DNA of 31,900 bases from a virus. Of the stretch, positions 1-31,900 are shown piece by piece; position 1 is the stretch's first letter, and every line of letters starts with the position of its first letter. Both the position numbers and the translations under genes were made by a program. The notes beneath the pieces are model-generated. The model was not told where the DNA came from and did not search any database. It saw nothing but the letters and a program-made list of their open reading frames with translations. The stretch covers positions 1 to 31,900 of the IMG/VR virus record IMGVR_UViG_3300042390_000128, one strand, 5' to 3'.

Positions 1-2
1 AC

Positions 3-893
3 GTGTCGGATACTCCACCAGCCTCGGGGAATACCAAACGCATCAGCATCAACAATCTGCTCTCATCCTCGCCAACCGCGAGTGGAGCATTGACTGTCAC
101 CGGACTCGTTACCGCTGGCTCCGCCACCATCACCGGCGCGGCTACGGTGGGGACGACGCTGGGTGTGACTGGTGTTTCGACGCTTACAGGTGCTGTTGGC
201 GTGGGAGCTACTCCAATCGGCAAGTTCGATGTCTTCTCCGCTGCTTCCGATACAAACATATTTATTCGGTCAGATACGACCCGACTAGGACAGATTGTTT
301 TCCGAGACAATGCGGATGCTGGAAACCAAGGAATAGTAAGATACGACCATCTAAACGACCGGCTTTCGTTCGTGGCAAATGGAGCCGAGAACCTTTTCCT
401 TTTCAGCACTGGCGACCTGTCTGTAATTGCTGGAAACGTGGTGGTTAGCAACGGCAAAGGCATCGACTTCTCCGCGACTGCTGGAACCGGAACCTCCGAG
501 CTACTGAACGATTACGAGGAGGGGACGTTTACAGCGACTTTGAATGGAAGTGTTGCTAATCCTACTACAACACAAACAGCAACAGGAAGATACACCAAAG
601 TAGGCCGTCAGGTTACTGTTCAAGTTTTCTTTAGTAGTGCAACCACAACCGGAGCCTCTGGCAGAATACAAATTCTTGGATTACCGTTTGCAAACAATGC
701 ATCCGTTGAAGCTATTTCAAATGTTGCGTTTTATAGCATGGCAACTTTTACTGGTATACCTGTTGGAATAACTTTAGCAAGCGGCACATCAATTGATATG
801 TATTCTTCCCAATCTGGTGCTGTATATCAACCTGTGAACTTTAACACCGGAGTTGCTCAATCGGTTTGGGTATCTCTAACCTACACCGTCTAA
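3..893 (+). CDS. Tail fibre-like virion protein
   Basis: A 296-residue protein, probably a fibre or appendage subunit. Residues about 25-75 are a low-complexity run of Thr, Gly, Ala and Val built from short repeats of the kind TVTGLVTAG / ATITGAATVG, which suggests a fibrous beta-structured shaft. The middle contains LNDYEEGTFTATL (about residues 168-180), a motif I associate with phage fibre and appendage proteins, and the end is a beta-rich domain (about 180-296) that could be the exposed tip. I take GTG at position 3, because SDTPPASGN looks like a natural N-terminus, but only two bases precede it so a longer upstream start cannot be excluded. It is followed four bases later by two small paralogous proteins and then lysis genes. 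No catalytic motif is visible; the receptor-binding role is inference. Confidence 0.6.
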   Translation: MSDTPPASGNTKRISINNLLSSSPTASGALTVTGLVTAGSATITGAATVGTTLGVTGVSTLTGAVGVGATPIGKFDVFSAASDTNIFIRSDTTRLGQIVFRDNADAGNQGIVRYDHLNDRLSFVANGAENLFLFSTGDLSVIAGNVVVSNGKGIDFSATAGTGTSELLNDYEEGTFTATLNGSVANPTTTQTATGRYTKVGRQVTVQVFFSSATTTGASGRIQILGLPFANNASVEAISNVAFYSMATFTGIPVGITLASGTSIDMYSSQSGAVYQPVNFNTGVAQSVWVSLTYTV

Positions 894-897
894 TTAT

Positions 898-1149
898 ATG
901 CTAACAGAACGCTCTATTTTCTCGCTCTGCGAGGTTCTTCCCAACACGACGTTGCAAGTCCGTCTTGCGGACCAGATCGTCGATGGCGAGGTTGTTAAAG
1001 CCTCTACATTCCGACGCTACTGTCTCGCTCCCGGCTCAGACCTTACGGGTCAGCCAGAGCAGGTTGTCGCAATTGCAAACGCTGTCTGGACTCCTGCCGC
1101 TGTCGCAGCCTACGCCGCCGCTCAAACCCCTAGCCCCACCATCCAATGA
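898..1149 (+). CDS. Small virion-associated protein, paralog 1
   Basis: An 83-residue protein of unknown function. Its C-terminal half shares a clear block with the next gene: PG-x-DLTGQP-x-x-VV-x-IANA-x-WTPA-x-VAAY. The two therefore look like a tandem duplication. It overlaps the next gene by four bases (ATGA), so the two are probably translationally coupled. Small beta-rich proteins of this kind often sit beside fibre genes in phages, but I do not recognise a named family. There is no signal peptide or membrane segment. Confidence 0.65.
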   Translation: MLTERSIFSLCEVLPNTTLQVRLADQIVDGEVVKASTFRRYCLAPGSDLTGQPEQVVAIANAVWTPAAVAAYAAAQTPSPTIQ

Positions 1150-1406
1150 TCGTACCAGTCAATATCGTCGCAGTGCAGGTCAACCAGAACAACTCGCTGT
1201 TCGTGACGACCGGAATCGATTACGACAGCGACGGCGCGGTTGTGGGTTCTGAGATTACCTCGCAGTACACATTGAACCCCGGTGACGACCTTACTGGTCA
1301 GCCGACCGAGGTGGTGAATATCGCGAATGCGCTGTGGACTCCGGCGGTTGTCGCGGCTTACAAAGCGGCGAATCCGGTGGTTGAGGCCGTCCAGCCTACT
1401 GAGTAA
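1146..1406 (+). CDS. Small virion-associated protein, paralog 2
   Basis: An 86-residue paralog of the preceding gene, with the shared block at roughly residues 44-73 (PGDDLTGQPTEVVNIANALW, then TPA-VVAAY). The N-terminal half (VNIVAVQVNQNNSLFVTTGI) is different in sequence but similar in length, as expected of an old tandem duplication that has diverged. It starts on ATG overlapping the stop of its partner, and its own stop overlaps the ATG of a holin-like gene. Function unknown; a minor fibre-associated or accessory virion role is inferred only from position. Confidence 0.65.
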   Translation: MIVPVNIVAVQVNQNNSLFVTTGIDYDSDGAVVGSEITSQYTLNPGDDLTGQPTEVVNIANALWTPAVVAAYKAANPVVEAVQPTE

Positions 1407-1576
1407 TGCAAACCGACACTAACAACAGCAGCGGAGTTGGGATCTCTCTAGCTACCGCTGCCGCTGCTGGTGCGGTTTCTTTTATTCCTCAACTAACTCA
1501 GTGGTTTCAGCTTGGAGCCGCTGTTTTAGCCTTTGTGGCAGCATCAATCGGTCTGTATAAAACCTTCAAAAAATGA
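1406..1576 (+). CDS. Holin-like small membrane protein A
   Basis: A 56-residue protein with a polar N-terminus (MQTDTNNSS), a hydrophobic Ala-rich segment (about residues 11-30, GVGISLATAAAAGAVSFIPQ) and a second hydrophobic segment (about 36-52, LGAAVLAFVAASIGLY), ending in the positive tail KTFKK. Two membrane spans with a short charged C-terminus suit a small class II holin. It is tightly packed: its start overlaps the previous stop (TAATG) and its stop overlaps the next start (ATGA). A second holin-like gene follows at once, so one may be holin and the other antiholin, or this may be another membrane protein of the lysis cassette. The assignment rests on topology and context, not on a recognised family. 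Confidence 0.6.
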   Translation: MQTDTNNSSGVGISLATAAAAGAVSFIPQLTQWFQLGAAVLAFVAASIGLYKTFKK

Positions 1577-1752
1577 ACTGGAAAACTACTCTCGCTGGCG
1601 TTGGCGCAATACTTGTCGCTGTTGGTGGTGCGCTCAAAGCATTGTTTGATGGTGACCCTACGACCAATTTGGATATCGCTGCGACTATTGCTGCTGTGAC
1701 CATTGGCTTTGGGTTGATCGCTGCCAAAGACGCTGACAAAAAGCCCGAGTGA
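1573..1752 (+). CDS. Holin-like small membrane protein B
   Basis: A 59-residue protein with two hydrophobic stretches: TTLAGVGAILVAVGGALKAL (about residues 5-24) and IAATIAAVTIGFGLIAA (about 36-52). They are separated by a polar loop, FDGDPTTNLD, and followed by the charged tail KDADKKPE. The pattern of a glycine-rich first helix, an FDGDP loop and a G-x-GLI-AAKDA ending is one I have seen in small phage proteins next to lysis genes. It overlaps the previous gene (ATGA) and the next gene (GTGA). It probably helps permeabilise the inner membrane; which of the two small membrane proteins is the holin cannot be decided from sequence. Confidence 0.65.
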   Translation: MNWKTTLAGVGAILVAVGGALKALFDGDPTTNLDIAATIAAVTIGFGLIAAKDADKKPE

Positions 1753-1892
1753 ATTTCATCGAACAGATCGTAACCGCTCTGCTCAAGTGGTTGACTGGTT
1801 TTGTTCAAACACCGCCCACCGTTGAAGATGCAAAACGAGATCCAGACCTCAAAAAGAAGTTGCTGGATCGTATTGCTGAGTCTGATCGCTAG
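1749..1892 (+). CDS. Small lysis-cassette protein
   Basis: A 47-residue protein starting on a GTG that overlaps the previous stop. The N-terminal 20 residues (MNFIEQIVTALLKWLTGFVQ) form a short amphipathic or weakly hydrophobic helix. The C-terminal part, VEDAKRDPDLKKKLLDRIAE, is a charged helix. Its last 65 bases overlap the lipoprotein gene in another frame, an arrangement reminiscent of overlapping inner and outer spanin genes. However it is shorter than typical inner spanins and lacks a strong membrane anchor, so I do not name it a spanin. Confidence 0.55.
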   Translation: MNFIEQIVTALLKWLTGFVQTPPTVEDAKRDPDLKKKLLDRIAESDR

Positions 1893-2058
1893 TTGCGGTT
1901 GTGGTTCTCGCGTGGTTATGGTGCCTCACGGTGAGCCGGTAAGGCTTGCTGAGAGCGTTAAAGCCAAAGTATGGGTCAAAGGAGCGGACGGCGTTTCTGT
2001 TCGCTCCAGCAACCGCATAACGCTTCCTGAAGGTTGGTACGCATTGCCAAAAGATTGA
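1828..2058 (+). CDS. Small lipoprotein, outer-spanin candidate
   Basis: A 76-residue protein with a lipoprotein signal: a polar, basic start (MQNEIQTSKRSC), a hydrophobic core (WIVLLSLIAS) and a lipobox IAS-C at about residue 22. The mature part carries VVMVPHGEPVRLAESVKAKV, then VWVKGADGVSVRS, and ends TLPEGWYALPKD. This looks like a small outer-membrane lipoprotein of phage lysis cassettes and could act as an outer spanin. I start it at ATG 1828; an in-frame TTG at 1801 would put a basic extension before the signal. The start lies within the previous gene in a different frame, as in Rz/Rz1-type pairs. The fibre-like gene follows one base after the stop. Confidence 0.62.
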   Translation: MQNEIQTSKRSCWIVLLSLIASCGCGSRVVMVPHGEPVRLAESVKAKVWVKGADGVSVRSSNRITLPEGWYALPKD

Positions 2059-2059
2059 T

Positions 2060-2560
2060 ATGTCACAACAAGTCATCAATGTCGGATCAACCGCAAACGA
2101 CAACAACGGTGATACGTTGCGCGGCAGTTGGATCAAAGCTAACGACAACTTTACGGAGTTGTATAGTGCGCTCCCGTTGGTTTCTCCAACAGCGTGGACT
2201 CCCGCTCTCACAGATTCCGGTGGTGGTCGCACGTTTGCGTTTACTACTAACACGGCTCGCCATACTTCTATTGGTTTTGTCAGCACATTTACTGTTGATC
2301 TGACGATCAATTCCGTTACTGGTAGTGCTACCGGCAACCTTCGATTGACTCTGCCCGATCCGGTATTGTACGAAGCAGCGTTTGCTGTATGGCTTGATAA
2401 CGGAACCAATCAAGCCAAGACCGCTGTGATCGCTAGAGCTATCAATGGCACTAGCTATTGCGAACTTTCGCATTTTGAGAATGGAGACGCATTTACTCTT
2501 GCTGATCACCTACACGCAACCTCCCGACTCATAGTCTCCGGCACTTACTTCACTTCGTGA
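2060..2560 (+). CDS. Fibre-like or decoration virion protein
   Basis: A 166-residue protein. Its N-terminus reads QVINVGSTANDNNGDTLRGS followed by WIKANDNFTELY; this INVGSTAND-G-GD-LR-W-K-NDNF-ELY signature is known from phage tail and appendage proteins, where it probably marks an attachment module. The rest (about residues 45-166) is Thr/Ser-rich and beta-like with no catalytic motif. It ends with a four-base overlap (GTGA) into the next gene, so it belongs to the tail operon. A role as minor fibre or virion surface protein is inferred. Confidence 0.6.
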   Translation: MSQQVINVGSTANDNNGDTLRGSWIKANDNFTELYSALPLVSPTAWTPALTDSGGGRTFAFTTNTARHTSIGFVSTFTVDLTINSVTGSATGNLRLTLPDPVLYEAAFAVWLDNGTNQAKTAVIARAINGTSYCELSHFENGDAFTLADHLHATSRLIVSGTYFTS

Positions 2561-3012
2561 ATCTAATCGCAACCAGTCTCCAGTTGGGGATGTCTGTGCT
2601 ACAAAGCGCGATGGGAAACCCGTCGTTTTTGTGGCAGGGAGTGCTGGTGCGCTGTCTTCCTGCTGCGATCACTGACGCTAACTCGGTTATCTCCGGTGGG
2701 TTCCAAGATAACGTCCAAGCGCGAGTGCTGGTTAAGTTTTCCGACTGGCGACTAGCTGACTCAACGCTCGTCACGGTAGACGCTGCGGTCTGGTCTTGTG
2801 ACGTTGGTTCTAACGGTGATCGGCTCTTGCAGGAGAGCGGCAGCTTGCTCCTCCAAGAGAACACAGACCGTTTGCTTCTCACTTTTGGTAAGATGATTCC
2901 GGTGGTAGGCAGACTCCTCACTTACGACGGTCGCCAGATGCGGATTATGTCCGCAAAGAGGGATGGATCTGGAGCTTACTATGCTCTTGAACTCGGCTCT
3001 AAAACCAAATGA
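2557..3012 (+). CDS. Putative head-tail connector protein
   Basis: A 151-residue protein starting on GTG. Residues about 89-108 contain the repeated pattern DRLLQESGSLLLQE-NTDRLL, and the C-terminus is beta-rich (PVVGRLLTYDGRQMRIM). It lies directly upstream of a basic tail-completion-like protein, a tail-terminator-like protein and the tail tube, the usual place of head-closure and neck proteins in siphoviruses. No family-specific motif identifies it, so the function is inferred from order and size. A similar LLQED motif appears in the last, truncated gene of the window. Confidence 0.5.
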   Translation: MNLIATSLQLGMSVLQSAMGNPSFLWQGVLVRCLPAAITDANSVISGGFQDNVQARVLVKFSDWRLADSTLVTVDAAVWSCDVGSNGDRLLQESGSLLLQENTDRLLLTFGKMIPVVGRLLTYDGRQMRIMSAKRDGSGAYYALELGSKTK

Positions 3013-3791
3013 CTCCAACCGTTACAGTTGATACGTCGAGGTTTGATGCGGCTTGGAAGGAGTACCTGCCCAAGACCAAGCGTTCTCTTGCTGATGCCGT
3101 CAACGCTCGCACGTTTTATCTGATGCTGCGGTTGTACTGCTTGTTGCCTCCTAAGTCCCCGCAAGCGGCTCGCAACAAGATTCTGGACTACTTCAACAGA
3201 CCTGTTGGAGCGGATCGCTTTGACAAGAAGACCGGCAAGAGAGTTGGTAAATCTCGACAGTTGCGAGTGGTGCACTTAATCGCGCAAGCCAAGAATGCAA
3301 AGGCTGGAAAACCCGGACTCTACGGTCAAGATATGCGTGACGCTGCTGGAAAGCTCCGCAGACGCGCTGCTGGTTCTGTTGGCTACCTCAAGTCCGCTGT
3401 AACCAAAGCGATCAAGAAGCTGTCCCCATCCTTCCAGCAATTTGGCGGAACTCGACGAGCTAAGAAGGGATCTGCTGGTGTAAAGTCAGTGGCTGGAAAC
3501 CAAGCGTTGATCAATCTCGCCAATCAATACGGCTTGCCGCAGGAGAATGTTGCGATGCACAAAGGCTCTTCAGCCTATGCGTACAACGCCAAGTCTGGAT
3601 TCAACCCATCGAGTTATGTGCGCATGAATATTGGGTTGGCCGACAATCAGGTTGGAACCGTTGAAGGAATCTACGCCAAAGCGATGCAACAAGCTTATAA
3701 CGATGAAGCGAGAGAGCTTGAGAATCACATTGCCGCAGCACTGCAAGCCGCTTTTGACGGGTCTGAATCCAAAGGAATTACAGTAACATGA
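3009..3791 (+). CDS. Putative tail completion/neck protein, basic
   Basis: A 260-residue, strongly basic protein, rich in Lys, Arg and Ala, with stretches such as KKTGKRVGKSRQ and TRRAKKGSAGVKS. It begins TPTVTVDTSRFDAAWKEYL, similar in style to HK97 gp10-like tail-completion proteins that start with a short strand and an amphipathic helix, but it is longer than those (usually about 110-150 residues). The extra central region (about residues 60-150) is very basic and could contact DNA or other connector proteins. Four-base overlaps on both sides place it in the connector-tail operon. Assignment is by context. Confidence 0.5.
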   Translation: MTPTVTVDTSRFDAAWKEYLPKTKRSLADAVNARTFYLMLRLYCLLPPKSPQAARNKILDYFNRPVGADRFDKKTGKRVGKSRQLRVVHLIAQAKNAKAGKPGLYGQDMRDAAGKLRRRAAGSVGYLKSAVTKAIKKLSPSFQQFGGTRRAKKGSAGVKSVAGNQALINLANQYGLPQENVAMHKGSSAYAYNAKSGFNPSSYVRMNIGLADNQVGTVEGIYAKAMQQAYNDEARELENHIAAALQAAFDGSESKGITVT

Positions 3792-4273
3792 ACGCTGTAG
3801 CTCTACGCACTGAACGCGCTCTAGTTGACTGGTTAACCGCTGAAGACTGGTCTGCGTCTCCTATTGGAACTCCGACTTGTCTCACAAGCTACGGTCACGG
3901 TGCGTTTGCAGATCCAGACTTAGAGGATCAGATGCCGAGCTTTCCTCGCATCGTTGTCCGCGCATCAACTGCGGTTCCAGTTCATCCATTAGACCGCACT
4001 TGCGAGATAGACATTACCGCTACGCTCCAGTTGTCCGCAGACGATACCTCTGAGGCTCAAGCTCTGGCGGTTGTTCAAATCTTTGAGAATCTCCTGCAAT
4101 ACCTCTACGTTGACGGGAACATTGCGGAGTTAGACACAGACGACACCGATCCCTCGGGAGGCTTTAACGCGCAATTCGCGGTTCCTGTAGATTTCGGCAT
4201 CAATGACATCAGCGAAAGATCTAGAACTTTTTCGCGATCCATGACAATTTTCGCAGCAGCAAACACGATTTAA
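3788..4273 (+). CDS. Putative tail terminator
   Basis: A 161-residue protein. The N-terminal helix NAVALRTERALVDWLTAEDW, followed by a beta-rich body (FPRIVVRASTAVPVHPLDRT, then CEIDITATLQLSADD), is what tail-terminator proteins of the lambda gpU and HK97 gp10-neighbour kind look like: a helix that measures one copy, then strands with the pattern I-V-x-A and a DIT-x-x-L strand. It lies immediately before the major tail protein, the usual slot for the terminator that caps the tail tube. Overlaps the previous gene by four bases; a 12-base CA-rich leader separates it from the tail tube. Confidence 0.6.
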   Translation: MNAVALRTERALVDWLTAEDWSASPIGTPTCLTSYGHGAFADPDLEDQMPSFPRIVVRASTAVPVHPLDRTCEIDITATLQLSADDTSEAQALAVVQIFENLLQYLYVDGNIAELDTDDTDPSGGFNAQFAVPVDFGINDISERSRTFSRSMTIFAAANTI

Positions 4274-4285
4274 CAACCCACAAAC

Positions 4286-4774
4286 ATGGCAACATCAAAA
4301 GGTCTAGCCCTAGTATTCGGGACTAAAGCTACCGTCAAAGTCTACGATTCCGCAAACGTTCTTCCTTTGGTCGCTGGAATTGCGACTCTTGAGAGTATGG
4401 ATATCACGCATGAGTGCGACACTGAACAGGTGAAAAACTCATCTGGCGAGGTGGTTGCAAATGTAAGTTCAGGTGACCGCTTGTCCGCAACATTTAACAT
4501 CATTCCAAGTGGAGCCACTACAGGCGACGCTAAACTTGCTGCGTTAATTCCCAACGGCAACGGACGGGTTAACGTCACGGTTGCGGATTCAATATCTATC
4601 GGAGCAGCATTCACTGCGGGTCCGCCTATTACTGTAAGCGACTCTATCAATGGCGATTGGATCTACATTGGAGGTGGAAGCCTTAAGTTTACGCAGTCTG
4701 GAAAGGCTATGCTCAGTCTCCCTTGCGTGAAATATGCTGGTATCACCGGATCTACCGCAGCGATCACTCTGTAA
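4286..4774 (+). CDS. Major tail (tube) protein candidate
   Basis: A 162-residue, beta-rich protein with no catalytic motif. It starts MATSKGLALVFGTKATVKVY and contains ESMDITHECDTEQVKNSSGE, a stretch with the flavour of tube proteins in which a strand carrying D-x-x-x-E-x-x-x-x-x-N-x-x-G forms the inner tube surface. Position between a terminator-like gene and the chaperone and tape-measure genes supports it. The ATG is preceded by CAACCCACAAAC with no Shine-Dalgarno site, a leader type that recurs in this phage before likely highly expressed genes. The protein is on the short side for a siphovirus tube subunit. Confidence 0.65.
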   Translation: MATSKGLALVFGTKATVKVYDSANVLPLVAGIATLESMDITHECDTEQVKNSSGEVVANVSSGDRLSATFNIIPSGATTGDAKLAALIPNGNGRVNVTVADSISIGAAFTAGPPITVSDSINGDWIYIGGGSLKFTQSGKAMLSLPCVKYAGITGSTAAITL

Positions 4775-4776
4775 TC

Positions 4777-5328
4777 GTGTCAGAACTTGCAAGAATACTC
4801 GCAGAAAGCGGACCTCCAGCACCAGTGGTGCTCGGGGTTCGACTCGTCCCCTACACTGTAGGACACGCGATATTGCTGCAAAGACTGCGGTCTCCTTACG
4901 TTTTAGGTGGAGAGATTACGTCCAATGATCTAGCGGAGGCTGTGCTTGTTTGCTCACAGCCTCCTCTGGAATCCATAAGATCAATCAAATCCATTTGGAG
5001 GGATCTGTTCCTATGGTTGTGGTCGAAGCGGATTCAGCGCATGAATCTGATGGTTGAGTCTGACAAATTCCAGTTGTGGCTTAAGGAGCAGTCAACCGCT
5101 CCAGAAGTGTTGATGGAAGCTGGAGCTAAATCAAAACGTCCCGCAATGCCGTGGACCGAGCGAGTGCTTGTCGGTTGTCTCAATATCGGAATTGGACCAG
5201 ACGACGCTGTCAGGATGCCTCTTGGTGACGCAGAAAGGCTGATTCTAGCTCACGCCGAGATGATGGGGCAGGTCCAGTTGTGGGACGATCAAAGCGAAGC
5301 CATTTGGCAAAACCAACAAGATAACTAA
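4777..5328 (+). CDS. Tail assembly chaperone-position protein
   Basis: A 183-residue, mostly helical protein starting at GTG 4777, two bases after the tail tube stop. An in-frame ATG at 4723 would force a 52-base overlap with the tube gene and is unlikely. The gene lies between tube and tape measure, the slot of tail assembly chaperones. Many such genes use a programmed frameshift; I found no slippery heptamer and no extended second frame, so if it is a chaperone it is a single-product version. Residues about 53-62 (AEAVLVCSQP) are encoded by a perfect inverted repeat, described separately. The sequence VRLVPYTVGHAILLQRLRSP resembles proteins placed between tube and tape genes in other siphoviruses, but I cannot name the family. 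Confidence 0.5.
   Translation: MSELARILAESGPPAPVVLGVRLVPYTVGHAILLQRLRSPYVLGGEITSNDLAEAVLVCSQPPLESIRSIKSIWRDLFLWLWSKRIQRMNLMVESDKFQLWLKEQSTAPEVLMEAGAKSKRPAMPWTERVLVGCLNIGIGPDDAVRMPLGDAERLILAHAEMMGQVQLWDDQSEAIWQNQQDN
4935..4964 (+). repeat. Perfect 10-bp inverted repeat inside a CDS
   Basis: GGAGGCTGTG (4935-4944) and CACAGCCTCC (4955-4964) are perfect complements around a 10-base loop. It lies within the chaperone-position gene and is not followed by a T tract. The nine-base core of each arm (GGAGGCTGT / ACAGCCTCC) is identical to the arms of the terminator near 31.45 kb. It could be an attenuator between tube and tape genes, or chance; see findings. Confidence 0.55.
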
Positions 5329-5329
5329 T

Positions 5330-6409
5330 ATGGGTATTCTCTCGATGTTGGTAAAGCTTGGGATTGATTCCACTCAATTTGAGATGGGAATCAAACGCGC
5401 TCAGGGATTAGGTGAAAGATTTGGAACCACTTTTAAAGGAGCGGTTGCCAGCAAACTTGGAGCCGCTCTTTCAGTTGCAGCGATTGCCGCTTTTACAAAA
5501 AACGTAATTGAGTCAGCAGATAAAATCCAAGATTTATCAGAACAACTCAATCTAACGACTGACCAGATTCAAAGGCTTCAAATATTAGCTGGAGAAACTG
5601 GAGTAACTTTTGATAAGTTTGGTTCTGTTCTAGCAAAGTTTGAACAAGTTAGGCTTAAGGCAACATCTGGAGATCAAGATGCGCTTAAGACACTTCAATC
5701 TTTAGGTTTTACGACAGAGCAATTGTACGACATACAATTGACCACAATCGATGGGGCGGTTAAAGCAGCAGAAGCTCACAAGAACTCTGGAAAGTCAGCA
5801 GAGACAACTGCTGCAATGATTGAGATTTATGGGCTAAAACTTAAAACAGCAGCTTCTGCTCTTGCTGATTACAACACTACATCACAAAGAACTTTAATTT
5901 CTAGCAGTGATATTGACGTATTAGCAAAAGCTAACACTCTTTTAGATGAGCAGTTGCGTATTGTTAAAACTCTAGCCGCTCCAGTTATTGCATCTGGTAT
6001 TACAGCAACGGCTGCGGCTCTTAAAAGGGTAAATGAAGGCTTAACAAAGCCAGCCGAAAATTACATACAAAGATGGGAACGAGCAAACAAAGCTGCTAAA
6101 GCTATATATGAAAGAAAAATGTCAGATGAAGCGTTGTCAAGAATAGTGCAACAGAGAATTGAGGCTGATAGGCAAACCGCATTTGGAGGACCAGTTAATC
6201 CTCCTCCTATAGGAACACCGCAGTTTGAAAGGGTTAAAGGAGACAAGTTTTCGCTTGGTGGTTCTCAAGATCCTCTTGCTCGCATTGGTGGATTCAGTGG
6301 ATTTCAGGGCGCACAAGATACAGTTATTAGACAAGCCATTGAACAAACTCTTCAATTGAAGATGATTGTGAAGAATACCGATAAGACGTCAAGAAACACA
6401 GAAGACTAA
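5330..6409 (+). CDS. Tape measure protein, short
   Basis: A 359-residue protein with the tape-measure signature start: GILSMLVKLGIDSTQFEMGI followed by a predicted long helix, then a hydrophobic segment (about residues 41-56, VASKLGAALSVAAIAAF) and long helical stretches up to about residue 270. The N-terminal pattern (LxxKLGxDxxxF-x-x-G) is common to phage tape-measure proteins. At about 1.5 angstrom per residue it would specify a tail of roughly 50 nm, short for a siphovirus. The C-terminal 100 residues are Pro/Gly-rich and less helical (FGGPVNPPPIGTPQF). It follows the chaperone-position gene by one base and precedes probable distal-tail genes. No peptidoglycan hydrolase domain is visible. 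Confidence 0.75.
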   Translation: MGILSMLVKLGIDSTQFEMGIKRAQGLGERFGTTFKGAVASKLGAALSVAAIAAFTKNVIESADKIQDLSEQLNLTTDQIQRLQILAGETGVTFDKFGSVLAKFEQVRLKATSGDQDALKTLQSLGFTTEQLYDIQLTTIDGAVKAAEAHKNSGKSAETTAAMIEIYGLKLKTAASALADYNTTSQRTLISSSDIDVLAKANTLLDEQLRIVKTLAAPVIASGITATAAALKRVNEGLTKPAENYIQRWERANKAAKAIYERKMSDEALSRIVQQRIEADRQTAFGGPVNPPPIGTPQFERVKGDKFSLGGSQDPLARIGGFSGFQGAQDTVIRQAIEQTLQLKMIVKNTDKTSRNTED

Positions 6410-6410
6410 T

Positions 6411-7250
6411 ATGGCTACAATCAAAACTAGTGACATACATCTTTCAGATAAAGACTTTGGATACATTGAAGTTTCCCGCGAATACAGCGGAGGTGATGGT
6501 ACTGGTAGGCAGATAATTTACACATATCGCGGAAGCAAAGACGCTTTGCGTAATGCTTCAGTTAACTGGGTTATTGCTGGAGGCAAATACCAAATTATTG
6601 AAAAGGGTCCGTACTCTGAAGCAACGGTTACTTTTTCTGGGACCAACTTTAACACCAATAATCCTACCGCTCCGCAACCGGCAGGAGATGAAGAACCGTC
6701 TCAGCGTTACGAATTCAGGACTGAATACGTTGATGCTTCTTTGTTTGAACTGCCGCAAGTAAGAGCCGAGGCTAGAACATACATCTCAGAGGAAGAATAC
6801 TATTCAGCGGTCAGAGCTTCTGGAGATGATCCCAAGAACAACAAGCTCCCAATGTCACAAAGCCAATTTCCTTTGGCTTATGAATTGATCAAAAAGTTTG
6901 CTCGCGGTCAGACTAGCTTTCAGACCTCCCGCTGTTCATTGACTCGGATATCGTCTTATTCTGCTCTAAACGGATTGCCGTCAACTCCACCGATTATATC
7001 GGCGGTGTATTCTGGAGTTGTCCTTGCAAACAATAATCTGTTTCCTGCGTCAGTAAGAAACATAATGCCAAGACCGCCGTTGAATCCCAATCTGACTCCA
7101 TCTGGAACAGCTTGGGCTTGGCTCAAAACAAACGACTCAACCTCGCTGATGATTAAGACCAACCAAGTAGAGCGCAATGAGACTTGGACGTTTGCAGCTT
7201 GGGATCTTTTCGCATATCCTTACAACGTAGACCCTAGTTTACTCCGATAA
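6411..7250 (+). CDS. Putative distal tail/baseplate protein
   Basis: A 279-residue protein immediately after the tape measure (one base between them), the position of distal tail proteins. It is beta-rich: the first third (SREYSGGDGTGRQIIYTYRG, then NWVIAGGKYQIIEKGPYSEA) looks like a jelly-roll or beta-sandwich. The middle, about residues 105-165, is helical (ELPQVRAEARTYISEEEYYS). The C-terminus again looks beta (RNETWTFAAWDLFAYP). I recognise no named family; the structural role is inferred from order. Confidence 0.5.
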   Translation: MATIKTSDIHLSDKDFGYIEVSREYSGGDGTGRQIIYTYRGSKDALRNASVNWVIAGGKYQIIEKGPYSEATVTFSGTNFNTNNPTAPQPAGDEEPSQRYEFRTEYVDASLFELPQVRAEARTYISEEEYYSAVRASGDDPKNNKLPMSQSQFPLAYELIKKFARGQTSFQTSRCSLTRISSYSALNGLPSTPPIISAVYSGVVLANNNLFPASVRNIMPRPPLNPNLTPSGTAWAWLKTNDSTSLMIKTNQVERNETWTFAAWDLFAYPYNVDPSLLR

Positions 7251-7261
7251 CCTAACACAAC

Positions 7262-7621
7262 ATGGCTGACGAAATTCAAATGACGGCTCGCTTGTACGCT
7301 TCCAAAGGTGGAGCTTTCTTGCCGAGCGTAACCTACACTAAATCCGCAACAATGGCCGGAGTCGATATGGGTTCACAGACCCAATTGATTGGAACCACCG
7401 TTGAAGCTCTTGACGTTCCGGTTGATGTAGCCAGTCCCTACAAGCTCCTGATTGCCAACTTGGACAGCACCAACTATGTCGAGCTTGGCTTTGTCTCTGG
7501 AACTTACACGATGCGTATTCCGGCTGGTGAGACGCTGCTGATGCCATACGTTAGCGCGACGTTGTATCTCCTAGCAAATACCTCTGCCGTGACCATTCAA
7601 GCGACGTTCTGCGAGATTTAA
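7262..7621 (+). CDS. Small tail protein, paralog 1
   Basis: A 119-residue beta-rich protein, clearly paralogous to the next gene: both start MA-[DN]-EI-[QE]-M-[TS]-ARLYASK, share PYK-[LV]-LI-x-NLD in the middle and IPAGE-x-x-L-[MI]-P near the end, and both finish FCEI. The PAGE turn and the ATLYL strand that follows it are typical of small beta-sandwich proteins of phage tail tips. The ATG follows an 11-base CA-rich leader with no Shine-Dalgarno site. The function is not known to me. Confidence 0.6.
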   Translation: MADEIQMTARLYASKGGAFLPSVTYTKSATMAGVDMGSQTQLIGTTVEALDVPVDVASPYKLLIANLDSTNYVELGFVSGTYTMRIPAGETLLMPYVSATLYLLANTSAVTIQATFCEI

Positions 7622-7632
7622 CCAACTGAATT

Positions 7633-7998
7633 ATGGCAAACGAGATCGAAATGTCCGCTAGGTTGTACGCATCCAAAAACGGTGCATCAATCAACTCGCA
7701 GACTTTTACCACTACATCAAACATGACTGGAACTGATATGGGTCAAAATACCCAAGATATCGGTTCTGCTGCTGATGAATTGCTGGAGATTGCTGCCGAT
7801 CTGTCTTTGCCGTACAAAGTGTTGATCAAGAACCTAGACTTGCAATATGCGGTCTATGTTGGGGTTTCTACTCCTTACCAATTTCAAATTCCTGCTGGAG
7901 AGTTCATGCTTATTCCGCGAGTTGATGCTAACCTGTATCTGAAAGCAGTAACCAGCGGATCAAGCGTCAAAATCTTCTCTCAATTCTGTGAGATCTAA
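7633..7998 (+). CDS. Small tail protein, paralog 2
   Basis: A 121-residue paralog of the preceding protein with the same start (MANEIEMSARLYASKNGA), the same NLD and IPAGE landmarks and the same FCEI ending, but a diverged centre. The two probably arose by tandem duplication and may form a ring of alternating subunits, or serve different positions of the tail tip. Its stop overlaps the next ATG by one base (TAATG). No membrane or catalytic feature. Confidence 0.6.
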   Translation: MANEIEMSARLYASKNGASINSQTFTTTSNMTGTDMGQNTQDIGSAADELLEIAADLSLPYKVLIKNLDLQYAVYVGVSTPYQFQIPAGEFMLIPRVDANLYLKAVTSGSSVKIFSQFCEI

Positions 7999-8213
7999 TG
8001 GCTGTTACACTACCATCTAAGGTTGCCGAGCGTGGTATCAAAGCCGAACACGCTCGAGCCATCAATCAACTGATTGACGTAGTCCGCAAGATCCAGCTTG
8101 TTGCTGGACCTGATCAAGCGATTGAGCAGACTCCGAATGGCACGACGTTGAAGATAAAGCAGACTGGTAAAACAGTCACAATGACAACCTCGGAGGAATC
8201 TTGGTTCTATTGA
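7998..8213 (+). CDS. Small hypothetical tail-operon protein
   Basis: A 71-residue protein: a helical N-terminal half (GIKAEHARAINQLIDVVRKI) followed by a beta-like half (TTLKIKQTGKTVTMTTSEES). A short trimerising helix followed by strands is common in fibre or tip adaptors, but no family is recognised. It starts on ATG sharing one base with the previous stop and is followed one base later by the large tip protein, so it probably belongs to the tail-tip assembly. Confidence 0.55.
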   Translation: MAVTLPSKVAERGIKAEHARAINQLIDVVRKIQLVAGPDQAIEQTPNGTTLKIKQTGKTVTMTTSEESWFY

Positions 8214-8214
8214 T

Positions 8215-10902
8215 ATGCCATTGGCAATTGATAGAAATGAAAAGATGTGGACTGCTCGCAATCTCAATGATTTATACGCGAGATTCGACAATAAGTGCGC
8301 AAGAACATTAGACGGTAAGACTCCATATGTTCTCGGTCTTACGTCAAAAATACCTCTAGGTGTTAGTTACGATTATTCAAGAGATCCCGACACAAGCTTC
8401 TATGTAACTGGAAGTACTCTGACTCAAACACAGATTGCAAGTGAGCTTTCCAACTTAGAAGTCAAATATCAAGATAAAGAAGGCGGTCAAGTTTACCTTG
8501 ATAAATATGTTACCACATTCAATTCCAATGATTGCAACATTGAGGCAATTCAAAAGTCTTTTGAGTTACACAAACGGACTGTTGATGGTATTGATTACGA
8601 TGTCCATTTAGGATGGGACGATTGGGATTCTGGTTACCTTTCTTACGTTAGATCTTACTTTTCTTCAGTTGGATCGGTTCCTTCATTGCCCCCCGGTAGA
8701 ATCCACAACCACAAGACCGCTGTTGCTGAGATTAAGATTGAAGGTATTTCGACTTTCAGGATTCTTAATTCATACAAGCGGTTTGATTGCTGGCGAGTTC
8801 ACAACTGTAGCAGCAAAGACATTACGGTATTTCTTCAGTTACCGGACCAATCATCCGAACGCAAGACAGTCCCTGCAATGGGTTGCAGATCGTTCAGGAG
8901 ACGCGCTGACGGCAGTTGGTTATCGACTTGGCGTGATGCTACTCCCTGCGTTTACTTCTTCCCTTACGTCGCAGGAGACGTTCCTTACTTTGCCGGTGGT
9001 CCACCAATGTACGGACAACCAGAATCGCTGTCTGTCTGTATGGAGCGATCTGCTAAAGCTAACAACATTGCCAACCCATTTATTGCTCTCCAGTGGATGC
9101 GAGCAATGGGAGCTTGGGTAGATGCGCGATATATGCACGATATCCGCACAATGTATCCAGAATATGCGGACCCTACGGATGCAAACACAACAATTGGTGA
9201 TGCGATCTTCACTTGGGGACGCGCTAGGATTCAGGTCTACAACAGTCTTACCAATTATGTAACGGAAGATTACATAAGAGTTTTCAGCGGTGTTACGCTA
9301 TTTACCGAGCAACTTAATCGTGTAGGAATTAACGTAGAAGTAAGCGGAGATGTTTTAGTGATGAGCACTAAAGATCAAATTTCTATCATTAGGATATATC
9401 CTATTGATTGTAATGTGTTCTTTGGCGCATCTGATCCGTATTGGCAGATCAATCCAACAACTACTAACATTTCAATCGGTTATCCAGAATACTATTACAC
9501 TCAAGATGTAGCAGCACCGAACGCAGCGACTCAATGGCAAGCTGGCAACATTCCAACGTGGATGGAGACAATGCGAGATCTTCGCAGACGCATTGCAGTA
9601 GAAGAAGGATTTCTTGTCAATTATGACGATGTGGTTGATATACCAGAGGAAAAAGTTGGGATTGTCAGGTTAACTCCAATTGGATTACAAGTAGTAGCGT
9701 CAACGGCTAGAGGGATTGAAAATTATGATGCCAACGCTTTTAGCGATATACCAAACTACGAGCGAACCGCAAACGTAATAGAGTTGCGGACAGATTTGAG
9801 GCCAAAAGGATTTGGCGTTGGTGCATGGATTGGTACTCCATACATATCAGCAAAGAAGACCTACATAATCGCTCAACCGAGTAATTACAGCGGTATGTAT
9901 GGTTACGTTTTCCCTCAGATTGGAACCGCAATTGGAAGTGCCAACTCTTATCCGGCAGTCAATTGTGCTTATGTTCCTGCTGGTGGACCGTGGGGATTCT
10001 CAAGCAGCGTCTACGATTCTAATCTTGAGCGAGTATTCACCACAGATCCGCTGGTTCCGGCAATAACCAATGTATTCGGATCTGATTTCTGGATCAATAA
10101 GTGGGGAGGCAAAGGCGGTGTTGATGCTTCTGTCAGAATACTTGGGCAACCAAATAAGACAGTACAAAGCAATGGTGTTGCTGATGATGTATTCAAAGAC
10201 AGGAACAACCCTGCAATGGCTTGTTTGGCTCCTTGGTACACTCAAGTTTCTGTTACATCAACCGAGCAAGCCTATATTGCAGACATTAGGTGGGGTGCAA
10301 CCACTTATTTTGATCTTCCTTATAACTCAGGGGCTAACGTTTATAACAACATAGGCAATTTCTATCATAAGATTCCAAAATCCGCATTCCTTTGGAACTT
10401 GTTAGAAGCGCACGTTGCCGGATGGAATCGAGCGGTTCCTTTGGCTCACGGTGAGATTAGATGTCCGATTTATAAATTTAACGCTTCAGGAATACTATCG
10501 CCATCAATTCTTGGAGATTTGATTCCAAAAGATACCACAACAACTTGTTTGGATCTATCAGAAGGACCGTGTTTCTTTATTGATGAAAATCAATACAACT
10601 CGTTTCTAGCAAATGGTGTTCAAGCTAAAAAACTGTATGACACCGTTATATCTCAATACTATTGGGTTGTAAGTCAAACCGAGCTTGCGACTTATTGTAG
10701 ATCCAAAGGATTTACCTCTTTTAACTTTGACTGCAGCAATCAAGTGATTGGTGCATCTGGCGGAATAATTACACCGGCAACAGTTTGGAGACCTATGCGC
10801 TCCTACGGATTTGGCGAGACGGTCATTGGAGCCAGCTACATCGACGTAACTAACGGCGATCTCTACCGGACGATTCGACTCGTTGACTTGGATGTTGGTT
10901 GA
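8215..10902 (+). CDS. Large tail-tip / receptor-binding candidate
   Basis: An 895-residue protein, the largest in the window and last in the tail operon. It is rich in aromatic residues, Asn and Thr and looks beta-rich throughout, with no coiled-coil shaft, no membrane span and no lambda J-type hub motif I can recognise. Many Trp, Tyr and Cys residues (for example PYWQINPTTTNISIGYPEYY) suggest a carbohydrate- or receptor-binding surface. N-terminal residues 1-35 (ARNLNDLYARFDNKCARTLD) are helical and could dock on the tail. Position at the end of the tail genes and large size make it the leading candidate for host recognition or the tail-tip hub, which is inference. Its TGA stop overlaps a TTGACA promoter-like box. 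Confidence 0.55.
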   Translation: MPLAIDRNEKMWTARNLNDLYARFDNKCARTLDGKTPYVLGLTSKIPLGVSYDYSRDPDTSFYVTGSTLTQTQIASELSNLEVKYQDKEGGQVYLDKYVTTFNSNDCNIEAIQKSFELHKRTVDGIDYDVHLGWDDWDSGYLSYVRSYFSSVGSVPSLPPGRIHNHKTAVAEIKIEGISTFRILNSYKRFDCWRVHNCSSKDITVFLQLPDQSSERKTVPAMGCRSFRRRADGSWLSTWRDATPCVYFFPYVAGDVPYFAGGPPMYGQPESLSVCMERSAKANNIANPFIALQWMRAMGAWVDARYMHDIRTMYPEYADPTDANTTIGDAIFTWGRARIQVYNSLTNYVTEDYIRVFSGVTLFTEQLNRVGINVEVSGDVLVMSTKDQISIIRIYPIDCNVFFGASDPYWQINPTTTNISIGYPEYYYTQDVAAPNAATQWQAGNIPTWMETMRDLRRRIAVEEGFLVNYDDVVDIPEEKVGIVRLTPIGLQVVASTARGIENYDANAFSDIPNYERTANVIELRTDLRPKGFGVGAWIGTPYISAKKTYIIAQPSNYSGMYGYVFPQIGTAIGSANSYPAVNCAYVPAGGPWGFSSSVYDSNLERVFTTDPLVPAITNVFGSDFWINKWGGKGGVDASVRILGQPNKTVQSNGVADDVFKDRNNPAMACLAPWYTQVSVTSTEQAYIADIRWGATTYFDLPYNSGANVYNNIGNFYHKIPKSAFLWNLLEAHVAGWNRAVPLAHGEIRCPIYKFNASGILSPSILGDLIPKDTTTTCLDLSEGPCFFIDENQYNSFLANGVQAKKLYDTVISQYYWVVSQTELATYCRSKGFTSFNFDCSNQVIGASGGIITPATVWRPMRSYGFGETVIGASYIDVTNGDLYRTIRLVDLDVG

Positions 10903-10927
10903 CATTAACCCACCGATGGGTTATTGG
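10899..10927 (+). promoter_or_regulatory. Promoter with embedded operator palindrome
   Basis: TTGACA at 10899-10904 matches the -35 consensus. About 16 bases downstream lies the weak -10 candidate TTATTG (10921-10926). The spacer is nearly filled by a palindrome, TAACCCA (10906-10912), CCGA, TGGGTTA (10917-10923), with perfect 7-bp arms. A closely similar element occurs at 14173. It would drive the recombination gene cluster and could be the binding site of a phage repressor. It could also be read as a weak transcription terminator for the tail operon, but there is no T tract and the shared TTGAC argues for a promoter. Confidence 0.5.
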
Positions 10928-10938
10928 TTCTCTTGTCG

Positions 10939-11139
10939 ATGAAATGTCCCTCCTGCAACTGCATATTTGCCGCAAGCCTCCGCGATCTCGCGAAGGAGTT
11001 AGGAGCATCCAAATCAACGGCAAAAGCCTCCGCATCCCGAGCAAACGGAAAGCGTGGAGGTAGACCGAAAACCTATGAAAAACGAACTAATACCGAGTCA
11101 GAAACAGTCCGCGCTGGCCGTAATGGCGAGCAAATTTAG
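10939..11139 (+). CDS. Small Cys-containing basic protein
   Basis: A 66-residue protein beginning MKCPSCNCIFAASLRDLAKE. Cys at residues 3, 6 and 8 (C-x-x-C-x-C) might bind zinc. A predicted helix-turn-helix-like segment, LRDLAKELGASKSTAKASAS, is followed by the basic tail ANGKRGGRPKTYEKR, a type of GKRGGRPK ending I have seen in small phage DNA-binding proteins. It ends 64 bases inside the recombinase gene in a different frame, so translation may be coupled. It could be an early regulator. An upstream in-frame non-ATG start exists at 10924 but would overlap the promoter. Confidence 0.5.
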   Translation: MKCPSCNCIFAASLRDLAKELGASKSTAKASASRANGKRGGRPKTYEKRTNTESETVRAGRNGEQI

Positions 11140-11758
11140 CGTTGAGCCAGCCAAGCTTTTAGAGACGCTAAGGGCTACGTTGATGCCCAAAGCAACCAAC
11201 GAGGAGATGCTCTCGTTTGTCGTCGTTGCCAACCAGTACGGCTTGAACCCGTTTACCCGCGAAATCTACGCTTTTCCCGCTCGCAACGGCGGTATTCAGC
11301 CAGTGGTCAGCGTCGATGGTTGGATCAAAATGATGAACTCGCATCCGCAGTTTGACGGCATCGAGTTCAAGACCGAGGACAAAGACGGCAAACCGTTTTC
11401 GGTCACCGCTACAATCCACCACAAAGAGCGGTCTCATCCGGTGGAGGTCACCGAATACTTTTCGGAGTGCAACCGATCAACCGAACCGTGGAAGGTGAAT
11501 CCCCGTCGAATGCTGCGCCACAAAGCTTTGATCCAATGCGCTCGCGTAGCGTTTGGATTCTCCGGCATCGTGGACGATGAGGAGGTTGTCCCTCAGGTGC
11601 AAGTCAACGTCACGCCGTCTCGTCCAATTTTCCGCTCAAAACTGGAGCCGAAGGTTGAGATCCAGCCTAACGAGTACCTCCCCGAGAATAACCCAATCCC
11701 CACCGCTACGGTCCAACCCACTGAAGCCATCTTGCACGAAGGGAAGTCTAATGAATGA
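11075..11758 (+). CDS. bet: Single-strand annealing protein, Bet/RecT family
   Basis: A 227-residue homologue of Red-beta type annealing proteins, which coat single-stranded DNA and anneal complementary strands. The family core is clear: LLETLRATLMPKATNEEMLS, then VVVANQYGLNPFTREIYAFP and GIQPVVSVDGWIKMMN within residues about 28-100, with ECNRSTEPWKVNPRRMLRHK towards the end of the domain. The C-terminal tail (about 175-227) is Pro-rich and probably flexible. I start it at ATG 11075; a GTG at 11054 would add seven residues. It overlaps the exonuclease gene by eight bases, the classic pairing of annealing protein and exonuclease. Expected to act in recombination-dependent replication or repair. 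Confidence 0.88.
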   Translation: MKNELIPSQKQSALAVMASKFSVEPAKLLETLRATLMPKATNEEMLSFVVVANQYGLNPFTREIYAFPARNGGIQPVVSVDGWIKMMNSHPQFDGIEFKTEDKDGKPFSVTATIHHKERSHPVEVTEYFSECNRSTEPWKVNPRRMLRHKALIQCARVAFGFSGIVDDEEVVPQVQVNVTPSRPIFRSKLEPKVEIQPNEYLPENNPIPTATVQPTEAILHEGKSNE

Positions 11759-12866
11759 CGAGCGTAATGGTCTACCGAGCGCATCAGCAGCCAGCCGGTA
11801 CGCAAGTTGTCTCGGCAGTTGGCAGTTGGAAAAAGCGATCTTAGAGACCGAGTCCACTGCTGACGCAGCGACCGGCAACCGCATCCATGCCGCTCTGGGG
11901 CTGGAGCCGGTGACGGATCTCACTACAGACGAGACCTACATTATCGACCGTTGCCGCGAGCAGGAAGCGGAACTAGTGAAACAAGTGTTCGCGAACTCGA
12001 TCGAGGAGCCGCAAGTGTTCCGCGAGAAGCGGCTGTGGAGCCTTCAAAACTACGGTCTCGGTCAAGAAGACAAGCGGCTCTGGTCCGGCAAACCAGATGT
12101 TGTCTATGTCGAGGGCAACAACGCTCTAATCATCGACTACAAGAGCGGCAGGGGAACAGTCGAGAACGCAGCGGAAAACCTCCAGTTGCGCTGCTTGGTC
12201 GCTCTGCTGCATGAGTCTTTCGGATTCACGCTGGAAGAAATCACGGTTGCTATCGTCCAACCTCTAGCTGGACCTCCGAGCGTAGCCTCCTACGAGTTAG
12301 GCGACCTGATGGATGCGGTGCGGGAGTCGCAGTCGCTGATGAGCGCGATCATGCAACCGGACCAACCGCGCACTCCATCAGAGTCCGCTTGTAAGTATTG
12401 TAAGGGGAAACCCTATTGCTCCGAAGCTCGCGAACTGGCGGTCACCGGACCACTCGCAAACGCTCCAGAAGGCATCACGCCGGACGCGATTGCTGCGACC
12501 CTAACATCCATCCATCTGGCGCAATTCCTCGACAGAGCGGCTCAAGCGGAGGCAGTAATCGAAGCTTGTAAGTCAGAAGCTCGACGCAGACTGAGTGAGG
12601 GAGAAACCATCGAAGGCTGGACGCTCAAAGATGGATCTGTCCGCGAGTCTATTACGAACTCTGAGCAAGTGGCTTCACGCTTCCTAGAGTTGGGAACTTA
12701 CGAGCAGCTAAGTTCCGCGATCACGCTCAACAAGACCAAGTTAAAAGACGCAGTCAAACTCGCGACTGGCTTTAAGGGCCAGCAACTCAACGCAAAACTT
12801 GATGCTCTCCTCGACGGATGCACCGAGTCCAAAATGTCCCAACCAATACTTACACGAATCAAATGA
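11751..12866 (+). CDS. RecB/Cas4-like PD-(D/E)XK exonuclease
   Basis: A 371-residue nuclease. Catalytic motifs: H46 in TGNRIHAAL, D116 in GKPDVVYV, and D129-x-K131 in IIDYKSG, with Q145 in NLQLR, which is the PD-(D/E)XK order. Cysteines C20, C214, C217 and C223 (the last three in CKYCKGKPYC) match the four-Cys iron-sulphur arrangement of Cas4 and AddB-type nucleases. The C-terminal 130 residues are helical and resemble a DUF2800-like extension. It should process DNA ends to feed the annealing protein upstream. The ATG overlaps the stop of that gene; an earlier in-frame start at 11553 lies deep within it and is a shadow. A four-base overlap leads to the MazG-like gene. Confidence 0.85.
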   Translation: MNDERNGLPSASAASRYASCLGSWQLEKAILETESTADAATGNRIHAALGLEPVTDLTTDETYIIDRCREQEAELVKQVFANSIEEPQVFREKRLWSLQNYGLGQEDKRLWSGKPDVVYVEGNNALIIDYKSGRGTVENAAENLQLRCLVALLHESFGFTLEEITVAIVQPLAGPPSVASYELGDLMDAVRESQSLMSAIMQPDQPRTPSESACKYCKGKPYCSEARELAVTGPLANAPEGITPDAIAATLTSIHLAQFLDRAAQAEAVIEACKSEARRRLSEGETIEGWTLKDGSVRESITNSEQVASRFLELGTYEQLSSAITLNKTKLKDAVKLATGFKGQQLNAKLDALLDGCTESKMSQPILTRIK

Positions 12867-13297
12867 ATCAAACCCATCCAATGGAGCTAGTGCGCGAGTT
12901 CATGAAAACGTACCAGCAACTTGTCCCGCAGCGTCCGATCCTCCCTGATCCGGTGACGCAAAATCTACGATACCGACTCATCGACGAGGAGGCTCAGGAG
13001 TTAGCCGCAGCTACCAACCCGAAAGAGTATCTGGACGCTGTTGGGGATCTTCTCTACGTCGTCTACGGAGCCGCGCTGGCCGCTGGCTTCTCCCCGCATC
13101 AAGTGGACGCTGCGTTCTGCGAGATCCACCGATCCAATATGTCCAAAGTCTGGACTGACGACGAGATTGACTCCATCCCTGCTGACTGCCGGTCAACTCG
13201 CGTTGGCGACAACCGTCACATTGTACGGAGGTCTGACGGTAAGATTGCGAAATCCCCAAGCTACTCCCCCGCTCGACTGGAGAGCTACACGCGATGA
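12863..13297 (+). CDS. MazG-like nucleotide pyrophosphohydrolase
   Basis: A 144-residue all-helical protein with the metal-binding signature of the MazG/PRA-PH superfamily: E42-E43-x-x-E46 in LIDEEAQELAAA and D58/D62 in DAVGDLLYVVYG. Such enzymes hydrolyse (d)NTPs to monophosphates; phage copies are thought to clear non-canonical nucleotides or alter the nucleotide and alarmone pool. The length suits a single-domain member with a 55-residue basic C-terminal tail (about residues 100-144). It starts on ATG overlapping the exonuclease stop and its stop overlaps the next ATG. Confidence 0.8.
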   Translation: MNQTHPMELVREFMKTYQQLVPQRPILPDPVTQNLRYRLIDEEAQELAAATNPKEYLDAVGDLLYVVYGAALAAGFSPHQVDAAFCEIHRSNMSKVWTDDEIDSIPADCRSTRVGDNRHIVRRSDGKIAKSPSYSPARLESYTR

Positions 13298-13623
13298 GAC
13301 ATCTATGGGCGCGTGGATTTGGACGGCTCCACAGTGACGCTGAAATCATAACCACAGACGACGGAAAACAGTTTTTGATCGCAGTTATCGAGTTTGAGAA
13401 ACGCACGTTGGGCAACGGCAAACCCTACGCTCAACGAGTGCAGTTTCGCTCGTTTGATCCCGACGATATGGACGCTGTACTCCTTCTCACCGAGGGGACT
13501 CACGTTCTGTTCGATGGGGACTGCGATGCGGTAGCGGATAAATCATCGACCGGCTGGTGGTACGCTAATCCTCGGATCACCGGACGCATCAGCGAAATCA
13601 TTCCCTCTGGACATGAATCTTAG
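13294..13623 (+). CDS. OB-fold, SSB-like protein
   Basis: A 109-residue protein whose pattern fits a single-stranded-DNA-binding OB-fold: a first strand ending GRLHSDAEIITTDDGK, a second strand FLIAVIEFEKR, then YAQRVQFRSFD, GTHVLFDGDCDAVA and a closing strand ITGRISEI. This order (G-R-L with a DGK turn, then V-x-x-E, then a DG-x turn and a final G-x-I) resembles SSB-type proteins. It lacks the acidic C-terminal tip of a canonical SSB. Sitting between MazG and RusA in the recombination cluster, it probably binds DNA intermediates. A second SSB-like gene lies at 22785. Confidence 0.55.
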   Translation: MRHLWARGFGRLHSDAEIITTDDGKQFLIAVIEFEKRTLGNGKPYAQRVQFRSFDPDDMDAVLLLTEGTHVLFDGDCDAVADKSSTGWWYANPRITGRISEIIPSGHES

Positions 13624-14035
13624 CTTTTTTGCAGCCGGAATCCCAAAGGCTCAACCTCGGGTAAAAGCCTATGTGCGCGGAGGTCACGCTGGAGTTTACA
13701 CGCCGGACGGAGCCGAGACTTGGAAGCAGGAGGTTAGGCGGCAAGCCGTCGCCAACGCTCCAGAATCGATTATAGCGGGAGTTGTTCGTATCCAGCTAGA
13801 CTTTTTCCTGCCGAGACCAAAGGTGCATCTGGACAAGCACGGTGTACCGAAGCCGAAATCACCAGTCTGGTGCCAGAAAAAGCCGGATCTGGATAACCTG
13901 ATTAAAGCCGTCACCGATGCGATCACTGACACTCAGCGAGTCTGGCTGGACGACAGTCAGATTTGCTTCATTTCAGCGACCAAATCCTACGCACTCGATG
14001 CCGTTGGTTGCAGCGTGAGAATCTCGGCTGATTAG
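13613..14035 (+). CDS. rusA: RusA-family Holliday junction resolvase
   Basis: A 140-residue protein with the RusA signature: an N-terminal strand FFAAGIPKAQPRVK, then D92-x-D94-N95-x-x-K98 in KPDLDNLIKAVTDAI, and W111-L-D113-D114 in VWLDDSQI. In RusA the acidic residues bind metal and cut four-way junctions. The length matches the family (about 120-140). It overlaps the OB-fold gene by 11 bases. It is the last gene of the recombination cluster, and is followed by a structured non-coding gap. Confidence 0.88.
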   Translation: MNLSFFAAGIPKAQPRVKAYVRGGHAGVYTPDGAETWKQEVRRQAVANAPESIIAGVVRIQLDFFLPRPKVHLDKHGVPKPKSPVWCQKKPDLDNLIKAVTDAITDTQRVWLDDSQICFISATKSYALDAVGCSVRISAD

Positions 14036-14042
14036 CCTCTCA

Positions 14043-14111
14043 GAAATCGCGGCATGGTACGCAGGGAGATCCTGCGACAGGTGTTGTTACCGCACGAAAC
14101 ACCGCGATTTC
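14043..14111 (+). ncRNA. Predicted structured RNA or leader element
   Basis: GAAATCGCGG (14043-14052) pairs perfectly with CCGCGATTTC (14102-14111). Inside lie a hairpin CGCAGG-GAGAT-CCTGCG (14060-14076) and a possible third helix GGTGTT (14080-14085) / AACACC (14098-14103), which uses two bases of the outer stem. The alternative GGTA (14056-14059) / TACC (14088-14091) would extend the inner hairpin. It looks like a closed multi-helix RNA just 3' of rusA. It does not fit a tRNA: no D-arm, no TTCRA loop and a 5-base loop on the central hairpin. It could be a small RNA, a processing site or a 3' UTR stabiliser. Confidence 0.4.
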
Positions 14112-14112
14112 C

Positions 14113-14131
14113 TCAGCATTTCGCTGATTTT
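14113..14131 (+). terminator. Weak intrinsic terminator candidate
   Basis: TCAGC (14113-14117) and GCTGA (14123-14127) form a 5-bp stem with a 5-base loop, followed by TTTT. It lies immediately after the structured element and before the promoter at 14173, a sensible place to end the recombination operon. The short stem makes it weak. Confidence 0.35.
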
Positions 14132-14172
14132 AGAGCCTTTGAAATAAATCTGAAGAAAACTGTAATCTCTTG

Positions 14173-14200
14173 TTGACGATATCCCAGCGATGGGTTTAAG
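14173..14200 (+). promoter_or_regulatory. Promoter with operator palindrome, second copy
   Basis: TTGACG (14173-14178), a 16-base spacer, then TTTAAG (14195-14200). The spacer holds CCCA-GCGA-TGGG (14183-14194). Aligned with the element at 10899, 22 of 29 positions are the same, including TTGAC, CCCA and the nine-base CGATGGGTT. It would drive the small gene at 14250 and probably the downstream gene array. The repeated placement of the palindrome between -35 and -10 suggests a shared repressor or activator. Confidence 0.5.
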
Positions 14201-14249
14201 GTAACTGCATCGAAGGCAACGAGCCGACGAAGAAACCGAAAGAATACGA

Positions 14250-14417
14250 ATGAAAAACAAGCCATCTAGTCTCGAAGAAATTTGCGACGCAGCCGCAGAT
14301 ATGTTTAGGGGCAACTCGATTGCCTCAGTTATCGTTGAAGCTACTTTTGGCAATTTAGAGATTCGCCGGTGCGAGCTATATTCCTACGACGGATACGCTG
14401 ACGACTCCGAGGATTAA
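14250..14417 (+). CDS. Small acidic hypothetical protein
   Basis: A 55-residue ORF, MKNKPSSLEEICDAAADMFR, ending DGYADDSED. It is acidic at the C-terminus and probably one helix followed by strands (ATFGNLEIRRCELYSYD). It starts 50 bases downstream of the promoter candidate, and the codons look like those of the neighbouring genes, which supports it as a real gene. The ribosome site is weak (GAAAG about 8 bases upstream). Function unknown; small acidic early proteins are often inhibitors of host proteins, but nothing in the sequence shows that here. Confidence 0.5.
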   Translation: MKNKPSSLEEICDAAADMFRGNSIASVIVEATFGNLEIRRCELYSYDGYADDSED

Positions 14418-14478
14418 TTTCCAAGAGGGGCGCGACTCTCCAACGCGCAACAAACCATAACTTAATCCATCAAATACC

Positions 14479-14733
14479 ATGACCATCGAAATCAAATACA
14501 CCGCATCAGTTTACACTCCTGCCGGTTGGCGCGGAGTCACCATCAAAGCAACCGCAACCAAGACCAGCGAGAAAATGGCTCTGGTTGTCGAAGTGCTGGA
14601 GATCAACGGGAAGTCTCCGAAGTCTGATATGAGCCGCACTGGAGCCAGTCGCCAGCGGTTTAACGGCAGAGGGATCTCTTGCCGCGAGGTAGGAGCCAAG
14701 AAGCGGCTCTCCGCTTGTGAGATCTTGAACTAA
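14479..14733 (+). CDS. Small basic hypothetical protein
   Basis: An 84-residue protein with a beta-rich first half (MTIEIKYTASVYTPAGWRGV then TIKATATKT) and a basic second half (TGASRQRFNGRGISCREVGA). The last part, RQRFNGRGISCREVGAKKRL, may bind nucleic acid. The ATG is preceded by the leader CATCAAATACC without a Shine-Dalgarno site; the next gene has nearly the same leader (CATTAAATACC), which implies the two were set up in the same way. No family recognised. Confidence 0.6.
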   Translation: MTIEIKYTASVYTPAGWRGVTIKATATKTSEKMALVVEVLEINGKSPKSDMSRTGASRQRFNGRGISCREVGAKKRLSACEILN

Positions 14734-14756
14734 AACCATCAACACCATTAAATACC

Positions 14757-14951
14757 ATGCGTTATCATTGCAAAGATCGAAACAGTAAGTCGTTAAGCCA
14801 GCACTCATCCATCCTTGAAGCTCTCCGAGCGCGGGAGGTCTGGCTCCATACTCGGGAGCTAATCGGCATCACCGACAACAGTGGGCGGCTGTTGTCAGCG
14901 GAAGAACTCTACCAAGCCAAAGCTGCTGCTTGGATGAAGGGGACCAAGTGA
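14757..14951 (+). CDS. Small hypothetical protein
   Basis: A 64-residue helical protein (SSILEALRAREVWLHTRELI, then LLSAEELYQAKAAAW). The leader is CATTAAATACC, as for its upstream neighbour. Its stop overlaps the GTG of the lysozyme-like gene (GTGA), suggesting translational coupling. It shows no membrane span, metal site or recognised fold; an HTH-like or regulatory role is possible but not shown. Confidence 0.55.
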   Translation: MRYHCKDRNSKSLSQHSSILEALRAREVWLHTRELIGITDNSGRLLSAEELYQAKAAAWMKGTK

Positions 14952-15283
14952 ACCTCGGACCACTCATTGCGGCTCTAATCACCGTGGAGACCGGCGGTTG
15001 CCGGAACCCTGATCTAGCCGTTGGAGACGCTGGACTGGCAATCGGTGCGCTCCAGATCCACCGAGCGGTTGTCGTGGACGCAAACCGGATCGCTGGCACC
15101 AGCTACACTCACGCACAAATGACAAACCGAGTTGCGGCTCGTCGAGTTTGCGAGATCTATCTCAGCCGGTACGCTGCCGGTAAGACTAACGAGGAAGCCG
15201 CGCGGATTTGGAACGGTGGACCTACTGGTCACCGGAAGTCAGCGACTGTCAGTTACTGGAACAAAGTCAAAAAGCATCTATGA
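14948..15283 (+). CDS. Lysozyme/transglycosylase-like endolysin candidate
   Basis: A 111-residue protein with the layout of a compact SLT-type lysozyme: catalytic Glu14 in ALITVETGG, a GDAGLAIGALQIH segment (about residues 27-38) that matches the G-x-x-QI active-site strand, and a C-terminal helix block ending EEAARIWNGGPTGHRKSATV-SYW. That NGGP-x-G-x-x-K-x-T-x-x-YW ending is typical of small muramidase-like enzymes in phages. There is no signal peptide, so a holin would be needed for export. I choose GTG 14948, which overlaps the previous stop; an upstream ATG at 14930 is inside the previous gene. It lies 13 kb from the holin-like genes, unusual for an endolysin. Confidence 0.65.
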   Translation: MNLGPLIAALITVETGGCRNPDLAVGDAGLAIGALQIHRAVVVDANRIAGTSYTHAQMTNRVAARRVCEIYLSRYAAGKTNEEAARIWNGGPTGHRKSATVSYWNKVKKHL

Positions 15284-15414
15284 AGAAAACCATCCTAATA
15301 TCAGAAGACACTCACAAGAAACTCAAAGAGTACTGCAAGAAGGAAGGAATTAAAAGCCAGCACCTAACCGATAAGATTATTAGGGAGTGGCTAGATAAGG
15401 AGATGGCACTATGA
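15280..15414 (+). CDS. Ribbon-helix-helix-like small protein
   Basis: A 44-residue protein, MKKTILISEDTHKKLKEYCK then EGIKSQHLTDKIIREWLDKE. A short strand (KTILIS) followed by two helices is the ribbon-helix-helix plan of Arc/MetJ and CopG-type repressors, in which paired strands contact DNA. It starts on ATG sharing bases with the stop of the lysozyme-like gene and overlaps the next gene by four bases. It is probably a phage transcription regulator; its target is unknown, though the palindromic promoter elements at 10.9 and 14.2 kb are natural candidates. Confidence 0.6.
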   Translation: MKKTILISEDTHKKLKEYCKKEGIKSQHLTDKIIREWLDKEMAL

Positions 15415-15566
15415 GCGACAGAATACAGAGCATTATTAAAGGAGGTACTGGAGTGTACAGCATCAGCAAGAAAGAGGCTGGAGAAATTCACAAAGCGGCT
15501 AAGAAGGTTAAAAACTATGCGGTGAGTTATTGGACAAGAAACAGGAAGAATAAGGAGGTTAAATGA
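15411..15566 (+). CDS. Small basic hypothetical protein
   Basis: A 51-residue, Lys-rich protein (SISKKEAGEIHKAAKKVKNY, then WTRNRKNKEVK). It is probably helical and nucleic-acid binding by charge, but has no recognised motif. It begins with an ATGA overlap and its 3' end carries AAGGAGG, which serves as the ribosome site of the following gene, so its C-terminal NKEVK is dictated partly by that site. Confidence 0.5.
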   Translation: MSDRIQSIIKGGTGVYSISKKEAGEIHKAAKKVKNYAVSYWTRNRKNKEVK

Positions 15567-15757
15567 GCAAAACCAAAAACGAAGAATATCGACTCACCTT
15601 CAAAGGGATTCTGTCCCTCTATCTACCCGATGCAGTTATGAACGAAGTCTTTAGCGCAATCGAGCTATCATGCCGTCGCAACGGCTGGGGTATCGCAATC
15701 AACGAGGAAAACCGACTGGACTTTGTTCAGATGCAACAAGTGAAGGAATCGAAATGA
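15563..15757 (+). CDS. Small hypothetical protein
   Basis: A 64-residue protein with a strand (EEYRLTFKGILSLYLP), a helix (DAVMNEVFSAIELSCRRN) and a second strand (WGIAINEENRLDFV). The compact alpha-beta layout is probably a folded domain, but I recognise no family. AAGGAGG lies nine bases upstream of the ATG. It ends VKESK, overlapping the next gene by four bases. Confidence 0.55.
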   Translation: MSKTKNEEYRLTFKGILSLYLPDAVMNEVFSAIELSCRRNGWGIAINEENRLDFVQMQQVKESK

Positions 15758-16041
15758 GCGATCATATTCCTGACCCCACGAAAATGATCAGCGATACACC
15801 GAGGACGGATGCTGCTGAGTATGAATCGCAAGACGAGCCAGTGGCAAAACTTGGTTCTGTAGATGTAGACCTCGCTCGACAACTCGAACGCGAACTCAAC
15901 GTAGCCAATGAGCGCATCAAGCGGCTGGAGCGTGAGATCGAACTCTTCCGTGAGCACGTTGACTACGGAGATGTGTGTCTAGTAGAAGCTATTCTTAAAG
16001 GAGAAGAGATAGGAAGAAAAGAAAAGGAGGCCAAGCCGTGA
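15754..16041 (+). CDS. Array protein, SDTPRTD/coiled-coil type
   Basis: A 95-residue protein carrying SDTPRTDAA (about residues 14-22), then VDLARQLERELNVANERIKR as a coiled-coil helix, and ending RKEKEAKP. SDTPRTDA followed by an E-R-E-L-N helix is a pattern I associate with phage and prophage small proteins of unknown role. A second copy is at 17867 and a degenerate one at 23096. It starts with ATG overlapping the previous stop and ends in the AAGGAGGCCAAGCCGTGA junction repeat. An in-frame upstream ORF from 15670 lies within the previous gene and is a shadow. Confidence 0.6.
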   Translation: MSDHIPDPTKMISDTPRTDAAEYESQDEPVAKLGSVDVDLARQLERELNVANERIKRLEREIELFREHVDYGDVCLVEAILKGEEIGRKEKEAKP

Positions 16042-16328
16042 GCGACACAAACAACATGAGCAACGCAACACTTATCAAATGGAACGACGCAAAACCAAAC
16101 GCTGAGTTTCTGAGGATCCGCTCAGACGGATCGTTTGAAATCCAGAAAGGCGCACCAACTCTGTTTGTGCTGGGTGAATTGGTTCACGCATTCCTGAAGC
16201 AGCAGGACCGCATCCGTCGGCTGGAGGAGGCGGGAGATAAGATGGAGGCATGGCTGCGCGATGAGCGGTTGGATGCAGTGCAGCACACTGTTTCAAAATG
16301 GAACAAAGCCAAGGAGGACAAACCGTGA
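16038..16328 (+). CDS. Array protein, AGD-M-W/coiled-coil type
   Basis: A 96-residue protein starting on GTG. Residues about 60-96, DRIRRLEEAGDKMEAWLRDE then VQHTVSKWNKAKE, match three other array proteins (16519, 17329, 17574): a basic coiled-coil end, A/T-G-[DN]-x-[ML], an aromatic residue and a final W-x-x-AK. The N-terminal half (FLRIRSDGSFEIQKGAPTLF) is probably a small beta domain. Ribosome site AAGGAGG lies in the previous gene's last codons. Function unknown. Confidence 0.6.
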   Translation: MSDTNNMSNATLIKWNDAKPNAEFLRIRSDGSFEIQKGAPTLFVLGELVHAFLKQQDRIRRLEEAGDKMEAWLRDERLDAVQHTVSKWNKAKEDKP

Positions 16329-16522
16329 GCATCACAATCAAATCGTGGATCATGCCAGCACTCATCACCGTAATCCTGCTGTGCATTATGTTCAGGCCAT
16401 ACCGTTCCAGCGGGCAGTATGACTTTGGACAGATCTTTCGGCTGTTTTGGCTGATACCGATCGGAGCCGTTTGGATGGTTTACATGGGTGTACTTCTAGT
16501 CATCAAGGAGGCCAAGCCGTGA
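16325..16522 (+). CDS. Array membrane protein, two spans
   Basis: A 65-residue protein with two predicted membrane spans: IMPALITVILLCIMF (about residues 9-23) and FWLIPIGAVWMVYMGVLLVI (about 41-60), separated by a polar loop (RPYRSSGQYDFGQ). It ends IKEAKP, the shared array terminus. I start at GTG 16325, which overlaps the previous stop and follows AAGGAGG. The function is unknown; its array neighbours are mostly soluble coiled-coil proteins. Confidence 0.55.
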   Translation: MSITIKSWIMPALITVILLCIMFRPYRSSGQYDFGQIFRLFWLIPIGAVWMVYMGVLLVIKEAKP

Positions 16523-16758
16523 CAAATCAAAACAGCAAAAGCCTTTTCGATCAATTGGTCGAAGCTCAAAAGCGAATCATTGAGCTGGAAAACGAAGTGA
16601 ACATGAAGCACACGCATCATGTTGTTGTAAAACTTAAGAACGAACTGAACCAAGCAAACGACAGAATCAAAACGCTCACGGCAGCAGGAGACATCATGGA
16701 GCCGTACGCTACTGAACAATCCGCTAAACTGTGGGCAAAAGCAAAGGAGACGAAATGA
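16519..16758 (+). CDS. Array protein, coiled-coil AGD-M type
   Basis: A 79-residue protein, mostly coiled coil (SLFDQLVEAQKRIIELENEV, then LKNELNQANDRIKTLTAAGD-IMEPY), followed by W-AKAKETK. The C-terminal block repeats that of 16038 and 17329. GTG start overlapping the previous stop (CCGTGA); preceded by an exact junction repeat at 16505-16522. No enzymatic motif. Confidence 0.55.
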   Translation: MTNQNSKSLFDQLVEAQKRIIELENEVNMKHTHHVVVKLKNELNQANDRIKTLTAAGDIMEPYATEQSAKLWAKAKETK

Positions 16759-17150
16759 CAAAACAAGAAGTGCTGAACGCTGCAAACGTGATGATTGCAT
16801 ACGCAAACGGAAAGAAGGTCGGAACTCGACCTACAAGATCAATGGAACCGTTGTTGGAAATTCTGTACGTCCCAACATGGAATTGGGAACAGAAGGAATA
16901 CTTCGTGATTCCTGACGATTGTTCCAAAGAACTGGAAAACGATGATCAATCCAAAGCGCACAAACTTACAGAAGAAGAACAACGAATCCTTTTCCTAGCG
17001 GAGTCTCCCGATTGCAACCATCCACGCGAACTCCGCGCAATCGCCTTTCAGGTGCGAAAACTGGAGGATCGGATCAAGCAACTCGAATCCGAGAACGATG
17101 CACTCCGCGCTGATCTGTTGCTGTGGGAGGAGAAGGAGGCCAAGCCGTGA
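16755..17150 (+). CDS. Array protein, RELRAIA coiled-coil type (long)
   Basis: A 131-residue protein. Its last third, RELRAIAFQVRKLEDRIKQL, then ESENDALRADLLLW, is repeated almost intact in the shorter gene at 18435. The first two thirds (VLNAANVMIAYANGKKVGTR and MEPLLEILYVPTWNWEQKEY) form a different domain, so the C-terminal coiled-coil module appears to have been joined to a new head. It ends EKEAKP, and the junction repeat (17133-17150) provides the next ribosome site. Confidence 0.6.
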   Translation: MTKQEVLNAANVMIAYANGKKVGTRPTRSMEPLLEILYVPTWNWEQKEYFVIPDDCSKELENDDQSKAHKLTEEEQRILFLAESPDCNHPRELRAIAFQVRKLEDRIKQLESENDALRADLLLWEEKEAKP

Positions 17151-17332
17151 GCCAAGTTTTACAATCAGCCTACTACGGATTGTCAGCCGGTTGTTTAATG
17201 TTTTTAGCCATGATTTGCGGTCAGCATCTTGGCAAGAGCCGTATGCGCGAAGAAGCGGTAAGGAAAGGCCACGCTGAGTGGGTGGTCGATTGCGCTGGTA
17301 AAAATCAATTCAAATGGAAGGAGTGCAAATGA
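17147..17332 (+). CDS. Array protein, single membrane span
   Basis: A 61-residue protein with one hydrophobic segment (YYGLSAGCLMFLAMICGQHL, about residues 9-28), then a basic helix and the block EEAVRKGHAEWVVDCAGKNQ-FKWKE. A membrane anchor followed by an A-x-[KE]-x-G-x-AEWVVD segment is a type I have seen in small phage inner-membrane proteins of unknown role. GTG start overlaps the previous stop. Its own last codons carry GGAAGGAG for the next gene. Confidence 0.55.
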   Translation: MSQVLQSAYYGLSAGCLMFLAMICGQHLGKSRMREEAVRKGHAEWVVDCAGKNQFKWKECK

Positions 17333-17577
17333 GCGACTACACAATACCAACGTCGAATACGGTGACTACAATCGACCCACAGGCCACAAAGATCCGCGAG
17401 CTTCAATCCGATGTGAACGAGCTGAAGGAGCTGGTCGAATACCTGCAAGACCGGATCAAGCTGATGAATAGTACTGGTGACGAGCTGCTTGAGTGGCTGA
17501 AGGACGGTACCATTTCCGACTCAAACTATCGGTTGCTGGCCAACGCATGGCAGCGAGCAAAGGAGAACAAGCAATGA
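17329..17577 (+). CDS. Array protein, coiled-coil AGD-W type
   Basis: An 82-residue protein with a coiled coil (TKIRELQSDVNELKELVEYL, about residues 21-40) leading into QDRIKLMNSTGDELLEWLKD and then LLANAWQRAKENKQ, the module shared with 16038 and 16519. I choose ATG 17329; the ATG at 17314 contains the ribosome site GGAAGGAG itself and so is unlikely to be used. Confidence 0.55.
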   Translation: MSDYTIPTSNTVTTIDPQATKIRELQSDVNELKELVEYLQDRIKLMNSTGDELLEWLKDGTISDSNYRLLANAWQRAKENKQ

Positions 17578-17870
17578 ACCCCGAACACGAAGCGCACGAA
17601 CGCTTGTGCAAATCCATCGGAGCAATGGCGAAAGAGAACGAAGATCTTAAGCAGCACGTCACCCAACTCGAAAACCGTCTCCGCGCTCTGTGGGACAAGC
17701 TCGAAGGGGAGAGGAAGTTCTACGATCAGCGCATCCGAGAACTCGAAATAGCTGGCAACGCAATGTACGCATTCATCAACCCTCCATCTCCGAGCATGAG
17801 GACCATCCGAATGGACAACCTGTTGCAAGGATGGGACGACGCTAAGATTGGGAAGGAGGTGAAGCCGTGA
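17574..17870 (+). CDS. Array protein, long coiled coil
   Basis: A 98-residue, largely coiled-coil protein (AMAKENEDLKQHVTQLENRL, then LWDKLEGERKFYDQRIRELE). It continues into IAGNAMYAFINPPSPSMRTI and LLQGWDDAK, a diverged copy of the AGD-M-W-AK module. It ends KEVKP on AAGGAGGTGAAGCCGTGA, a close variant of the junction repeat. The ATG follows AAAGGAGAACAAGC within the previous gene. Confidence 0.55.
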   Translation: MNPEHEAHERLCKSIGAMAKENEDLKQHVTQLENRLRALWDKLEGERKFYDQRIRELEIAGNAMYAFINPPSPSMRTIRMDNLLQGWDDAKIGKEVKP

Positions 17871-18232
17871 GCGATACACCGAGGACTGATCAGATGGAGC
17901 AGCACGCATACTGGTTCGACGACGACATGACTCCAGTGTGCGAGTCGAGGTTTGTCCGCCAACTTGAACGCGAACTCAACGCAGCCAACGCACAGGTTGA
18001 TCGTCTGACCGCAAAAGTCGCGCAACTCTACGAAGGAGCAGAGGAAGCGAAGCAGCGCATCAAGCGGTTGGAGGAGGCTGTTGAGGCATACCGAACAGCA
18101 TACACGCCAGACGGTCATGTCGCCCCGCACGACTGCTTTGCGACAGGTCCAAAGACCGGCAATCCAATTGAGGATCTTGTCGCGTGTCCCGGTTGTTGGG
18201 CAGAGCGGAAAGCCAAGGAGGCCAAGCTGTGA
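17867..18232 (+). CDS. Array protein, SDTPRTD/coiled-coil type, paralog
   Basis: A 121-residue paralog of the gene at 15754: it begins SDTPRTDQMEQHAYW, has the helix FVRQLERELNAANAQVDRL, and a second helix EAKQRIKRLEEAVEAY. The C-terminus (DCFATGPKTGNPIEDLVACP-GCWAERK) adds a possible metal-binding pair with C-x-x-C in ACPGCW. It ends KAKEAKL on a one-base variant of the junction repeat (18215-18232), followed by the GTG of the next gene. Confidence 0.58.
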   Translation: MSDTPRTDQMEQHAYWFDDDMTPVCESRFVRQLERELNAANAQVDRLTAKVAQLYEGAEEAKQRIKRLEEAVEAYRTAYTPDGHVAPHDCFATGPKTGNPIEDLVACPGCWAERKAKEAKL

Positions 18233-18438
18233 TTGCGGACTTTGAACCGGGAGAACAGTCGTCCCACTGCGACATCATCTGTCCGCATTGCGGATGGAAC
18301 CGACAAGCAGAACCTTGCGATGGAGACGCATCAGAAGATCCGTCAGAGCATGAGTGCGACGAGTGCGGGAAACCATTCATTCTCTACGCATCCATCAGTA
18401 TCACCTACCACACCAAAGCCAAGGAGGCCAAGCCGTGA
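18229..18438 (+). CDS. Array zinc-ribbon-like protein
   Basis: A 69-residue protein with two Cys pairs, C-x-x-C in IICPHCGWN and C-x-x-C in HECDECGKPF, spaced as in a zinc ribbon. Between them is an acidic linker, EPCDGDASEDPSEHE. The second half of the ribbon reads like the KPF-x-x-x-x knuckle of zinc ribbons. GTG start overlapping the previous stop; ends KAKEAKP on an exact copy of the junction repeat (18421-18438). Small zinc ribbons often bind nucleic acid or the transcription machinery; the partner is unknown. Confidence 0.58.
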   Translation: MIADFEPGEQSSHCDIICPHCGWNRQAEPCDGDASEDPSEHECDECGKPFILYASISITYHTKAKEAKP

Positions 18439-18611
18439 GCATTGAAGATCGAATCCTAGATTTTGTTAGTCAGGTTGGCTGGTTTGGTGGACGAGAACTC
18501 CGCGCAATCGCCCTCGATGTCCGCAAGCTGGAGGATCGGGTGAAGCAACTGGAGGAGGAGAACGACGCAATGCGAGCGGATCTGCTGCTGTGGAGGGATG
18601 CAAAACCGTGA
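18435..18611 (+). CDS. Array protein, RELRAIA coiled-coil type (short)
   Basis: A 58-residue paralog of the last third of the 16755 protein: GRELRAIALDVRKLEDRVKQ, then LEEENDAMRADLLLW, differing at only a few positions. Only about 15 different residues precede the module, so this is almost a bare coiled-coil unit. It ends RDAKP with a degenerate junction (GCAAAACCGTGA) that lacks the AAGGAGG core. Confidence 0.58.
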   Translation: MSIEDRILDFVSQVGWFGGRELRAIALDVRKLEDRVKQLEEENDAMRADLLLWRDAKP

Positions 18612-18850
18612 GCTTGCTTGAAAAATTAGGCCTATCAAAGCAATCAATGGAGAGAATGCTTGGTGCTGTCGCTCCATTAAAAAAGACTAAAATTAAACGC
18701 TATCGGAGATATGAGGTTGTTCCAGCGGATATCCGCAAAGCCATTCTTGGAGAGCATTTAACCTACACTTGCCGCGAGTTAGCTAAGAAATACGGTGTTT
18801 CAGCATCAACCATATGGGACATAAGAGACAGTAAATCTAAAGCCGAATGA
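18608..18850 (+). CDS. Mini helix-turn-helix protein 1
   Basis: An 80-residue protein starting on GTG. Its C-terminal half holds a helix-turn-helix: TCRELAKKYGVSASTIWDIR (about residues 54-73), with the AKKYGVS turn typical of the family. The N-terminal half is basic (KKTKIKRYRRYE). It is the first of three consecutive genes that end with the pattern [AK]-x-Y-x-VS-x-x-x-[IV]-[WH]-x-[IV]-R. It probably binds DNA as a regulator. Overlaps the next gene by four bases (ATGA). Confidence 0.62.
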   Translation: MSLLEKLGLSKQSMERMLGAVAPLKKTKIKRYRRYEVVPADIRKAILGEHLTYTCRELAKKYGVSASTIWDIRDSKSKAE

Positions 18851-19020
18851 CAATAAGATCGGAATCATACATACCAAAGCGCGGACACATACCACAAGCA
18901 GTAGTGTTAGAAGTATTACAAGACCTTCAGAACAACAGAACATACAGACAAATAAAAGAAGACTACGCAGTCAGCATAGGTTGGATACATAAAATCAGAC
19001 ACAATAAGACCAGAAAATGA
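18847..19020 (+). CDS. Mini helix-turn-helix protein 2
   Basis: A 57-residue protein, basic throughout. Residues about 30-52, RTYRQIKEDYAVSIGWIHKI, form the HTH, with Y-A-V-S turning into a recognition helix that ends IHKIRHNKTRK. It is shorter than the flanking HTH proteins and has lost most of an N-terminal domain. The gene is noticeably A-rich relative to its neighbours. It overlaps both neighbours by four bases, so all three mini HTH genes are probably one translational unit. Confidence 0.58.
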   Translation: MTIRSESYIPKRGHIPQAVVLEVLQDLQNNRTYRQIKEDYAVSIGWIHKIRHNKTRK

Positions 19021-19289
19021 ACATACTCAACGAAATCAAAAGCGGAATCTCCAGATTGCTCGGAGTCCACAAGAAGGTGGAGACCAAAGAAGTCTTGAGA
19101 ACACTTAAGCCCAAACGCAGCCCTAAGCGTGGAAGGGGACGACCAAAGGGACTCAAGATACCGCAGCAGATTGTCGATGCGGTGCGACAAGCCGATAAGA
19201 GCATGACCAACAAACAGTTAGCTGCTAAGTATCGTGTTTCTTACTTTTGGGTTTGGAGTGTTCGTAGCAATAAGTTGCGCTTGAATTAA
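19017..19289 (+). CDS. Mini helix-turn-helix protein 3, AT-hook-like
   Basis: A 90-residue protein with a central basic stretch, KPKRSPKRGRGRPKGLK, containing GRGRPKG, which resembles an AT-hook for minor-groove binding. The C-terminal HTH is MTNKQLAAKYRVSYFWVWSV (about residues 63-82). It is the third tandem HTH gene. The N-terminal helix (MNILNEIKSGISRLLGVHKK) differs from the others. Last gene of the array; 56 bases of non-coding sequence follow before the metallophosphoesterase. Confidence 0.6.
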   Translation: MNILNEIKSGISRLLGVHKKVETKEVLRTLKPKRSPKRGRGRPKGLKIPQQIVDAVRQADKSMTNKQLAAKYRVSYFWVWSVRSNKLRLN

Positions 19290-19345
19290 CCTAATCAACG
19301 CGAGTGTGTCTTGATTTTGCTCTTCTTTTATGATTATTGCCCATT

Positions 19346-20095
19346 GTGAACATCACTCAGCACCACCGTCGAGTTATGGCGATTGGTTGCAGTCATGGGA
19401 GTCGAGCCAATCCAGATGCACTCGCTGCGGTGCTTTTGTTCCGCGAGAAATTCAAACCAGACGAGATAATCCATTTAGGGGACGCATTCGATCTTGCCTC
19501 ATTGCGATCTGGCTCACTCCAAAACCCCAACGACTCGGATCAAGCGGACGATTATCTTGATGATATCCAAGAGGGAGTAAAGTTCCTCAATGAGTTACGC
19601 CCAACGGTGTTCACTTTAGGAAATCACGATGAGCGAGCTAAGAAGTATCTCAATCACCATAACGCTGTTGTAAAAGGATTTGCGGAGGCTGTATGGGAAC
19701 GAATGGTTCAGCCTATCAACAAACACTGCCATACCTTTATTGAACACAATGATTGTCTTCAAAGATCATTCTATAAATTGGGCGGTTTTAGTTGGGGACA
19801 TGGAGTGCTCTATGGGGAAAACTTCATTCGTGATTCAGCCGAGACATTTGGTAACTGTGTTGTGGCTCATGCTCATCGAGCCGGTCAAGCGACTGGTCGC
19901 AACCAGTCAAATCCAATTGGCTTTTGTGTCGGAACTTTGGCGGATATTCCGTCAATGGATTACGCAGGAAAACGACGATCCACATTAGCATGGTCTCACG
20001 GGATCGTATTCGGAGAATACACAGATAACTCAGCGCAACTATACCTGCACCAATGGCCTCAGAACGAACAGAATTGGCATCTGCCGAGCTTTTAA
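19346..20095 (+). CDS. Calcineurin-like metallophosphoesterase
   Basis: A 249-residue protein with most of the metallophosphoesterase motifs: HLGDAFDLAS (GD-x-x-D, about residues 43-52), TLGNHDERAK (GNHD, about 90-99), SWGHGVLYG and VVAHAHRAG late in the chain. The first motif, normally G-D-x-H-G, reads IGCSHG here, so the usual metal-binding Asp is Cys. Phage members of this superfamily can be phosphatases, phosphodiesterases or DNA nucleases. No Shine-Dalgarno site is visible. GTG 19346 is my choice; TTG 19337 and ATG 19376 are alternatives. It overlaps the next gene by 43 bases in another frame. Confidence 0.75.
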   Translation: MNITQHHRRVMAIGCSHGSRANPDALAAVLLFREKFKPDEIIHLGDAFDLASLRSGSLQNPNDSDQADDYLDDIQEGVKFLNELRPTVFTLGNHDERAKKYLNHHNAVVKGFAEAVWERMVQPINKHCHTFIEHNDCLQRSFYKLGGFSWGHGVLYGENFIRDSAETFGNCVVAHAHRAGQATGRNQSNPIGFCVGTLADIPSMDYAGKRRSTLAWSHGIVFGEYTDNSAQLYLHQWPQNEQNWHLPSF

Positions 20096-20331
20096 AGCGG
20101 CTGAGGTCAGCAATCCAACATCAAGCAGAGAGCGTCCCAGAGGGATGGTTGACCGCTAACCAATGGTCTGATCTTTGGAAGCTGTCTCCTAACGCTGCTG
20201 GGCTTGTGCTCAACAAGTCAGTGAAACTTGGATTGATGGAAACCAAAAAGTTTCGTATCGACACCAAAACTCGCGGCAACTACCCAACACCACACTACAA
20301 GCCAGTAAATGAAATACCTGTCAAAGACTAA
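20053..20331 (+). CDS. Winged-helix-like small protein
   Basis: A 92-residue protein: GWLTANQWSDLWKLSPNAAG, then LVLNKSVKLGLMETKKFRID, followed by the basic tail TKTRGNYPTPHYKP. Helix, helix, then a strand-rich wing is consistent with a small winged-helix DNA-binding domain of the kind found in phage replication and regulation genes. It overlaps the metallophosphoesterase by 43 bases and the next gene by 23 bases, so its start is certain only if ATG 20053 is used; no better start is seen. Confidence 0.55.
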   Translation: MASERTELASAELLKRLRSAIQHQAESVPEGWLTANQWSDLWKLSPNAAGLVLNKSVKLGLMETKKFRIDTKTRGNYPTPHYKPVNEIPVKD

Positions 20332-20491
20332 GCCAACCGTTAAGGTTGAGTTTGTAGCCGAAGCTCAACTAAGGATCGGTGAGACCAAGAGGCTCTGCGT
20401 GATTTACCAACGAGGGGACATCTTCTACGTCAGACCGAAGGCTGAGTTTTTTGATAAGTTTGATCTCGACAAGTCTGTGATCCCGAGTTAG
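20309..20491 (+). CDS. Small beta-rich hypothetical protein
   Basis: A 60-residue protein made of predicted strands (PTVKVEFVAEAQLRIGETKR, then LCVIYQRGDIFYVRPKAEFF), probably a small barrel. It overlaps the upstream gene by 23 bases. No family recognised and no catalytic residues. Its place just before the replication genes hints at an early function only. Confidence 0.5.
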   Translation: MKYLSKTKPTVKVEFVAEAQLRIGETKRLCVIYQRGDIFYVRPKAEFFDKFDLDKSVIPS

Positions 20492-20644
20492 AGATCAGAG
20501 GTCAGCGCGAGCCGTGAGAAGCAAGCGATGACATTCAAAAATGAAGCCATGTTCAACCAATTTCTCCCCACTCTTTCTGTGTACGTCCCGTCGCTTCAGC
20601 GGGAGTTCTCACCACAGACTGAGTGGGGTTTTCTGTCTTGAAAC
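20492..20644 (+). other. Gap before the replication initiator
   Basis: These 153 bases contain a possible 37-residue ORF (20528-20641, MTFKNEAMFNQFLPTLSVYV then PSLQREFSPQTEWGFLS) without a good ribosome site. They also hold two weak stem-loops: TCCCG / CGGGA around 20588-20606, and CCAC-AGACTGA-GTGG at 20612-20626 followed by GGTTTT, which could be a weak terminator. I cannot decide between a tiny gene and a regulatory leader. Confidence 0.3.
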
Positions 20645-21412
20645 ATGATTGTAGAACTAGACTTCCTAGATCACTGGAAAACACGATTACTAAGCAGACT
20701 GTTAGGCACTGAAACCGCTCCATTGCACGTTATTCGGCTATGGGCGCACTGTCAGACCAGAAAGACAAACAGGTTTGCTGATTGGAATCCTGCCATCTTG
20801 TCGGCTGTATGCAGATGGAACGGAGACGCTCAAGAGTTCTGGGACGCAATGCTCCAGACATTTTGCCGATCCGAAGACGGCTGTTTGATTGCCCATCAAT
20901 GGGATGATGTAAACGCTGGATTGATTTGCTCTTGGTCAAATGGAGCCAAAGGAGGGAGACCAAAGAAACCCACGGGTAACCCGCCGGTTAACCCAGAACC
21001 GATTCCGGTTATCCCAGACATAACCCGTGGGGTAACCTATAGAGAAGAGAAGATAGAGAAGATAGATTCTTCTTTGCCAACTCCAAGCGTTCCAGATCCC
21101 GAACTCGATTCGCTTCGCTCTCGGATAAACAAATGGTTTCGCAGACGAGAAGGAACCGATTGGCAACCCTCTGAACTCAAAGCTCTTAAGCTTGTGGTCA
21201 AGCTTAAGACCTCCGAGTCAGACCTTCAGCTTCTCGATGCTCGTTACGAGACTAAGAACAAGTATCGACGCAAAGACATTATGACTCTGCTCAACAATTG
21301 GAACACTGAGATTGATCGCTGTAAGTCTGGGGACGATGACTCGCAGCAAACTTTATTAATAGCCGGTCAACCGAAAACCGTTCTCTCAAGCAACATATCC
21401 GACTACCAATGA
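20645..21412 (+). CDS. Replication initiator, lambda O/DnaD-like organisation
   Basis: A 255-residue protein. The N-terminal 100 residues (LDFLDHWKTRLLSRLLGTET and APLHVIRLWAHCQTRKTNRF) look like the winged-helix start of phage replisome organisers, including the SNGAKGGRPKK end of that domain. A Pro-rich linker follows (about residues 107-128, PTGNPPVNPEPIPVIPD), encoded by iteron-like repeats. The C-terminal domain (about 150-240, with WQPSELKALKLVVKLKTSES and YRRKDIMTLLNNWNTEIDRC) is helical. It directly precedes the DnaB-type helicase with a four-base overlap, the usual pairing of initiator and helicase. Function inferred from layout and order. Confidence 0.68.
   Translation: MIVELDFLDHWKTRLLSRLLGTETAPLHVIRLWAHCQTRKTNRFADWNPAILSAVCRWNGDAQEFWDAMLQTFCRSEDGCLIAHQWDDVNAGLICSWSNGAKGGRPKKPTGNPPVNPEPIPVIPDITRGVTYREEKIEKIDSSLPTPSVPDPELDSLRSRINKWFRRREGTDWQPSELKALKLVVKLKTSESDLQLLDARYETKNKYRRKDIMTLLNNWNTEIDRCKSGDDDSQQTLLIAGQPKTVLSSNISDYQ
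20973..21070 (+). other. Putative replication origin with iterons
   Basis: Five related units with a TAACC or TATCC core lie inside the initiator gene: CGGGTAACCCG (20973), CCGGTTAACCCAGA (20984), CCGGTTATCCCAGA (21005), ACATAACCCG (21018) and GGGTAACCT (21030). The second and third differ at one of 14 positions and are 21 bases apart, two helical turns; the others step by 11-12 bases. They are followed by a purine-rich, AT-biased tract (21038-21070) with AGAGAAGA and GATAGA repeats that could melt. Lambda's origin also lies within gene O as iterons followed by an AT-rich region. Confidence 0.5.
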
Positions 21413-22704
21413 GCGATCCCTTTTTTGCTGAAGACGATGAGTTTGGTCTGATTGGAGCGTGTATCGCTGGAGGCTCTGACATTTGTTTTGACGCATTCGC
21501 TGAAGTTCCAACAGCAGCAATTCAAAACGAACAACTGGCTTTAACTTACGAAACCATAAAAAGCCTCATCACTCAAAACAAGCGAGTGACATTGCCGGAG
21601 TTAATGAAGGAATGGAAACGAACCATTACAAGTTCAGCAGTACCATTTGAAGCTTGGAACCGCTGCGATGAGCTTTGCCCGTCACCATCCGGTTACCCGA
21701 TGTTCGCAAAGAGCGTTCTAGAAGCCCACCACCGGAGACAACTCCGTTTCGCTGGAGACCGCTTGATTCGCGATTCCGCTGTGGTCACCCTAACCGTGGA
21801 TCAAATCGTCGCTAATGCCGAACAGGGGCTCAGCGTTGAGGCTTCCAAAGACGATCTTCAATCGAGCAAGTCCGTTGTCAGCCGATTTATCGACTCGACG
21901 CAAGAGCGGTTCAACCGCAGGGGACAACTCAGCGGGATCAATACTGGCTTCTTTAGACTCAACCAAATGACTGATGGCTTACAGCTTGGAGAACTCGCTA
22001 TCATAGCAGCGCGACCGTCGATTGGTAAGACTGCTATGGCGATTGCTATTGCCAAAGCAGCAACGATAGAAGACCAAGTTCCAACCTTATTCATATCGCT
22101 AGAGATGTCAGATGAAGCTATTATTAGAAGAATGGTTTCAACTGTTGGATCTATTCCAATGCAGGATATTAAGACCGGAGAGATGGATCAGGGAGGTCTT
22201 AAAGCTATGAGTACCGCATCTGCTAAGATTGCAGCAAGTCCCCTACACTTTGCCTCTGGCTCCTCGGTGACCAACATATCGTCCATCACAGCAGTAATCC
22301 GCAGAGCGGTACGCAAGTGGGGAGTGCGGTTAGTCTTGATCGACTACATCCAGAAGATCCACGGTAGTAAAGGAGCCGAGAAGAAAACCTACGAGATAGG
22401 TGAGGTCAGCGGTAAGCTCAAAGCAATCGCAGTGGATACTAAGACCGCCATCGTTGCTCTGGCGCAACTCAACAGGGAAAACGAGAAAGATAAGGGTCGC
22501 TCACCTCGTCTTTCGGACATAGGGGAGTCAGGACAGGTGGAGCGCGATGGGGATCTGGTGATGCTCCTCAATCGAGATCGGAACCAACCTCAGGGGGAAG
22601 CTATGGTCGCTATCGCCAAGCAACGAGACGGAGAATGTGGAGCCGTTAAGCTCTGGTACGATGGACGCTTCTGCCGCTTCAGTGAGTGCGGCATGGATAC
22701 CTAA
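21409..22704 (+). CDS. dnaB: Replicative DnaB-type DNA helicase
   Basis: A 431-residue helicase. N-terminal helical domain (about residues 1-145) for hexamer and primase contacts; RecA-like motor from about residue 170. Walker A is ARPSIGKTA (about 201-209), Walker B is LVLIDYIQ (308-315), and ALAQLNRENEKDKGRSPRLS with DIGESGQVERDGDLVMLLNR carries the arginine-finger and sensor part. It unwinds DNA ahead of the fork as a hexamer. It follows the initiator with an ATGA overlap. Length is close to bacterial DnaB (about 450-470) with a slightly shorter N-terminal part. Confidence 0.93.
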   Translation: MSDPFFAEDDEFGLIGACIAGGSDICFDAFAEVPTAAIQNEQLALTYETIKSLITQNKRVTLPELMKEWKRTITSSAVPFEAWNRCDELCPSPSGYPMFAKSVLEAHHRRQLRFAGDRLIRDSAVVTLTVDQIVANAEQGLSVEASKDDLQSSKSVVSRFIDSTQERFNRRGQLSGINTGFFRLNQMTDGLQLGELAIIAARPSIGKTAMAIAIAKAATIEDQVPTLFISLEMSDEAIIRRMVSTVGSIPMQDIKTGEMDQGGLKAMSTASAKIAASPLHFASGSSVTNISSITAVIRRAVRKWGVRLVLIDYIQKIHGSKGAEKKTYEIGEVSGKLKAIAVDTKTAIVALAQLNRENEKDKGRSPRLSDIGESGQVERDGDLVMLLNRDRNQPQGEAMVAIAKQRDGECGAVKLWYDGRFCRFSECGMDT

Positions 22705-22784
22705 GTTTAAAAAACCCAACGACAGGTTGACTCCCCTAAACAAGTCTGCCAGTCTCTCAACGGACTAAGTCCCACATAAACACC

Positions 22785-23072
22785 ATGATCACCGGAAAGA
22801 TTGACGTTACTAAAGTAGACAAGACCCATCTCTTCAAAGGTAAGGCTGGAACGTATTTGGACATTGCTCTCATTACCAATAAGGCTGGCCGCGACCAGTA
22901 TGGTAACGATGGTATGATTGTTCAGTCTGTATCTAAACAAGCCAGACAAGATGGGCATAAAGGCCCTATCCTCGGTAACTATGTAGAGACAGCCAACCGT
23001 GAGCCTAAGCAAGCAACCAAGAAGGTAACCGCTAACGATCCTCTTGGACCTGAAGATGACATTCCCTTTTGA
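22785..23072 (+). CDS. SSB-like OB-fold protein with acidic tip
   Basis: A 95-residue protein, MITGKIDVTKVDKTHLFKGK, then YLDIALITNKAGRDQYGNDG and MIVQSVSKQARQDGHKGPIL, ending PLGPEDDIPF. The C-terminal DDIPF matches the acidic tip by which SSB proteins recruit replication proteins, and the body fits a small OB-fold of a type I know from phages (K-L-F-K-G-K-G-Y-L-D, then D-x-M-I-V-Q-S-V-S-K). Located after the helicase, it is probably the replication single-strand-binding protein. The ATG sits behind ATAAACACC, a leader lacking a Shine-Dalgarno site. Confidence 0.68.
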   Translation: MITGKIDVTKVDKTHLFKGKAGTYLDIALITNKAGRDQYGNDGMIVQSVSKQARQDGHKGPILGNYVETANREPKQATKKVTANDPLGPEDDIPF

Positions 23073-23095
23073 TATACAACAAACCATTTAACACC

Positions 23096-23311
23096 ATGAC
23101 AACTACCGCAGAGTTCTTTGAAGATACTAAGTCAGCAACTCCACGCTGTGACGCTGAGATCGAGAAGCTTAGAAAGCATTACCCGATACTAACGCTAACA
23201 GTTGTATTCGCATTAGCTCGTAAGCTTGAGATGGAGTTGATTCAATCCAATAACTCCATCGTTGATCTGCTCAACCAGATCGAAGCGACACAAGAAAAGA
23301 ACCAACAGTAA
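23096..23311 (+). CDS. Small helical protein related to the array family
   Basis: A 71-residue protein, MTTTAEFFEDTKSATPRCDA, then VVFALARKLEMELIQSNNSI. The order TPRCDA followed by LARKLEMELIQSNNSI mirrors TPRTDA and LARQLERELNVANERI of the array protein at 15754, so this is a distant third member of that family, outside the array. The ATG follows CATTTAACACC, again a leader without Shine-Dalgarno. Probably a coiled coil; function unknown. Confidence 0.55.
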   Translation: MTTTAEFFEDTKSATPRCDAEIEKLRKHYPILTLTVVFALARKLEMELIQSNNSIVDLLNQIEATQEKNQQ

Positions 23312-23312
23312 T

Positions 23313-23753
23313 ATGGGAGGCGTACAGAAATACCTTACTCGTCAAGTTCAAGACGGTGAGATCTCTAAGGATGATCTGCTTGAATCACAGAGGAAACTAT
23401 CTCTTTTAAATCAAGCACCTAAGCTTGTGCTTAGTGCTATTGCTAAAGGCTGGATGAGTTATCCCGACAAGCTTGAGACTATTACTGAGGAAGAAGAGAC
23501 TGCTAAGTGGATTGATACTTACGATTGTGAGCGAGCATATCACAACAGAGTTAAAGGCATGACTTACCGTGAGATCGGTAAGCTAATGGGCTGCGGTATG
23601 AATCGAGTGAGTGCCATCCTTCATCACGGTGAAAATATTGTGTTGCAACGTAAGATGAAATCATTAGGTCATACTATTGTTAGTATCCCTAGTAAAGCTA
23701 CAGTACAAGAGCATATCACTAATGCTAAGAGCAAGACCAAACAGAAACAGTAA
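23313..23753 (+). CDS. HTH DNA-binding protein
   Basis: A 146-residue protein. The middle has a helix-turn-helix in AYHNRVKGMTYREIGKLMGC then GMNRVSAILHHGE (about residues 77-109), resembling sigma-factor region 4 or resolvase-type HTH (MTYREIG-x-x-MG). The N-terminal part (about 1-60) is helical and acidic-basic mixed, and the tail is Lys-rich (ITNAKSKTKQKQ). Its place between the SSB-like gene and the terminase genes makes it a good candidate for the switch to late transcription. ATG 23313 is chosen; the in-frame start at 23262 lies inside the previous gene. Confidence 0.62.
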   Translation: MGGVQKYLTRQVQDGEISKDDLLESQRKLSLLNQAPKLVLSAIAKGWMSYPDKLETITEEEETAKWIDTYDCERAYHNRVKGMTYREIGKLMGCGMNRVSAILHHGENIVLQRKMKSLGHTIVSIPSKATVQEHITNAKSKTKQKQ

Positions 23754-23857
23754 TGCGCTACAGTATAACAGATTGTTTTATGCTACTAAGTATGACGCTT
23801 TGCCTACCTAATGCAATAATGTTAGGAGGCTCCCAAGTATGTCTAATACGCAGGTGA
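23753..23857 (+). CDS. Tiny hydrophobic ORF, uncertain
   Basis: A 34-residue ORF, MRYSITDCFMLLSMTLCLPN then AIMLGGSQVCLIRR, hydrophobic in the middle. Its ATG shares the previous stop (TAATG). Overlapping it, an ORF at 23839-23922 (27 residues) has a good AGGAGG site at 23824. Only one, or neither, may be real. There is no family evidence. Confidence 0.25.
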   Translation: MRYSITDCFMLLSMTLCLPNAIMLGGSQVCLIRR

Positions 23858-23876
23858 TCGCGCGGGACCGATCATC
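23853..23876 (+). other. Stem-loop before the terminase operon
   Basis: GGTGATCG (23853-23860) pairs with CGATCATC (23869-23876): eight pairs, one of them G-T, around the 8-base loop CGCGGGAC. It ends 36 bases before the ATG at 23913, in a gap with no strong gene. There is no T tract, so it is not a classical terminator; it might be a leader structure or protein-binding site controlling the packaging genes. Confidence 0.4.
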
Positions 23877-23912
23877 TTGTGCGAGCGAACTTGCTATTGT
23901 AGTACAAACCCT

Positions 23913-24125
23913 ATGTCACTAGCTACCGACTACCTACTCCTTAATATTGGACACTCAACCCTGAAGTGGCATTTGGACCGCATCAAAAGCGGATCGTTCA
24001 CCATCGACCAAGTCGCGGTGTTCTATTGTCCCGATCCCAAAAAATCGGTTTACAAAACCGTTACCCGAGGTCTTGAGGAACTAATCAAGATGAAGCCCGA
24101 GAACCTCCCGATCCAATTGCGATGA
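23913..24125 (+). CDS. Small hypothetical protein before small terminase
   Basis: A 70-residue protein, MSLATDYLLLNIGHSTLKWH then LDRIKSGSFTIDQVAVFYCP. It appears alpha-beta with a central VAVFYC strand and ends in a helix rich in Lys and Glu (LEELIKMKPENLPIQLR). ATG 23913 is chosen because the upstream in-frame TTG at 23877 sits at the edge of the stem-loop. It overlaps the small terminase gene by four bases. Not recognised. Confidence 0.5.
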   Translation: MSLATDYLLLNIGHSTLKWHLDRIKSGSFTIDQVAVFYCPDPKKSVYKTVTRGLEELIKMKPENLPIQLR

Positions 24126-24760
24126 CTCAAACCGAGTACGTTAAGCACAGCGGTTTAACCAAAGGAAGAGTCTCTCAGCTAACCGCAGCAGGGATGCCGC
24201 TGACCTCCCCCGAAGAAGCGGACGCTTGGAGAGGATCGCGCAAAGGAATTGGCGGCAGACCATCAACCCTGCAACGGATGACTGCGATCCAGCAGCAACC
24301 AGCATCAGAACTCGCAGGAGGCCCATACAGACCTCCTGAAGCGTCAGCGGCAATCAACGCTACTCTAGCAACAGAAGACTCCCCGCAGGGAGCGTATGAG
24401 CGACAGAAGAAGATTGAGCGAGCCGCTTACGATCTAGCGGTTGAAGCGTTGCAGTCTCGGTCCCTCGATGCTGGCAGGATGGTCTCGGTACACGCTACCG
24501 CAGCAAAGAATCTCATATCAAGCCGCGATGATGTACTGGCTCAGTCTGAGAAGGAGCGAACGCTGGTATCCGGTGCTTGGGTTAAGAAGGCAATGCAGGA
24601 ACACGATGGAGCAGTGTCCCAACTGCTGAAGTCGATGCCGAAACAGTTATCCGGTCGCATTGCTCCGCATGATCCCGAACACGCAGAGCGCGAGCTAGAG
24701 CGTTGGGTCCAAGAAGTATGTCTCAAAACTCTGCACCAGACTGACCCGTGGAAATCTTAA
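24122..24760 (+). CDS. terS: Small terminase subunit (Nu1-like)
   Basis: A 212-residue protein. The N-terminus (TQTEYVKHSGLTKGRVSQLT, then AAGMPLTSPEEADAWRGSRK) is a winged helix-turn-helix of the kind seen in lambda Nu1-type small terminases and excisionase-like HTHs, where it binds the packaging site. A Pro/Ala linker follows, and then a long helical region (about residues 90-160, QGAYERQKKIERAAYDLAVE). The charged C-terminus (about 175-212) would contact the large subunit. It lies two genes upstream of the large terminase. Role by fold and position. Confidence 0.68.
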   Translation: MTQTEYVKHSGLTKGRVSQLTAAGMPLTSPEEADAWRGSRKGIGGRPSTLQRMTAIQQQPASELAGGPYRPPEASAAINATLATEDSPQGAYERQKKIERAAYDLAVEALQSRSLDAGRMVSVHATAAKNLISSRDDVLAQSEKERTLVSGAWVKKAMQEHDGAVSQLLKSMPKQLSGRIAPHDPEHAERELERWVQEVCLKTLHQTDPWKS

Positions 24761-25230
24761 ACTGCCAGAAGCCAGCGGGAATAGAATCGCTTCGCCAGAA
24801 CCGAATCGCGATAAAAGCAATCGAGCGTCAAACTGGCTTGGAGTTCCTGTCGATATCAGACCAAGAGCCTTCCCGCATTGATGGCTTCATCTTCGATCCG
24901 TTCAAAGGGATCATCACAGGAATCTATGAGGTCAAGACTCGTAGCTATGGCTTACACAAGCTACAGACCACATTTGGAAACGAATGGATGATTTCGTGGT
25001 CTAAAATCCAAGCGGCTCTGGAAGTCACCAGACGCACTAAGCTCCCGTTCTACGGAGTGCTGCATCTGCTGGATGACAACATTGTTATGATGGTTGAGAT
25101 CTTTAACCGCAATGCGTCTTGGGCTGCAAACCATAAGGTGGAAGACCGTCTGGTTAACGGTATCAAAGACCGAATGGCGTTAATCAATATGGCTACCGCT
25201 ATGCAATATAAGATGAACCAACTATTCTGA
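24748..25230 (+). CDS. PD-(D/E)XK nuclease-like protein
   Basis: A 160-residue protein with a restriction-type nuclease core: SRIDGFIFDPFKGIITGIYE followed by VKTR, giving D45 (or D50), E60-x-K62 and a following strand (LHKLQTTFGNEWMISWSKIQ). I read D-(n)-E-V-K as the metal-binding triad. It has a compact single-domain size. GTG 24748 is used, overlapping the small terminase by 13 bases, and its end overlaps the large terminase ATG by one base. Nucleases inserted between terminase genes might assist packaging or resolve DNA branches, or be an independent insertion. Confidence 0.6.
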   Translation: MEILNCQKPAGIESLRQNRIAIKAIERQTGLEFLSISDQEPSRIDGFIFDPFKGIITGIYEVKTRSYGLHKLQTTFGNEWMISWSKIQAALEVTRRTKLPFYGVLHLLDDNIVMMVEIFNRNASWAANHKVEDRLVNGIKDRMALINMATAMQYKMNQLF

Positions 25231-27080
25231 TGACAGATCTTGAGCTAGAGATCCTAGAGTTCCGCCGACAACTCTGGCGACCGACTCCACGGCAATCTGT
25301 TGTCGAGTGGGCTGAGACTAATCTGACTCTAAGCCAACGACAGACCGAGCATCCCGGTCCTTTTAGCACAGCAGTTAGACCATATTGCAGGGAGCCGCTA
25401 GAATCTTGGAAAGATCCTGCGGTCTCCGAGGTTACTCTGTGTTGGGGAAGTCAGACCAGTAAGACTACGACGCTGATGGCTGGTCTCGCTTGGTCCATCG
25501 ATGTAGAGCCGTCTCCTGCGTTGTGGCTTATGCCGAGTGAGAACTTAGCGCGGTCTTTCTCTAAGAGTCGATGGCTCCCAATGCTAGAAGACTCTCCTGC
25601 TATGGTCGCGCGGTTCCCTACGGATAAAGACCAGATCACCAATCTGGAGCAGCAATTCGACCGCTGTACTCTGACGTTTGTTGGGAGCAACTCACCGGCA
25701 AACTTAGCGTCTCGTCCCGTCAGAATCCTAGTGGCAGATGAGGTGGACAAGTTTGCTGATGCTACGGCTAAAGAAGCTGACGCTCTGGATCTTGCCGAGC
25801 AGCGGCTCAAAGCGTTTAGTAGCTCTAAAGCGTTTTTCACTTCGACTCCGACAACCTCCGAGGGACGAATCTGGCAGAGATATCTGCGAGGAGACCAGCG
25901 TAGGTATTACATCCCGTGTCCGTACTGCCGCGAGCATATCAAGCTGGAGTGGCGACAAGTCACTTGGGAAAACGAGAAGCTTGAGGATGGACGACCCGAC
26001 TGGCAACGCATCCGTACTACCGCCCACTACGTCTGCCAACTCTGTCAGGGGAAGATATCTGACAGCCAGAAGGTCGCAGGGTTACGGCATGGCAAGTGGA
26101 TCTCCGAAAATAAAGCCAGCCTCCCAAGTGTAAGATCTTATCACTTGTCGTCTCTGTACTCGCCAGACCGCAAATGTACTTGGGGAAATCTTGCCGTCGC
26201 GTTCCTTGAAGCAAAATCCTCGATGATGGGATTGCAGGGTTTTATTAACGGGATGTTGGCAGAACCGTGGGAAAATCAAGAGACTCAACAGGACAGAGTC
26301 GAGATTGTGTCTGATGCTGGCATCCCTGAAGCCAGACGCTATCTAACCGCTGACGTACAAGCTGCGGCTCCTTTTTTGTGGTGGGTCTGCCGAGAATGGA
26401 GCAAAGGCAACTCGCGTCTCGTTGGAGCCGGTCACGCTGATGATTTTGCCGCTCTCCGTAGGATACAACTCCAATACAACGTCCACGATATGGATGTTGG
26501 CGTCGATTCCGGTTACAACACGCAAGCGGTGTACGATGCTTGCGCTGAGTTCTCGCAGAGCAGCGGAAGCCCAATAAACTATCCCTGCGGTCTGCGGTAT
26601 CCGCCAGAGGGAGGTCTGCGAAAGCCAATGCTGATTGGCTGGCTACCGATGAAAGGACGCGAGACCGGAGCTAGATTTACCAGCAAGACCGGCTCAATCC
26701 ATCCCTTTGGAATTACAACCTCAACCTCAATGCGTACGGACGCTGTACAACCGTTGTTGGTTTTCGATACCGAGCATATGCGGGAGGTGCTCCAGCGGCT
26801 CCGTAAAGGAACCGAGACGCATCAATGGAGTGTTTGTAGCCTACCCGCTCCGCTAGACGCTGAGGGAGCCTTTGCGAGCGATTCTGATACCTACTGGAAG
26901 CATCTGGACAGCCATCTTCTTAAGCCAACAGCCAACCGCTCCGGTAGGATTAAGCACTTATGGTTCAAGCGAAACACTCGTTGGCCTGACCATTTGCACG
27001 ACTGTGAAATCATGCAACTTGCTATGGTTATGTTGTGGGGAGACCTAACTTCTAGTACCTCGGAAAATTCTAGTGGTTGA
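25230..27080 (+). CDS. terL: Large terminase subunit, GpA family
   Basis: A 616-residue packaging motor of the lambda GpA family. It begins PTPRQSVVEWAETNLTLSQR, typical of GpA-like terminases. ATPase: Walker A-like GSQTSKT at 73-79 and Walker B ILVADEVDKF (about 166-175, D170/E171), with FFTSTPTTSEG as the coupling motif. Zinc-binding Cys pairs CPYC (230-233) and CQLC (269-272) lie in the middle. The C-terminal nuclease contains GVDSGYNTQAVYD and IMQLAMVMLW. It cuts concatemers and pumps DNA into the prohead. Length matches lambda gpA (about 640). Confidence 0.93.
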   Translation: MTDLELEILEFRRQLWRPTPRQSVVEWAETNLTLSQRQTEHPGPFSTAVRPYCREPLESWKDPAVSEVTLCWGSQTSKTTTLMAGLAWSIDVEPSPALWLMPSENLARSFSKSRWLPMLEDSPAMVARFPTDKDQITNLEQQFDRCTLTFVGSNSPANLASRPVRILVADEVDKFADATAKEADALDLAEQRLKAFSSSKAFFTSTPTTSEGRIWQRYLRGDQRRYYIPCPYCREHIKLEWRQVTWENEKLEDGRPDWQRIRTTAHYVCQLCQGKISDSQKVAGLRHGKWISENKASLPSVRSYHLSSLYSPDRKCTWGNLAVAFLEAKSSMMGLQGFINGMLAEPWENQETQQDRVEIVSDAGIPEARRYLTADVQAAAPFLWWVCREWSKGNSRLVGAGHADDFAALRRIQLQYNVHDMDVGVDSGYNTQAVYDACAEFSQSSGSPINYPCGLRYPPEGGLRKPMLIGWLPMKGRETGARFTSKTGSIHPFGITTSTSMRTDAVQPLLVFDTEHMREVLQRLRKGTETHQWSVCSLPAPLDAEGAFASDSDTYWKHLDSHLLKPTANRSGRIKHLWFKRNTRWPDHLHDCEIMQLAMVMLWGDLTSSTSENSSG

Positions 27081-27104
27081 CAAACTTGGCGGTCTGTTGA
27101 TAGT
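27077..27104 (+). promoter_or_regulatory. Possible promoter for head genes
   Basis: TTGACA at 27077-27082 and GATAGT at 27099-27104 with a 16-base spacer, similar spacing to the two promoters at 10.9 and 14.2 kb, but without their palindrome. It overlaps the stop of the large terminase gene and precedes the gpW-position gene by eight bases. That leaves too little room for a normal leader, so it is only a candidate. Confidence 0.3.
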
Positions 27105-27112
27105 CCGCGCAA

Positions 27113-27514
27113 GTGTTCACTTACACGGTAGCAACAAAACGGAGTTACTTGCGTACCACATACGCGAGCAAAGCCGCTTTAACGCTGCTTGAGGCTTTAA
27201 CTGCAAAGCTGACTGTTTCCGCTAACTCGATGGAGAGCGGGAATGTGGTCCGCAGCACTTCTAGCTCTGACGTTTCCGTTGAGTTCGCTGAACCCGGTAA
27301 AGGTACAGCCGCTCCAATCGAGATGCTGCAAATGTGGGAGTCTCTGCTAACCGATTACGATTACGCTGTAACGCTTCTTTCTGGTGATGGGATCGCTAGT
27401 CCCACCGATCTCCAGATTTACAACAAGATGCTGACCGCCGTTCTGGTTTCAACCACTCGGTATTATGGGGATTTCACGCAATTCCGCCGTGAAGCCACAA
27501 CCCGAATGAGCTAA
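27113..27514 (+). CDS. gpW-position head completion protein
   Basis: A 133-residue protein between large terminase and portal, the place of gpW (head completion) in lambda. Its N-terminus (VFTYTVATKRSYLRTTYASK) is polar, and the rest is mixed helix and strand (APIEMLQMWESLLTDYDYAV). It is longer than gpW (68 residues) and I see no diagnostic motif, so it may be a different connector or head-joining protein. Starts on GTG; ends with one base shared with the portal ATG. Confidence 0.45.
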   Translation: MFTYTVATKRSYLRTTYASKAALTLLEALTAKLTVSANSMESGNVVRSTSSSDVSVEFAEPGKGTAAPIEMLQMWESLLTDYDYAVTLLSGDGIASPTDLQIYNKMLTAVLVSTTRYYGDFTQFRREATTRMS

Positions 27515-29082
27515 TGGGCTTTCTTCAAAACATAGCGAACAAGCTGTTCCCCGCTCCCGTTAACAAATACGAAGGAGCCGGTCAGTCATTGCGTCGTTCG
27601 TATCTCGATACGTCTTACACTTCCGCGCGGTTTGATGTTACCAGTTCGACTCGTCAAGCCATCGTTCGCAAGTCTCGCTTTTTTGAGCAAAACAACGCTG
27701 TTCTCAATAGGCTTGGTGATCTGTTTGAGAGCTACACTGTCGGCTCCAGCTTCTCGGTTCAACCAGCCTCCAGCGATTCCGCTTGGAACTTAAAGGCAAA
27801 GAAGTGGTTTGATGTCTGGAGCCGTTATCCCGATATCGGTTCTCGGCAGTCGTTCTCTACTTTGATGGGGCAAGCCGCTCGCGGTTGGTTCTACGATGGT
27901 GAGTCCTTCCTGTTGTTGACGAAAGGTGACACCGGCAAACCTCGATTGCAGCTTATTGAGGCTCAATCCATTGCTACTCCAGTAGGGATGCAATCAGATG
28001 AGACCGTATTTGACGGTATCCGGTTTGATCCTCGTACCGGACGAGCCATCTCCTACTTTATTGGATCGGAAAAGACTCAGGGTAACCTGACTGATGTTCG
28101 CTCCATTTCTTCTGACTCGGTTGTTCATATCTACGAACCGAATCGTCCCGGTCAGCTTAGAGGTCTTCCCTTTGTCTCCGCAGTTATCAATGATCTCCAC
28201 GATCTCGATGATTTGCAAAAGCTGGAGATGGAAGCTTGCAAGCTTGGCGCGTCTGTCGCTCAGATTGTTAAGACTGACGCTGGCGAAGTCCAAGCAAGCA
28301 ATCTCCGCGCTGGTACTGCTGGAGCGAGCGTAAACACCGCCGAGAACTATTACGAACAGGTCTTTGGATCTGGCGTGAAGGTAATGAAAAACGGCGACAG
28401 TTTCGAGCAGTTTGCAACCGAGCGTCCCGGCGTCAATATGCGGGAGTACTGGCGACAACTGACTGAGAAAGTCTGTGCTGGCGTTGGTATCCCTTACGTT
28501 CTGGTTTACCCAGAGTCAATGCAGGGGACTGTTTATCGCGGTGCGCTAGATATGTCGTCTGTATGGTTCCGTTCTCGCCATCAAGTCATGGCATCAGCGG
28601 CTCGTCGTATTTACGAGTACGCGATGGAGTACGCGATTAAGAACGATCCTACGCTCAATGACGCTCCCTCGGATTGGTACGAAGTATCAATTACCGCTCC
28701 GCGCTCCCCGAATGTTGACGTTGGCCGTAATTCTGCGGCTCAATTGGCAGAACTAGAGGCTGGCGTTGTTACCTTTGACGAGGTTTACGGTGCGCGTGGT
28801 CTTGATTGGCGTTCTGCTTTAGAGTCAAAAGCTCAACAAGCTTTGTTTGTACGTCAACTCGCTGCGAAGTATGGCGTTGATGTGTCTGAGATTTCGGTGA
28901 TTCAGAAAGAACGTCCCGCAACTAGTGTTGCAACTGCTATTGACATTGAAGGCGATCCTTCTGAATCTCCGTCTCCAGTCGCTCCGTCAGAAGGTGGGTC
29001 GCAACCTGTTGTTGTAGAGCAGGAAGAGATTACCGCTACCGTCAAGAAGACTCGGAAACCAAAAGCCAAGAAAACCGAATGA
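27514..29082 (+). CDS. Portal protein, lambda type
   Basis: A 522-residue portal. Characteristic stretches: ENNAVLNRLGDLFESYTVG-like sequence (EQNNAVLNRLGDLFESYTVG), VVHIYEPNRPGQLRGLPFVS (about residues 210-230), and GVGIPYVLVYPESMQGTVYR near 325-345, the pattern of lambda gpB-type portals. The last 50 residues are acidic-basic and disordered (PSESPSPVAPSEGGSQPVVV). The dodecameric ring it forms is the DNA entry channel and docks the terminase. The gene follows the terminase and overlaps the protease-capsid gene by four bases. Confidence 0.92.
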   Translation: MGFLQNIANKLFPAPVNKYEGAGQSLRRSYLDTSYTSARFDVTSSTRQAIVRKSRFFEQNNAVLNRLGDLFESYTVGSSFSVQPASSDSAWNLKAKKWFDVWSRYPDIGSRQSFSTLMGQAARGWFYDGESFLLLTKGDTGKPRLQLIEAQSIATPVGMQSDETVFDGIRFDPRTGRAISYFIGSEKTQGNLTDVRSISSDSVVHIYEPNRPGQLRGLPFVSAVINDLHDLDDLQKLEMEACKLGASVAQIVKTDAGEVQASNLRAGTAGASVNTAENYYEQVFGSGVKVMKNGDSFEQFATERPGVNMREYWRQLTEKVCAGVGIPYVLVYPESMQGTVYRGALDMSSVWFRSRHQVMASAARRIYEYAMEYAIKNDPTLNDAPSDWYEVSITAPRSPNVDVGRNSAAQLAELEAGVVTFDEVYGARGLDWRSALESKAQQALFVRQLAAKYGVDVSEISVIQKERPATSVATAIDIEGDPSESPSPVAPSEGGSQPVVVEQEEITATVKKTRKPKAKKTE

Positions 29083-31238
29083 GTTTTACAAAGAAGTCAG
29101 ATTGGCTTTACTACGCACCGGCAAACGCTGCCGGTGATCCTGCTACCGTTCAAATCTTTGATCAGATTGGCGAAGACTGGTACGGCGGTTCCGGTCTATC
29201 TGCAAAACAGTTTTCCGATGTTCTCAACGAGATTGGCAACGGTCCGCTGCTCGTAGAGATCAACTCTCCCGGTGGTAATGTCTGGGATGGTCTCAGCATT
29301 TACAACCAGTTGCGCGGTCGCAAAGCTCCGGTAACCACTCGCGTTGTGGGTATCGCTGCTTCTATCGCGTCAATTATCGCTCTTGCCGGTGATCGCGTAG
29401 AGATGGCTGACGCTGCTCTGATGATGATCCACGACCCATCAGGGATGGCTTCTGGTACTTCCGAGGATATGCGGAAGATGGCTGAGGCTTTGGATCAACA
29501 CGCTCAAGTGTTGGTTGGAGTGTATGCTAAAAAGACAGGACGCTCTCCCGAGTCTATCCGCGCTGCGATGAAAGCGGAAACTTGGTTTACTACCGCTGAA
29601 GCTCTGGCTTTTGGCTTGGTAGACAAACCCATCAAGCAGTTAGCGATGGCCGCGAAATGGCATCCTCGCGCTGTCACCAAGACGGCTCCTGAGACGGTCA
29701 AGAACAACCTCCGTCGAGGTCTTGAGCAATACGAGGAAGGTCTTGCTGGTGACGGTCTTGAACCCGCTACAGTAGCTGACGCTAAGTCGCTGATTTCTGG
29801 CGAAGCTCCTACCGCAGATAAGGTTGATAAAGCCTACAATTGGTGGGCGCGTAATGGCCGATTTCTTGAGGCTGAACCTAATACTCCTGCGGATGTAGCG
29901 GCAAACCTCTGGGGAGGTGCTGCTGGACGCGATTGGTTCAACGCTCTGTATGCTCAGATTGAGCGTCAAGAAGAGCAAGAAGACGAATCCCTAGACGACA
30001 AGCTTTCTGCTAATAGCAACACAGCTAACAGCAAAAATGGCGTGGACTCCACGCCGCAACCAACACAACAACCCGACACAAATATGTCCGATTCCACTAC
30101 TGTGACGGCTGCGGCTGCTCCTGCCGCTTCCGTTGATCTCGCTACTATCATGGCAAAGCTTTCCGCTTTGGAGGCTTCCATTAAGTCGCCCACCGCCGCT
30201 CCTGCTCCTGATCCGGTTCGTCCCGTGATCGTGAACTTGGGTAACCCGCTGCTGGAGAAGCATAAGTCTCTCCGCGCTGGTGCAGAGCGTAAGAGTTTCC
30301 TCATTGAGAATCATGGTGAGTTGCTGCGTCAGTCCGCAATGATCGCTCCTCAGAACGCCAACACGTTCGCGGCTGGCTTGGTTGTCGATTATCTCGCTGA
30401 TGCGGTTATCACTGTTGCTACCACTAAGCTCGCGATGATCGCTGGCTTTACGCGCAACGTTGGCTTGGATAACTTGCGTCCCCGCGCTACCGTTCAGGTC
30501 AAAAAGTTCACCACTGGTGATGCGACTGTTGATAACGCTACCAACTTTGAAGATGGCGCGGCTAACCAGTCCACGCTGGCTGCTACCTCGGTGACTGTTA
30601 ATCAGATCACCAAGAGTTTTACCGTCACTCAGCAGGAGTTGAATCAGGGTTTTGCTATCAGTGACTTGGCTCAGGGTTCCGCTGAGATCTTTGCTCTTGG
30701 TATTAGCAAGAAGGTCACGGCTCAGATGACTGCCGCGCTGTTTGGTGCTGGTACTGTCATTGGTACTGCTGCCAACTTTGATTCTAGCGATCTTCCCGCG
30801 ATCTTGGCTCTGGCTAAGAATTACCGCCAGAAGTTGCTGCTGCTGGACGGTGGACACTTGGCCCGTTTGATGTTCTCCGGTCAGCTCACAGCCGCCGCTG
30901 GAACCAACCCGTTCCCTGACAGCCGATACGGCCCGTTGAACAACGGCTATTTTGGATTCGCCAACATATTGGAGCAGAACGATTACACTGGTGCTATTGC
31001 TAATACTGCTGGCTTCGTCTGCGGTCAGGACGCTATCGCGATTGCGAGCGGCTTGCCGGTTGGAATGATCGCTGGCGAGTTCGTTGAGCAGCGCACTGTT
31101 GAGTTGAGCAATGGTCTGTCTGTGTTGCTCTCTGTGTGGTATTCCCGCTCTACCCGCGCTCATATGGCTTCTTACGATATCATGTTTGGTGCGGCTGCTG
31201 CGGATACTACGCAAGCTGAGGTTCTGATCACCGCTTAA
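29079..31238 (+). CDS. Prohead protease fused to major capsid protein
   Basis: A 719-residue fusion. Residues about 25-190 are a ClpP/S49-type protease: SPGGNVWDG, then GIAASIASII with catalytic Ser95 and MMIHDP with His118. Residues about 205-310 carry a WWARNGRFLEAEP-type domain, then a low-complexity linker (about 310-375, with PQPTQQPDTNMSDSTT) that may serve as scaffold or cleavage region. Residues about 380-719 resemble a major capsid protein (VQVKKFTTGDATVDNATNFE through QRTVELSNGLSVLLSVWYSR). The protease would process or release the capsid protein during head assembly. Overlaps the portal gene by four bases. Confidence 0.85.
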   Translation: MSFTKKSDWLYYAPANAAGDPATVQIFDQIGEDWYGGSGLSAKQFSDVLNEIGNGPLLVEINSPGGNVWDGLSIYNQLRGRKAPVTTRVVGIAASIASIIALAGDRVEMADAALMMIHDPSGMASGTSEDMRKMAEALDQHAQVLVGVYAKKTGRSPESIRAAMKAETWFTTAEALAFGLVDKPIKQLAMAAKWHPRAVTKTAPETVKNNLRRGLEQYEEGLAGDGLEPATVADAKSLISGEAPTADKVDKAYNWWARNGRFLEAEPNTPADVAANLWGGAAGRDWFNALYAQIERQEEQEDESLDDKLSANSNTANSKNGVDSTPQPTQQPDTNMSDSTTVTAAAAPAASVDLATIMAKLSALEASIKSPTAAPAPDPVRPVIVNLGNPLLEKHKSLRAGAERKSFLIENHGELLRQSAMIAPQNANTFAAGLVVDYLADAVITVATTKLAMIAGFTRNVGLDNLRPRATVQVKKFTTGDATVDNATNFEDGAANQSTLAATSVTVNQITKSFTVTQQELNQGFAISDLAQGSAEIFALGISKKVTAQMTAALFGAGTVIGTAANFDSSDLPAILALAKNYRQKLLLLDGGHLARLMFSGQLTAAAGTNPFPDSRYGPLNNGYFGFANILEQNDYTGAIANTAGFVCGQDAIAIASGLPVGMIAGEFVEQRTVELSNGLSVLLSVWYSRSTRAHMASYDIMFGAAAADTTQAEVLITA
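30084..30086 (+). promoter_or_regulatory. Internal in-frame start of capsid part
   Basis: An ATG at codon 336 of the fusion, in frame. It is preceded by a G-poor, CA-rich stretch (CAACACAACAACCCGACACA, then AAT) that looks like the leaders before the tail tube (4286) and tail protein (7262). A start here would give a 384-residue protein beginning MSDSTTVT, roughly the size of a lone major capsid protein. Confidence 0.45.
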
Positions 31239-31249
31239 TCCTTAAGGAT

Positions 31250-31426
31250 ATGCGCATTGCAACAACCATAGCAGTGGACAAGACCGGCAAGACTAAGCTG
31301 GTATCTGGTCCCGAAATTGATGCGACTCTCCAGCGCACTAATTTCAACACTGTTTCTGTTCCCGAAGGAGGCAAACTCATCCTGTGGGTACAGGGAGCTT
31401 TAGCACCGAAGATTCGTAAGGGTTAA
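31250..31426 (+). CDS. Small head-region hypothetical protein
   Basis: A 58-residue protein, MRIATTIAVDKTGKTKLVSG then PEIDATLQRTNFNTVSVPEG and LILWVQGALAPKIRKG. It is beta-rich and follows the capsid gene by 11 bases with AAGGA close to the ATG. It is followed by a strong terminator. Such a small beta protein after a capsid gene could be a head decoration or accessory protein; no family recognised. Confidence 0.55.
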   Translation: MRIATTIAVDKTGKTKLVSGPEIDATLQRTNFNTVSVPEGGKLILWVQGALAPKIRKG

Positions 31427-31438
31427 CAAACCAAAACT

Positions 31439-31474
31439 GGGGAGGCTGTTGGATACGCTGACAGCCTCCCCTTT
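31439..31474 (+). terminator. Strong intrinsic terminator after capsid genes
   Basis: GGGGAGGCTGT (31439-31449) pairs perfectly with ACAGCCTCCCC (31461-31471): an 11-bp GC-rich stem, 11-base loop TGGATACGCTG, then TTTAA. It would reduce transcription after the capsid cluster. The T tract is short, so partial readthrough to the next genes is likely. Confidence 0.75.
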
Positions 31475-31491
31475 AACCGAAAAACAATTTT

Positions 31492-31752
31492 ATGGCCGTT
31501 CAAGCAGACATTTCAACCGAGTACAGCATGGGCCGAGAGGGCTTTGCGCTGGTGACTACAACCGCCGCTCAGACCGGCAACTGGTCTGGCTTGATTCCGA
31601 CCGAGCCAACGGTGTTCACTTCCATTACGGGATTTGGAATATCCGGCACTTGGACCTCCAAGACCATTCCTGCTGGATTCCCTCTGGTGGGCAACATCAC
31701 CGCATTTCAAATCTCCAGCGGTTCTGTCGTAGCGTTTAACGCCAGAGCCTAA
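31492..31752 (+). CDS. Small beta-rich virion protein, head accessory candidate
   Basis: An 86-residue protein, MAVQADISTEYSMGREGFAL, then VTTTAAQTGNWSGLIPTEPT and IPAGFPLVGNITAFQISSGS. It is almost certainly all-beta; the pattern of TGNWSGL and IPAGFPLVG resembles small decoration-type proteins encoded after capsid genes. The ATG follows the terminator by 17 bases and an A-rich leader with no Shine-Dalgarno site. Its stop shares bases with the next ATG. A decoration role is inferred from place and fold style. Confidence 0.55.
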   Translation: MAVQADISTEYSMGREGFALVTTTAAQTGNWSGLIPTEPTVFTSITGFGISGTWTSKTIPAGFPLVGNITAFQISSGSVVAFNARA

Positions 31753-31900
31753 TGATCTCAATAGGAACATCAATCAACAGGACGAGATCCTATAATGGGA
31801 TCATGCCTGAGCCTCCGATTATGCGGAGGGATGTTCTACAAGAGGACGAGACATTCCTGCTGCAAGAAGATGGAACCAGCAAGCTCGTTATTTCGTATGG
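31752..31900 (+). CDS. Partial hypothetical protein, runs off window
   Basis: The first 49 residues of a gene cut by the window edge: MISIGTSINRTRSYNGIMPE, then MRRDVLQEDETFLLQEDGTS and KLVISYG. The VLQEDETFLLQEDG doublet echoes the DRLLQESGSLLLQEN region of the connector-like gene at 2557. It is probably a structural protein. The start overlaps the previous stop (TAATG). Confidence 0.5.
   Translation, partial: MISIGTSINRTRSYNGIMPEPPIMRRDVLQEDETFLLQEDGTSKLVISY

Follow-up and report, generated by a model that had tools for sequence, protein, structure and literature searches.

Small nuclease genes have been described beside the terminase genes and cos of HK97-type phages, where they encode HNH proteins. 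According to one paper (PMC10448857), from which our details on the HK97 type come, it is still argued whether these proteins are packaging partners or domesticated homing genes, and both readings can hold together for terminase-side nucleases. T4 endonuclease VII (gp49) is a packaging-tied resolvase that frees branched DNA on which the motor has stalled (PMC10893049).

The locus studied here, from a freshwater phage, encodes a probable DNA-cutting enzyme between both DNA-packaging genes. It lies in a window of 31,900 nt, the whole stretch of DNA that was analyzed. Compared with the HK97-type loci, it likewise has a small nuclease gene by terminase genes and an apparent cos, but the predicted fold is unrelated to HNH, the large terminase subunit (TerL) is of the gpA type, and the gene lies between the small subunit (TerS) and TerL. 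T4 endonuclease VII may be a functional parallel, as a phage nuclease clearing branches in packaging, although its fold is unrelated to that of PD-(D/E)XK nucleases and its gene lies outside the terminase operon. The archaeal Hjc resolvases appear to share the single-domain PD-(D/E)XK fold of our model, but their sequence kinship with the phage nuclease is undetectable and we know of no terminase link for them. Our literature search returned nothing on a PD-(D/E)XK gene in the TerS-TerL position.

A first-pass annotation made from the sequence had placed a PD-(D/E)XK-like gene between terS and terL, overlapping both, and its coordinates, start and overlaps check out (Table 1). The overlap is 13 nt with TerS on the 5' side and 1 nt with TerL on the 3' side (TGATG). 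The phrog_57 match of TerS is weak and partial, covering residues 1-41 only, and the 82-aa ORF upstream of it has no Pfam or PHROG match. Two other parts of the window were recorded in passing. A ClpP-type protease domain (PF00574, 8e-33) lies inside one 719-aa ORF at 29079-31238, which by position and length is probably also the major capsid protein. At 16038-18611 there is a run of short ORFs with coiled-coil-like sequences that are similar by eye, and this run may represent repeated gene duplication.

Table 1. Features of the terminase region (window coordinates)
Feature	Position	Strand	Basis or remark
Inferred cos site, terminal 14-nt repeat GGTGATCGCGCGGG	23853..23866	.	Recurrent contig ends in relatives
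Small ORF, 82 aa	23877..24125	+	Between cos and TerS; similar ORF there in relatives such as L013
Terminase small subunit (TerS)	24122..24760	+	phrog_57 'terminase small subunit' 2.2e-5; position
PD-(D/E)XK-type nuclease (predicted), 160 aa	24748..25230	+	Complete ORF, GTG start; motif, homologues, model
Codon of D45 (motif RIDG)	24880..24882	+	Invariant in 58-row alignment
Codons of E61-V62-K63	24928..24936	+	E61, K63 invariant in 58-row alignment
Terminase large subunit (TerL), lambda gpA type	25230..27080	+	PF05876 (GpA_ATPase) 1.5e-63, PF20454 3.6e-13
Portal protein, lambda family	27514..29082	+	PF05136 5.3e-44

At least 156 relatives of the nuclease were found in IMG/VR, with the best 80 returned per search. 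The searches mainly used patterns containing its first residues at the TerS-TerL junction and may have overlooked homologues at other places in genomes. From the fetched loci, 88 distinct homologous proteins were picked that have EILNC at their start and are 141-189 aa long, and all 88 carry the R[ILV]DG...ExK core and a W[MI][IV]SW[SG]K motif. D45, E61, K63 and K86 are invariant in an alignment of 58 rows (57 different proteins). The motif had first been read as D...E60-x-K62; these residues are present and conserved, with E61 and K63 kept in every homologue aligned, but the numbering was one too low (D45, E61-V-K63). The homologues also conserve length, start and genomic place. Among nine representatives, dN/dS is 0.055-0.264 for the nuclease (28 of 36 pairs computable) and 0.027-0.091 for the first 840 nt of TerL (33 of 36 pairs). 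The nuclease is under purifying selection, and since the homologues also keep their length, start, place, core motifs and invariant residues, the motif is more than chance.

Family profiles gave little. The Pfam profile PF24579 PDDEXK_14, a putative phage PDDEXK endonuclease, matches weakly over the E-x-K stretch (E 0.041), with 14.6 bits against a curated cut-off of 25, so membership by score is not reached. Four of 14 nuclease homologues match this profile at E<=1, the best at 0.02. The profile search suggested by the first-pass annotation returned a weak PDDEXK_14 match and no firm family. PHROGs gave nothing useful for the nuclease, and the NCBIfam search with three nuclease proteins gave no match. 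Of three proteins run against PADLOC, two had no match and one matched DitB unconvincingly, over 46 residues at E 0.0039. No homologue was matched in cultured phages at E<=1, and none was confirmed in genome contigs. Solved structures searched by sequence with the family profile gave a best E of only 0.98. An HNH motif is absent among the listed Pfam or PHROG matches of the nuclease, and the fold differs too. Membership in Hjc was also considered on sequence and is unsupported: a search of the window record with the PF01870 profile was empty at E<=0.001, and hhalign against four Hjc sequences gave 1.9% probability with a shallow nuclease profile (Neff 1.6). Weak or absent family matches are what one might see if the product were not active as a nuclease, for example a DNA-binding protein retaining the fold. 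We regard this as very unlikely, since D45, E61 and K63 are invariant throughout the alignment.

Structure modelling was more informative. An earlier model from 14 sequences was poor (pLDDT 51.8). AlphaFold2 with the 58 rows gave one confident model (pLDDT 86.0, pTM 0.81); the other four of the five were poor (pLDDT 42.8-53.5). The confident model has the restriction-endonuclease (PD-(D/E)XK) core fold, with a helix, a central sheet that carries E-x-K on an inner strand, and a further helix and strand, and its top PDB rows are nucleases with the same fold. In VIA, residues 5-137 match SPARDA chains (Z 11.7, 124 residues, rmsd 2.8), and archaeal Hjc resolvases match with Z up to 10.6 over 110 residues of 120 at an rmsd of 2.8 Å. 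The latter match covers nearly the whole Hjc length, and on this one confident model the protein would have the Hjc fold. The homing enzyme I-Ssp6803I is also among the fold matches (Z 6.8). In BFVD, A0A6J5PGQ9, an uncharacterized protein of an uncultured Caudovirales phage that is likewise 160 aa long, has a similar fold over nearly the whole length (TM 0.85, 24% identity) and is probably a true relative. YTH-domain chains also appear in the Foldseek results, and chains of tRNA splicing endonuclease in those of VIA; we regard both as noise or as distant relatives in fold. Motif and modelled fold together support the PD-(D/E)XK-like identity given to this gene at first pass, and its product is a predicted nuclease of this type.

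The distribution of the gene was examined in loci chosen independently of it, through a scan for a TerL Walker-motif pattern that gave at least 120 stretches, of which 118 loci were compared. Among the matches listed, 34 contigs have a TerL with 86% identity or more, a line drawn after the table was seen, and 32 of them carry the nuclease. The two without it are cut off, 135 and 62 nt before the start of TerL. Below 86% the nuclease is found in none of 84 loci among the matches listed; in seven of these the sequence upstream of TerL is shorter than 200 nt, too little for the nuclease to be seen. For both the locus comparison and the tree, the nuclease-bearing status of L056 and L049 was taken from an earlier result. 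The TerL tree is a quick tree with long branches flagged by the tool, made from 107 rows thinned to 60 after frames running off the contig or shorter than 480 aa were left out; 10 rows with too little upstream DNA were unlabelled. On this tree, the nuclease group needs one change, compared to an average of 7.6 for shuffled labels, and is split from the other rows by a branch with support 100. Two changes are needed for the HNH group, and L201, scored 'none', begins inside the apparent end of an HNH gene. Six cultured phages whose TerL is of the gpA type were examined, and in none of them does an annotated nuclease gene immediately precede TerL. In genome contigs, only two distant TerL homologues were found. 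Conservation in the same place, a point that the first-pass annotation had left to relatives, is therefore seen in the close ones.

Outside this clade the slot varies. Four sister contigs with TerL 73-74% identical (L200, L207, L243, L270) are without the nuclease. In L207, L243 and L270 TerS lies directly on TerL and the slot is empty. The L200 slot holds a ParB_N-like gene and a second gene, and that of L195 holds ParB_N and a TET-associated glycosyltransferase (TAGT), with similar genes by eye in L252 and L262 (sister loci, TerL 73-78%). The slot of L271 has a gene resembling by eye the PAPS-reductase-like protein of L151. TAGT was seen directly before TerL in two nuclease-less loci, L195:11225-12794 (-) and L227:1505-2305. 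Among the matches listed, 25 of the 84 loci with TerL below 86% have an HNH gene whose end meets the TerL start, and 8 more have one further upstream. This HNH-bearing clade is more distant (TerL about 35-52%), and the HNH offsets were extrapolated from the TerL match. The HNH genes were located by a motif pattern and two were confirmed with PHROGs; Pfam gave nothing for one of these two proteins and a weak DUF968 match for the other. In L236 the order is TerS 559-1158, HNH 1226-1531 (match 4e-9) and TerL from 1528. The earlier suggestion that the enzyme might replace the HNH protein thus fits for position, since in another TerL clade this slot is taken by an HNH gene. The suggestion that the gene belongs to the packaging operon is weakened where function is meant, because the slot of near relatives is empty or holds unrelated genes and modification genes insert beside it.

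These empty junctions are what an inserted gene would leave in its relatives, and the nuclease could be of the free-standing homing or boundary type, spreading as it cuts the DNA of relatives that lack it. The start sequence RTGGAAATC is common to nuclease-bearing and empty loci, as an insertion at the TerS-TerL junction would have it. Alleles have also been swapped on nearly unchanged flanks: in L056 TerL is 99% identical to the window and the nuclease 79%, with residues 1-58 identical, and in L084 the flanks have 88-90% nucleotide identity and the nuclease 67%. The locus therefore recombines, and I-Ssp6803I is among the fold matches as noted. According to a published survey (PMC10448857), homing-type genes are often near terminases, and the region upstream of HK97-type terminases is a hot spot for these nucleases. 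The distribution in our sample is not sporadic, however, but that of one clade (32 of 34, two misses truncated, one change on the TerL tree). The gene is also outside any intron, no separate DNA-binding domain was recognized in its product, and its stop-start coupling to TerL is tight. On balance, we consider homing doubtful, though worth keeping in view.

DNA-modification genes are found in the same region. Directly upstream of the nuclease, 117 distinct regions have TerS (84), a methyltransferase (29) or a truncated end (4). The methyltransferase was recognized by motif, and the two checked in Pfam are ParB_N + N6_N4_Mtase. This ParB_N-N6/N4 DNA methyltransferase fusion was seen between TerS and the nuclease at L066:851-2110 and L003:1026-2261. 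Upstream of TerS, L013 has QueC and a second gene, and L151 a PAPS-reductase-like gene. The L013 pair (276-1438), between the small ORF and TerS, consists of QueC beside a gene matching phrog_15826 and may be a 7-deazaguanine DNA modification cassette. The nuclease stop overlaps an ATG (TGATG or TAATG) in 115 of the 117 regions; the other two junctions read TAGTCA, and in L060 an ATG comes immediately after. As modification genes come and go around TerS and the nuclease, the nuclease is the constant member beside TerL.

With a methyltransferase directly upstream in 29 of 117 regions, the nuclease could be the restriction half of a restriction-modification pair. TerS takes that place in 84, however, and three nuclease proteins are found beside the methyltransferase in some regions and without it in others. 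The catalytic halves of the L003 and L066 methyltransferases also differ strongly. We therefore find this pairing highly improbable, and an obligate partnership is rejected by the neighboring genes examined, since the same nuclease stands with and without the methyltransferase. In a broader version, the nuclease would act against DNA of the host or of competing phages, with its gene lying in a region shared by DNA-modification genes. The ParB-N6/N4 methyltransferase, QueC, PAPS-reductase-like and TAGT glycosyltransferase genes around TerS in relatives suit this version. So does the best fold match, as SPARDA is a defence nuclease. The nuclease is constant in its clade while the modification genes vary, though, its gene overlaps the terminase genes, and PADLOC pointed convincingly to no defence system. 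We judge action against competitors to be unlikely.

The phage has other predicted nucleases. A recombination block at window positions 11054-14032 encodes RecT, a DUF2800/PDDEXK_1 exonuclease-like protein and the resolvase RusA. RusA was present in all 17 nuclease-bearing long records searched and absent from all five nuclease-less records, which are distant or incomplete. The idea that the nuclease is the sole resolvase was dropped because RusA is also encoded. A second candidate, that it replaces a dead TerL nuclease, was rejected because TerL D375, D426 and D591, which we take to be the catalytic Asp residues, are invariant in 10 of 10 aligned sequences (the position of the first was set by eye, because it is off by two in the automatic alignment).

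The contig ends of relatives point to a cos-like terminus 0.9 kb upstream of the nuclease. Left contig ends were compared where they lie up to 4 kb from the nuclease. Of 119 distinct ones, 61 begin at GGTGATCGCGCGGG, give or take about 1 nt, and about 10 further ends start 3-20 nt inside it; the remaining ones lie elsewhere. When 25 records were searched with the region, 8 had both ends there, 6 had one end there, 9 ran through it, as the window itself does, and 2 were unmatched. Of the right ends of the 8 two-ended relatives, all of them long, 5 finish precisely on the final G of the 14-mer, 1 has an extra A, and 2 continue into sequence that is presumably adapter. An exact 14-nt terminal repeat is seen in 2 of the 8, and the rest differ by an added base, adapter or, in G002, a left end about 10 nt shorter. 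These ends fit 5' cohesive ends of about 14 nt that were filled in during library preparation, with the polarity being our reading. The pattern also fits what is expected for a lambda-like cos phage of which joined copies were sequenced as well. The window is nearly a whole genome, since its two ends lie about 160 nt apart in G002. The nuclease-less contigs L200, L270, L207 and L243 begin with GGTGAACGCGAGACC (with one extra T in L270); in L207 and L243 this start precedes TerL by about 0.9 kb. Nuclease-less and HNH-bearing relatives show recurrent ends of their own, namely GGTGAACGCGAGACC, GGTTCC..., AGGAGCCTGCGAC... and GGGGCCAAAGCAGACCGA. Because the four sisters begin at an equivalent terminus without the nuclease, it seems dispensable for cos cutting in them. 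A terminus appears to form without it where TerL is 73-74% identical, although another protein could substitute. This argues against the nuclease being a required cos cutter.

We tentatively favor an optional packaging-accessory role, in which a small PD-(D/E)XK endonuclease of a lambda-type cos phage would assist TerL with the DNA concatemer. It would be a non-homologous counterpart of the HNH proteins beside terminases, and would trim branches or nicked and irregular DNA that would stall the motor rather than cut cos. Nuclease activity, contact with TerL and the substrate are the predicted parts of this reading. The gene, its conserved active-site residues, its place, its single clade and the HNH gene in the slot of the other clade were observed directly. 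An accessory role is favored by the place and constancy of the gene, by HNH in the same slot elsewhere, by the Hjc-like fold and by an apparent indifference to the methylation gene. Since nuclease proteins occur with and without the methyltransferase, self-protection by methylation is seemingly unneeded, as would seem to be expected of a structure-selective or partner-dependent enzyme. Several points weigh on the other side. The fold comes from one confident model of five. RusA in nuclease-bearing records means that a second resolvase is not obviously needed, so branch resolution ahead of the motor, also proposed at first pass, agrees with the Hjc-like fold but less well with the gene content. 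Both the empty slots and the presence of RusA at another place in the genome make it less likely that the nuclease is necessary. DNA-modification genes in the same region of relatives make position alone no proof of a packaging role, and mosaic alleles such as that of L056 suit a homing or conflict gene as well.

More broadly, gpA-type cos phages may keep a slot for exchangeable nucleases at the TerS-TerL junction, which one clade fills with a PD-(D/E)XK enzyme and another with an HNH protein, and which others leave empty. Two unrelated folds would then have been recruited independently as packaging accessories, with nuclease-free sisters as natural controls; we put this wider picture forward as possible and with some reserve. 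Because a second, unrelated nuclease fold sits in the equivalent slot and sisters have it empty, the question of the HNH role can be tested by comparison. The apparent cos site obtained from metagenome contig ends provides a substrate for testing the role of such an accessory nuclease.
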